Below, in pieces: positions 1 to 64,000 of a DNA stretch of 64,000 bases. The stretch lies in assembly GCA_020080175.1 (NCBI GenBank), contig JAGHQL010000009.1:180773-244772 (forward strand), written 5' to 3'. The number at the start of each line of letters is the position of its first letter. Position 1 is the stretch's first letter. This stretch comes from Glutinoglossum americanum. Lineage: Eukaryota; Ascomycota; Geoglossomycetes; Geoglossales; Geoglossaceae. The notes beneath the pieces were generated by a model. That model did no database searches. It was not told the origin of the DNA and saw only the letters and a program-made list of their open reading frames with translations. Made by a program: the position numbers and the translations under genes.

Positions 1-474
1 CCAAGCTTTTTCACCTCTAAATTTACCACTTTGTTCCTAGTCCTACAAACAACTTCCTTCTGACCTTGGGGCATCTTCCGCGCGGCAATTCTCAAGCGCG
101 TCTAGCTTTTCCGCCCAGTCTCACTCAAATCATTCGTTAATAGGTCGCTTCACAAAGTAATATTCCCTACTCTTCATCCCAGATGGGGTGTCTCAACCAT
201 AGCAATTTGCATCCACCAAGAAATTATGTTACATGAAAAGAGTTACTACCTGTCGAATGACGAAACACTGTCAAACGAATTGAGAATAAGGGGATGACAT
301 CAGCCTTCTAAGAATGTGCTAGCAAAAGATCCAGCGAGAAGCAGAAAGCACGTCAATCAGCCTCCCCTAAATGCACAGCAAGGGAAGACTGAACCAAGTG
401 AGCTGCTCAGACCGTTCTCCCACCCAGTGAGAACAGATTAAGGAACCCCCAAGACGCAACCAGGTTTAATATAG
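1..474. other. Intergenic, 3' flank of the WSC gene
   Basis: No reading frame or RNA gene is recognisable here. The stretch lies downstream of the stop codon of the minus-strand WSC/DUF1996 gene and may contain its 3' untranslated region. Confidence 0.5.
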
Positions 475-2534
475 TTAGTGACGACGGCGGCGCGCCAAGC
501 GAATAGATAAATCCCCTTTGGTAAACACGCTCAATCGGGCTGAACCGCCGCAAATCTCGTCCGCATCTCCATCGCATGGCATATCGCAGTCAGTGTTATC
601 AGCAACCCCAGCACCTTTAAGAGCATCACCGCAAAAGCATTGGCCACCATTCTCAGTACCAGCAAACTTGTAGCCACGAGAGTCGCATTCTTTAGCGCAT
701 CCAGAAGATGTAACGGGCTTGCCATAATAAGCCCAGATGCCCAAGGCACGAGGATTGATTGGGTCGATATAGCAGCCAGCATCTTTCCAACCATCTGGAA
801 GTGTTACATTAGAGCTAGAGCCTGTCGGTGTTGCCCGCGTAGTCGCGATAGACGAGGCGGACTTGGAAGGCTGACTGCTGGTCTTGACGGTAGAAGAGCT
901 AGTAGACGATGAGGCAGTAGTCCGTGTAGTAGAAACTCCAGACTGCGAAACAACTGTAGATTGGGCGGTCGTAGTGGTATTCCCGGTGACCCCAAAGCGC
1001 ACATTCTCGCACTTACCAGAACCAGAACACTTGTGGTAGAGGGACATGCGGCCACCACCACCACAGTATTCAGTGGCATCACCTGCACATTTCTTGTCAC
1101 AATTGCCCAAGACGCCAGGTTTCGGGGCACGATCCGCAGCTAAGGAGTTGTCGCAGTAGCATTCGTTGGCAAACTCCATTCCCGCAAAAGAAAAGCCTTT
1201 GCCGTCGCAGAAATCCACACACTTCTCGTTAGTCATGGCGGAGTCCCTAAAGGTAGCTCCTTTCAGTGTACGCTGGGAGTTAGAGTCATAGCCGCAGCCG
1301 ATATATTCCCAGCCCTTTGAGGCCGTAAGGTCGCTGGAATACGTCTTATATGGCCCGAAAGTCGTAGGTGCACCACATCCGGATTTAGGCGTGGCATTAC
1401 CAGGACCATTTTGAATTGGATTACAGCCAGGAAGTGCGGGTAAAACTCCAAAGACTTGTTCATCGATCGAAGGTGGAATTTGACAGTCTTGTAAACCATC
1501 GCTTGGGAGACGCTCTAAGACAGGGCAAGACTCAAGAGTTCCGTCATTGGAGTTACACGAGTCAATCGCATTTTGCAGGACGTCAACATCCCAGCCATTT
1601 ACCTAGTCAACGTTTAGAAAAGATAGCCTCGGTGAATGTGAACATAACTTACAAAGTCACCATGATATCCAAATCCGGTAGGGTCGCCACTTGAAAGGAC
1701 AAAGGGCCACTTGCCATCCGTCCACATGTCTTTGAAGTCATTGACCTTCCATGTGACCTCATAGAAGAGGGAAATGAAACGTTTCGGGTGACTAGGAGGG
1801 CAAACACCATTATTGTAGACGGACGGGTAGCTCATGTGAGACTTGTGGTCAGGGGAATCGAGGTTTACCCCATCCCAACAAGACGGGAAGAAAACCTGAG
1901 CTCGTAGACCTTGCGGGCAATTTTTCTGCAGTCACATTAGTCGAGACTAATTGGGAGAACAGTCAACACTCACAGTAGGGAAGCCATTTGTCTCTGGTCC
2001 AGGGTTCGCAAAGTCAATACAAGCGAACGAAATAGCTTCTGAGGCGGTATCTCCAGTAAAATTGCGGAGAAATGGGTTACCAGCAAGCATACGGAAACCA
2101 GGAGGGAAAGCAATGAGTTTCTCGTCATCGCTCCGGCGTTGCCTAAACCTTGATGAGTTTGCGTGTTCCGGACTCCACGAGAACCGAACTTACTCATAAT
2201 AGATTGTAGCCCCTCCAACTTGGTCCACAGATATGAAGCTACCGTTTTGCGCGTGGTAGTAGAGAGTTGGGACCCAGTAGTTAGACATGTCCTGAGCTAC
2301 CTTGCAGGTCGAGCAGGCAGATGCACGAGCCTGTGCGTAATCCATGGTGAAGCCAAAGCCACTACCGCCCATGATTGTATGGACATGACCAGAGACAGCC
2401 CCAGGGCTAACGACGGGATCGGCACGTTCAACCACGAGAGGGTTGGAACAGGGCATTCTCCAGAACGCAGAAGCCGGGGCTACAAGAGCAGCCAGAATGC
2501 CAGTGGCGAGGGGCACATTGCCGCTGAGATGCAT
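475..2534 (-). CDS. Secreted DUF1996 and double WSC-domain protein
   Basis: Four exons (2534-2194, 2142-1974, 1925-1653, 1602-475) join in frame to 636 aa. The N terminus is a signal peptide ending at about ALVAPASA. The next ~350 residues match DUF1996, with HVHTIMGGSGF, AFPPGFRMLAGNPFLRN, FFPSCWDGVNLDSPDHKSHM and the YEVTWKVNDF block. Two WSC domains follow, one around the third/fourth exon boundary region and its CVDFC...CYCD...CGG pattern, the second near the end (GCYIDP...CAKEC...CFCGD...CGG). They are separated by a Ser/Thr-rich linker that is probably O-glycosylated. WSC domains bind wall polysaccharides; DUF1996 has no agreed activity. The protein is likely secreted or wall-associated. 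No GPI signal is seen; the C terminus is Arg-rich (LARRRRH). Every splice site is canonical GT-AG. Confidence 0.9.
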
Positions 2535-5500
2535 CGTGATTGATATTTAGCCGATGAGTGTTGATCAACGGGTGGAGAGTGGAAATCGATCAGGATATCA
2601 AATCCGGAAGTGAAGTGTTAACGAAGTGATGCTGCTGAGTGCTTATGGACGATCAAGTCCAGTAAAGAACGAATTGAATTGAATTGAACTGAATGAATTG
2701 GAAATCGAGAGTCGAAGTGAAGGAACGGCTGTACTTGTATGTACCAAGTAATGAGCGTACAGAGGCAAAGAGAGCCGCAGACTCAGCTGCGCGTTGGGGT
2801 GATGCAAATGATTGTGGGTGGTTGACACAAGGAGGAAACGAGAAAACGAGAGGTGAATAAATAAATAGGTGGGTAGACCATCACACTGCCAGGACAACCA
2901 GCTACCCTAAACTTGCCGCGTAGCCCTATGCCAAGACCTGCAACCCAGATCATCGACGAAGAGACGCCGTGCGGGTCTTCGAAACGCAACATGGATAGAT
3001 GCAGGACTTACCTATCTTGGGTCTAAAACGGTCACCCTCTACTCGGGAGGATTTTGCTTGGTCTTTCTCCTGCACACTCCCGCCCCAGATGTCCTTCCTC
3101 TCCACGGCCATTTCGGACTCGTCAACGCAATCAAACAAGTCTTCTAATCTCGCCGGCGGCACAACAGGCTGGACAACGTATTCTAAACTGTGTAGCCACG
3201 ACAGCAGAGAGATCTCACGAGTGTACACGAGTGAGGGGTATGTTGGAATTAGTTCTACAACAGGTGTCGACCGTGCTAGAGTCTATCTCGTGTTGTCGTC
3301 GGTGGCTAGCAGGCGTCAAGGTGTTTCTGCAGGGTTCCGGGTGGTGATAAGGCCAAGGCAGGGTAGCGAATATTACGAGGATCTTCAATGCAGTGGAGCC
3401 TTGGGAAGGTGACCGGGATACGGCGAGACGAGGGAGCAAAACCAGACTTTCATCCAGAATTGGAACCGCTCCCCGCAAGTCTCCTCAGATGGATCTTATC
3501 GATTGGTCTCGACCCTCTCCCCAGAGCTGCTGATGGTCAAACCTCAGGCGATACTGTGGCCTTTGGGAAATCTCCATCCACATAGTGGAGTCATGCCGAT
3601 AGATAAATTCCTCGCAAACGCCATCACTGGGGGGCGATTATGGACCACCAACCAAAATTTCTCCTAACCCCCTTTGCCGGATAACCTGCATACGCCACGA
3701 CTAATCGCAGATCTTGAAACCAGCCACCGGGAGCGAAATTCGGAGGATAAACCTCGGACTCGGAAAGTGCAGAGCATGCACAGGCCAATCAGAGTGGTAT
3801 CCTGACATTTGGGACCACCTTGCTCCCGCACCGCCACGCGCCACCAACACGTTAATGGCTTTCCTCGCAACGTTACTCACAGACTCATACCTTTGGGGTA
3901 CCCCCCATCTCCTCTGTGTACCTTTGCTAGCCGGAAAAACTGGATCCTTCGTAATACAACAAAAGCTAATCACGAATTAGAGGGAGCTCCAATTCCCGAC
4001 ATGTGTCGTCACCCCTTCTTTGTTTCCGCCAACTCGGCCCTTCGAGACTCCTCCTTGACGGATGCCTACATTGCGGACAAATTACCGGAAATCCCCATCA
4101 CATCCTTAGAAATGTGATTCCCGGCGTCTATAAACCTCCGTGTACCAAGAAAATAATAAAACGGTAGAATTAAAAAGAAGCACATGTGTCCAACCACCGC
4201 CAGGCGCCCGCAAGGAATACCCCATCCCACGCCCGTTACACAACCCACGCAGCTCTCAGGGGCCAACCACAATAATAGCCCGACATACATCACTAAGTCC
4301 TCGGCAGATAAGCGACCAGTCTCTAAAGTCCGGAAACATAACCCTCCGTCCAGGGACCTTAATTTTGGCGGGTACGACACTCTTACATGGTGCCTAGAAC
4401 GGGGTGGATATTGCTCGGAAAGTTTATCCCAGGGGATTACGAGTCCTCTAATCTGGGGAAAAAAGAAAGGCATGACTTACCGCCGTACCACGCACAAAAA
4501 CTCCCAAATATCACCCGGGTGCCAAGAAAAAATTGTGGGGATAACGCATCCATAAGAGAAATAACAGAGTGGAAATTGATGTATCTTCCAAATTCAGAAA
4601 ATCTAGAGCTCCCTACACCCGTGGGGAGCCCGCGGTAACTGCCGTTCCGGAGGTCAGCCAGTAAAAAAAAAAAAAAAGAAAGAAAAGAAGAAAGAACCTG
4701 TGTACTCACTCCGCTCGGAAGGGATGACGGACAATTAACCATTCCTCTCATTTTAGCCATAGGGTAATTACCCGAATACCTCCCTCATCCTATTCACTCG
4801 GATGCCGCAATTTGGGTTTTGGCTTGCTCGCCTTCTTTTTCAAGTGTGTTTCTTTCCCCTCTCCTCTTTACGTTCCCGGAGTTGTACCCAATGGCTACGG
4901 AAACCCAGCCCGGACATCTGTGCTGCGATGCGGTGGTGTTCCTCCGGGGCATGTCTATGGTGATGGAAGCCCCCTCCCGGACATTTGTGCCGTGATACAA
5001 CGGTGGTCCTCTAGGTGCGCTTATAGCTGCGGGAGTCTCTCCCAGGCGTATATGCAATGATGCAACTATATTTCTCGGGTGGATACCTGTGGTGATAGGG
5101 ATCGCTTCCTAGCATATACAACTCACGGTGGTTTTGCAAATCGGCTTATATGGCATCTGGGTAGAAAAAATGAAAAGCCGTGGTGTTTGAGATGTTATCT
5201 CTATATTCATCTATTGCCTACGTATGGCCTCCTTCTTCCGTGGGGAAAAAAAGAAAAGCGAGCTCCTCTGAACCCGGCAATGTAGCTGTTCGGGAAGGGC
5301 TGCATAGTGAGTATTACAAATCCTCCCCGATGGTGTAACGTGTAGAGGCAAAATATCCTCCCCGGGTATCACTCAAGAGAGAAGCCGCCATATCCACCCA
5401 AAGCAATGCATACAATCCCATCCCTTCATAACCTAATCAATAACACTAAGTAACGGTAGGTAGAAAAGCCACGCCACCGTGCGTTACGCGACTGAAAAAG

Positions 5501-5579
5501 GTGTGCAAATCGTGCCCCAGCCGTATCGTGTCGTAATTGGACTTGGAAACTTGCGACAACTAGTGCATGCAGAACATCC
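2535..5579. other. 3-kb region without a supported gene
   Basis: Open frames here are short, overlapping and unlike any family I know. A minus-strand stretch at 2950-3228 has charged, protein-like composition and a good donor (GGTAAGT) near 3010, but no convincing partner exons were found. A homopurine A-rich tract lies at 4660-4695. The part next to 2535 should hold the promoter of the WSC gene. Confidence 0.4.
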
Positions 5580-7219
5580 TCATCTTCCCCTAGTTACCCT
5601 GCTCTTAGTCCTTTGTGAAGTAGGTTGGAAGCTCAGCTTGAACTCGTCAGAGTTCATGTCCAACCGTCCTCTGAGAATGCTCAAGGACAGCAGGTCCTTG
5701 CTGTACAGTTTCCACCCCAGGTCTGTCAATTCGGAAGCATCTTTGTCGCCTTCATTTCCCAGGAGTACTGTGTTGGTAAACGCTTCTGCGGCGACAAGAG
5801 GCAACCGGGTTTGCACAGAACTCGCGCCTGCAGATAAGGCAATTTGCTGCAACTCTTTGATAGATTCGCCGAGATCTCTCGAAAGTGAAGGGGTGAAGTA
5901 GACAGACCACCCTTCTAAGACCTTAACCTTATCCCTACCACGTTGGATGGCCTCTGCCAGGTTAAATCTCCACGCTTGTTCCCGGGTGGGATCTCGTGGA
6001 AGATACGGCGCCGGGTCCAGCAAGTGTCCAGCTTGCTCACTATCAACGACCCATTCGTCTGTTGCGATAGTCTTGCCCAAGGCGACACTTAACGTAAGTT
6101 TGCTTGTTCTCTTGAGCTCTCCTGGTCCAACGCAAAGGAAGTTTGACGTATTTTCTGAAACTGCGTTTAGCCGTTTGGCGCCCGCAGCTCGCAAAAATTT
6201 CATCAATTCCGGTTTTTCTGGCACTTTACTGTTGCTAAATACTATGCGTGGTACTGGACCGTTATAAAGGACATTTCTAGCTGTTCTGGATCCCTTGTTT
6301 GTAGCCCCCTCTGCTGGACTGGGTTCTTCAAGGGGGGCATTATCGGATACATTCGCAGTTCTGGAACGTTTTGGCAGTCGTTTTGTGGACACAGGTTCCT
6401 CGGGCGACCGAGGTTTCCTCTTGCGAGCTGCACTGGTATCGCCCTGTTCGCTGGTGCTGCTTTTGTAGGTGGTGATGCCCTTTCTCCGTTTCGTAGAAGC
6501 TATGGGTGGTAGCGAGTCTTCCAGGCTTGAATCTTTGATAGGCGCGTTATTACTAGCTGAATGGCGAGACTCAAGCACAGGGGTGTCTAACACCTTCTCT
6601 TGGGTTTCCACGGATGTCTTAGGTGTCGACAAGCTACCTCTGGTCCCCGCTAGCGGTGTACTCTCACACATTGACCTTGCAACCTGAATTGACGTCCTGT
6701 CCAGCTTATCGTGCTCCGTAGAGAGATCTGCTATCTTCTCATCCCCAAGCACTGGAGATGATGCAACTTGCACCTTCGGCTCTTTTGTGAATCCAATAGA
6801 GAACTTCACAGCTCCGATCGAGATTTCATCCTCAGGTCGCATCTTGATCAATACCTTTTTATCCATAACCATCGGCTGGAGGTACGTGAATTGTAGTTCA
6901 TCGTCTGCCGTACAGCTTGACGCAAGAGCGACCTTGTTGGGTACACAAGCTTCAAGAAAAACATTCCCAGCGTATGCATCTGAACAAGTACGTTAACCAA
7001 TAGTAGCTGCCTTAGCCATGGATCAAACATACACAGGATAGCTTGAGCGCGTGATTTCTTAGCAGACGTAATTTGCTTCCCCAATTCCAGTTCATTGGTG
7101 TCAGGATTTACGTTAATCTCGTAACAGAGAGGGACCTGAGCATTTCCTGGTTTGAATTCGAGTTCACGAAAACTACTATCGGACACACTCTGGCGGACAA
7201 AGTAATTTAGGCTGCCCAT
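5580..7219 (-). CDS. FHA and tandem-BRCT protein, Mdb1/MDC1-like
   Basis: Two exons (7219-7033, 6979-5580) join to 528 aa. The N-terminal ~125 residues read as an FHA domain: LELGKQI, then SRAQAIL, then GNVFLEACVPNKV and DEISIGAVKFSI. FHA domains bind phosphothreonine. Residues ~140-320 are Ser/Pro/Lys-rich and disordered, with basic clusters such as KRRK and RKRKPR that could act as nuclear signals. The C-terminal ~210 residues look like a BRCT pair: VPRIVFSNS...LRAAGAKRL...ATDEWVVDS for the first, VLEGWSVYFTPSL...LTDLGWKLYSKDLL for the second. FHA plus a terminal BRCT pair is the arrangement of metazoan MDC1 and fission-yeast Mdb1, which bind phosphorylated H2A at DNA breaks. The family call rests on architecture; orthology is inference. 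Confidence 0.75.
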
Positions 7220-8631
7220 TTTGAGAGGCGGTCTGAGCGGTCCACCGTTGTCTGGCGTAGGCGTGAAGTAAGAACGAGACTAAAGATAGCCTTGCGTTCT
7301 GTGTTTTTTGGAATTGAAAGTAGAGACTGTGGATGAACTAGTGTTGTTGTGGCTTGAAGATGTTCTGCAAGTGTTATTTCGTGCATGATTACGGCTGACC
7401 ATACGTACCTTCACCAAAACGGAAACTGCAAGCGATAGTTATCTATCTCCATAGCACCGCCTCTCCGTTGACATACAATGACATATTGCACTGCTAAATT
7501 TCTAAGGGATAGTTACCTGAATACTCCGGTCCTTTTTTTTATTCAGCCAGATAACAAGAGTTTACTAGAATACCGTGAAAGTCGACGCACAAAACATTAT
7601 CAGTGTTGCTAGTTGCACATGCCGGGAGTAATTCCCCTAACCATAGTCACAACACCGGAAAATAAAAAAAAGATACACGAAGAAAATATATTGAGGCTTA
7701 GCTAGGCAAGAGTTAAAATCGTTGTATTTTCTAGTGCCGTGAACTCTGTTGTATTCGTTAAATTATCTCAATATATATTCCTTCAGGCCCCCCGTTTTCG
7801 AGATATCACGGTAGGTATGGTGATCGTCTTGGCATAGCCGGGAGCCACGAAAATGTACCAGCGAACTACATACCTCATCAGCCATCTCCTACATGAGCAC
7901 GGAGCTTCTACTGAACTCAACCCTTCGTTTGTTATGTTACCTGAGGTAGTATAAAGATGTCTGGGAGCACTGTTTCGTATCCTGTTTTCGGTGGGTAGGT
8001 GAGCCTTAATCATGATCCGCCGCTAACAGAACAATATGAAGGTTACTATTGTCCACCAAACCGGAGCCGATTAGGACTTAATGAAAGAAAACGTGGGTTG
8101 CAGACCAACCGGTTTGAAACTATCAACTATCCGCAGTGCTATTATTTGTCTGACCCTTGAATATCCTGAGGTCTCCCCATATTGTTGACTAGCGTGTCTT
8201 CACTTTATTATCTTTCCTTGCCCTTCACCAAAAGGGTGCCTTCGCTATGGCCGCTACATATATTTTCGAATTTTTTCCTATATTGTCTTTCCCAGTTCTT
8301 TGGATTGTCTGCGTCTGGCCGAACTCTTTCTCCTATATTGTTCTCTAAGCCCTTAGTTGCATGCAGCATATCGCATTTTTTGGTCAATATCTTTTGATCT
8401 TCTTTCCGCTTCACCTTCACACTTCTCTCACAACATCAAGCCCTAAAGAACGAAGCAAACTCGGCTCCGAAGCTCGAATACCTTAATAAGACTCTCCGAG
8501 TTAACATATCTCCCTTTCCGCTTAACGGACAAAGCCAACCCCACAGCCCAGCGACTTTTCTGAGGCATCCTCAATTGATATCTTTCTGGCCTCATTTCCG
8601 CCTGACACGCCAACTTGCGCTCACTTGCGCG
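7220..8631. promoter_or_regulatory. Divergent intergenic region, FHA-BRCT / ste2
   Basis: This 1.4-kb gap separates two genes transcribed away from each other, so it should carry both promoters. The 8180-8570 part is pyrimidine-rich, as is common in leaders of fungal genes. No coding frame is convincing. Confidence 0.45.
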
Positions 8632-9835
8632 ATGTCTTCAGGTTCACCTCTAGGCTCAGCTGAGGTACCGGCTTTCTCCTCTCCTGATTGGGACCCATTC
8701 AAGCAAAGCTTTACTCTACTCCTTCCGAATGGCATGCCATTTAATGTCACACTCCCCTCTGTGGACGCTTTTGTCTACTACAATGTTCGCATCTGCGCCA
8801 ACTTCGGCAGTCAGCTAGGGGCTTCCCTGATTCTGTTCATCATCTTGGCTATTGTTACAAAGCCAGAAAAACGGCGATCGCCGATATTCATCACCAATGT
8901 GCTGTCGCTGGTTCTCAACACCTTCCGCTGTTTTTTGCAGATACTATACTTCTCCGGCCCGTGGTCCGAGACGTATGCCCTTTTTTCAGGGGACTTTTCG
9001 AGAGTTCCGACTTCTTCGTATGCCAGCTCAATAGCCGCTGAAGTCATCGCTTTACTTCTTCTGGTTGCTGTCGAATTCTCTCTTGTCATGCAAGCACACG
9101 TCGTCTGTGCCATGATGGGGGACGTATATCGCCATGTGATTTCGTTCGTCTCTGCCGTTATCGCGTTGTTGGCTATCGGCTTTCGTTTTGCCCTGATGGT
9201 GCTGGACATCAGAAGCACGCTGACCGCCTCTTACCCGACTTGGTTCTGGTTGGCAAGCGGGTCGAACATTATGACAACTGTCAGCATATGCTTCTTCTGT
9301 GCTGTCTTTGTCGTTAAGCTTGGGTTTGCAGTGCTTCAACGACGAAAGCTTGGCTTAAAGCAGTTTGGACCGATGCAGATAGTATTTATTATGGGTTGTC
9401 AGACTTTAGTTGTTCCTGGTATGCGATGACCCTTCCCCACAAATGGCCATATGTAGTTGCATACTGAAAGCTAGCCTAGCTATCTTCTCTATCCTAGCGT
9501 ATTTCGTCGATTTTCCCGGTATGGCTTCCTTGACTCTTACTCTCGTTGCCATGCTGGTACCTCTTTCGTCAATGTGGGCCTCGGCGTCCACCGCGGGGCA
9601 GTCGCAGTCTTCTAGCGACCAAGGCTACCACCGCAAATTATTCAGTAGCTACGCTTCAGGTTCCCTGAACTCACGCCGAGTGAGCGAGCCCATTCATCCT
9701 GCGAACGTGACGACTACCCGGATTTGCCACTCGCCGGTTACGGACCACTCGTCCTCAGAACCTGGTAACGGGAAACGGATCTCGGAAATGGATGTTGTGG
9801 TTGACCGAACAGTCAGCATACGGAGCGGTAGATAG
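8632..9835 (+). CDS. ste2: Alpha-factor-type pheromone receptor (Ste2 family GPCR)
   Basis: Two exons (8632-9418 and 9480-9835, 61-nt intron) give 380 aa. The start at 8632 was chosen because an in-frame upstream ATG at 8575 would only add an atypical tail. The protein has an extracellular N terminus with a glycosylation site (NVTLPS), seven hydrophobic segments, and Ste2 landmarks: ANFGSQLGASLILFIILA in TM1, KRRSPIFITN in the first loop, the QRRKLGLKQFGPMQIVFIMG block of loop 3/TM6, and LTLTLVAMLVPLSSMWAS in TM7. The ~95-residue cytoplasmic tail is Ser-rich and probably phosphorylated. The family senses the alpha-type peptide pheromone and signals through a heterotrimeric G protein; a G-alpha gene of the matching type lies at 51.5 kb. 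The intron falls in the conserved VVPA/IFSI segment before TM7. Confidence 0.95.
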
Positions 9836-10319
9836 TAATAGTTGGCGCTAAAGAGAATCGGAAGGGGGCTTGTTGTAGGTGAGCCCGAAGGAGTCAGGGG
9901 GCAATGGCTGCGAAAAATAGTATTTTGCACTTTCATTTAGCACATTTGGGCAACATCGCCATCTAGTCGGTTTGCGATTGGGGGTTTTAATGTCGTCTTT
10001 ACCTGGTCCTGCATCTTCGCTCTCCCCACTTCTTTCTAGACTTTGTAATGTACCTTTGGGAGCAAAAACTCAATTCGCTTCACGAGCCCAAATCAATCTT
10101 GGCGTACGCCTGGTTGTGATAAACCTACAAACGTTATACTGCGCGACAAGTTTCCCGATTTGGGTAATCTTGCTGTTAGGAAAGCGCAATGGTAGATCAA
10201 TACTAGAAGCTTTAAATTGAGTCTTCCTGCGTACTTCTCATCGTCGTTGCATCTTCCACCCACATCCACATTGAGAACCCGCACTTCATTGTTCAGTTTC
10301 CAGAAGCTCTTCCTTGGAA
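9836..10319. other. Intergenic, ste2 3' flank and next promoter
   Basis: No supported gene. The stretch joins the ste2 3' end to the promoter of the following same-strand gene. Confidence 0.4.
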
Positions 10320-12209
10320 ATGAGAATGGCAGTTACCATCCGCAACAGAGACAACTCCAACTCCTCATCGATTGCGACGAGGCTCTCTGCTAAGGTCAAC
10401 ACCAAAGTTCGATCTCTTGTCAGCAAATTCGAGTTCTTGGGAAGAAACAGTCATGGGGCCAGTAAGGTCCAAAACCAGCCTCAGCACCCGCGCTCCAAGC
10501 AAAGGCGTTCTACAATTGCGTCGATCAGACAGACCTTAGATCACAATAGAGCACCAGCCTCCAAGGCCGGTCCGGGAGTGGAAGAAGATGATGATGAGGA
10601 AGAGTTTCCTATGCGAATAAAAGTAACACATACTTTTGGTAATGCTGGTATGGGTCAGCCCAAAAAGAGCGTTGTCAAAAGATGCGCAAGCATGTTTGAT
10701 CGTCTGGCAAAAGATCGAGCTATGGTACTCGAGGGCCGGTCATCACAGATACATGTCTTGGCCACCAGCCCCAAACAAAAGCCTCCGCGGCTGACAGGAG
10801 AGCCAAAGGCCGCCAGCAAGGGGAAAGGCGCCATGCGCGGTGGCGTAAGGGCGCTAATCAAAGTCTTCAACCGGCAACCCCTTTCGGCAGATACGAAGGC
10901 AATAGTCGGTGGGCCAAAGCCAACTCATCAGCAGGGCAGTAGCGTTGGCATGTGTGGAGACCTCGACCTCGAAATGGTTGATAGGAGTAGCTTCACTGGT
11001 AAAAATTCGCCAGTCACTGTATATGATGAATCCTACCTACTAGCCAGAAAGAGGAGTGCGGACCAAGGCCACCCCCCCAACGGATCGCATTGTCACCCAA
11101 CACATGTTCGACAGAGCGATTTTGCAGGCTTAAGTGAGATATCTGCGTCTCACGAAGGACGCTCCCCCGCAGCAACACTGCTGGGCCTGGATACTTTCTC
11201 ATCACTGGCCATGTCACCGGGTACTCACGGAGAACGGCTTAATTCTCTGCCCTTACCGCTCACCCCCATGTTATATCGGGTCAGGCGCAATCGCCTCCCA
11301 GAATCAATCGAGGACCGAAACAGCAAGGACGGTATTGCATCTTGCATATCGTGTAGGCCCCACCAGTACGAGCCACGTCCTTGCGCTGGACCTTCGAGTC
11401 AGACCTCCCATTCATTATCTATCAGTCCCAGTAGTTACGAACTTCCTATTTTGCAGATGAGAAGGTCATCACTTGGAGGGTTTTCGACAAGTTCGTCTGA
11501 GTGTGCCTCAACACCTCGAAGCGAGTTAGAGCTACACAGGAAAGGAACTCCCTTGCCCGAAAGCTGGTCGGCAGCACACTGCCAATCGATAGAGCGCTTT
11601 GGTAAGATGATGTCGGCCCCACGCCCAGGATTTCCGAATGGCTATTGGGACCTAGCCGTCCGAATAGTTACTGAAGGCGATGCCGATTTTTATGACGACT
11701 CTAGTGATGAAGAGGAAAGTGAAGGGAGCGATAAGGTTCCGCAGCATATACAAGAGGGTCGCTCTAGTGTAGTCGGCTTCCATAGCGGTATCCGGAAAGT
11801 CCTCCAGAAACAAAGCGGCAGGATCAATTCGCAGGGTAGTGGTGTAGATGACTGTGTATACGTTTCTGGAGCCACCTCTCCTCGTCGTTCTCTGGAACCA
11901 TTCTCTCAAGTCGTCTCAGCGCCGAGCTCCTATGGATGCGGATATGTATTGGGCATCAGCGCATCCAGCGGATACAATAGCATGCCTGGCGCCAGCGATC
12001 CCGAATCCACGGAGACGTCTCGTGACATGCCATTAGGAGAGATCGACCATTTGCTTGGGAGGAGCCTAAGCCTCAATCAGAACACCACACCCAAGAGGGT
12101 CAGAATTCCTGTCTATGGCATGCCGCCGACGAAGATCTTAAGTCCGAAACCGGATATGTATCATAATACCACAAAGGATATCAGGCATTTGATTTTCAGG
12201 TGGAGTTAA
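10320..12209 (+). CDS. Uncharacterised Ser/Pro-rich disordered protein
   Basis: One intronless frame of about 629 aa; the first ATG is at 10320, a second at 10326. No family was recognised. The N terminus carries a short amphipathic stretch (KVRSLVSKFEFLG) of the kind seen at the start of several fungal cytoskeleton and Rho-regulator proteins. Next come an acidic run (EEDDDEEEF), a basic patch (VVKRCASMFDRLAKDR), and long Ser/Thr/Pro-rich stretches with possible phosphosites (RRSSLGG, SPRRSLEP). A second acidic cluster (DDSSDEEESEGSD) lies near residue 465. Disorder and lack of domains suggest a scaffold or regulatory role, but that is inference. It could be a lineage-specific protein. Confidence 0.6.
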   Translation: MRMAVTIRNRDNSNSSSIATRLSAKVNTKVRSLVSKFEFLGRNSHGASKVQNQPQHPRSKQRRSTIASIRQTLDHNRAPASKAGPGVEEDDDEEEFPMRIKVTHTFGNAGMGQPKKSVVKRCASMFDRLAKDRAMVLEGRSSQIHVLATSPKQKPPRLTGEPKAASKGKGAMRGGVRALIKVFNRQPLSADTKAIVGGPKPTHQQGSSVGMCGDLDLEMVDRSSFTGKNSPVTVYDESYLLARKRSADQGHPPNGSHCHPTHVRQSDFAGLSEISASHEGRSPAATLLGLDTFSSLAMSPGTHGERLNSLPLPLTPMLYRVRRNRLPESIEDRNSKDGIASCISCRPHQYEPRPCAGPSSQTSHSLSISPSSYELPILQMRRSSLGGFSTSSSECASTPRSELELHRKGTPLPESWSAAHCQSIERFGKMMSAPRPGFPNGYWDLAVRIVTEGDADFYDDSSDEEESEGSDKVPQHIQEGRSSVVGFHSGIRKVLQKQSGRINSQGSGVDDCVYVSGATSPRRSLEPFSQVVSAPSSYGCGYVLGISASSGYNSMPGASDPESTETSRDMPLGEIDHLLGRSLSLNQNTTPKRVRIPVYGMPPTKILSPKPDMYHNTTKDIRHLIFRWS

Positions 12210-12782
12210 TTGTGTTCTGGCGTATTCGGAGAATATCCCTCTCCCTGTATCTTTCTTTAATCGTCCGGGCATTGCTGATGCTGGAGATGGCTGTAGACGA
12301 ACTCCTTTTTTTGGTTAAAGGTTCCCGAGTACAGATAATTACTGGCGTTATTTCTCTTGTGTATGCGTCTGTTTTTGCATACTAGGGGCTGCTCCGCTTG
12401 GATAGGCGGTCGGCGGTTGGCGGTCGGCGGTCGGTAGATGGCTAATAGAATAGAATCTTTAGGATCGTGTTGTCCCAATCTGTAGAAGTTAACGCTGCGA
12501 GAGCTGTCTGTGGCGCAGCGGCTGGAGTGAGATTGATCTCGTGATGATCTGGTCTTGATTAGCTCAGCATCTCACGAGAAATAACCGCGTTTTTGCTGCG
12601 CAACCTCGGCCTCGCGAGTTCCATCGTATCATCCTGCCTGGTGCTTATCTGCTGATATATCCTTCCTTCAATGAATCGCGCCGGCCATGAGGCCTACACT
12701 ATCACTCAAACGTGTCAACCTCTAAATCTTCTTTGTTAACAGATTTCAAACATCGCAACCTCGTCATACACGAAAGAGAACA
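12210..12782. other. Intergenic with a heptamer repeat
   Basis: No gene is supported. A GGCGGTC-type minisatellite sits at 12405-12432, in the 3' flank of the preceding gene. Confidence 0.5.
12405..12432 (+). repeat. Minisatellite, four copies of GGCGGTY
   Basis: Four adjacent 7-bp units, GGCGGTC, GGCGGTT, GGCGGTC, GGCGGTC, are read directly. They are G-rich on the plus strand. Confidence 0.9.
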
Positions 12783-13229
12783 ATGGATTCATCTTCTGAT
12801 AAAAGCGGGCAATTTAATTCATCGAGTATGTTTGGTACAGGAAGCTTTCAGACTCCATCACCCCAGTCTACATCACATTCATCGCATCCAAGCAACTCCA
12901 GTGTTTCGTCATCCGCAACCTCGTCGGGTACCTTTACATCTACCTACTCACAGCAGATGGCCGTGCCTGAATCGACTCCTCAAGCAAAACAGCTCGATCA
13001 GCCTTTCCCACCAAACACGCAGAGTTCACACGGCCAGAAGTCATCAGGGCAGCCGCGTTCTCAAGGACAGTCTAGCCAGGAGCGGCCAGCAGCGCCAGGC
13101 TACAGCCCAAACAATGGAGGGCCAACAGCAACGTCACCTTTTCTGAAGGATTTCAGCTTAGTCGCGGAGGCGGCAAAGAGAGCCCAGGTGTCGATACTAG
13201 TTAGGGATCTCGATGGCGTCACACTGTAA
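12783..13229 (+). CDS. Small disordered protein with a compact C-terminal motif
   Basis: A single 148-aa frame with ATG at 12783 in good context (GAACAATGG). Residues 1-118 are Ser/Gln/Pro/Thr-rich without domains. The last ~30 residues differ sharply: SPFLKDFSLVAEAAKRAQVS followed by ILVRDLDGVTL. This is a predicted amphipathic helix followed by a short hydrophobic end. I have an impression of similar C-terminal helices in small uncharacterised proteins of other Pezizomycotina, but this is from memory. No function can be assigned. The gene follows the previous one on the same strand 573 bp downstream. Confidence 0.55.
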   Translation: MDSSSDKSGQFNSSSMFGTGSFQTPSPQSTSHSSHPSNSSVSSSATSSGTFTSTYSQQMAVPESTPQAKQLDQPFPPNTQSSHGQKSSGQPRSQGQSSQERPAAPGYSPNNGGPTATSPFLKDFSLVAEAAKRAQVSILVRDLDGVTL

Positions 13230-15524
13230 TGTTTTGGTCGTCCGGTTCGACAGGAATCACGGATATGATGACGCTGGCCCATGTCGTTGGGGGGTCTACA
13301 GGGCGATGTGTGCTGTGTCACTTGAGCGGCAGCGGCGGCTTCAGCAGACTAGAATGGCATTGTGCGGGCGACTTCGATTCATGGCTACTAAGGAAACAAT
13401 CAGAAAGAAAGTCTTGCAGAGCATCGAAGATAAGGAGTTTACTAGATCGGCAATCTGGACAGCTACCAGACCTTGCTAGGGGCTCAACAGCGAATTCCTA
13501 TTGCTTGACAGGTCAATGGCCATGGCGTCATCCACTCCAAAATTGGTCGGGCCGCCTCTCCGTCACAGTTACCAGTATGATCATCTGTGCCGAGGGCATC
13601 CACACCCCCCGATTTACCAACTGGCTCCCTCAGGTTTCCTGTACGGTTTTGGAAATAGCTTTATGTGCCACTACTTGGCACAGCATCAAGTTTCGGCGGA
13701 AGAGACATTCCCTTCTCACAAAGCTTTCTTTCGTCAGTGGCAAATGCGGAAGCCACTTGGTAGCCTTCGGTTACTGGGTAAGGCACCCTCGCCCTGCAAG
13801 ATGAGCCCGGTTTCTGGCTCTGTGTTAAGGATATTTTCTCAGACACCTCTCGTCTTCTCTAGCGATGCTCGCGGGCGCGATCTTCAATTCTCCTTGTTGG
13901 TATTGGGTCCTTCCGAGATCTGAGGCTTTGCCAAGTGGCTCCCATTTCATCTCCTGTGAAGGAGTAGATGTGCAGGAGACACCTATCTCCTTCGATTTAT
14001 TTACCAATCGAATGAGATATAATATCAACTAATTCCTCCCAGTTTCGTTTTGCCTAGCGCTTGCTTATCCCTGGTTTTAGTGGGTGTACAAATTTCCCGT
14101 CTCCCCCGGTGCGACCGACTCCTATGACCGCCAAACCATGTATTGACAGGTGTTTATCTCATATTGTCCGCCCAAACAGAATTGACTAGTAGGATGGCGC
14201 AATCTGTTGGTAGAGTGGGGTCAGTCCGCCTCACTTTCCGAGGTCTTATGATTCGGAGAGGGGGCCTGCCCCCAGTTATACTGATGCAAGGCTGTACCAT
14301 ATGTTTGCGGACTATTCTTGACCGCAGACTTTTCGAATACCTCCAAACGCCACGTTTCCAAGTTGAGCTACTAGCAGGCATGTGGACCGGTTGGCAACGG
14401 AAACAGTTTCCTTGACTTTCAACCCGGAACACAGCTATGTCGTTTGAACCTGAGCAGCCATATTCCATAGTGGATGTGGTGGTCGTAGAATACTCATAGA
14501 CCTGTTAGTGTGACCCTAGCTCCAGCCTTGCCTCATCCTTAAGAAACGAGACAGCGCTTGCACATAGTCATAACGCGATGTAACTTGAAAACTTGAAATG
14601 CTCAGCCGACTTTAATCTAAGCTTGTACCACTCTAGCCCCTCACGGAGCCATTCGTAGGGGTCTAGATCCCAGCGGCTCAACTTCCGCTCGACAACGCCC
14701 TTTTCTTCCTTTCTTTTTGCTTGCTTAGTAGCGCAGTCATCTTTTCACTCGATAAGGATTGTGATGAGAAACGTGCGAGTACATACTTAGTATTGAGGCT
14801 CTTCATTAACGCATTAATGAGAGATTCGCCTCGGCTGCAATGGCGGGGAAAGAATTAAATTAATCCGATGGAAGTTGGGCCAATTGCAGAATCTAGGAGG
14901 CTCCGCCGATTCCCAAATCTTGTTTGGTGCATTGTTGGGGGCGAAATTGAGGCTCAAATCTCGACCCCCCGAAGCCAGAAGGTAGACTAGTACGTAAGTT
15001 TTGTTGGGATCGTCCGAGCAACGCTCAATTTTGGGCAAGGAAATGAAGGGGCAAAGCCTTGCATTTTGAGCCTCTACGATTGTCAGACCCACCGCTTGCG
15101 GATGCGGACGCATCCTAGAAGCAAGGCTGTGCCTTCTGCGGCTCTTTTCACCGGCTACGGAGCGACTGCTTTTGCCACGGGTTCTTCTTTCGACCTATTA
15201 TTTACAGATGCGGCTCTGCGCGGCTGATGTTTGCCTTCTTATATATTTGAAAGCCAAATTCCCACCCCACCACTATGTCTAGTCGCCTTGCATATGTCAT
15301 TCACCCCCCACTCGTCCACCAAAACACCAACACAACGCTCCAGACGATGGTCAAGCTGTCTTTCCTAAAAATACATTCGTTTTGCCAGCTCACTGTCATT
15401 ACTTCCAAAGTTACTACAATTTTAAAGTCGAGATTTTTCATATATCAACCTTGAGGCAAGATCTCAAGGAATCTCCTGAGCTGGTGGTACTTCTCCTTGA
15501 TCAGGGCAACATTGAAAACGGACA
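13230..15524. other. 2.3-kb region without a supported gene
   Basis: Several overlapping plus-strand frames (13229-13923) have no family resemblance and no consistent splice pattern. The last ~250 bases probably hold the promoter and leader of the F-box gene. Confidence 0.4.
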
Positions 15525-17479
15525 ATGCATCTTACTCTGGAGGGCTTACCCTACGATGTGCTTTTTGGCATTGTGCAATACCTGGATTTCGATGATTTTT
15601 TCAATCTCAGGAAGCAGAGTAAGCAGATGAGATCCTTACTTAGTGAAGAGACCATCTGTCGCAAAGTGTTAGAGGTATGTGCACGAGCTTCTGTGGCACC
15701 TTCAATTAAGTAACAGGCTGACAAAACCCGGTTTGGAAGACTCGCGTTAGGCACACCTCTGAAGCCAAACTGAGTAAAGAGACCGGCTCACGCAAAATCG
15801 GCTATCAAGAAGCGCTAGATCGGGTGCATGCGCGACGGGAAGCTCTTGCATTGGCACGGCCTGTTTCAGCCTCGTTACTAGGTTATGGCGCCACGTATTT
15901 GTATCAGCAAGGGGTCTTGTGCTACCGGGTGGACCAGCCAGCGGCCATGGTTCGCGTTCTGGATATTCACAACTCATCAAATGTTGAATACGTTATTGAC
16001 ATTCCGAGTCTGATTGGCCATAGCGTGACAGGAGAAGCCCAGTGTCAACCAGGCACGTTTACGCTCCTGAATTACGCTGATGGTATCCTGGTTTGTCTAT
16101 TCGAAGCACGCAAAGTTGACCCATGGCTTCTCGCTGTCAAGGTAAATACAGGCAATTGTTTGGCCGCCCTGGAGTTGGAAACGTCGCAAAAGATTTTTGC
16201 TCGTCACAACTCGGAATATCTGTTGTATGGGACCCACTCCTATACTGGATCCCACGGACACAGGGAGTGGATGATTCAAGGTTACAACCTGAAGGAGGAA
16301 CGGCCTTTCGAAAGCAACCTATACCTTGAGAACCTAGTTGGATGTGATATCGGCTTGACAGTGGCCTTTGAAATACATGGTGGCTATTTCTATGCAGTTT
16401 CAAACCAGACCTCCTTTGAAGTTGAAGAGGTTGATTGGACATCTTTTTACCACGGTTATCGATTCCCCTTAGATAACGCTTGCAGAGCAAGGCTAGAGAT
16501 CGAGCGATGGTGGAGAAGAAATCATATTGAAGGCCCCATCAACGATTCGTGGACAGACTTCAGGCTGCATGTCGATGAATGCACCGGAGACTTATCGATT
16601 GTTGAAGCCCGAAGGGAGTGGCGAGGCGGAGGAAGTGCTAGTCAGCGGACCTATTATACTCGTGCTGTTGAGTTCCCTAATGAAGAGCACCCAGACGATA
16701 GCTTCATGCTCGACTTCGAATCTAATTCAGAAGGCGGCCTTCACCAGGTGTTACCAGATGAGCCGGTCGCTCGCCTTCTCGGGGAGGAAAACAAACCCCA
16801 ATATGTTGTCCCTCGTGATCGCCACCCTAAGAACGTTCACTGTGGTGATGACGGCATGACTGGTGGCTTCATCCTTGCAAAGACAAAGGTTCGCTACTAT
16901 AACCCAGATGCGAATGCCTTCCTTGATCTTGTCGACGACCCCGAGGATCCTCCTCGAGATGGAGGCTTCCGACTTCGGCAACGGCTGCGTCTTAGAGTTG
17001 GTTCAAGGGTAACATGTCCGCCTGACTCTAACGAGGTCTATCGGTCGCGTGGAATATCGATGTGGCCCCCCGAAAGATCTTCTAAAGAAGACGATGAGTT
17101 GATGGAATTGCTGAATCCTCTCAGCGGTGATGTCGAGGGCAAGTGCGATGAGCGATCTCTCATATATATGACAGGTGATGACACTCAACCGCGTGCCATC
17201 GTGCTAATAAACTTCGACGTTGGCATTAATCTGCGCTCAGAGCACAATGGCGGGACTATTTTGACGCAAAAAGGGATTGGCGAAACCGCCGCTGACCCAG
17301 GTAGAGCTAGTGGAAGAGGTCTTGCTATTGACCGCAAGCCATGTAAAGGAAAAGGGAAATCGAAGCAAAGATCTGTTTCGCCGGTGCTACGGTCACCCTC
17401 GGAGGGAGCAGTACCGTATTTTCGTCGAGAGAAGGCGAAATATTTGGGTCTCAAGAGTTTGCATTTCGAGGGCGTTTAG
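15525..17479 (+). CDS. F-box domain protein
   Basis: Two exons (15525-15674 and 15740-17479) give 629 aa. Exon 1 encodes the F-box: LEGLPYDVLFGIVQYLDFDD then FFNLRKQSKQMRSLLSEETI. The acceptor at 15739 (GGAAG) was chosen because the nearer CAG at 15716 leads to an early stop, while this one yields HTSEAKLS...YQEALDRVHARREALALARP, a pattern I recognise from a large fungal F-box family. Next come ATYLYQQGVLCYRVD and a long region compatible with beta-propeller-like strands. F-box proteins bind Skp1 and bring substrates to SCF ubiquitin ligases; the substrate is unknown. The last ~60 residues are basic (KPCKGKGKSKQR). Confidence 0.85.
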
Positions 17480-17610
17480 TTCAATTGTCACGGGTAGAAT
17501 TCCCCTATCGAAGAGGCGATATCTGTTTTCTATTCGTACTTAACGAGGAACAAATTATTTAAAAAAAAAGTTCATCGCAAGGCTGCGGGGACGGTACGCA
17601 CATATCCATC

Positions 17611-17859
17611 TCAAAGCACAATACTTGCAGCGGTCCCACTAACTTCTTGTTCGTGCGATATTTCAGCTCTTTCGGGCGGATGGGTGCACGCCAACGCACC
17701 ATACACGAAGGCTAGCTGATTCGCCCGAGGCTCGATGGAAGGCATGACCTGCCTGATATTGGAGGCCCGCACTAGTCCCCCATGAATTCTAGCCATGTCT
17801 TGAGCAGCATCGGCTTGCCCAGTATTGAGCCATTCACAACGCCGAGGCAGGCTCGTCAC
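17611..17859 (-). pseudogene. Possible relic of ribosomal protein S30
   Basis: An 82-aa frame contains ARIHGGLVRASNIRQVMPSI, then EP. Aligned by eye without gaps to the eukaryotic S30 N terminus (general pattern KVHGSLARAGKV...TPKVEP), about nine of 22 positions agree and several others are conservative. The basic second half of S30 is absent and the rest is unrelated. If real this is a decayed fragment, not a working gene. Chance resemblance is possible. Confidence 0.2.
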
Positions 17860-19744
17860 ACCGTGTAAGCCTCACCGGTCCACACCACGCTGTGAGAATA
17901 TGCAAGAAGCTGTATGCCCAATACATCCCGCGCCATATACCCCCCACATATAGCGTGCGTGCTTGCTTTTTCCGACAGCCTCATTGTTCCAACTAGTCCG
18001 ACTGTCCCCTCACTCCCCTCACTCACCTGAGGTGGAACGGAAGGGGTACTCCGTAGGATCGATATGCTTGTAATTGGAGCCTATCTGCATTTGCATTCCC
18101 TTAGCAATAGAGTACATAGTAGTAGCCTCCAAAATATATTACCCCACTTGTGGCTAGGCACCTAGCCACAAACAGATATTGCCTTTGAAGAGAAGTAGAT
18201 CCAGCCTCACCTTGTCCGCAACAGTTAGCTGATGATTATTGAATTAGAGCATCCCAAAACATAATTCATTATTCTTGGGGACGCTTGCTAAACGATACGA
18301 AACCTTAAAACTGGGTTGGTCTCGGCCTTCGTATTCGGTTTACGGCGTTTCCAACGCATTCAAAACCCACATCGGTGCAATGAGCGGCGTTTGCCGCGAT
18401 GCGGCGACAGGAGAAAACTGCTATGCTGAAATCCTAATTGTCCTATACATCTGTGGAACACCAAGACATTGGTCTGCTCCATCCGTACAAGCTTAGGATT
18501 CCGCTGCGAGCCCATAGCTATTCTCGCTCACTCAAGCTTCATGTAGATGATGAATAAGGTTGAGGAGATAGAAGCTACGTTGATTAGGGTGGAAAACTTT
18601 AATACTCTCAAGAGTGGAAGCTGGTGGGCTGCTCCTTCCAGCGGCCGCCTAGTTGTCGACTCCGAGCACGACGTGACCCATAGGGTCAACATGCCTTCAG
18701 GTCATCAAGAAGACTCCACAACCCTAAGGCTGTTATACCTGGGACAATACTTCACCCTATTGCCTTGAGTCAAGGTGACTCCTACTGCAATGAACACCTG
18801 GATTGCAGGTCCCATCGTATCCCCGCGTAAACCATGTGTAATCTGGCAACATCAAGGCTTTAATTCCTTAATCAAACAGAATTAGCTACCCTTTTATCTA
18901 GCTTCATAGAATGGCCCCCCGTGGTTGAAATCAAAACCATTTTGCGTGAATGTGCATATAACGCCACGCACGAGCATATACGTAGAGTGGCACCAGTGCA
19001 ACGTCAACCTACAATCCATCCCTCACAACTCTCAATGCATCAACAAATCGATGGTATCCCCATCTCCGCACATCCCTTCAACGTTTTTTGTAATCACAAG
19101 TACTGCTTTGCCACCTAATCCGAACATGGTGTAGATGAAGGAACTGAGGCGGAACCTTTGAAAGCCACAGCAGCAAAGCGACGACGTTAGTTGTGTCTCA
19201 GGCAAAACTTATTTTCTCACCGACAAGAAGTACCCCTTTCGCAACCTATTGCCCATAGGATCTAGGCTAAACTTGTAGTCATCTAGCAGAACTCGCAAGA
19301 CACGACGTCGTCAAATCTAGAGCTAGCGAAAACTTCGAGAAGCTCAAAACTGTCTAGCCTAAAGGAGTGATGACCTCGCTCACCTCGCGTGGACGTTCTC
19401 TTATCGACATATAGAACTGGCTAGACTGCTGCAGAGGTCTATCGATCGGTTCGTCTGAGGCATTCCGAACAGCAAAAGGAACCACACGCGTCTGCAGGAT
19501 AGATTGCCTCCGGCCCGGCGGCAGGAAGAACGCGCCTACACAGGTCTCACCTGTCTTGAGGCCGATCGTATGGATAACTCAAGACCATGAAGGGATTTCC
19601 TCAAGACCCTGTGTGTCACTGGGTTGCGTGCTGATGGATCCGAATATTATCGGCATGGCGTACCACAGACTCGACACGCTTCGTGTCTCCCTACAGTCCG
19701 GGGAACTCACCAGCCATATCTGCAACCCAGACTCACATTTCAAA

Positions 19745-20190
19745 GAAAGAATATTAACTAAACCAAGCCTAGATACTAAAATTAGAGTTTTTAAAGCAAA
19801 TGGTATTTTTACTTCAATTATCAGCTTAAAAGGTAATAAAATAAACTATTTGTATTTAATGTTTTTATAAATTATAAAAATAAGTAAATTATATAATTTA
19901 TTAAAAGATATATATATTATATAAAAGCTTTTACAATAATTCGTATTGTTTAATATATTATCTATAAAATTTTAATTTATATATAACAAATAACAGGTTT
20001 TTATTATTTAATAATTCGTTTATAAGCGTAAAGTAAAAAAATTTAGATAATAATATTATATATATTTAATATTTTCAATATTTAATATTTTCAATATTTA
20101 ATATTTTTTTTTACAATACTTTAAAGAAAGGAAGGAAAAGGTATTCTGAAGTAAAGGAATCAAACACTGCAAAAATTATGAAAATTAACC
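19745..20190. repeat. AT-rich island
   Basis: About 450 bases are overwhelmingly A and T, with runs such as TATATATTATATAAA, while both flanks return abruptly to mixed composition. In ascomycetes such islands often mark old repeats mutated by RIP, but no transposon protein can be read. It includes the 16-bp tandem repeat listed separately. Confidence 0.75.
20063..20107 (+). repeat. 16-bp tandem repeat, 2.8 copies
   Basis: The unit TATTTAATATTTTCAA is repeated perfectly twice and then for 13 bases, inside the AT-rich island. Confidence 0.9.
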
Positions 20191-21072
20191 CCCTTAATTA
20201 TAATAAGTCAACGCCGGCGTTTCGAGGTTCGAAGCCCCCGCATTAGTCGTTCCCACTAGCAGCACAAGCTGCTTTCAAGAACCCTTTGAAACACCACTGG
20301 CCGATCGTATAACATTCCCTGTGTAGATCATTCACACCCGTTTGGGCATACCCCTGATAGTCGCATATGATGAAGCATCTGAATCTCATCTTGATAGGAG
20401 AGTTGGTATAGTTGGTTGAGTACTATGGCCCAATTCCAGTCCAACATTTCAAACATCTCCTTTTCCCCCGATGTCTCAGGACTGGGAGAGGACCGGATGC
20501 TTGAAATCCATAATTTGTTGTTATTTCCGCCGTTTCACATCCACCACATATCAATGAGACATACACGTACTATTCAATTCACCATCTCTCGGCGCAAGCA
20601 TTTGCGAGCTTCCTCCCTCCACGAAACGTCTTAAGCATAGTATAGACAGACACGTGACTGCTATTGCATCGAGCTATGGTGAGATATATACGGCCCCGTT
20701 GCTTTCATCTGGCCCAAGCTCTGGGTTTGGGGGGCAAAAAAATTCGAAATCTTCCCTCTAACGACCCACTACGTACAGTTTGACAGCAGTTATAACAACC
20801 CATGATCTACAGGCGAGGATGCTACCTGACTGCCGAACTTGCATCTAGAGAAGCCTAATGCGACCATCCACGGCATAAACAAAAAGGAACCAAATTAAAC
20901 AGTGAACCATGCACTCCAAATGCTCGCTCATGGATCAAGGAATTGGTATAGAGGGAAAATACTCATGAAAGAAACGAAAACAAGTAGTCATTATGCGAAC
21001 TCTCTTTAAAGAGAGCATAAACACTAACGCCAGAGATCGTGCAACCAGCATTACACTATGAAGAGTGAGGTG

Positions 21073-24000
21073 TTACAAGAGCATCAGGTCATTCATCGGC
21101 GCTGTTGGACGAGATAGACAGTTAGTAAGGCAGTCACCTTGAAATATCTTAAGGGTAATAGAAGAACTCACTGTACTCGCGGTCGCATTAAACAACGCCG
21201 GTTCCCCCTTCCCAGACGCTGATCGCGTCGTGACTCGGGGTAGATTAGACCCAATCGTAGCTCCAGTTGACGTCCTTTTGGCATTGACAGAAAGCGGTGT
21301 AGAGTTCATGGCGGAATGCCGCTTGGCTGGCACAGGCTTGACAGGAGAATTACTAGAAACATTATCCCTGCCCCTCACGGCCTGTCCATTCTTGAAGCTC
21401 GTGACTGGAGGTTCAGGCAGTGGTCGCGCCCCAGAGGGGGTTTGTATGTTATTAAATCTTTTTACTGGCGAGTCTGTGTTATTTCGGTGCAACCGATTTC
21501 TAGTCTTCTTGAGACCAGTGATGAATTCGTGATACATAGCTTCATCAGGTTTCATGCGGCGTTCAGGATCCCAGCGTAAGCAGCGAGAAATGAAGTCCAG
21601 AAAGGCGTCGTCATCGCACTTTAGTGCTTGCTGTAAAGACTTGGAACTTGGTCTCCTTCGTCGGCCTTTGGAAGAGACCGTCAAGCGCGGTTTGCCTAGG
21701 GAATCAAAGAAGAGTTTTTTCCTGGTGCTCTTCTCGATAAGGTGCTTTTCTGGCGGGCCAAAAACTTCCATTATACAAGCCAATTGCTCTTGCTCGTTTT
21801 CGCCAGGGAAAATCGGATAGCCAGTGTAGAGCTCGGCAAGGATGCAACCCAGGCTCCACATGTCTATTGGCAACCCATACGCCATTCCCAAGATTACCTC
21901 TGGCGATCGGTAAAACCGGGATTGGATGTACGTGTAGACCTTCTCATTTTCAAAACAACTTGAGCCAAAGTCAATGACTTTGATTTCTGAATGGACTGGG
22001 TGGGCCAAAAGCACGTTCTCGGGTTTCAAATCGCAGTGGATAACACGATGGTTTTTAAGTAGAACCAAGCTGCTCAGGAGCTGCTTTGTGAAACGCCTAA
22101 TGAGTTTGAGCGAGAATCCTCGGAAGTCGTTTGATTTGATGAATTCGTAAAGATTCATGCCCAGTAGCTCGGTCGAGATGCAGAGGTGTCCTCTGAAGTA
22201 AAAGCTCTGCGTGAAGCTGACCATGCTGTGTTTGTTATATGGATCCTGCCCAAGTTAACCATGTTAGCCGTCCGCCTTCACTATTAATCAGGAATGCTTC
22301 GACTTACCCATTCCCTCAGCTTCTGCAGAATGTTGACCTCCACAAGTGCCTGCTGATGGAATCTCTTCTTGTTTCTAATGATCTTTACAGCCACCAAACC
22401 TCCGCTCTTGTGATCTACGCAGCGAACTACTTGGCCAAAACTCCCTTTCCCGAGAATGTCAATGATCTCGTAACGGTAAGCAAGGTGGTCACCATTGACG
22501 ATGGTGTAGTCACCCCTATCATCATCATACCCGAAGTTGGCAACTTGTGCGCTGAGGTCGCCGACGTGTTTTTTAGCATTTTGCGTCCCGCAAAAGTATA
22601 TATCCTTGTAGTCGACAATCTCGCCGCGCTCAAATATGTTGAGATTAGCCATCCGTAATGCGTCAGTTGGTGAAAATCGTTCCTTGGGGGTTGCTCGCTT
22701 TCTCAAATTATCTACCTCCGCTGCTGCTAGCTCAAAGTCCTTCCGTCTTGATGCAAACCTACGCATCTCTTCCTCAGCCGAGAAATCATCGGCATCAAGG
22801 TCAGCATCCATGTTCCGCGATTTGAGTGAACTGAAAGAGGTCTTCGAGCTAAGGATTTTATGCATGGGTGATAGTATTGAAGGGCCAGATCGTGTAACTG
22901 GAGGCCGCGCACTGGACGGCTCATACACAGCGGTATCTTTCTTAGGGCTAGGAGCGCTAGTATTTGTGTCCCAGCTGTCGCTCTTCGTTCTATCGTGACC
23001 ATTGGTAAAGTTGGAGATCGAACTTTTCCGTCGCTTAGCCTCTAGCTGGGATGTGGATTTGATAGAAGGACTTGGGCTAGGAACAGCAGATCCAGACCAA
23101 GTCGCAGATGCAGGTAGTTTTGGTGGAGGCATGTTGTCATGCTTCTGAGTTTGCGTTGGATATTCCGAGCCACGCTCTGTAGCGGCGTGGGAGGCCTTCG
23201 ATGAGCTCCTCCTCCAGCTTAGGCTTAGCTTACGCCGTAACGAAGATGCTGAAGATGGTGTGTCTAGTTCCACAGGACTAGATGACTGTGTAGGAGTCTC
23301 GTTCTTTACTAATTTGACAGAGGTTTGTGCTCGAGGACCGTTCAATCTGGTGCTTCTAAGTTCTGTACTGGGCCCGTACTCCCCACTGTTCTTTGGCCGC
23401 AGCTGACTGAAATCACCGCTAGACTTAGGCAGAGATGTGGAGATGAATGGAGAGTGCGCTTGTTGCCCGAGTCGACTACTGTCTACGGCTGGTCCGCCTG
23501 AGCTAGAATCGCTTCCTTCACGAAGTAGAGATGTATCTGACCCCGCGAGTTGAGTCGAACTAGTACTCCTCATATGCGATGCCGTGTGGAGAGAATCATC
23601 ATCTCGACGGGGTTTGAAAAAGTTTGCCTTTGAAGCAGTCATCGGTGTACTAGGGGTAGCCCTTTGGTTGCGCTTTGGGGGAGGTGTAGAACCGCCTTCC
23701 TCTGCACTTGGAGAAGGTTCTTGTAAAGCCTTAACTTTGGCGATCGTCGGCGTGCTCAAAGGCAATAAATTAAGGGGAGGCAATCGCAACGGCTGTAGGT
23801 TTTTCTTGCTCACACTCGAGGTAAGCGCTGATTTGGACTCTCCCTCTGGCCCCTCTCCGCCTCGAATACGCCTCCGTCGGTCTTCTCCATCACTTCTAAA
23901 TGGTTCTTGCAAAGCAGCGGCAGGGAAGAGCTCCGCAGTCGACGAACTCGCTGCGCTGCTCGTATCAAGGGGCAAACTCGATTTACGGATGGCAAATAAT

Positions 24001-25836
24001 GGATGTTCGATCTGCTCCTTGGGAGACTCGTATGCTTTTGGTATCGCCGGTACTGGAGGAACCTCTTCTTCGGTGGCTGCCGAGCTGTGGAGATTTCTTG
24101 GCTTCGGTGTAGGCAGGCGACACGCGGAGAAGCTCTGGCTTAATCGAGGCTGCAAAGACCCTGTTGAAGTTCGTATCGAATTATAGCTTGTGTTCGATGA
24201 CACCGAAAGCCCGGAACTGTAGGATTTTCGATTCTGGTCGGGGGTAGTTCGAGATGATGAAGGCGTAACACTTTTTCTTGGGATCATTGATGGGGATTGG
24301 GCTGCTGACCGAGTGCTTGCTAAAAGTTCGGGTTGCGGCGTTGGAGGAGTTGTGGGGACCGGGGGTGGGTGTTGCAGAGTTGACATCCTCTTTAGCCTCC
24401 TTGCATCTGTTGGGCTAATCGTTCGAGCACCCAAGCCGGTCGCATGCATAGGCACTGTTGATATGCGTTTGCTGGAGCCGGAGGATGGTGTATTTGTTCT
24501 TCGTGCGGGAGATTTTCCTGGAGACTTCGAATTCGTAACGAAAGACGACCTTGCGTGATCGGGAGTCATAGAGGGTGTAGCTAGGTGTCCCTTCTCTTGT
24601 CTAGGAGGTGGCTGCAGCGACTTAGCTTTCAAGCTCCGTGATGTGGTCAGGTGTTTCGGGCCTTCGGTTGGATTGGCTATGGTTCCGCTGGCACTTGTCA
24701 AAGTCATGACGCCAGTAGCATCTCCCCCGTGTATCACCGGAGCTCCCGCGTTCCCCCCGAAACTCGGACGTTGCCTCTGTCTCGCTCGTTCGACGAAATC
24801 TGTTCCCAAGGCTCCAGGTCCTATTGATTTGCGTGGTGCGACGCCATTCGATGTGACATTGCTCTGCCGGCGTGTTCTCATCGCAAGAGGTGCAGTAGGT
24901 GGATCCATTGAAGAGGTTGATGACGTTTGGCTGGTTTGTCGAGACGAAAGACTTGGGCGGCGTAGTATTGAACCACTCCTTCCAAGCCGAGTACTGGAGA
25001 CAGCATTTCCGGAACTAGCTGGAACTGATATTGATGCCTTTTCCCCCGATTCCTGGTCGTTCTTCATGCCTCCTAGGATGCCTTTGCCTAATATTATGCC
25101 ACCGCCCCCCCCCGGTGCCGGAAATTCGCTTAATTGCGGCTCATTTGTGGTCACGATGCTTTGCTGTAGGTCATCGAAGCTGAGCGATGGAGCGAATTCA
25201 AATGACCCAGCCGTGTTCTCGTTGTCAAGAATCGGATCACCTGAAGGTCGGCCAAATGCGTAAAGAGTTGTAGTGTGGTTTGATCCGCTACTAGGAGTGG
25301 GCTCATTCAGATCGGTAGCGATGGAACGACTTGAAGACTTGAAGGGATTGCGGAGATTATCCCTAGACGGGAAAGTTAGATAGAATACCCCTAATTGAAT
25401 CTAAAGGACATACAACTTTGATGATGGGAAGTCTGGCGCACGACTTCCTAATGGCGCTTTCTGGTCCCTTACTACCGACTTTCTCCTCGAAGCCAAATTT
25501 GATCTTGGTTCGGTTATACCTTTCGTGGACGAAATCAAAGGACTCGAGCGTTGTCGAGCCGTATCGCTCTCTGAAATACTCTTCTGAAACCTTTTCCGTA
25601 CTCGAGTCTCTGCTATGTCTCGCATTCATGTCAGCAAGCGAACTGCAGCCATCAAAAACGCGGCTCCCCGTTTGCCAATGTAACCTCCAGCACGCAGCAC
25701 TATATTACTGACCTCCTGAACTTGAATCATCGGCCTTCGAGGACGTGTTCGACGCACGCGAATGGGGGGTAAATGAACTCCCATTCGCTGTTTGAGGTTG
25801 TGCAGTTACTCGCATGGGCATGACGGACTCCAGCAT
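21073..25836 (-). CDS. pom1: Pom1-like DYRK family protein kinase
   Basis: Four exons (25836-25713, 25609-25414, 25362-22308, 22245-21073) join to 1515 aa. The first ~1000 residues are Ser/Pro/Arg-rich and disordered. The DYRK-homology box (FGYDDDRGDYTIV) precedes the kinase domain: GKGSFGQVV loop, VAVKII lysine, HCDLKPENVLL catalytic loop, DFGSS, and the DYRK activation loop YTYIQSRFYRSPEVILG, whose second Tyr is autophosphorylated in this family. All key catalytic residues are present. The long tail and class-2 DYRK box fit Pom1, which controls cell polarity and size in fission yeast; orthology is inferred. A possible last intron (GTGAGT...CAACAG) would replace the final residues and end the protein at 21093 instead. 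Confidence 0.9.
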
Positions 25837-26802
25837 AGGGGAGATGTCGATGAACGGAACTATGTATTAGAGGCGACCGATCGCGTCTGACAGAAATGTA
25901 GATTCGAGAGCCGACCGATGGAGGTATCGAAGCAGGATTGTGACGTAGACAGGAATTGTTGGCAGAGGAGGTTCAGGGAAGATCCTCGACCCTCCGTCTC
26001 AGGAGCTTGAGGCTATCGACGAGACGACTTCATCTCAGTTTCCAGTAACAACCTCAACCAAGTCCAGATTCACGGGTGACTTGTTATGCTGCGTCAACAG
26101 TGAGAATCACCCGTTCGCGCCGACCGTCAAGGGTCCGCGCTTTCCTCTCTTAACGAATTCGACTTGGAGTAGAGTATGTGGAGGACGTTTGTAGTGATCG
26201 TGTGGTGTTGAGAACGGCCTAGGATCGCTTGGGGAAACTGTCAAAAGTATATTATTGTTTGGGGCAGGCCTAAGCTTTGCATGTGTAGTCAGCAAGTGTA
26301 GGGAGCTGCTACTTTCAATCCAGTGGAGAGGGCATTTCAGCGAATCGGCCAAACTGTCTCGGCATCCAATCAACGCAGATTACCCCGTCGGGATTGGACA
26401 CAATCACCACAAGACTCTTATCCCTTCTTAATATTACCCAGAACCTTATTTCGGAAGATAAATTCATCCTTTCTACACAGTGCTCCGATGCCCAATGGAT
26501 TATAGACGCTGTCACGGTTTACGTTTATGCCAAGTGAGCTCCCCCTATGCCTGCATTGACTTGGACGTCTATGTACCGTGATTGTGCACTTCGTTACTGG
26601 ATTACTTGGGGTCGCTTAGCCATGCGCGGTGCCAACGCGCTCGGTCTCGGTGCCGATGCGTAGCGACATCAACGTCAACCATAGAAAAAGAACATGATGC
26701 GACAAATGCGCACCTTTAAGTCCCGTTGTATCCAACCCACCGACTGATGCCGGCTTGCGGCTGCCTCTGCAGTTGCGTCTATTACTTTGCCCTTTCCAAG
26801 CA
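25837..26802. promoter_or_regulatory. Divergent intergenic region, pom1 / peroxin gene
   Basis: This 966-bp gap lies between two divergently transcribed genes and should hold both promoters. No coding exon or RNA gene was recognised in it. Confidence 0.45.
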
Positions 26803-28364
26803 ATGGACGAGTCCATGGCTGATGTCGTGAATCGCGATGAGCCGATTCCAGCGATTCCCTTTCCAGGCAGTGGGGATGCATCTGACGTCGACCGAACGCT
26901 TGTGAAGCGTGACCTCCTAAGACATACCACTTTCCACAGGAGAACGCACTCGGATGGGGAGAAAGGCGGCCCTGCCTCTAGTTTGCAGGACAGGCTATTT
27001 GCAAAGTGCTTCAATCCATTATTTTTTGTTCGTCTCCGAGATAATCCTTCGTAGGCTGACGCTGAGAATTATGTAGGCTTCTACAGCAGGTGATACCCTC
27101 GGAAGATATTGAGAGGCTCTCCGAAATGCAAGACATGGATACGAAGTCTTCTATTGAAGTGAAACGACCAAAATTTAGCCTCCCGTTGATGACTAGCAAC
27201 TTTCGACGATTCAACGCCAGGTAATATAATACTTACGTTATGAGTCTCTGTTTCTGACATATCCATAGAATCGGAGTGGTCTTTGTCTTCCAGAATCAGC
27301 TCATCCGCCTCTTCTCCTGGCGCCACCCGACGCGCACGTTGTCCTTCCTTGCCGTTTACTCGTTTGTCTGCCTCGATCCGAATCTCTTAACCGTCCTACC
27401 AGTTGCTGCTATACTGCTCTCCATTATGGTTCCTTCCTTCATCACCCGACACCCGCCTCCGCCTACAAACCTCCCCACCGATCCTTATGCTGCATCTGGT
27501 CCACCTGTCGCCCCCCCCCGCGAGGCGAAAGTGGTCAATGAACTAAGCGGGGACTTCTTTCGAAACCTAAGGGATCTTCAGAATGTCATGGAGGACTTTT
27601 CGCAGGTTCATGATAAATTTAACTCCCTCATTTTACCGCATACAAATTTCTCGAATGAACCACTAAGCTCCACTGTCTTTCTCTTCCTCTTCGCTATAAC
27701 ATGCGTTATGTTCTTAGCGTCTCACCTCCTCCCCTGGCGTGCCGTCTTCCTCGTTGGCGGCTGGTTTATCATTGCCGCTGGCCACCCAAGGCTCCAGCGT
27801 TCCCTGCGGACTGCACATGATGAACACCTCCTCCCTCGCGAGCGAGAAGCACAGGGCTGGCTAAACGCCTGGATAGAACATGACATCATCCTTGACTCTT
27901 CCCCTGAATCCCGTGAAGTTGAGATCTTCGAGCTACAGAAGCGCGTTTGGTCTAGCAGCAGCATTGGAGAATGGGAGGGTTGGGTCTTCTCGCCTTCGCC
28001 CTACGATCCTCTATCATCAACGCGCATATCAGGAGATCGTCCACAAGGCACTCGATTCTTCGAAGATGTTAAGCCGCCTCTTGGTTGGGAATGGGTGGAT
28101 AAGAAATGGACTCTGGATCTGCTGAGTAAGGACTGGGTGGAGGAGCGGATGATCACAGGGGTGGAAGTGGAAACAGAAGGCGAAAGATGGGTATATGATA
28201 TTATATATGGTATAGGTGAGGAAGAAGCTTTGAAGAAGAGGAAGGGAAAGAGACGAGATTGGGAGGAGGCGAGGGAGAGGGGGAAGAAAGGTGAATGGAG
28301 ACGAAGGAGGTGGGTGAGAATGGTAAAGAGGAAAATTCCAGCCAAGATGATCCAACGAGTATGA
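26803..28364 (+). CDS. Pex23/Pex24-family integral peroxisomal peroxin
   Basis: Three exons (26803-27005, 27077-27220, 27269-28364) give 480 aa. The conserved N-terminal block reads LQDRLFAKLLQQVIPSEDI, then KFSLPLMTSNFRRFNARIGV and VFVFQNQLIRLFSW. Hydrophobic segments follow (LSFLAVYSFVCLDPNLLTVL; PVAAILLSIMVPSF; STVFLFLFAITCVMFLASHL; AVFLVGGWFIIAAG). The C-terminal half holds the dysferlin-type motifs EWEGWVFSPSPYDP and GWEWVDKKWTLDL, then WVYD. This family (yeast Pex28-Pex32, Yarrowia Pex23/Pex24) sits in the ER or peroxisome membrane and controls peroxisome number, size and ER contacts. Which paralogue this is cannot be settled by eye. The last ~50 residues are very basic. It shares an upstream region with the divergent pom1 gene. 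Confidence 0.88.
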
Positions 28365-30307
28365 CCTATGTATCCTGGAGGGAGTTATATTATTTATTTA
28401 TTTTTTATTTTTGCTCGGAAGGAGTTAGGTCCTGCCTCCGTATGCTCTTTCGGGCCTGGGTTTAGGCAGATAGATGGGCTCCTGCAAAGGGCATTTTATT
28501 TCCTATCGGGTCCAAGAGAGGATGGTGGGTTGCATACTAGGCTGAACGAAGGTCATGAATTACCATCAATTTCCTTACACATCAAAGAATGTAAATCAAG
28601 GGCTCGCAGATACTCGGCTACTAGCTCGAGTAGGTTTCCCTGGGCAGGCTTTGGGGCTTGCTACATTTTTTGCAACTCAGGTGGATTTGCTCGCGATTTC
28701 TCTTGTCTTCTAGGATGAATGGAGAATATACTCCCCTAATGCTAGCAGCCGGGGCTCCGGCTTGCCCGTTAGGTGTAATAGAGTTCTCCGCCAAGACGAA
28801 CATGCAAGTTGGGACTATAAATGGAGCAACTCTAAGCACGGTAAGAGCATGTGGTTTTGTTTATTCACTGGTGGGAGAGTGACTATTATACTCGAGTTTA
28901 ACGCGCATGTTCCACACGTGTTGGGGGTGCCGGAAGACCCCTTATGGGATTACTTACCCAGGCTCAATGTGTTTTTTTGTTTGGGAAAAAACTTTTTTTG
29001 GACGGACTCATTATGTAATGGCAGCTCCCCTGAGGTTCCCGAATCTCAGTTTCCTACATGTATCGTGTTCGACTCCGTCGGAGGTTCCGTTTGTTTCGCG
29101 CTTTTCGAGGATGCGGGTTCAAGTGCATACGTTCTATGTTCGTTTTCACCTTCTCACCGCTCACACAGCCTTTTTTTTTGGCTATTATTCGGAGGGGTTT
29201 TGGGCTTCGTTTTTTCTCCTCTTGCCTTCCAGATTTGCTCGCGTTAGACAGTAAACTGTAGGAATCGAGCCGGCTGTGTGTACATTTTAGGGAGTGAGAT
29301 GAGACGAGATGTGGTGATACGGTAATGTGGACGTTTTCTGCGTTGGCAGTAGCGCGTTCCTCTTGCCTTAGCTTAGGAGATTTCTGCTGGCTATACATCT
29401 TGCACGGAAGAATATTCGTTTCTCTTTTTTCTTTAACTACAAATGTGTTTCGTTGGCTGCATCATAGAGTAGGTGCTTACCGTTTTGGCTGAGGGGGGGT
29501 GAGGGGTATTAAGTCTTCACATAATTCTCACGGAATATAGAGCGTGTGTAGAGTTTGATGGCTTCATGCAAGAGATATATGCGGCGGTTGGATTTACAAC
29601 AACTAATGCTATGACAAATGCCGACGCGTGACCATTAAGCTTGGAGACTCGAGCCCCTATAGGGGCCACTCGGGTTTGAAATGGAGGAAAAGCATATCTG
29701 GGGCTTATTCATCTATGGGTATCGCTGCGGAGTAAATGAGTCTCCTGAAGGAAAGAGGTTAATGACGGAGTTAGGTCGAGACCTGTGATCCAGAAAATAA
29801 ATCAACTTAGGGAGCACAGAATTTGTACATCCCAGTTGAGCATTTATGGACAGAAGCAGTATTACAGTGCCTCCTATGCTTCTTTCCCTCTCGGTTTGCT
29901 TCATGTAGAAGCCGGCAGCGAAACGAACAAGAGGTTCGTATGCTGCCGTTAAGAAAGTTGGGGGTGTGTACAAAGCTGCGAACAAGGCCCCTATGCATGT
30001 GGAGTAGTGAAAACATGGAAGCAAGAGCGCCATACTGAGCAAATGCAACGAATAAATGCCGCCTTGGGAAATCAAAGATGCAAAACACCGGGAACACCAT
30101 GTTTCACGTGAAAATATCAAATGCTCCATCTTTTCAGTGATACACGTGCGGTAAAGAAGCGGGAAAAACTGAATTTAATGGGTGGTCTGAAGGATTGAAC
30201 TGGGGGGTATCCGGAATCGTCCCGGGAGCTCGAGGCACTGTCTTATAGGGCCTAGTCTTGAAGACCTTGCGACAAGAAAACAGGAGCCGGCACTGGAGAG
30301 CACGATT
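28365..30307. other. 1.9-kb region without a supported gene
   Basis: Two genes point towards this stretch from each side, so it holds both 3' ends. Open frames at 28621-29400 overlap on both strands and have no family resemblance. A 14-bp perfect palindrome centred on CCCCTATAGGGG lies at 29653-29666. Confidence 0.4.
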
Positions 30308-31375
30308 TCAGTCCTCCCAAATGGTTTCTAGATCTAAGTCGCCTCTCCTCTCGGCACCACAGACACTCCATCGCTTCCTCTTGTCCCTCGACCCAAACCC
30401 TGGCCCTAAGCCAATAATGCCAGCCCTTCCCCCAGCCCCAGGAACATCTAAACCACCTCTTCCTTGCGCATTGGTGTCGCCTGATGTTGGCCCGTTGGTA
30501 GCCGCCTCAGCCGCATCAGCTGCAGCCGCTGCAGCTTTTAGCTTTGCCAATCGTTCCGCTTCCAACGCAGCCTCTTCGGCATCGGGAGAGTCCGCAATCG
30601 TTTCTAAACTTGATATACTTGGGCTTCTGGAGCGACATGACGTTGGAGTGGATGGCATGGACGAATTGGAAGAAAAGGACGCAGGGTAATTGCTACTTAG
30701 CGGATGTGGCTCATTATATTTTGCATGGCTTGAAAGCGGGGAGGAGCTGGTCCAGGTCGGTGTTGAGAAACCTCCGAAGCTTGGGGGTTGGGATAATTGT
30801 CGGAGCGGGGAGACAGGCCGATGGCGCAACTGGAAGTTGTTTCCAGAGAAAGCAGTTCCGTTTTGGGCGTTCGTGAAAAGCTCGTTCTTAGACGTGCTGT
30901 CCACATTACCGTTGTCTGTCGTTCGCCCTCCAATATCCGTCAAACTCGATCTATATCCGCCAGTACCCGGAAACGGGTCATCCCGAGATTTGCGTAAAGG
31001 GGTGCGATTCGACCCAGGCGGGCCAAGCGGGCTTGAAGGCCTGACGGCTGTAGGCATGATTATTCGGCCTCCAGTATCAACGACTGGCATTGAGTGTGCC
31101 CTAATCATCGTTGGAGGTGTGAGGCTGCTAAGTGAGGAACGAGATCTGAGGTGGCTTCGCGAGAAAGGCGACCGATTACGAGGCCGCGATATGTTTGAAG
31201 TGCCGAGCGGGAGGTGAGGTGAGAGAGAGGGTATAGGATCTGTGTTGCGTTGTGGAGTTGTCGGAGGTAGCGTCTTCTCATAGGGACTGTTATAGGATTC
31301 GGGTGAGGCACGTAGAGTCGAGCTTGGAGGGGAAGGTGGCCTCTCATTCTGAATTGACGAAGGTGTGTTATCCAT
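30308..31375 (-). CDS. Ser/Pro-rich fungal protein with conserved C terminus
   Basis: An intronless 355-aa frame with ATG at 31375. Most of it is disordered and Ser/Pro/Arg-rich, with many SP sites and repeated RSRS-type basic motifs. Around residue 250 the text changes to SRSPSISSLETIADSPDAEE, followed by a short Ala-rich helix (LEAERLAKLKAAAAAADAAE), a Gly-rich linker and a compact ending with RDKRKRWSVCGAERRGDLDL and ETIWED. I recognise this ending as typical of uncharacterised ascomycete proteins annotated as basic proline-rich; this is from memory. The function is unknown. A conserved terminal peptide on a disordered chain suggests a docking motif. Confidence 0.75.
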   Translation of the reverse strand: MDNTPSSIQNERPPSPPSSTLRASPESYNSPYEKTLPPTTPQRNTDPIPSLSPHLPLGTSNISRPRNRSPFSRSHLRSRSSLSSLTPPTMIRAHSMPVVDTGGRIIMPTAVRPSSPLGPPGSNRTPLRKSRDDPFPGTGGYRSSLTDIGGRTTDNGNVDSTSKNELFTNAQNGTAFSGNNFQLRHRPVSPLRQLSQPPSFGGFSTPTWTSSSPLSSHAKYNEPHPLSSNYPASFSSNSSMPSTPTSCRSRSPSISSLETIADSPDAEEAALEAERLAKLKAAAAAADAAEAATNGPTSGDTNAQGRGGLDVPGAGGRAGIIGLGPGFGSRDKRKRWSVCGAERRGDLDLETIWED

Positions 31376-32325
31376 GCTGGTTGAGTGGATAAACTGCTAT
31401 CGATTTCGATCTCGATATCAAGGCGTTCAAAGTCGGGTTCATGAACAAAGAAGATTGCCGGCCACCTCAGTTCACCTGCTTGGTTTTTTTGATAGAAGTT
31501 TCCGGTGACAAACGGAAATTGGGTTGGGATATTTTGTTGGTTGAGTTAAAACTCGGGTCAACACTGTTGAATTTGTCAATGCGGCTAGGTGCTTTCCGAA
31601 GCTGGAAGGGCCGCGAAGCACAGCTTGCGGAAGTGCAGGAAGAATAGTTTTGTTTGTTGGATTTAACCTCCTCCCTTCCACTTCGTGCTTCGATTGTTGT
31701 CGTTTGTACCCCTTTCTTCGGGAGAGCGTGCAGGTGCAGCGTACGCCTTAAGTGCCGCGAGAAAGCATACAATTATGCCCTGTGAATGCGGTACGCGAAT
31801 CGGGCGCGGAGAAACGAGCCTCCAAGGCCTTTGAGCATGCGCGAATCGATGAGTCAGATGAACGAGAGGAGAGTGACTCGTAGGCAAAGTCTCGACGTGA
31901 TGAGGTCTTGCAGCAACCAACATCATTCATGATTCGGCAAGGACCCCTCCTCAATGAGTACTTTAGCTGTGGTGATGGCTTGCCAGGGTTCACGCGGGGA
32001 TAGTTGCTGGGCATTTGTGGAACCCCTGGTCATTTTGCGATGCGATGGTGCTACGTAAATTGGGATCGAAAGTCCGCCCTGATTAAATCTACGCAGGAGT
32101 GCAGACGCCACGGCGCTCCACCCGACCGTCACATTTTTGCTTGAGAAATGTTTTTCATACGTAGTATTTAAATTAATTCTTAGCCACAATCCAACCGAGA
32201 CATTTTGCTGTGGGATAAGTTGTTCATTCGGGGCTCATTCCGCGTATCGGGAGAGCATCTAGCTAAGCGCCTAATCGTGGCAGTCCCACATTACCGCTGA
32301 ACATATCCGTAACTTCTTGTACCAC
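31376..32325. other. Intergenic between two minus-strand genes
   Basis: No supported gene. It contains the promoter of the Ser/Pro-rich gene and the 3' end of snu13; open frames here are short and unlike known proteins. Confidence 0.4.
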
Positions 32326-32815
32326 CTAGATCATGAGTCTCTCTACTTTATCCTTGAGGCTCTGGATCTGGCCCATTAAATCACTCGCCTCGTTTGTCGT
32401 GATGCTGGCGGCAATAACGGATCTGGCCACGCCACAGGAACGCCCGAGAGCGGCTTTCGAAGGAACGTAAACGTATGGGACATTTTTGTCCTCACACAAT
32501 AATGGCAAATGGAGGAGTATCGCTAGAGGTGCGGTGTCTGCTGCAAGGATGATAATTTCAGAGATACCACGATTGAGTGTTTTCGTCGCTATTTCAGAGC
32601 GTTGTCAGTTAAGAGCAGCGGCGGCTTGGTATCACCAATCATACCTTCATTTGCGCCCTTCTTTAACTGACGGTAATGGCTGGCCTGCTGACATAGGTCC
32701 AGAATCTCTGTGGTAAGGGCGGTGTCTGCGACCGGCCAAGCTGTGTAGAAGAAGTCAATCGAAGGTCTTCCAAAAGAAGGTACCTGAGCGTACCTGCAGC
32801 GTTGCCTTCCGCCAT
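32326..32815 (-). CDS. snu13: Snu13, U3/U4 RNA-binding protein (L7Ae family)
   Basis: Three exons (32815-32794, 32740-32645, 32588-32326) give exactly 126 aa, the length of yeast Snu13. The first exon is only 22 nt and encodes MAEGNAA. The body reads [20 protein letters not shown], then [37 protein letters not shown] and [20 protein letters not shown]. The GANE-xTK motif and the VPSKAALGR block bind the kink-turn of U4 snRNA and box C/D snoRNAs in this family. The protein is a core part of the U4/U6.U5 tri-snRNP and of the box C/D snoRNP, in the nucleus and nucleolus. All splice sites are GT-AG. It is divergent to the V-ATPase c gene. Confidence 0.96.
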
Positions 32816-33264
32816 TATTGACTCGGATTACTATATGGGGGGTATGTGATTTAGAATAAGGAGAGATAAACTCAAAGGGTTCCTTGCGTTGGCTCGCCCT
32901 TTTGGGTATTATGTTTGAGCTTTTGTGCGGAGGGTGAGATCTAAAATCACGATATGCTCGTCTTCTAGAAAGCACGTGACCGAATTAATCGATTCTATTA
33001 CGATATTTCTTCCCAAATACATAGATGTTTATTATCTATTTAGTAGTTCATAACTCATACTTAAGCTATATGTAAATGATTTGGGTGAATGTCGAGTACA
33101 TCTCGTGACATGCTTTCGCTTCCTCAGGGTCCACGCCTCCCTCCAGCATCAACTTCATCTTAATCGTCACCCGATATCTTGAGTTCATCGTCAACTTTCT
33201 TATTCAGTTCCCTAGCTATTAAAAGGCTCTCAACTTAATCTCAGGGGAGCAAGTCACTTAAACT
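32816..33264. promoter_or_regulatory. Shared upstream region, snu13 / vma3
   Basis: A 449-bp gap between divergent housekeeping genes; both promoters must lie here. It contains an AT-rich patch at about 32985-33075. Confidence 0.5.
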
Positions 33265-34209
33265 ATGGTCTCAGAACTTTGGTAAGTCGGCTTTGGCTTT
33301 CCTGTCCGTCTTGTCCTGTTTGCTCTCTGGAATCAAAATCGAGAGTTGCGGATTAGGTGGTCAAGCTGCTTTGGGAGAGCTTAGTTATGTTATCGATAGC
33401 TTTGAGATAAGATGCTGACATGTTATCGTTGTTACAGCCCCGTTTATGCTGTTAGTACACCACATTCATGCAGATACAAGCCCATGGAATCACTATCCAC
33501 CTTGCATAAGCTTTTCAGCGTGATCAAGTGCGGCTTACAACAGATTGTAGCCTTTCTTTGGTGCGATGGGCTGCACGGCAGCTATCGTATTCACCTGTTT
33601 CGGTGCCTCATACGGGACCGCAAAGTCCGGCGTTGGTATAGCTGCGATGGGAGTCCTCCGGCCTGATATGATAGTCAAGAGTATGTTTAAAAGCTCTAAT
33701 GGCATTAGCATTTGGAATCTAGTTTAGGAGAACTAACCTTGAATGGCAGATATCGTTCCCGTTATTATGGCTGGTATCATCGGTATCTATGGTCTTGTGG
33801 TATCGGTGCTTATCTCGGATGGGCTGAAGCAAGAGCTGCCCCTATTTGCGGGATTCATCCAATTGGGAGCTGGCTTAAGTGTTGGCTTGGCTGGTCTAGC
33901 AGCGGGGTTAGTCGCTCATGACGCTCTCGCCTATATTTTCAATAATAATCGGAGATTGCCTGAGCTAACTTATCTGCATAGTTTTGCTATTGGTATTGTT
34001 GGTGATGCCGGCGTTAGAGGAACTGCCCAGCAACCAAGATTATTTGTTGGCATGATTCTCATCCTCATTTTTGCAGAAGTCCTAGGTATGTTATTGGCCT
34101 GTCTTGTTCTACTTTGCGAAACACTAATTGATGGGGATTTGTAGGGCTGTATGGACTTATTGTAGCGTTGTTAATGAACGCAAAGACCAACCTTGATGTC
34201 AAATGTTAG
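33265..34209 (+). CDS. vma3: V-type ATPase proteolipid subunit c
   Basis: Six exons (33265-33281, 33438-33450, 33551-33680, 33750-33906, 33982-34085, 34145-34209) give 161 aa. Exon 1 is 17 nt and exon 2 only 13 nt, together encoding MVSELCPVYA. The product has four membrane helices: [60 protein letters not shown] and [20 protein letters not shown]. The essential proton-carrying glutamate is the E in IFAEVLG. The N terminus (ELCPVYAPFFG) and the C terminus favour subunit c (Vma3) over c' (Vma11). It forms the rotor ring that pumps protons into vacuoles and Golgi. Two introns use the less common donor GTTAGT. Confidence 0.95.
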
Positions 34210-34965
34210 ATGTCTGGACGCAGATCAACAGCTCGAGCAGGATAGCCTACAAAGCCATGGATACCGCAGACTGGGTCTATGACCAACAGTCCTTTTGAAT
34301 GTCTAACTGCAATTTTCCACATGGATTTGCCCGGTGGGAGCTGTTGAAGAGGGGACATTGAATGTGTGGGGCTGCGCGTCGTTGCCTCGCGTTGGCGCGC
34401 TTTCCAGAGCACAGTCACAAGGCGGAAGAATAATAGTTCAAGCACCGTGTATCTTAGCCCATTTTTCTTCCCGGTTCGGTGGGAATTTATGTATTCGTTG
34501 CACCCTTCTACTTCTGGTTGACCGAATTATGCTGCATCTTTAATAGAGATAGGACACCGCTGAGCCGAGACAACTGCCAGGTAGTTTCCGCTTAGTCCCT
34601 TGTACTGCAACGACGTAGGCGTAACATTCACTTTGATAAACTCAGTGCAGAGATGTGCAGACGGACTTAACACGCCTGCCGATACCGATATCTAACGGCG
34701 CGGATGAATAGCTTCTACTAACCCCGACGTATTAATGCCGTTTACGCTCTGATTGGGTAAGACCGTCATCGTTGCCCGTTCCTTGTTAGTGTGAACCAAC
34801 CATTGCGCGTCCAACCTTCTGGCGCCCGCCCCCCTCTTGCTCCGCTTTCCTATACGCTGGTTTCCTCTCCCTCGTCTTTCCTTCAATAACAATAAAAGAC
34901 TCGGTCGACTCATTAATCGCGGGTACGCCCAACATATCCGGCAACTAGTATTTACACGCACAATA
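34210..34965. other. Intergenic between vma3 and the NAPE-PLD gene
   Basis: No supported gene. It contains the 3' flank of one plus-strand gene and the promoter of the next. Confidence 0.45.
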
Positions 34966-36566
34966 ATGTCGAATATCGTTGATAATGCGGCCTTATACAC
35001 CGTAGCTGTCAGTGAGCCAAGCAGGGCGGGCGGGGCACCTGAGGATGCGAAGGAATTGAGGCATCACCGCCAGGATGGTAAGGGCTTTAGGAATCCATGG
35101 GATAGCTGGAAGGACCCTAGTATTCTCAGAATTTTGCGGGTCATTCTATGGTATGTTTTCTTCAATTTGATGAATGAGTTCTCTCCTACTCACAATCTCG
35201 TAGGCGACGATTGACAGGCGCCAGTCCTGATACAACCCCACCAACCGTCCCCGTTCACAAACCTCAATTTCTCACTACCCGACAAACACCCCAATTGAGG
35301 GCAACCTGGCTGGGTCATGCCTGTTACTTAGTTGAATTTCCGAGTGGTCTGCGTGTGCTTTTCGATCCAGTCTTCACCAAGAGGTGTTCACCATTCTCGT
35401 GGTTAGGGCCGTCGAGATACACCGAGATGCCTTGTGAAATTGAGCATATCCCCTCTATTGATGCTGTCATCATCAGCCATAATCACTATGATCATATGTC
35501 TCATCCCACTATCCTGAAAATACGGGAGCTGCACCCCAATGCCTCCATTTTCGTACCATTAGGCAACAGGAATTGGTTCACAGCATGCGGTATACACAAC
35601 GTCACTGAGCTGGACTGGTGGGAGGAATGTGACATGCGCCTCTCATCTGTAGTGTCTGAGTCGGACACCATCATAGCGAGAATCGGGTGTTTGCCATGCC
35701 AGCATACGAGCTCCAGAAGATTGATTGATAAAAATGCAACACTCTGGGCATCCTGGAGCGTGGAGAGCGGGGGAAAGAAGGTTTGGTTTGGAGGGTATAC
35801 AAACACCATGGTCCTATCAAATGGTTGGTGCGGTGACTGAAATTGTCTAGTGATACCGGCTATCGAGCTGTTCCAGAACTCCCCGACGACGTAGACGATT
35901 ACGGTGAGGAGCACAACTACCCTCACTGCCCTGCCTTCAAGCAGATTGGAGATTTGCGAGGCCCTTTTGATCTCGGACTGATCCCAATCGGTGCATATAA
36001 CCCTAGATGGTGAGTTGATCAGGAATTCCTTGGCTGCTTTGGGACCTTTGCATACAATTTATGCCTAGCGGGAATCCTAGACCTACAGTCCTGATACACA
36101 ATTCTAAAGCGTATGACTGATTTTCGTCTCAATTTAGGTTCATGTCTCCTATGCACGCAAATCCGTTTGATAGTGTCAATATTTTCCTAGACACAAAGTG
36201 CAAGCGGGCACTTGGGATGCACTGGGGTACAGTAAGTTGCGGTCCATCAAAATCTGAACAAAAGGTCACCCGACCGTTAGAGGTGGCCTGTACCTAGGCA
36301 GCCTCTGCTGCCCACCCTTCTTTGAGTGACTTCCAGCCTTTGTGTATTCAAGGTGTGGCTGACTGCTCTTGACAGTGGGTGTTGACAGGAGAACCTGTTT
36401 TAGAGGTAAGTGCACACAGTGCTCGGCCCTAGATATGCCTCATCTAATCGAATCTCAGCCCCCTCAGCTACTTAGAGTAGCACTTTCGAGAAAGAACATT
36501 TCAGAAAAGGGGGTTTTTGACGTGTGCGATATTGGGCAAAGCCAGGAAATCGTCGCGGTTAATTAA
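34966..36566 (+). CDS. N-acyl-phosphatidylethanolamine phospholipase D-like
   Basis: Six exons (34966-35150, 35204-35794, 35851-36009, 36138-36231, 36376-36405, 36459-36566) give 388 aa. The metallo-beta-lactamase fold is clear: [20 protein letters not shown], the zinc motif [10 protein letters not shown], the later histidine in [10 protein letters not shown], the metal aspartate in VWFGGDTGY, and the final histidine in [14 protein letters not shown]. This matches the NAPE-PLD family, including yeast Fmp30, which releases N-acylethanolamines from membrane phospholipid. The N-terminal [14 protein letters not shown] is also typical. No clear signal peptide; the protein is probably membrane-associated, possibly mitochondrial as in yeast (inference). 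Exon 5 is only 30 nt. Confidence 0.92.
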
Positions 36567-38163
36567 TATACAGCACACCCTTTGGCATCTGGCGTCTACA
36601 ATACTGGAGTTGACAGGGTGGTTACGTTCTGTTCTGTGTAGATATATCTAAGGCTGGTGTACCATCCGACGATTCGGTCGGCGTGTGACAACCTAAAAGT
36701 CATAAGGGTCACGCATGTGGTTCGCCGTCTATTTAATCCGGTGATGATGTCTTTGTCTCTCCGTCGAGAATACCAAGTTTTAAGAAAAAATCCACAGCTC
36801 TATTCCGCCATGCGAAACGTCGGTGAGTGGGTGCTGCTTGCTCAGCGCAAAAGATGGTGTTCTGTTTCTTCGGATCGGTATTAGTTGGTCCGGGAACCTT
36901 GCTCTAACGCTGGTTGGCTGAAGACATCCCGGCGTTTATGCATTGTATGCACACAGCAATTCGAGGAAATTCTCCTCCCTTCCTTTTGAAAGGGTTGTGC
37001 GGGCAGTGCTCGTATAGACAAAGCTGAGGTAGAGGGTGAAAACACGCTGGTTGGTTACCGAGGAGATTCCTTTGACGGCTTCGCCATTCCGCATTTGGAA
37101 CTGTTTCGTTCGGAATCGTCAACGTGCATGTGGGTTTACATGATGCTCATCTCTCGCTGCAGCTGTATGTACTGCCTAGACGCGACATTCTTGGTCGTCT
37201 GGGTGATGGCCGAATGGTACGAGCCATATCCTTGCGAAGTGCGGTTTTGATCCCAGCATTCGGTAACACACTCGACTGCTGCGCATACAGGGTCCCGTTT
37301 GGCGTCCAACGGCCGTGTTGCAATGAAAAATTGAAAGCAAGGGGCAGGTTTTCGAGTTAATTCAGCTCATCGACCTGAGATTCCAGGCATTAATGTCCCC
37401 CCAAAACGCCCTGAGCCATGCGGATCTGCCCGAAATAAGGCCATACCCTTTATTGGTCAGACGACAGAATAACTCCCCCGAAGACACGGCAAGTCGAACC
37501 TCTCTCCACTCTTTCCCTGCTTCGATCGATCGGCCTTTCCAGAGCCCAAATTCCATCATTCCCACTCCCACCATCCGCACTATTCCCACTCCGGAGGCAA
37601 AGTATTTTTCTGTCGGTCGGATGGGAGCGTGGGGTCTCCGATATCTTCATCCGCGCCGGAGTGAACCCCTCCTCCTTTCTCGCTGACCCCTCCGCGTTGA
37701 CTCACCTCAGACGGTGCGGTGCGAGAGAAACAGCCCCCAGGACCCTTTATAACATGTTCACCCTGCTCGCACCTCTTCGCGGTCTAGCCTGCTCCTTGTG
37801 AATTTCCTAGGCAACCGAGAACCGAAAATTGCGCGATTTTATCCAGTCTGTGGGCTCCTGTTGTTTTTACGACAACTTCCGATTTAACTTGTCGCACCTC
37901 CCACTGTGGTGTTGCGACTCGAAAGGCCCGAACGACGATCACAAATCGCCTGCTTGACGTTATCTGTAGGGCTGATGCCCAAAAACTCTGGTTCGACGGC
38001 GTACGAACATTGCCCTAACGCGACGTCTACGTGGTGGAGATTTTTATTTGATCGCATATCGTGCATGCTGCACTAAATGACCGGTAAAATCCAGATGCAG
38101 ACGGGCAACCGTCCCGCTTCGGAAGTGGCCTAACTTTTTCCACTAGATCACCACTTCTCCCCG
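36567..38163. other. 1.6-kb intergenic region
   Basis: No gene is supported. A plus-strand frame at 37393-37686 is Ser/Pro/Arg-rich but has no recognisable family. The end of the stretch holds the promoter of the DUF4238 gene. Confidence 0.4.
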
Positions 38164-41100
38164 ATGGCTGACAAGCCCTGGGCGAAGAAACTACACGATA
38201 CATGGAGGAAGCAGCAGGATCCACAAGGTCTATTGTCGCAGACTCGGCATTATTCACCTGAGTTTGTGCTACGAAGATTTTGCTCGGGTCGAGCCAGAAG
38301 TACTGGCGTTTTTGAGAGGTTCGTTCCTCCTGCCGGTTTGGAATATTAGGTGTACCATGACTGACATTACCAAAGCCGCCCGTGGCAAGCCGGCCGAGAG
38401 GATGACCTTCTCATGATCTATAACATCGAGGATAAAGTAATTAAGGAGGCTCGCTGGTCTGAAAGCTTCGGGGCGGTCGACGTTTATGGCAAGATAATCG
38501 ATAACTTTAGTAAGGAGGCCTACACTAGGGACGGAAAGACATGTAAGGTGTTCGACACATTGCAGAGCGTGGATGAGAAGATCTTCGGTGGCCTTGGGGA
38601 TCCTATCTGGGAAATCTACCAGGAGGAGCAGAACAGCGGGAACGGTACCATCACCTTGTCACGTTATACGATCAACACTTTGCGCAAGTTTTTGTTCCTC
38701 ACAAGTTCGGTTCAAAACAAAGATGACATCCAACATCTGGTGCTTAACGATGACCGGATGGCAGAAGCAAAGAATAAGAGGAGGGCCTTCATGAAAGACA
38801 AGAAGCTTGGGCATGAGAGAGAGCTATGGTTAAGCAATACTGCACAGATCCTCCACAACCACCACTATGATGTCGCTAGCCAGGCAGAGATCAGCGAACT
38901 TGACAGAGACGACTATCATGCTAATGCTCGTGAGAGATTCGTTGTCTTCTGGAGACCATCCGAAAAGGGGGATGAGTTTATCCTGACCGATAATAGCTTC
39001 GGGTGTTTTGAAGGTGGAATCCTTGGTGCTGACGCGAAGTTGACGATCAAAATGGACGTCTCAGAACAGGCACGACACGTGTACACCAAAGATTATATGT
39101 GGCACCAGCTTTACGTTATCTCCCCTACGTTGGTGATCGCACTTTGCCATGGTAGCCTCGCCGATAAGGAGCTCATACGTCAGCATCGGAAGAGATATGG
39201 CCTAGGACCATCGCTCCTCGAAAAACTTCCGCACGTGTGTCCCAAGAACTACTACAAAGATATGACTCGTGATGAATGTCGCTTTCTGGACAACAGTTGG
39301 GCCCTGCCACCAGAATTCGCCAGTAGCTTCTCAGCCAGAAGCTATGATGGCAAGTCTGCCATGGGTGTGGAGAAAGAGATATTGTGTTTCCCTATCCTAT
39401 CCCTAGAATCCGACTACGTCGCGAAGGTGAATGCTGTGTTGCTTCAGAGCCGTAGCACGCCCTCCCCGCTCGAATCAATATGTGTCCGACCTTCTGCCGA
39501 ACATTGTCTCCTACGGGCCCTCTCAATCTACGAGCGGATCGACTGGGACAAGAACTCTGCCGTTCCGCAGAGGAGAGGCTACATCACTTTGAGAAAACAA
39601 CTTAAGCTCCGGAACAGCTATCGAAGAGACACCGAGACGACCAACTCTGCGACATCGTTTTCGTCGGCTCAATCACGGAGCTCTGGCTCGGGAGTTCCAA
39701 TTACTCCCGAGGAGAACCCCTTTGACCGAAGGTCCGATCCTCCGTCGAGCCCACATTCTGAACGAATCCGCCAGGTACGGCCGCACCCTGGGACTCGGGA
39801 CCCAATGCCCGATCAGCGCCCGGATACTATGGCATCAAGTGATCCAAATGTGGGATCAAAGGAGCAGGCGCAGCCTCGCAGACCGACCTATCGAAGTCAT
39901 CATCGAACAGCAGCTCCAGAACAATTGGTACCGGAACAGGAACAGCCTCGACCCAGTCGACCTGTGTCCTACCACGAATCATTCCCGACACTAAACATAG
40001 ATATACCACCATCAGCAGAGCAGTCCCGGTCTCGTGGTTCGTCGTACTACCGTGACCAAAAGAGGATGGCCGCTATGGGCTCTTCGGATGGCTCGAAGGA
40101 GCAGTCTCGGTCCCGGGGATCCTCGTTCTATCGCGTTGAGATTCCGCAGACACCTAATGGACACTCTTCAACGCCACTAGATCAGTCATGGCACACCGTA
40201 ACGTCATCGTCATCATTTCCCGATAAACATTTAACGACGAATGGGGCCCGTCCGGAGCCATCGCAACCTCGACCTCGGCCTCGTAAGGCGACCTTATATC
40301 GCGAGCCCGACATGACAAACACAGTCCAAACTGGGACCACAGAGGAGCAAGCTTGGCCTCGACCGACTCCGGTGTATCAGATTCCTGTGCTCGCCGAACA
40401 GCCAAGTCAAAACAAGGAGCGCTCTCCCAAGAAGTCCCTATCCTACCGTGATAAGCAAACAGCGGTGAATACAGAGAAAACGGAACCAAAACCCGAACGA
40501 CCTAGACTCCACCACAAGACATCCTTAAGGGATAAGCACCCGACGATAATTACCGAGCAGCCGGAGCCGTCCAATGAACACCCTCAGCGTCGCGGATCAA
40601 TCAAACGTGATAAGAATACTGAGATAATTACAGAACAGCCACCGTCACCTGGGCAGTTGCGATATCGCAGGACATCAACCTGTAGCGATGGCCGTAAAAT
40701 CACTGTCAAGGAACAATCCCAGTCAGCGCGGAAGCAGGCTCGACGACTGTCAACACACCATGATATACCAAACAAGATAGTCACTGAGCTGCCCGAAGAT
40801 ACCCAAGAATTTCCCCCACACTCCAAGCAACCAGTTTCAAGCGACAAACCTGCGAAGATAGTTACTGATGAGCCCGAGGCTAAAAGGGAGCTACCGCGAC
40901 CTCGGAGGTTACCAGCACTCAACGACCACGCAAGGGTGTTCGATGATTCCGAGGCAACCCTAGAAACCCCAGCAAGGACAAGACCCCGAACGTCCTATCG
41001 CGAGGCCAGAAGACCTCCCACCATAGAAGATGACTCCCCAGTACTGGTAGAGCCGCCGCTACCGATGGGTGATGACCAACAAGGTCGCGCCAACCGTGTT

Positions 41101-41598
41101 GCGCGTGCTGCAGAGTATGTGCAGACACAGCAAGCTTTCGAGCCGATCCCGGCACCTTCAGCTGTCGAAGTCAATGGGTTCGGGATTACAGATTCCGCCC
41201 AAGTGCCTAGTGACGGAAATCCTAGACCAACAGCGGCGACGACAACCGCAGCAACTGCGACGTTGGCTAACACATCGCAATCTCCCCAACGTAAAGAAAG
41301 AAGGTATCACATGAAGCCTCTTCCGCTGGAGACCCCGCCAATCACATCTTCGGTCATTGTCGAAGTCGGCAATGCAGATGACGACCTCTGGTGGGATGAT
41401 GAAGGATTTGTTGATGGTGATGGTCAGGATATCGATGAGAACAGAAGAAGCCCAACCTGGTCGACGCGTAAACCGACGGTTCGATTTGAAAAAACTTCGC
41501 CGAAACTGTTCAGGAAAGAGGGCCCCCAGAGAAAAACCAGTTTCGCCAATATTGGTGGTCGCGTCCAGTTCCTTAATCGCCGACAGCACCGTTCTTAG
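38164..41598 (+). CDS. DUF4238 protein with long repeat tail
   Basis: Two exons (38164-38318, 38376-41598) give 1125 aa. The first ~400 residues fit DUF4238: RHYSPEFVLRRF at the start, a helical middle (VDEKIFGGLGDPIWEIYQEE; TLRKFLFLTSSVQ), the DEFILTDNSFGCFEGG strand that corresponds to the family's F-x-TSDNP motif, and YVISPTLVIALCH. DUF4238 has no assigned activity that I know. After residue ~430 the chain becomes disordered and is built largely of degenerate ~26-residue repeats (roughly 39853-41040) with a core like R-x-RR-x-S-x-YRD followed by IVTEQPEP. The C terminus has an acidic WWDDEGF segment and a basic end. The single intron has the unusual donor GTTCGT, so exon 1 is slightly less sure than the rest. 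Confidence 0.8.
39853..41040 (+). repeat. Degenerate ~78-bp coding repeats (about 14 units)
   Basis: Within the DUF4238 gene, successive segments restart with E/K-(E/Q)-x(2-4)-R-x-R and then S-x-Y-R-D. Examples are EQSRSRGSSYYRDQKR, KEQSRSRGSSFYR, KERSPKKSLSYRDKQ, NEHPQRRGSIKRDKN and LETPARTRPRTSYREAR. Units are mostly 24-28 residues and many end in a TEQPEP-like element. Copies are strongly diverged at both DNA and protein level. Confidence 0.65.
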
Positions 41599-44500
41599 AT
41601 TCGAAAAATTTAGCTTTTAATTCCGCCTTTGATCGTCCTCTTATCTATATTCACTTTTCTCAGCGCTATCCTATCTATTTCTCGGCATCTCATAACTTTA
41701 CGTCATTTGCTATAGACGGTTCAACATCGGAGTCACCTCAGCGAAAAGTTTGGGTTTTGAATGGGATAAGGGCCAACCATCACAGCCGTTCAACACCGGG
41801 CAGGGGAAGCGCTTGGTCAAAACGGAAAACACGAAGCCAGGTACTTCGTGTTGTTGAAGGATAGGAGTAGTCGAAACAAAATGTTCACGCCAAGGGAAAA
41901 GCAATGACAACTACCTGTAATCATTTCCCTTGATCTCTCTCCTACTTGCTCCTTACCCACTTTTAGAGTCAGCCCTGTTCTCTTGATTTTCTGTGTGATT
42001 GATTGATATCCCAAAAGAAAAGTTTATTTTCGTCATTTCCTTATTCTCCTGTGGGTTGTGTGATATGTCGAGAGAGTTACCTGTAAGCTACGCCGAGCAA
42101 AAATCATGTACGAAGGGATATAGGGATTGTGATTTGCGATCCTATTGTTATTACACCGTCGCGCGCCTTTGTTTTTTCTTGCACTTCGGCGGCGATGATA
42201 ATGAGATATCCATGCGTACTCCTTATTGCATGCTAGGATTTATGGCTTGTAGCTAGGGGGCGCGAAAATTTAGAATAGCGGGGTCGATGAAAACCATGAT
42301 ATCAAACATCGCCCACTGCAGAAAACAAATCAATCTACCAATAGGGTTTCCGCTCCCGCGGAACAAGAAACGTGGAAGGCGGGTCAGATTAGCATACTCA
42401 CCAGTCGTCGCGCTAAGATTATAAACTCCACTACCCTACACAGGGGAGGGGCTTCAGGACCCCAGGGGGAGGTTTCTTTCTCCATGCACATGCCCGATTC
42501 CAGGGATCATATCTGCACAGAAGCATCATCGGGTAGCTGCACAAACGCGAGGTTCCAGAGGCAGAAGATTCTGCAGTCGAAAGGAGATCCGAGCTGTAGA
42601 TTGAGTAACCTACGAACTTTCTGGCTATATCGTAAAAGGCGGACGTGTTATGTAGGGGGTGCGACCCCGCGGCGATGACATCACAAGGCAAAGCTTTCGG
42701 TTGGATATGTCGTACACTCGTGCTTGGGAGAGTCTTAGTATCAGGAGGAAGATAAAATTTCGATTAAAATCCAGAATAAGTGGGAAAATGCAGGTTATAG
42801 CTTTTGATTCGTTAATAACTTGGCTTCTACTCTGCCGCGTGCTATGCTTTACGAGCGAACGGCTCCCAAATTGGGAGATCTTCTGTGTGTTTTCGATACG
42901 TGAGCAGTGAGCATGCTGGGGCCCCTCCAAGTGCAAGATCTCTCCATTTCTATACACTTCCCCTGGTAACCTGGTGGCCTCCTGACCAAACGAGTTAGAG
43001 ATACGGTGCATGTCTGCCGTCGGCGTTTCCCTTGCCCCATCAAATATGTTTCCTCCGAAGACTCTCCCGGGCCTCCGGGAGATGGGAGGGTCCTTTCAAG
43101 CAGATAACGGATCGCCGTGTCGATGATATTGCGAACGCTCATTAAAGTTGCTTGGGGTGTGTGCGAGTGACATGAGGGGTGTTTTCAGGTGCTAGTCGCC
43201 CCGCCTATTAACAGGGGCAGATCCCTCCGCTTGCCGTTATTAATATCGATGGGGCTCCTGATAACGGTGAGTTCTGGGAGTTCTGGAAGCCATGCAGGTT
43301 ATCAACGCTGAAAATCTTTGCGGGGTTTAGTTAATAATGCTATATTACTGACAAGGGGATCTTGCACAGGCGACCCACCTCATTCATCAAGAATACTACC
43401 TTAGAGGCTTCGGCACTGAGACGATAATGTTGTGGTCAACTTCCGCGGAAAGTTCTCCGGATAGGAATTCCAACTCTCGCGTATGGGACCTCTCTACAAG
43501 GGCGTCAGAGCGGTGCTTGCTGCAACGACTATGCGGAAGCCGGACGCCTTGAGTGTTCCGTATCTGGGAACTCTCAGGCTTCCGTCTTCCTCCATAAGCC
43601 GCCGAATGAGCCCTTCCAGTCTCCTCAACTGGCAAACTCCCCAGCGGCCAGCTCCGAAGAATTCTCGATGCCATGCCCATCTCCAACGATAGCTGCTAGG
43701 TGGCCGGGGAGAAGCAAATAATCAATCCTGATGAATGGTTGTCCAGGTAGCCGGTCAGCAATCTTTGACGGTGGATCCCCCACCTCCGTAACAATGTCGC
43801 CCGGTCCACTAGCTACTAACCCATCAGTGCTGGTACGAAGCACCCTCGTACCTTCGCCAGAGTATTCAGCTGTCAGCTGAAAGGTACCCACTAATCGGCA
43901 ACATCGGCTTTACACCCATCTGTTTCATAGCAATAGTAATGGTAGAAGGAACCTCGGCGTATCAACCCATCTCCGATGCTGCAAGCGGCGTCCTGTTGTC
44001 AGACATCAGTGGCGCCAACCAGTCCATCAAAACTGCTTCCCTTAGGAACACCCAGTACAGTGCTGAAGTGGCTTTGAAGGAAGCACGAGCTCAAAATCTT
44101 TACATACCTGTATCACACCCTACGATCCGTAGGGTCTTAGATGGGATGAAATGGCATGCACAGCGGACACGCAATGCAGGTCAAGGAACCGGGTACCAGG
44201 GTCGTCCCTATTGACCGAGACCATAATTATAATAGATGTTTTAATTCATTCCCTAAGGAGGTTGTGCAGAGAGGCGCGAAATCTGTACATACATATGCGC
44301 TGTTCGAAAGTTTAATTCTATGTAGTGGACGCCAATCAACTATTCTTAGAGTGACCTCGACCAGAGGCCCCACCCAGACCTTGAACCCTTCCAACCTCCC
44401 CACGAATGATGAATGATCGCCCATCGGGATATGGGGCCGAAAAGGAGAAGTTGATATTTGGCACCAATGCAGCCTTGCAGGAAAATACCGAGACATTTTA

Positions 44501-44934
44501 ATTAAAATTTCTCGATACTTCGCGCATGCTCCGTACATATGTACTCCATGGGAGTTTCCACGGATCCTCACATGTAAAATACCGTTGTAATATACCGAGA
44601 CGGGTATTCTTAGGAGGTGCGTGCTATCAAAGTCTATAGTACACGGCCGGTAAGGGTCGCAGTGACTTCTACCACCGACAAAACAAATAACCAAATGAGT
44701 AAAAAATTTCGACAACGCATACAGGACAGCGGCGATGCCCTTCCGAGCCCTGATTGGAGACGTGGAATAAATACGTTGTGTAAATGAATAAAAAAAAAAA
44801 TTATAACAAGGAGACAATTTCATATTTCAAAGGGAAACCCAACGTATCGCTACCCGGACCCACGTCGAACCTCCAAGCCTCGGCATCATGCATCTCCATC
44901 ACGAACAACAAAGGCCCCACCACTACCAATCCAA
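41599..44934. other. 3.3-kb gene-poor region
   Basis: No intact gene is supported. Minus-strand text between 43396 and 43891 has coding-like stretches in shifting frames, described under findings. The last few hundred bases should carry the pex4 promoter; a 12-nt A run occurs near 44790. Confidence 0.45.
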
Positions 44935-45582
44935 ATGGCCTCACCATCCCGACGTAGCCCAACACCTACAAAAAGACTCCTAAACGAGCTCCATGACTAC
45001 ACACAAGAGCCCAATGACGCGTTGCTAAGCCTAGGCCCTGTGAGCGATGAGCAAATCCTCCATTGGGAAGCGGTAATGAAGGGTGTTCCGGGGTCAGCGT
45101 ATGAGGGTACGATACACTATCATTCTTCCCCTTCAGTAGCGGCGGGAGTAGAGCTCTGGGTGGAAGCTTTCAGGAGATTGATTAACGGAGAAAGCGAAAT
45201 TAGATGGACTCTGGAAACTCGACATCAGAATACCAGAAAACTACCCTCTCGCGCCACCAGAGGTGAAATTCGTAACGCCGATCTGTCATCCGAATGTGCA
45301 TTTCAAGGTCCTCCCCCTACTACCCGATAATAATAATCGCACTACTCCAGCTAACCGCGAGAACCGCAGACCGGCGAAATCTGCCTCGATCTCCTCAAAG
45401 CGCAGTGGACAGCCGCGTACACTGTCACACAGACCCTCTCGTCAATACACCAGCTTCTGACAGATCCAGAGCCAGACAGCCCGCTGAACGTCGATGTTGC
45501 GGCGCTACTGCGCGCGGGTGATCGGGTGGGCGCTGAGGGGCTAGTGAGGTACTATACGGCGGAATATAGGTGGAGAGGATAA
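44935..45582 (+). CDS. pex4: Peroxin-4 type ubiquitin-conjugating enzyme (E2)
   Basis: Three exons (44935-45106, 45204-45307, 45370-45582) give 162 aa. The UBC fold runs through the whole protein: KRLLNELHDYTQEPNDALLS, then HWEAVMKGVPGSAYEDGLWK, then YPLAPPEVKFVTPICHPNVH and TGEICLDLLKAQWTAAYTVT. The catalytic cysteine is in GEICLDLL, with the HPN motif before it. The C-terminal SSIHQLLTDPEPDSPLNVDV and YYTAEYRW fit fungal Pex4. Pex4, held at the peroxisome by Pex22, monoubiquitinates the import receptor Pex5 so that it can be recycled. YED replaces the commoner YEGG at the first exon junction; the alternative acceptors break the frame. Confidence 0.93.
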
Positions 45583-46249
45583 GGAGGTCATTGAATCACC
45601 CTCTGAAATCAAAGTTCTAGGATAGTTGTGCATGCGAACATATATCATGATAATTTTTTTTTTATTTTAAATTTGCATTTGGGATACCATGTACCGCGGA
45701 AAATAGTTCTAACCACTCATACACGTAGGGTCATCGCGCAATATATCATCTGTATCATGTACCGTTGCGGGTTCTGGGTTAGAGGTTGTTCTATATATGT
45801 GCTCGCGGGTTGGCGCTCTCCCCGAGCACAACCGCCTCAGCGTCGTGAATGGGGGAGATCCCCACAGCTACGGATACCCGTCACCCTACCAAGGGCAACC
45901 GCTCGTTGCATTACGGGTTTACGTGTATGTTCGGGAGGGCCTCCTGTAGCTACAGGGCGCGCCCCCGGTTTCATGGTTAAGAATGGGGAAGGGGAAAGGA
46001 GAAAGAAACATGTGCTTGGGAGGTAGTAAACTGGCTGAAATCGAAAATTGTTAGGTATTCTGGTGGGGTGAACTCTTGGTGAGACCTGAGGGAATATGGT
46101 GGTGGTTTGTACACAAATTTTATATACCTACGAAGCACATGGCCAGCGCGATGGAATATTTTCCCCGCAAGGCCTGTTTTGATGGCGTATATATATGTCA
46201 GATACGCCCCCCCCTTTTTTCTTTTTTTTTTTATTGGGGGAGGAGGGTT
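45583..46249. other. Convergent intergenic region, pex4 / PTPA
   Basis: Two genes converge here; both 3' ends lie in this 667-bp stretch. Open frames are short and unlike known proteins. T-rich runs occur at about 45649-45670 and 46216-46232. Confidence 0.5.
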
Positions 46250-47581
46250 TCAATCGAAAGGCACTCTCCTCAGCTCCTCTCCGCCTGTCCGTTTCTTCAT
46301 CTCCTGCGCAGCACCGATGCTACTGGGCACTTTGATACCGCAGCAGTCGCCCCAGGAGCTAGCATGATGGACATGCTTCATGCCGTCTTCCATCACCACC
46401 ACATCCTCGCCTTCATCTATGCCTTCCCAGTCTTTTTCGGTGCTCATACCATCCACGGCAGGTATGAGCGACCCAAACAGAAAATGCTGCATAACCGGTA
46501 ATTTCTTCAAGACCTCTGCTATGAACATCCTTTTCATTCCCACTTCGACCTTCTCCCATGACTTTGCGGCTGAGATATCGTCGAGCATTGGACTGTGCCA
46601 TCTCAACCCTTCAACATTCTTCACGCTATTGATAAACGCTACTTGGTTTAGATATATATAATCCGGACCGGATTCCTCTAAAATGAGGTTCTGATGGATA
46701 GAGAGTGGCCGAATGAATGGGTGATGTAACAGCTGTGAAGCGCCGAAAAGAAAGGGCAGGAATTGGTAGTCGTCGAGGCCCCAGACCCCGTGTGAGCCGG
46801 CTGGTTCGAGGTAATATGTCGACTGGATAAGACGCATTAGGAGAAGATACCTCGTGAAGACGCGGAGAACTAGCGCTTGGAGGTCCGATTTCTGTATAAT
46901 GTGGAGCTGGTAGAGGCATAACCTGAAGATCAAGAGTTAGTAATAGTCGTAACATTGAATGTTTGCGGGCACGACATACAGCCAAACTATAAAATTGAGC
47001 TCGTGGCCAGAACCATAATCTATCCTCGAGCGGTTTCCAAATGCTTGCAAGAAATACGTGGACACTTCATCGATAGCAGCCGCATCTTCCATTCCCAGTT
47101 TTCGATGCCATCCTTCGTGCTCCTTCCCCACAGCGTCTAAAACGTCACGGAAGGCTTTATTGCCGAAGCGAGAGCCGCCTTGGTCTTCCGGCGGACACCG
47201 TTCGACCACTTTCTCCACGTCGTCCAATATATCCAGTACACATTGCACGGCTGGACTCAACCCGCCTACTTTCGCCGCTGATATCGGCGTATCCTTGACG
47301 GTGTCAGCGAGGCTGAAGACAAAGGAAGTGATAAGTGTGTAAGTCGGAGAGCTGAGGAATAGTTTGTGGTCCTCTGTCGACAATATACGTCTGGTTGGGT
47401 GGGTAAATTTGTGGCTTTCTAGAGACAGAGGCGGAGGAAGTGGCGGGGTTTCGGGGGCTGGTATTGGGTTGGAGGGTGGGGGTTGACGCCGGCGAGGCGT
47501 GAGACGTGGAAGCTGCTGGCCCGGTACCGGGCCATTTGGTGTTATAGTATTGATATTTATAGAAGCCATTGTTCTTTTCAT
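46250..47581 (-). CDS. Protein phosphatase 2A activator PTPA (Rrd family)
   Basis: Two exons (47581-46980, 46922-46250) give 424 aa from the first ATG; a second in-frame ATG at 47569 (MASINI) is equally possible. After a Pro-rich N terminus the PTPA domain begins at [19 protein letters not shown]. Family marks are [11 protein letters not shown], the [15 protein letters not shown] active-site-like motif, [20 protein letters not shown], and [16 protein letters not shown] is a peptidyl-prolyl isomerase needed to activate the catalytic subunit of PP2A-like phosphatases. Yeast has two (Rrd1, Rrd2); the C-terminal acidic extension ([14 protein letters not shown]) does not by itself decide which this is. 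It shares a 164-bp upstream region with rrp46. Confidence 0.93.
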
Positions 47582-47745
47582 TCCTCCGCTACGATATCAG
47601 TGGCGTGGTATTATGAACAATACTAATACAGTGAACGACACTCTCCTAGAGTGCAGTCTCTGCGGCGGCCTCTAAAGGCCCAATATGCAACCTCTATGAT
47701 CCCCGGCTCGAGGGTTCCGGTAGTATTAGTTTAAGACGCGACATA
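47582..47745. promoter_or_regulatory. Short bidirectional promoter, PTPA / rrp46
   Basis: Only 164 bases separate the start codons of two divergent genes. Both core promoters and both leaders must fit here. The segment has GC-rich patches (GCGGCGGCC near 47660; CCCGGCTCGAGGG near 47702) and no long TATA-like run. Confidence 0.7.
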
Positions 47746-48617
47746 ATGACACTGCCAGATGCCTCATTGTCACACATTCATAGAGCGGATGGGTCTGCGA
47801 CATATTTGCAGAATGGATACTCGATAATTGGTGGTGTAAATGGCCCTATAGAAGTAGGACGGCGGGATGAGCTACCAGAGGAAGCGACCATAGATGTCAT
47901 TGTCCGACCTGCTGTTGGAGTCGGAGGTATATTTTACACTTTCCTATGGCAAATCTAATACCAGAAGGGTTAAGCTGTATGATATAGGAACGAGAGAGCG
48001 CCATCTGGAGTCTATAATCCATTCAACGCTTCAGCATGTTATTCTCATCCAAAATCACCCACGGACTTTGATTCAGGTCACACTGCAGGTTATTAGGATG
48101 CCCGACAGCGATACATTTAATTCCAAGAAAAGGCAGTTTTCGTCTGTGAATCTCTCCCGACTTCTGAGCTTGATCATACATAGCCAGCTACTAATCCTAA
48201 CCATTCCAGCCTCTACGAATCCTCCCCTCCCTGCTGCAAACAGCACTACTGGCACTCCTCTCCGCCTCGATCCCCCTTTCAACTACATTCACAGCATCTC
48301 TTATCACCGTAGCCCGTGGCAGCAACACGGTTATCAACCCGTCACCTGAAGATCTCCAAAACGCGAGATCAACGCATGTCTTGGCCTTTTCTGCCGAAGG
48401 AGATCTACTAGTGGCCGAGAGCCAAGGGGAATTTGAAATTGGCGATTGGGAACGCGTTTTTGAGATGGGTTTGCACGCTGCGCGGTCCGGGTCTGAGAAC
48501 CGGAAGGGCGCCGACAGTGATGTAGTGATGCTGGATGATGACCAGGGAGGGGCATTGCGGGGTTTGGTGCAACAAAAGATTGAGAAGGATCAGAAGTGGA
48601 AAGAGAACATAAAGTAA
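47746..48617 (+). CDS. rrp46: Exosome core subunit Rrp46 (RNase PH fold)
   Basis: Three exons (47746-47926, 47988-48145, 48210-48617) give 248 aa. The RNase PH-like domain is plain: LSHIHRADGSATYLQNGYSI, then GGVNGPIEVGRRDELPEEAT, then ERHLESIIHSTLQHVILIQN and HPRTLIQVTLQVI. The second half has LPSLLQTALLALLSASIPLS, VARGSNTVINPSPEDL and STHVLAFSAEGDLLVAES. This is a catalytically inert ring subunit of the nuclear and cytoplasmic RNA exosome. A longer insertion (SDTFNSKKRQFSS) sits at the second exon junction; the GTGAAT donor used there is the one that keeps the frame. The C-terminal ~35 residues form a charged tail. Confidence 0.9.
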
Positions 48618-48948
48618 CATTACCAGATGCTTATCCGGATGCTCGGCATTGCTGGGATACCGATTATATCTCAAGAGGGTAGCAATAATAGAAGGCATAC
48701 TAGGTGTTAACGGCTTCGTTAGAATTCTAATAGTCTAATATTGATAGAACTTCCCACCCTAAAGAGTCATGAATGAGAAGGTCGGACTAGCAAAATCTTG
48801 TTGAGCTCATGGACCACCCTTCCATAATTAGAACATTCACAATATATTATCTATAGCGAATGTCTTGAGTTGGCTACCCAAAAGCCCTTGCCTTTCTATC
48901 CAGATTTTAAGTATGAAAGCCAGAAAGCCTCTGTAACCATTATAACCC
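48618..48948. other. Convergent intergenic region, rrp46 / Smr gene
   Basis: Both flanking genes end towards this 331-bp stretch. No further feature is visible. Confidence 0.6.
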
Positions 48949-49809
48949 TCACATCACAATACAACAGGCCTTAAGCTCTCGAAGGACTTTCGGCAAGATC
49001 TTCTTAGTGACGAACTGCTCGATTTCGTCGTTCTGCACCTGCTGTTGATGCCCGACTCCGCCATGGTGGGCAGCTCCAGTATGATGTTGCGGGGGGATGT
49101 CCGCTGGGCCACCCTGAAGGTTGATGTAAATCCGCCCTTCGTTGGGCTCTGTCTTGTACTGCAGTCCCAGCTCCTGGCAGACTTCCTCGACACGCGGCTT
49201 GATCTTCTGGACGTGATCAACGGAGTGGTTTCCCTTACCAACAATACTACAACGAACTCTAAGCAATAATCCTATCGGTGTGGCTTATCGCCAAGTTGAA
49301 ACACAAGCATAATCCTTACACATGTAAATGGGTCTGTCCATGCGCCTGCGCATACTTGATGCGCTCCTTGAGAATGTCTTCCGCTTCCTCCACAAACTGC
49401 CCATGCAGATCGATAGTGTCCGAGTCAACCCTACCTTCAGCATTGTTCTCTCGGAGGATAAACTCGGAAGCCTGTTTATTATATTGAGCCATTCTCGCTG
49501 CATGTTGCTTGCCTTCCTCAGACTTCTGATGAGCTGTCGCGCCGTCACCTCGCTCGTAGGCCTGGTGCGCCTATTGGAGAGTTAGCCTAAACCCGCCTAT
49601 ACTAGGGGAGAGAGGTAGCGCACCTGATCGAAGCATCGTGAGCGTTTATTTGCTTCTTCACGCGCTAGACCTCGGAGACGATCGTATTCAGCTTCTGCGT
49701 CGCTGTTGCTGTGGTTGAGCGCTATAAGATATCTGGATTAGTCGAGCACATAGATTTAGGCGCGCATCGTTTCACCTCGAGGGCCCAGTTGAGTCAGCCC
49801 GTACGACAT
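48949..49809 (-). CDS. DUF1771-Smr domain protein with CaaX-like end
   Basis: Four exons (49809-49776, 49721-49624, 49570-49320, 49246-48949) give 226 aa. The DUF1771 part covers the helical N-terminal ~85 residues: YDRLRGLAREEANKRSRCFD, AHQAYERGDGATAHQKSEEG, KQHAARMAQYNKQASEFIL. The Smr domain follows: DTIDLHGQFVEEAEDILKER, then HLHVIVGKGNHSVDHVQKIK and LQYKTEPNEGRIYINLQG. LDLH-like (IDLHGQ) and GKG-H are the expected nuclease-type motifs, so RNA or DNA binding, perhaps cleavage, is likely. The chain ends with a Gln/His/Gly linker, a helix and the residues ACCIVM. CIVM reads as a CaaX prenylation box, next to a second cysteine that could be palmitoylated. Confidence 0.88.
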
Positions 49810-51516
49810 TATAGAGGAGAGGAAGTTGTAGATTAATACATCCAGGATAGGGTAGGGGTGGTTGGTGCTTCGATTGGGGTTCAGATCTCGCCAAGATAAA
49901 AGATGGTGCGAGTCCTTGCATATCTAACACTCAAAATCTCAGATTTCACAACATCTGCCTCAGACTTCGAACGTTTGATGTAAATCCCTTCTCCGGTCTT
50001 AACTCCATGTTGGCTGTTGCTTATGGTTAAAATTGTTCCGCCTTCTTGATGAGCGATGATGTGCAGATTCCCTCGGAAAACGCATTGGTTTCATGTTTGG
50101 GTAGCAGATCTCGGGTGGATAAATGAAATGGGCACATAGGGTAAATTTCCTCCACAAGGCTATTACGGCATCTCCCATGGCGTGCATATACATACATGCT
50201 GCAATATGTATGTGCTTTGAGCGCCGGTAGACGACAGGATTCTCCGGTCCTGCTATCCGAAGCAAAGTCTACTGCTGTAGGTCGCTTGGGTGATTCGACC
50301 GATCCGGCGCAAACCAGGAGCTTTCGTCGGATTCCCACGTGGCGCTATACAGGGCCACAATACAGAGTACTATAGTAGGAAAGAGGAATAATCTCCGAGT
50401 CGAGGTTCATGTACCCAAGTGCCCTGCCCCCAATTCCCCGCAGGCGTTGGAACCGCCGTGAAACCCTTTGCTTCTAGAATGCTTCCTGAATTGTCCAGAG
50501 AAGAGGTTGGCGTGTGCAGCGGCGTGGGGGCTATTAATTTTCTTACAACGAATGGACTTTACTATCCTGCTAGAGGTTGCGGCAAGCAACAGAAATCTTG
50601 CGAGCCTAGCAGATGAAGCTGTCGGAGAACAAAGCCATCCCGCGAGCTTATTCTAGACGTAGGATCTTGGCTAGTGTTTTCTTTTGGTCTTTAAAGTAAA
50701 TATAGGTCGGGATGTTGAAATTGCCGCAAATCGACAGAAATGGCTTAGGGTTGGAGCCCCTGGCATAGGCTGCTGCAGAACCAAATTAGTCAGATCCCTC
50801 TGGACCAGTTAACCCTTGCTCGTGGATGGGCGTCCGTGGATCGCCCCCAAGAAATCGCTTCGCGACTCCTTTCGCTGAGATCTTCCACTCAAAGCCATCC
50901 TCTCTACCTTCTCCTCATCTCATCTCATCATCCTCATCCTTCCATCACTTCCATCGGCAGATCCGAGTCGTGTCGCAGAAGACATCCAACCTGCTAATCG
51001 CTCTCCAATTCGTGTATTTGTAATTTTCGGTCGATAGACTGACTGGGAGAACCCCTTACGACCTGACGCTTGTGCGCTCTTTAATTCGATCGGACCTCTC
51101 TCGGCTCCTCCCATCAGTCGGAAGCAAAAAGCTGTTCGAAAGTCGTGCTGTACTGTCTTCTACTTCGGAGCCAGCGCAGTGATTGAATTGATCTTAGGTT
51201 GAACATCGGATTGACTTAGCGTTTGCGTCTTTTGGTTAGTGTCACAGCCTTACTCCAGTGTTCTTCTCCACTACCTCGGATCGGCACTTTCTGCATTACT
51301 CTCCCACGGTCTCGCTCAGTACCCTCCATCCCACAATCGAAAGCTCTGTCGTAGTACGATAGCCGCCACCCACATCCTAGGACGCGTTATAGTGTTTTTC
51401 TTCGCTAATTCAATTTTCGCCGCAGTTATTCTATTCCTACACACCCACAAGGCACGAGACCATCGCTGTCATCAATAGTCTTTTCCAGCAATCTAATTCC
51501 TTTTAATCCTTCAAAA
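49810..51516. other. 1.7-kb region upstream of the G-alpha gene
   Basis: No gene is supported. A pyrimidine-rich tract at about 50885-50960 and again near 51265-51345 fits a long 5' leader of the G-alpha gene. The left end holds the promoter of the Smr gene. Confidence 0.45.
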
Positions 51517-52851
51517 ATGGGCTGCGGCATGAGCACGGAGGAAAAGGAAGGGAAGCAAAGAAATGAGGAGATCGAGAATCAATTAAAGCGGGACAAGATG
51601 TTGCAGCGGAACGAGATTAAGATGCTACTGTTAGGTTTGTCGCACCACTTAAGTATCTATAAGGTGTAAAAGTCTTATGATGGGGATAGGCGCCGGGGAG
51701 TCTGGGAAATCGACGATTCTGAAACAGATGAAGCTTATCCACGAAGGAGGATACTCGCGGGATGAGCGCGAATCTTTCAAAGAAATCATCTTTAGCAACA
51801 CTGTTCAGTCGATGCGGGTTATTTTGGAGGCTATGGAGTCTCTTGAGCTTCCTCTTGATGATACGAGAGCCGAGTATCATGTTCAAACCATCTTCATGCA
51901 GCCCGCGCAGATCGAAGGCGAGAGTTTACCACCGGAAGTCGGCAACGCCATCGAGGCTTTGTGGAAAGATGCTGGAGTTCAAGAGTGTTTCAAGAGATCT
52001 AGGGAGTACCAGCTAAATGACTCTGCCAGATAGTAAGTCACCACTGAACGGCTAATAGGACCATATTTCATGAAGTCTAGGTGTTGGCGTCTTCGACGTT
52101 GTACTCGCACTAATACGAGATATCTAGCTACTTTGACTCTATCTCGCGGATCGCACAACCAGACTACCTTCCCAGCGACCAGGATGTCCTCCGATCCCGT
52201 GTCAAGACCACTGGCATCACAGAAACCACGTTCATCATTGGGGACCTCACATACCGCATGTTTGATGTCGGCGGCCAGCGCTCAGAACGTAAGAAGTGGA
52301 TTCACTGCTTTGAGAATGTCACTACCATCCTTTTCCTCGTTGCTATCTCTGAATACGATCAATTGCTCTTTGAGGATGAAACCGTCAACCGCATGCAGGA
52401 AGCTCTCACTCTCTTCGACTCGATCTGCAACTCACGGTGGTTCATCAAAACATCGATTATCTTGTTCTTGAACAAGATTGATAGGTTCAAGGAGAAATTG
52501 CCAGTTAGCCCGATGAAGAACTACTTCCCCGACTATGAAGGTAAGCCTACATACAGGATGACCATTGAAGCACAGTGACTGATATAGTAATAGGTGGACC
52601 CGACTATGCTGCTGCTTGTGATTATATCCTTAACCGATTTGTCTCGTTAAATCAACACGAGACTAAGCAAATCTATACCCACTTTACCTGTGCCACGGAC
52701 ACTACCCAAATCCGGTTCGTTATGGCCGCTGTCAACGGTACGGATAACCCCCCTTCAACTCCAGATCATCATGCCTAGCAAGTATCTAACTTCCATTGCT
52801 ATTCTAGATATCATCATCCAAGAGAATCTCCGATCATGCGGTTTAATATAG
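51517..52851 (+). CDS. Group I G-protein alpha subunit (FadA/GNA-1 type)
   Basis: Five exons (51517-51634, 51690-52032, 52128-52540, 52594-52737, 52808-52851) give 353 aa, the standard length. MGCGMS at the start is an N-myristoylation and palmitoylation site. GTP-binding motifs are all present: GAGESGKST (residues 40-48), the arginine in [28 protein letters not shown] and [11 protein letters not shown]. The C terminus CGLI has the cysteine four residues from the end that marks the Gi-like group. In filamentous ascomycetes this subunit transmits pheromone-receptor and nutrient signals to growth, conidiation and cAMP. The ste2 gene at 8.6 kb encodes a likely receptor partner. Confidence 0.97.
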
Positions 52852-54150
52852 TCAACCCCGTTGACATACAATCACGAAAGGTCGGAATGTTGAATAAGAA
52901 GGTACTGAGAGCGAGGAGAGGCAAATCTGGCTGGGCTCTTTCCTATGTTCAAGATCTCTTTCGGCGTTATAAAAAAAATACTCCGGTCCAATATCAGTGA
53001 GAGCTTTCCGTCTTCACAGCCTTCCACTTCGCGCCATGACGTTGTCCCGAGTGGTGTGGCGAGCAAATGATAGTGCCGGTGGCAAATGGGGATGAACTCT
53101 ATGAGCTGCTCAGTTCTACGAATCCTTTCACGCATCAACGTCTTCTGCGCCTCCATCCGGTGGTTTTCTTTAATTTAGTGTGCTATTCCAAGTGACAGAT
53201 TATGGAAGGGAGAAGTTCGGTCCTTTGCGCCTCTTTTCAATATTTTTCCTGTTATTAAATAATTCGACATCTGATACCTTGCTTAGTGGCATTGTGGACT
53301 AACTCCTACCGCCACTAGTCAGTCATAATCCTCTAGGCCTATGCATGTCGTCTCACTAGTCTTCAATTGTTCTCTATTTCCGTCCTGTGTGATATAAGGG
53401 AATATACGATTCATAGAATCGTCTAGGTACGTTGGTTTGATCTCAAAGGTGGGGTTTGTTCATGTACAGACAACTTCTAAAACGGGAGATGTTTCGAAGA
53501 GGTTCAACCACCCAACTACTAAGCGTTGCATTCCCCAATTCTGACCGAATTACCTCTGAGACTCTTACCGCCCCGCCCCTCACTGAGCTCACCGCTCGAA
53601 AACCCAAAAACTTAAAGGGCTGGCTGCTAGGATACCCCCCGAATCAATGCTAGATAGGGCAGGTAATTGATTATTCTCTATGGTAGTTCCGAATTTCGTC
53701 GGTTAGAGGGACGCGGCCAATGGGAACGAACACGAGCGGCGGGATGATGAGCCGCCTAATACCGAGACGAGATCGTCAAATGCATTAGCTGTTTCGAAGG
53801 GCTTAAAGTGGCTATGACGGGAGCATGGGAAGAGCGTTTGGTTTGGCGGTGTTGGATGCGCAGGGTTCGGAACTGCATCCTTCGGAAGCCCGTTCCACAG
53901 GTCACGGGATAGGCGAAGCTAATGTGGCTATCGTAAAAGCCCAAGTTACTTCGAGATAATCTCGCTGACTAAGCGAGAATGTTCATCAGAGAAGAATCGC
54001 CCACCGAAAATATTGCTTCAAATAAAAATAAATCTATCGGAGGGAGTTCATAACCGAGACTAATGAGGTGTGCCTATATATGCCCTTCATTACCATACTT
54101 CTCAAGCGAGATCCGACCTTTTCAAGGCCATTAGATAGCCTACCGTAAGA
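52852..54150. other. 1.3-kb intergenic region
   Basis: No gene is supported. It holds the 3' flank of the G-alpha gene and the promoter of the helicase gene. Confidence 0.45.
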
Positions 54151-56587
54151 ATGGCATCAACAATAGCTACCGACATCTCATCATTCGCGGCAACTCAGTT
54201 ATTACTATTGGATTATGAGCTGCAAGCAGAAGTTGCGGAGGTGACAGCTCTAGTATCTCAGTCCTCACCGACGGCCCTACAACGCGCTGGCATTGCCATC
54301 CTCAACCTCATTGTATCATCTCAGAGGACGGGTCTAGGAGGGAGGACCGTTGTAGACTTGGAACTCGATTCTGCTGTCGGTGGGGGTGAATTACCTGAAC
54401 ATGGCATTCGCACAGGCGATATCGTCAGTGTGCAGGAACAACCTGCAGGGACCGCACGCAGGAAGGAAAAGAGTGATCTTAAATCGAGAGGATCAGAGGG
54501 TGTTGTTGTGAAGGTTACTGGAAGCAAAGTTGCCGTGGCATTAAACAAAGAAGATGAGGATCTCCCATCTGGAAAAATTTGGGTGTGAGTATGATCGTTA
54601 CTAGAACGAAGTGTGCGGGAGGCCGTCGCTGATTCCTTTCAGGATCAAACTTGCCAATGATATTACGTACAAAAGGTAAATCCTACTGCCCAGGTCGATG
54701 AACAGCCAACTAACCCCAGTCGGAAGAATGAATCAGATAATGTCAAAGCTGCAGAAGTATACTGAGGCTGAATATACATCCTTCATCCGCGTCCTATTCG
54801 GACAGTCTTCTCCCACGCCTATGCCAAGTGGTCTGAATGACCCTGATTACGGGCTTGGAGATCTCGGCTTCGTTGATCCCAGCCTAAACGATTCCCAGAA
54901 GGAGGCTATAAAGTTTGCAATCTTATCAAGGGAGGTGGCGTTGATACACGGCCCTCCAGGGGTGAGCAACAAGACTAAATGCCCGTAATGTCCGAGCAAC
55001 TCTGACGACCCTAGACCGGAAAAACACACACACTGATAGAGCTTATCCTTCAGCTCTTGAAGCAGAACTTGCGTCTCCTAGTATGCGGGCCTTCGAACAT
55101 CTCCGTGGACAATATAGTCGAGCGTCTAGCACCCCATAAAGTACCAATGATCCGCTTAGGCCACCCAGCTCGGCTTCTACCATCGGTTCTCAGCCATTCA
55201 CTTGACGTGCTAACTCAGAGCTCAGAAGCAGCAGCGATAGTTCGAGATATTAGGAAGGAGATGGACGATAAGCAGGCAGGGATAAGGAAGGCAAAGAGTG
55301 GGAAAGAGCGTAAGGCGATTTACGGGGATTTAAAGATTTTGAGAAAAGAATATAGAGAACGAGAGAAGATGTGTGTGACGAATCTTGTCCGTAGCAGCAG
55401 GGTAATATTAACGACATTGCACGGGGCTGGCGGATATCAGTTGAAGGACGAGGTGTTTGACGTTGTCATCGTAGATGAGGCTAGCCAGGCACTGGAATCA
55501 CAATGCTGGGTTGCTCTTCTGTCGGCCAAAAAGGCTGTCCTCGCGGGTGACCATCTCCAGCTTCCACCAACGATCAAGTCATTGAATTCGAAACCGAAAG
55601 CGTCGGCGAAGGAGAAGAGCGTCAGAGATGCTTCATTGGAAACAACCCTCTTCGACAGGCTACTAGGTTTGCACGGACCCTCGATCAAGAAAATGCTAAC
55701 AACGCAATATCGAATGCACGAAAAAATCATGGAATTTCCTTCCAAAGAGCTGTATGGATCTCAATTGGTCGCTGCTGAGGGCGTCAAAGCCCATCTTCTG
55801 ACGGACCTTCCTCGTAGGGTGAAGCAGACCGAGGACACAACCGAACCACTTGTGTTCTGGGATACACAAGGTGGTGAGTTCTCGGAAAAGAATGAGGATG
55901 AGGAAGTGGGAAAGAAGGCCGGGAGAGGCGTCATGTTTGGCGAGAGTAAGAGCAACGAGATGGAAGTGGCATTGGTGAAGCTTCACGTGGGGAACTTGGT
56001 GGATGCAGGGTTGAATGCAGAAGATATCGCCGTAGTAACGCCTTATAATGCACAGGTGATCCTGGAGAAGGCTTATCCCCACAGTATATATTAGACACTA
56101 ATAAGGATTTTCTTTTTAGCTATCGCTACTATCGAAAGCCCTAAAGGAGCCCTTTCCCGGAATAGAACTCGGTAGTGTGGATGGTTTTCAAGGGCGAGAG
56201 AAGGAAGCTGTGGTCGTGAGCCTAGTTAGGAGTAATCCCGAGCATCAAGTAGGATTTCTGGGCGAAAAGAGAAGGCTCAATGGTCGGTCCGAGGCGCCTA
56301 AGCCGCCGGCTGTATATGTTTTAGTGTACCTACATGCAAGGGGCTAACTTCTGGGTCAAGTTGCCATGACACGACCGAAAAGGCATTTATGCATTATTGG
56401 CGATTCGGACACGGTCAGCCGGTAAGTTCGAGTGGTCAAATGACCACTCGGGAGAGGTTATATTGAGAGGCGCAGATCTGACAGCTCGCGTAGTGGCAGC
56501 CCATTCCTGAAGCGATGGATGGAATATTTGGAAGAGCATGCCGATCTGCGGTATCCGGATGCTTCGATGCTGGCGGGGATAGAGTGA
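54151..56587 (+). CDS. SF1 DNA helicase, Hcs1/SMUBP-2 (IGHMBP2) type
   Basis: Seven exons (54151-54584, 54643-54675, 54727-54961, 55015-56055, 56120-56282, 56361-56421, 56494-56587) give 686 aa. An OB-like N-terminal domain ([26 protein letters not shown]) precedes an Upf1-like helicase core. Core motifs are [13 protein letters not shown], Walker [26 protein letters not shown], Walker [65 protein letters not shown] and [18 protein letters not shown]. Yeast Hcs1 works with DNA polymerase alpha; human IGHMBP2 acts on ribosomes. The third intron splits Walker A between GPPG and TGKT. No R3H or zinc-finger domain follows the core, as in yeast. Confidence 0.94.
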
Positions 56588-58156
56588 CGTTAGATTCCAG
56601 CTCTTCAAGAGAGGAACGAATAGGGATCGCCGTGGAAAGTAAGTAGATATTTCCTCCCCAATGGGAGATCGCTTCTGTACATCGTGGGAGGTTCACCCGA
56701 GCAACAGCCGGCCCTGATTTATTGAACGAATATGTTTCATCAAGTAGCGGGAGGAAAAGCAAAAGCGCACGCCAGATTCGTTTGATCATCTCAGCTTAGC
56801 TCCTGCGTACTATCCGTAGCGATAAGTGGCTCGCAAAAAGAATTCTTCGTAGATTGCCTATTTGAGCATGACTGCCTCATAAATATCCTATTGGTGGCTG
56901 GACGGCGTCTACTCCGTATGCGACGCATGGGCCAACTTTATGCGAACCGCGAATAACATTCCACTTCGCAGGCACACCACACCCCTTACCTTAGGCTTTT
57001 TACACTCGTGCATATGCAACGTGAAGGAGGTGTTCGTGAAGGTGTCCAGCAACAACGCGGCATACGCTCTGTTGTAGGGCATTCGTCTGCGCCTAAAATA
57101 CGATATCTACGAAACGGGCTGTTGGAGGAGCCACGTTTTTTGGGTTTTCGACCAGGAAGTCCCGCTCCTCCCGTACCTGGCACCTTGCATCCTCGGCCGC
57201 CGAAAGTTGGCGACGTTACAGCTTCCTCGTTGATAAGGGATGTCCCAGTTCCAGGCTGTGACCCGTAAGACCTGCTACGGGGACGGAGCAACTTTGGCCA
57301 GCCGGTAACCTATGAGCGTGTGTGTCTAGAACTTGCCGAGTAAGAGTGAGGAAGCCAAGTAGTGATACAACAACATACTGCTCCAGTGCTACGGCGCTGC
57401 AGTGCTGCGGTGTCTCCGTCAGCTGCACATCCCTGGGTCTAGCAGTTCCACAAAAGACGAGCGTGGATCGAAATCGGTTACATAGGATCTATGCTGGCAG
57501 CCCTGCAACCTAACGGCGGCGTTGCGTGGGGTTATGCGTCAACCAGACTAACCTTTGGATAAGGCTCACTGCGTACTTTACTAGCTTGCGTGTGGTGGCA
57601 GTAAGTAGAGTAGGGATCACCCTCGTGAAGAATGGACTATGTCCAACTCGATTCGAATCCCGGATATTTCGAAAAGCCCGAAACGAACGAGACCATGCAG
57701 ACTCGCAGGAGCCACAAACAGCCAAAAGCAATAGGGAAACAAATGCACAAAAGACGCCTTACTCCTTCCTTGGCCCGATCTATTCAAGGATTAAGGATTA
57801 GTTGAATGCCGCGCCAAATGCCACATCGGTGGTCTGCCGAGCTAGGGGGGCTCTCGACCTCTCACCTCCAAAACATGGCTTTGGCCGCGTCGCGCTTTTA
57901 TAGTTCGCAAGCCGCTGCTGCGAGTATCCTTGGTGGAAATGCACCGCGTCACTCTGCTCGCTTACTCTGTTGATCGGCTCAACCCACGGTGCGCATTAAC
58001 CCTCATGCCCAAGGGCTTTGTTGTTGTTCCACCTCATACACAAGGAAGGACTTGATTGGCAGTCTCAGTACTACCATAGGGCGCGCCGCACCCTGACGAT
58101 ATGGTTAATATCTACACGGGACACCACGTCCAACTCTACATTCTTTTCTTTTAACC
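56588..58156. other. 1.6-kb intergenic region
   Basis: No gene is supported. A frame at 57008-57268 is Pro/Gly-rich without a recognisable family. A tRNA B-box-like string near 57650 was checked and rejected. Confidence 0.4.
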
Positions 58157-60347
58157 ATGGTGTCCACTTCCACAAAAGCTGGAGCCCATCAGCACACGAC
58201 CTCTCCCATGAACTCCGCAGGCAAGTCCAAATCAAACGGCAAGCTCGATACCTCTCCCTCCCGGGCCGCTGCCATCCGCCGAGGTGAAATCCAAATCAGT
58301 GGCCCAATTCCCATCACGGATGACCACGATCGAGAGCCAACAGGGCGACGCAGTACGGTGACAACACTTCACACACGGTCCGACACATCTCAACAGAGGG
58401 TTCAGCTCTCCCGCGAAGGAAGCCAAACAGAGAGTGCGGCGGACCACGCTCATAATGAGATCGACCGGAGCCGCCAGTCTTCTCGAAACCAAATGCAACC
58501 TTCTCCAGTGGACCGCATACAGGTGGAAGAGCCCATAGCGGATGGTTCAAGCCCGCATGAATCTGGGTCGTTCCACAGCCGTAACCTTCACGATTCTTTT
58601 AGGAGTACCCGTTCAAAGCCTGACTCTGAGAAGCTTGGTCGGAAAGGGGGCCGATTGCGGGTGGCTTTGCGACGTCTCTTTGGAAGGAAGTCTCTTGTGG
58701 AGAGGCATAGAGAGTCACAGCACTCAAGAGAGACGCCCGAGCCGTTGGTAAGAACGGAGCACAAGAGTGTGAGTAACACGACTTAAGCTTAACATTATCT
58801 CAGCTGACACGAGGTAGGACCCTGGGTTACTTCCAAAAGTCAACCAGCAGACCAGACCTCATAACCTACAAAGATCTGCATCGGCACCTGCTCGTGAGGT
58901 GTTGAGGCCCGCACCACTAGCTTCAAATTCGCCTTTACCTTTCGCCGACCGGCCTCCAAACCGCGACCCAGAATTCAACAGCCTAGACACCATACAGGAT
59001 GAGGAAGGGAAAGGGTCTCCTCCGGCCTTACGGAACAGCCTAATATTCTCACCAAACGAGGGGGTGGTGTATGCGAGCTGGACGGGACTCGCTCCAAGAC
59101 CAGCTAGCAGTCACGAGAGGAGCTCTAGGCTCATCGACCCAGAGGCGGGAATTGGGTTCGCGGTCACCAGTGGGATGAATCCGCGGCGGCGATCAAGAAG
59201 TGCTGGCCCGGCGCCAAAGGCGAGAGAAATAGGGTTCGGATCACCGTCGCCGAGTATTCGACGTCGCCGGAGCGACGAGATTCGGTATTGGCGAGAGTCG
59301 AGCTTCTCTGAGCGACCCCCTCTTTCTCCGATATCTCTAGACAAGCGAAGTGAGAGGGCGCCGGAAGAGATGACCCAAACTCAGCCAGAACCCCCACCAC
59401 AGGCGTTTAATTTTGGGCCACTAATAGGAGAAATAAAAACCATGAAGATCACAGAGGCCGCATCTCTCGAATCTAGGGTTAAAACTCTCGAGACCAAGGT
59501 GGCCAACATGCAAAGTGCTATGTGGAAGTTTCGAGGGCGGCCATCGGGCGGAGTATTCACGGTACCAGATTTACCGAAACGGGTCGATGGGGAAGACTCT
59601 ATATATTCTCTATCCTCGGTGCATACAAGCCAACCTCTTGACCAAGCAAACAAATTTACCAGCGAGGATCTTCCGAGAGAGAGTCCCTTGGAGTTCATAT
59701 ATCCAGAAATGTTTCTCTCGACCCCCGAGTCTGAACCTCCGAGGAAGGAACGGCCGCTCAGTTTGTCGACGGCCATCTGGACTCCCCAAAATCAGGAAGG
59801 CGTAGGCTCCCTCGACGAGAACCTACAATCTCCGCTGCCTTCGGTTCTCACGCACGAGCACTTCAAATCCATGATCACTGCGATCAAACGGGAGCAGAAG
59901 GCTCGCCGAAGGCTTGAGTTACAGGTATCTATATTACAAAGCCTGGTCGAGGAAATGCGGCAAGCAGGACATAACAGCAATAACAATCAAACAGGGAGAC
60001 TGACGACCTCCTCCGCCGGTAGGACTCTGGGCGGGCCGCAGCAGTCAGAGCCTCGCCTAGAGCGGTTTATGGAGTTTGAGGGTGCGGTTGGCGAGGGCGA
60101 GGGCGAGGATGACGCTTATCTCCTGGATGGATATGCGGCCAGCGAAGACGTCTTCGGGACGCCACTAACCCAGCCGCTGGCCGAAGTGCCGACGCCAGAG
60201 CAGAAGGAGTATTTCTTTAGCGCCGATGTACCACCCGGCTCGTACAAGTCTGCACCGCAACAGGAGACGCAGTCCAGCATGCCGACGGATAATCGGTTGA
60301 GCCTGAGCCATCTGACTACGAGGAGTGTGATGGAGCTGGTTGGTTAA
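58157..60347 (+). CDS. Uncharacterised disordered protein with coiled coils
   Basis: Two exons (58157-58747, 58818-60347) give 706 aa. The acceptor GGTAG at 58817 was chosen because it keeps the frame into VNQQTRPHNLQRSASAPARE. The N-terminal half is Ser/Arg-rich and ends in a basic helix, GGRLRVALRRLFGRKSLVER. The middle has SP/RS-rich text (RRRSRSAGPAPKAREIG). Two short coiled-coil or helical segments follow: ASLESRVKTLETKVANMQSA near residue 400 and MITAIKREQKARRRLELQVS with ILQSLVEEMRQA near residue 530. The tail is acidic (GAVGEGEGEDDAYLLDGYAA). No known domain was recognised. The pattern suggests a cytoskeleton- or cortex-associated scaffold, which is inference only. Confidence 0.75.
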
Positions 60348-61200
60348 TTGGTTGAAATTTGCATGCGTGCACTCGCACAGGCAACCGCCTTGCCCTTGCC
60401 GGACGCCTTGTCCCTTGAGGTCAATACTTGCACTTGCATCGGGCAAACATGCGCGCAGATCCGCAGAGCTCGCCGGGGGAGACCGATTCTCAGACGTATA
60501 CAAATGATGCGGTGCATCCTGAGAACTGTTTCTCTCCCCCACGCTGGCGAGTGGCGGTGTCGTTAGGCATCCGCCAACCCTAAATTTGGAGAGGGTTTTT
60601 TCTTTTTTTTTTCTTTTTTTTTTTTGGCAGAATGACGACTTCAATCCTTGAATGTCTCAAGAGACCTGGGTCCGATTAGCACCTCGAGCGAAATCTCTCG
60701 TTCCAAAGCTCCTTTGTAACATTAGGCACGGTCGGGGGAGTTTTTTGGTTTATTTTTATTCGTCCTTGATTTTTTCTAATTTCTTGTTTTTTTTGTTCCT
60801 CCTCTCCCCAACCCAACGCATATCATCTATCATTTCGGGTGGGCATTTATTTTTTATTTTTTTTTATTATTTTAATTTTTTTTTTGGGTGGGCCATTCCG
60901 GTGTGTTTTTTAGTCACGGCAATAGAAATACCCCCTCCCGTCGAAAAGAAAGAAAGTGTCCTATGATCGAATAAAGGGCGATGCCGAGAAAGTTACACGT
61001 AGAGTGCGTAGTAGTGGCCCGACCAGAAACCAGCTGGGTAGGATAGGACCCTTTTTTTTTCCTCCCTTCTTATTCCCCGGGGGGTTTCGCCATGTCTCAT
61101 CCGAAGTTTTTTTTCTTTTTTCCCTACGGGGTACGATACATCATGTCATGTCGTGTGTACCACGGCAAGCACGACAAAGCATCCGTCGTCGGTACACCCG

Positions 61201-61226
61201 CACACACACACACTCTCTCTCTCTCA
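61201..61226 (+). repeat. Dinucleotide microsatellite (CA)n(CT)n
   Basis: A CA run passes directly into a CT run, read directly from the sequence. Confidence 0.9.
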
Positions 61227-61525
61227 CCTCCAGCGGGCCTTGTACGCGCGGAGAGAGGCAACAGGGTGTGCACATGTACATATATATACATGGGTACTCT
61301 AAGTCGTATAACCCCCCCCCAAAAATAAAAATAAAATAAAAAACAATCGTACCCGCCTACGGGGATGGCGGTGTGTCTGGAGATGTGTGTGTCGAGTTTT
61401 GGTAGAAAAGCGTAGAGTAAGACGGACTGAGATATGATAGAGTAGAGCGGGGATAGGGACATCTCTACCCGCTCGGGAGGGGGATGCCGGGCTCCGGATC
61501 TCAGCCCGTGGGGTTTTTTTTAATC

Positions 61526-61603
61526 ATAATAATAATAATAATAATAAAAGAAAGAAAGAAAGAATAAAAGAGAGGTTTTATTTTTATTTTTATTTTTATT
61601 TTG
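61526..61603 (+). repeat. Compound microsatellite (AAT)n, (GAAA)n, (TTTTA)n
   Basis: AAT units, then GAAA units, a short spacer, and then about five TTTTA-type units follow one another within 80 bases. Confidence 0.85.
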
Positions 61604-61681
61604 GTTTCTGGGAGACCTATCGGTATTTGTTTTTTATCCGTTTGTTCCTCCGTTTCCTTCTCGCTGGCGCGGAGCGGCCGG

Positions 61682-61756
61682 AAAAAAAAAAAAAAAAAAA
61701 CGCCCCGGGGATATGCGCGTGCTGGGGCCTTTTCTTTCTTTTCTTTTCTTTTTTTT

Positions 61757-61813
<57 letters not shown>
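61682..61813 (+). repeat. Poly-A run and 55-nt poly-T run
   Basis: An uninterrupted A run (61682-61700) is followed by T-rich sequence and a pure run of 55 T (61759-61813). The length of such a run is prone to sequencing error. Confidence 0.85.
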
Positions 61814-61973
61814 CCCCTTGGACGCTGCGGGAGAAGAGGGAAGGAGGTTCGCGGGCGGTGGTTTGGATTGGGTCTGGTTTGGTCTTGTGCCTTGGTATGC
61901 AATATCCACGGGGGGTTTTTACGTATTCCCCCCCCCCCGTATTCGCACGAAACAGGCTGCGTGGGTGTTTGTT

Positions 61974-62000
61974 GGTGTGGTGTGGTGTGGTGTGGTGTGC
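61974..62000 (+). repeat. Pentamer repeat (GGTGT)n
   Basis: About five perfect GGTGT units. Confidence 0.9.
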
Positions 62001-62360
62001 AGCCAGGTTTCCCGCGCATGACGCACAGGCCGTTCGGGCTCGCCCCGTTTGGGGTCTATTCTCCGTTCTGGTGTGGAGATAAGCCTTTTTTTTTTTTTTT
62101 TCCTTCTCTCGCGGTGGATTGAGGTTTTTTTATTTTATTTTATTTTCTGTTTACCGTAGGGAATGAAGGAAGGAAGGGAAGAGGGAAGGAAAGAGGGAAT
62201 AGGCGGACGAGTTTGCTCGATTGGCTAATTGGCGTCGAGATACAACACGATACGACATTCTGGGGTTCCCGAATGCAAAGGGCGACGTGCGTCATCGGAG
62301 GCGTCGGTGGCCCGTTTCGTCGTCATTGACCGTTTCAGGGACCAGGAAGTTTGTCGCTGC

Positions 62361-62407
62361 CCTGCCTTGTCCCGCCTTGTCCTGCCTTGTCCTGCCTTGT
62401 CCTGCCT
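62361..62407 (+). repeat. Decamer repeat CCTGCCTTGT, 4.7 copies
   Basis: Four full units, one with a single change (CCCGCCTTGT), and a partial fifth. It lies in the leader or promoter of the peroxidase gene. Confidence 0.9.
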
Positions 62408-62460
62408 CGACGCTTCTCTCCGCCTCTTCTTCTCTCTCCACCTCAACCTCTGCAACAACC

Positions 62461-62515
62461 AGCAACAACAACAACAGCAACAACAGCAACAACAGCAACA
62501 GCAACAGCAACAACC
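62461..62515 (+). repeat. CAA/CAG trinucleotide array in the peroxidase leader
   Basis: About 18 CAA or CAG triplets end roughly 25 bases before the peroxidase ATG. An unspliced frame continues upstream through this array, which would add poly-Gln, poly-Asn or poly-Thr text according to frame; it is more likely a 5' leader. Confidence 0.85.
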
Positions 62516-62539
62516 ACGACTCCGGCGAAACACGCAAAA

Positions 62540-63361
62540 ATGCCCAGAGAAGAAGAAGAAGAAAAAGAGCGAGACGGCTCCTTCTACTCCCTCTCCCACA
62601 CCACCGTAACCGGCGCTCCCTTCCCCTTCCACCCCCTCAAGAACAAAGTGGTCCTCCTCGTAAACACCGCCTCCCTCTGCGGCTTCACCCCGCAGCTCTC
62701 CGGCCTCCAAACCCTCTACCAGACCCTCTCCGCCTCCCACCCGGACCAGTTCCTCATCCTCGCCTTCCCCACCAACCAGTTTGCCTCCCAGGACCCCGAC
62801 CCCTCGCAGTCCATCCAGTCCTTCTGCCAGAAGAACTACGGCGTCTCCTTCCCCGTCCTCGCAAAGTCCGACGTCAACGGCGAGCGCGAGAACGACGTCT
62901 TCCGCTGGCTCAAGGCCCGCAGGAGGGGGCCCATGGGCCTGAGGAGGGTCATGTGGAATTTCGAAAAGTTCCTGGTCGGGAGGGACGGCGAGCTCGTGGG
63001 GAGGTGGGGCAGTCTGACGACCCCGGCGGCGCTGGAGGGCGTTATCTTGAGGGAGCTGGAGAAGGGCCCTCTTCCTCCGGGTGAGGGTGCTGCTACTGCT
63101 ACTACCACCACCACCACCACCACCACCACCACCACTGCGACTGAGGGTGCTGCGAAGGAGGACACCGAGACCGGGTCCCCCCCCAAGCAGTCCTCCTCCA
63201 GCGACACGACCCACAGCTCGAAAACCCTCGTCGGCAACTCCAAAGACGCTCCGACCGCCACCGCAACCGCGAAACCCCTCACCACCACCAGCAGATTCAC
63301 CCTGGGCTCCTGGCTCTCCGTCATAACCCTCGCCTTCTTCGTGACCGCCTTGTTGTTTTAA
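62540..63361 (+). CDS. Glutathione peroxidase-like protein with C-terminal membrane tail
   Basis: An intronless frame of 273 aa from the ATG at 62540 (context CAAAAATGC). Residues ~14-175 are a thiol-type GPx (Hyr1/Gpx3 group): peroxidatic Cys47 in NTASLCGFTPQ, Gln80 in FPTNQF, resolving Cys96 in SFCQKNYGVSFPVL, and Trp139/Asn140 in WNFEKFLV. The usual third cysteine (FPCNQF) is Thr. Family members usually stop near residue 165-175. Here ~100 residues follow: a poly-Thr run (188-199), a Ser/Thr/Pro linker, and the hydrophobic end SWLSVITLAFFVTALLF reaching the last residue. With no signal peptide this reads as a tail anchor that would hold the enzyme on the cytosolic face of an organelle. Third codon positions are overwhelmingly C or G, unlike neighbouring genes. 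Confidence 0.88.
   Translation: MPREEEEEKERDGSFYSLSHTTVTGAPFPFHPLKNKVVLLVNTASLCGFTPQLSGLQTLYQTLSASHPDQFLILAFPTNQFASQDPDPSQSIQSFCQKNYGVSFPVLAKSDVNGERENDVFRWLKARRRGPMGLRRVMWNFEKFLVGRDGELVGRWGSLTTPAALEGVILRELEKGPLPPGEGAATATTTTTTTTTTTTATEGAAKEDTETGSPPKQSSSSDTTHSSKTLVGNSKDAPTATATAKPLTTTSRFTLGSWLSVITLAFFVTALLF
63101..63135 (+). repeat. (ACC)n coding microsatellite
   Basis: ACC triplets encode the 12-Thr run of the peroxidase linker; length variation here would change linker length without a frameshift. Confidence 0.9.
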
Positions 63362-63906
63362 AAACCCCCCAAATTTGGCAAATGGAGTTTGTTATTGTGG
63401 GCTTTGTTATGGCTTACGGCTTACGGCTTACGGCTTAATGGTGTATATTAAATAAAAAAAAACGCCCAACTCGCAGGAGAGGGGAGAGGATAATGTACTC
63501 CTCCCTCCCTGCCCCTTTTATCAATTTAACTTTACGTACGAACGAGAAGAGAGGAGCGAGAGAAGACCAGGTGCGAGAAGCGCGATACCAACCAATCCGT
63601 ATTGAATGAACGAACACCCGTCTGTCTAGCTAGGCGAACCTCGCCATTGCCTCGCCACTCCTAAGGAATACTATCCCAACCCATCCTGCTCTACCCCACA
63701 AAACATTACTCTCTAGTAATAATAATAGTAATAGTAATAGTAATAATAACAACAGCTTCCCAACCGCTCCACCCTCACTCTCCCCCGCATAACAACAACA
63801 ACAACAACAACTGACCACACGCGCAACTCCACCTTGATAACAATATAACAAATACCCTACTGCCCTCTCAACACCTCACCCCCCCCAAAAAAAAAAAAAA
63901 AAAAAT
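63362..63906. other. Intergenic 3' flank of the peroxidase gene, repeat-rich
   Basis: No gene is supported. It holds a GGCTTAC repeat, a TAA/TAG array (63715-63755), an AAC array (63791-63811) and a C run followed by an A run (63880-63905). Confidence 0.6.
63411..63437 (+). repeat. Heptamer repeat GGCTTAC, 3.9 copies
   Basis: Three perfect units plus GGCTTA, just after the peroxidase stop codon. Confidence 0.9.
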
Positions 63907-64000
63907 TCAATTAATAGTACCCAACTCCCCCCTCCCCTCCTCCTCTTCCTCCACAACCATATCCCCAACCCCCTCATCCTCCCCCTCCCCCTCCCCCTCC
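63907..64000 (-). CDS. Possible 3' end of an acidic protein, cut by the window
   Basis: On the minus strand a frame enters from the right edge as Glu-Gly repeats (EGEGEGEDEGVGDMVVEEEE), continues EGRGELGTIN and stops at 63909-63907. Only ~30 codons are visible. The CCCCCT repeat at the edge encodes the Glu-Gly part, so this could equally be a non-coding microsatellite. Confidence 0.3.
   Translation of the reverse strand, partial: EGEGEGEDEGVGDMVVEEEEEGRGELGTIN

Follow-up and report, generated by a model that had tools for sequence, protein, structure and literature searches.

A Hyr1/Gpx3-type glutathione peroxidase with a predicted C-terminal tail anchor at a repeat-rich contig end of Glutinoglossum americanum

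Results

A single glutathione peroxidase gene close to the contig end

The window analysed here (64,000 nucleotides of Glutinoglossum americanum, from an assembly of 25.8 Mb in 317 contigs) ends together with its contig of 244,772 bases, and the gene for a glutathione peroxidase (GPx) stops 639 bases before this end (Table 1). The frame and coordinates given in a preliminary description of this DNA were reproduced unchanged. Six-frame searches of the same genome, both by family (threshold 0.001) and by protein, revealed no second GPx, and the gene is the sole one found in an assembly that may be incomplete. Two weak additional protein matches, L003 (E 0.001, residues 122-259) and L004 (E 0.12, residues 187-268), were rejected as further GPx genes, as they look like Ser/Thr-rich frames with hydrophobic ends.

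Table 1. Coordinates (window positions) of the features at the GPx locus and the evidence for each
Feature	Position	Strand	Evidence
Microsatellite- and homopolymer-rich contig end, contains the gene	60501..64000	.	repeat tiles; TRF
Upstream in-frame open stretch, 70 codons, without ATG and without acidic residue	62330..62539	+	third-position GC 0.36
GPx gene, single open frame, 273 aa plus stop	62540..63361	+	sole GPx match found in its genome
Thiol GPx domain, residues 13-175	62576..63064	+	Pfam; PDB sequence matches; structure model; Foldseek
Cys47 (TGC), peroxidatic cysteine by homology	62678..62680	+	aligns with Hyr1 and 6vpd; invariant in 30-row alignment
Gln80	62777..62779	+	Gln also in Hyr1 and 6vpd
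Cys96, resolving cysteine by homology	62825..62827	+	aligns with Hyr1 and 6vpd; invariant in 30-row alignment
Trp139-Asn140	62954..62959	+	aligns with Hyr1 and 6vpd; invariant in 30-row alignment
Thr/Ser-rich linker, residues 176-252	63065..63295	+	composition; mostly low pLDDT in both models
Thr12 run, residues 188-199, ACC microsatellite	63101..63136	+	codons; TRF
C8 homopolymer, possible sequencing-indel site able to shift the tail frame	63177..63184	+	frame checked 3' of the run
Hydrophobic C-terminal segment, residues 253-273, predicted tail anchor	63296..63358	+	hydropathy; single-sequence model; codon frame

The open stretch preceding the gene begins just 3' of an in-frame stop (62327-62329), contains near-cognate start codons and, in its longer forms, would add four basic residues. 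It thereby recalls yeast Gpx3, which enters the mitochondrial intermembrane space by means of a non-AUG N-terminal extension, as reported in PMC5368413. A mitochondrial form initiated at such a codon was nevertheless rejected given the low third-position GC of the stretch (Table 1), because of which we take it to be probably an untranslated 5' UTR.

The domain carries the residues of a 2-Cys thiol peroxidase

The Pfam family GSHPx matches residues 15-125 with an E-value of 3.1e-29 (101.1 bits against a cut-off of 27), and the nearest solved relatives by sequence are 6vpd (Trgpx), which we take to be fungal, and yeast Hyr1/Gpx3 (3cmi), with 47% and 48% identity, respectively, over the aligned part. 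Both belong to the same family and present the same set of Cys, Gln, Cys, Trp and Asn at the positions of Cys47, Gln80, Cys96, Trp139 and Asn140, so that the complete thiol GPx domain of the preliminary description is upheld. When aligned with 29 bacterial rows picked from 80 loci (30 rows with the present protein), Cys47, Cys96, Trp139 and Asn140 were invariant, and Gln80 was absent from the listed columns with at least 90% conservation. Cys47 and Cys96 are the only cysteines of the whole protein; residue 78, a Cys common to 3cmi and 6vpd, is Thr here. The model built from this alignment displayed a GPx fold with pLDDT above 90 over most of the domain, whereas its confidence was low from about residue 181 onwards; its top-ranked Foldseek match was human GPX8 (3cyn). 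From homology, the protein is assigned as a 2-Cys thiol glutathione peroxidase of the Hyr1/Gpx3 type with predicted activity. It departs, however, from a usual though non-defining trait of this type, namely a short chain without C-terminal extension, since it reaches 273 residues when 3cmi has 171 and 6vpd 192.

The extension is coding up to its stop codon

The C-terminal extension counts 98 residues (176-273), slightly fewer than the 100 announced beforehand, and consists of the linker, 34 of whose 77 residues are Ser or Thr and which is probably disordered, followed by the hydrophobic segment; the Ser/Thr linker and the run of 12 Thr within it were thus both recovered as described. The run is encoded by ACT, ten ACC and ACT. 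Although it had been presented as part of the finding, it is better explained as a product of local microsatellite expansion, and no functional reason is needed, because the same type of repeat-expanding region with GC-rich third positions recurs in the genome (see below). In contrast, the hydrophobic end is free of repeats, so microsatellite expansion does not account for it.

Third-position GC falls from 0.93 in the domain to 0.54 in residues 176-199 (a value dominated by the repeat and, for these residues alone, without coding bias), then rises again to 0.84 (residues 200-250) and 0.87 (residues 251-273). For residues 200-273 together it is 0.85, and the three codon positions differ significantly (p 1.7e-6), residues 200-250 being coding-like on their own (p 0.0008); the 13 codons between the ACC and C8 runs, alone, show no significant periodicity (p 0.7). 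Because the bias extends to the stop and then vanishes, with no codon periodicity in the following 222 bases (p 0.95), the tail is coding sequence up to the stop. In addition, a codon model trained on the GPx domain and on stretches of a riboflavin-kinase frame from another contig end (L119) gave the annotated frame 0.37 per codon 3' of the C8 run, against -0.88 and -0.24 in the other two frames, and fell to between -0.84 and -0.57 after the stop.

Candidate introns were also considered. Under a strict rule (CTRAY plus YAG), no acceptor occurs in 61000-63700; this rule misses AAG acceptors, one of which appears to be used by a tubulin intron of the same genome (L006), and it was therefore widened. 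The resulting loose consensus gave 23 pairs, 13 of them within the gene, and 6 of the latter would put the tail out of frame. Four of these six begin in, and remove part of, the end of the domain that is conserved in the family (aligned with Hyr1 and 6vpd), and the other two, running from 63081 to 63291 or 63294, would remove the coding-like linker.

A single hydrophobic segment closes the protein

No 17-mer of the protein is more hydrophobic than its last one (257-273, mean Kyte-Doolittle hydropathy 2.13), in agreement with the 17-residue segment noticed earlier, and the best windows of 15, 17, 19 and 21 residues all finish at the final residue. For the last 19 residues, a total of -0.95 was obtained on the Hessa biological scale, using here and in the chance comparison what we take to be the values of that scale. 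When 2050 stop-ended open frames of at least 60 codons were sampled from this genome, only 2 (Hessa) or 6 (Kyte-Doolittle) had an end at least as hydrophobic, and shuffling the extension equalled the real best 17-mer once in 20000 shuffles. No comparable segment exists elsewhere in the protein, the best 19-mer of residues 1-250 being a domain strand (37-55, Kyte-Doolittle 1.18), and no N-terminal signal peptide is apparent from sequence and hydropathy, the protein starting MPREEEEEKERDG. A single-sequence model placed a helix at residues 256-272 (pLDDT 89-91 for residues 261-273, in a model whose mean is only 54), and the alignment-based model a short one at 261-271 with low confidence (about 53). 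The segment is short, has Ser, Thr and Trp among its residues, and runs right up to the stop codon, a feature shared with GPI signals.

The protein thus displays what is expected of a tail anchor as judged by hydropathy scales, that is, a single hydrophobic segment near the C terminus and no N-terminal signal, and a tail anchor appears to be the best reading of its hydrophobic end. The protein had indeed been described as apparently tail-anchored: the coding extension and a plausible single C-terminal membrane segment are in line with this, and anchoring itself is read from the sequence. Regarding the target membrane, one review (excerpts of PMC8644595) describes ER-type anchors as long and hydrophobic, with nonpolar or negative residues, or none at all, behind the segment, and mentions a moderately basic element for some mitochondrial proteins. 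Yeast mitochondrial anchors are reported to be shorter and more hydrophilic than secretory ones (excerpts of PMC2572727), a scale on which the present segment has no clear place, given its shortness and its Ser and Thr residues. Of the ER, peroxisomal and mitochondrial membranes proposed at the outset, the ER seems more likely, because no residues follow the segment; it is nevertheless short for the ER rule, which keeps the other two membranes in consideration.

Comparable tails among listed relatives

A contig search for relatives returned 164, and the best 80 were all bacterial by record title. The viral collection gave no relatives with the single-protein query and 173 with the 30-row alignment as query, of which the best 80 were retained. 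In 159 of these 160 listed loci, none of them identified as fungal, the best-matching frame was closed by a stop inside the locus, and none of the 159 frames had a 17-mer of mean hydropathy of at least 2.0 in its last 40 residues; in 120 of the 160 (43/80 and 77/80, respectively), the match extended as far as query residue 145. An apparent 348-residue extension at one locus (L105) was discarded because it arose from a false second domain within a long open frame. Since this comparison set is bacterial and viral, a hydrophobic tail may be common in some fungal clade. The literature searched for membrane-, tail- or GPI-anchored fungal GPx, including passages of PMC10315666, describes no tail-anchored GPx.

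The gene lies in a recurrent type of repeat-rich region

Among 112 tiles, the last 3.5 kb of the window have the highest content of tandem repeats, homopolymers and short repeats (114 overlapping tiles were made, two with N were left out, and the ten other contig ends are not among them). TRF arrays cover 139 bases per kb there, against 0-33 in 26 stretches of 9-10 kb; the highest value among the ten other contig ends is 106 (L116, which shares the repeats only). Third-position GC of the domain (0.93) also exceeds that of two tubulin stretches (0.58 each, one of them spanning an intron and the L007 match being omitted) and of four other genes of the window (0.47-0.55). However, contig end L119 combines a third-position GC of 0.93 over 120 codons with 67 TRF bases per kb, L118 shows 0.84 with 73 bases per kb, and L120 reaches 0.96 with short repeats but without TRF array, while L113, L115 and L121 have few such repeats. 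Of 453 open stretches of at least 120 codons, taken from both strands and with overlap between some loci, 25 attain a third-position GC of at least 0.75 over 120 codons. Two of these 25 lie at the GPx gene, whose best value (0.95) is approached only by L119 and L120. Pfam matched the frame of L119 clearly and that of L118 marginally, and gave no match for L120. The L119 frame (3148-3999) encodes a riboflavin kinase (Flavokinase, Pfam 4.2e-23) with a Thr14 run from a CCA repeat inside the matched domain. The gene therefore sits in a region type that recurs in its own genome, with expanding repeats and GC-rich third positions. A foreign insert or assembly chimera, which the high third-position GC and top repeat rank could have suggested, is considered unlikely since L119 and L118 show both traits and L120 the codon trait; in addition, no other GPx was found in the assembly.

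Discussion

Altogether, we consider it likely that the genome's own Hyr1/Gpx3-type 2-Cys peroxidase is joined, through a flexible Thr/Ser linker, to a single hydrophobic helix acting as a predicted tail anchor in the ER or nuclear envelope, with the enzyme facing the cytosol. We infer the following steps of insertion and signalling. The tail would be captured after translation by the GET route and enter the membrane of the ER or nuclear envelope, leaving the peroxidase on the cytosolic side, where the linker would let the domain act near the membrane on lipid hydroperoxides and H2O2. Cys47 would then be oxidised and resolved by Cys96, and the oxidising equivalent passed to thioredoxin or to a partner such as a Yap1-family factor; the Thr run, a microsatellite by-product, would only set linker length. 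The genome does contain an ArsA/Get3-family gene (6.5e-102), assigned to Get3 from PDB matches whose best chains are those of Get3, 3ibg and 3iqw (over a 200-residue stretch), presumably from Aspergillus and Chaetomium, matches that suggest a filamentous ascomycete. Note that this family also matches in 14 of 14 control genomes, and GET machinery, expected in any fungus, says little about tail anchoring. A PAP1/Yap1-family gene is present as well (5.1e-87), with a cysteine cluster that we take to be the n-CRD, and it could be linked to the GPx. In the broader and more doubtful form of this proposal, the sole GPx of the fungus would be this membrane protein, and both the removal of lipid hydroperoxides and the peroxide relay to a Yap1-type factor would start at the membrane. 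The peroxiredoxin C-terminal domain matches at three places in the genome, and the GPx is probably not its only thiol peroxidase, so that the loss of a soluble GPx could be buffered.

Other readings dispense with a tail anchor. A soluble GPx whose extension is a neutral product of a repeat-rich, GC-biased region, its end being hidden, clipped or used as a degron, would fit the extreme repeat density of the last 3.5 kb and the riboflavin kinase, which indicates that low-complexity additions are tolerated; this remains unlikely, as the terminal segment is non-repetitive and outdone in hydrophobicity by very few chance ends. It is more improbable still that the tail is merely apparent, an unrecognised intron or an indel in the C8 run concealing a protein with a soluble end. 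The donor at 63081 (GTGAGG), with acceptors at 63291 and 63294 and the branch point CTCAC, would indeed delimit introns of 211 and 214 bases, neither a multiple of 3, thereby dropping most of the linker and shifting the tail frame, and the homopolymer is a possible site of error. However, the codon signal 3' of this homopolymer backs the annotated frame, a copy-number error in ACC would preserve it, the residues lost with such an intron (200-250) are coding-like, and the strict rule, which would miss AAG acceptors, finds no acceptor.

Alternatively, the Ser/Thr stretch and terminal hydrophobic segment might constitute a GPI attachment signal of a secreted, cell-surface GPx, an architecture resembling that of L003 and L004. 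We regard this as very improbable because no signal peptide is apparent. One could only come from an additional 5' exon joined to the frame beyond the in-frame stop at 62327-62329, and a consensus scan, which does not amount to proof, detected no acceptor preceded by a CTNAY branch point between 62239 and 62779.

If tail-anchored, the protein would differ from known membrane-associated peroxidases, and a membrane location would be unusual for an enzyme of the GPx type. Human GPX8 is likewise a Cys-type GPx anchored in the ER membrane, with its peroxidase in the lumen, and plant APX3 belongs to the haem peroxidase family, unrelated to GPx. GPX8 is a type II protein with an N-terminal transmembrane segment (excerpts of PMC10017475), whereas the present protein has its predicted anchor at the C terminus and would expose the enzyme to the cytosol, in the opposite topology. 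APX3 is a tail-anchored hydroperoxide-removing enzyme with sorting signals in its C-terminal tail (excerpts of PMC8644595) and targets the peroxisome, while the ER is favoured for the predicted anchor of the present GPx. Among yeast GPx, Gpx1 is reported as peroxisomal and Gpx2 as mitochondrial (excerpts of PMC5546064), and the second address of Gpx3 is given by its N-terminal extension instead of a predicted C-terminal anchor. A membrane-bound form would offer a natural test case for asking whether the location of the peroxidase matters for lipid-hydroperoxide reduction and peroxide signalling in fungi.

If the tail is neutral, the gene would instead illustrate the remodelling of conserved enzymes in a repeat-rich, GC-biased genome region. 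Over 120 codons, the third-position GC of the contig-end frames (0.84-0.96) stands apart from the value of about 0.5 seen elsewhere, and such ends are possibly regions driven by recombination or gene conversion, where the assembly stops. On the minus strand of the GPx gene, an antisense open frame of 162 codons (window 62836-63324) also has a high third-position GC and most likely mirrors the composition of the sense strand.
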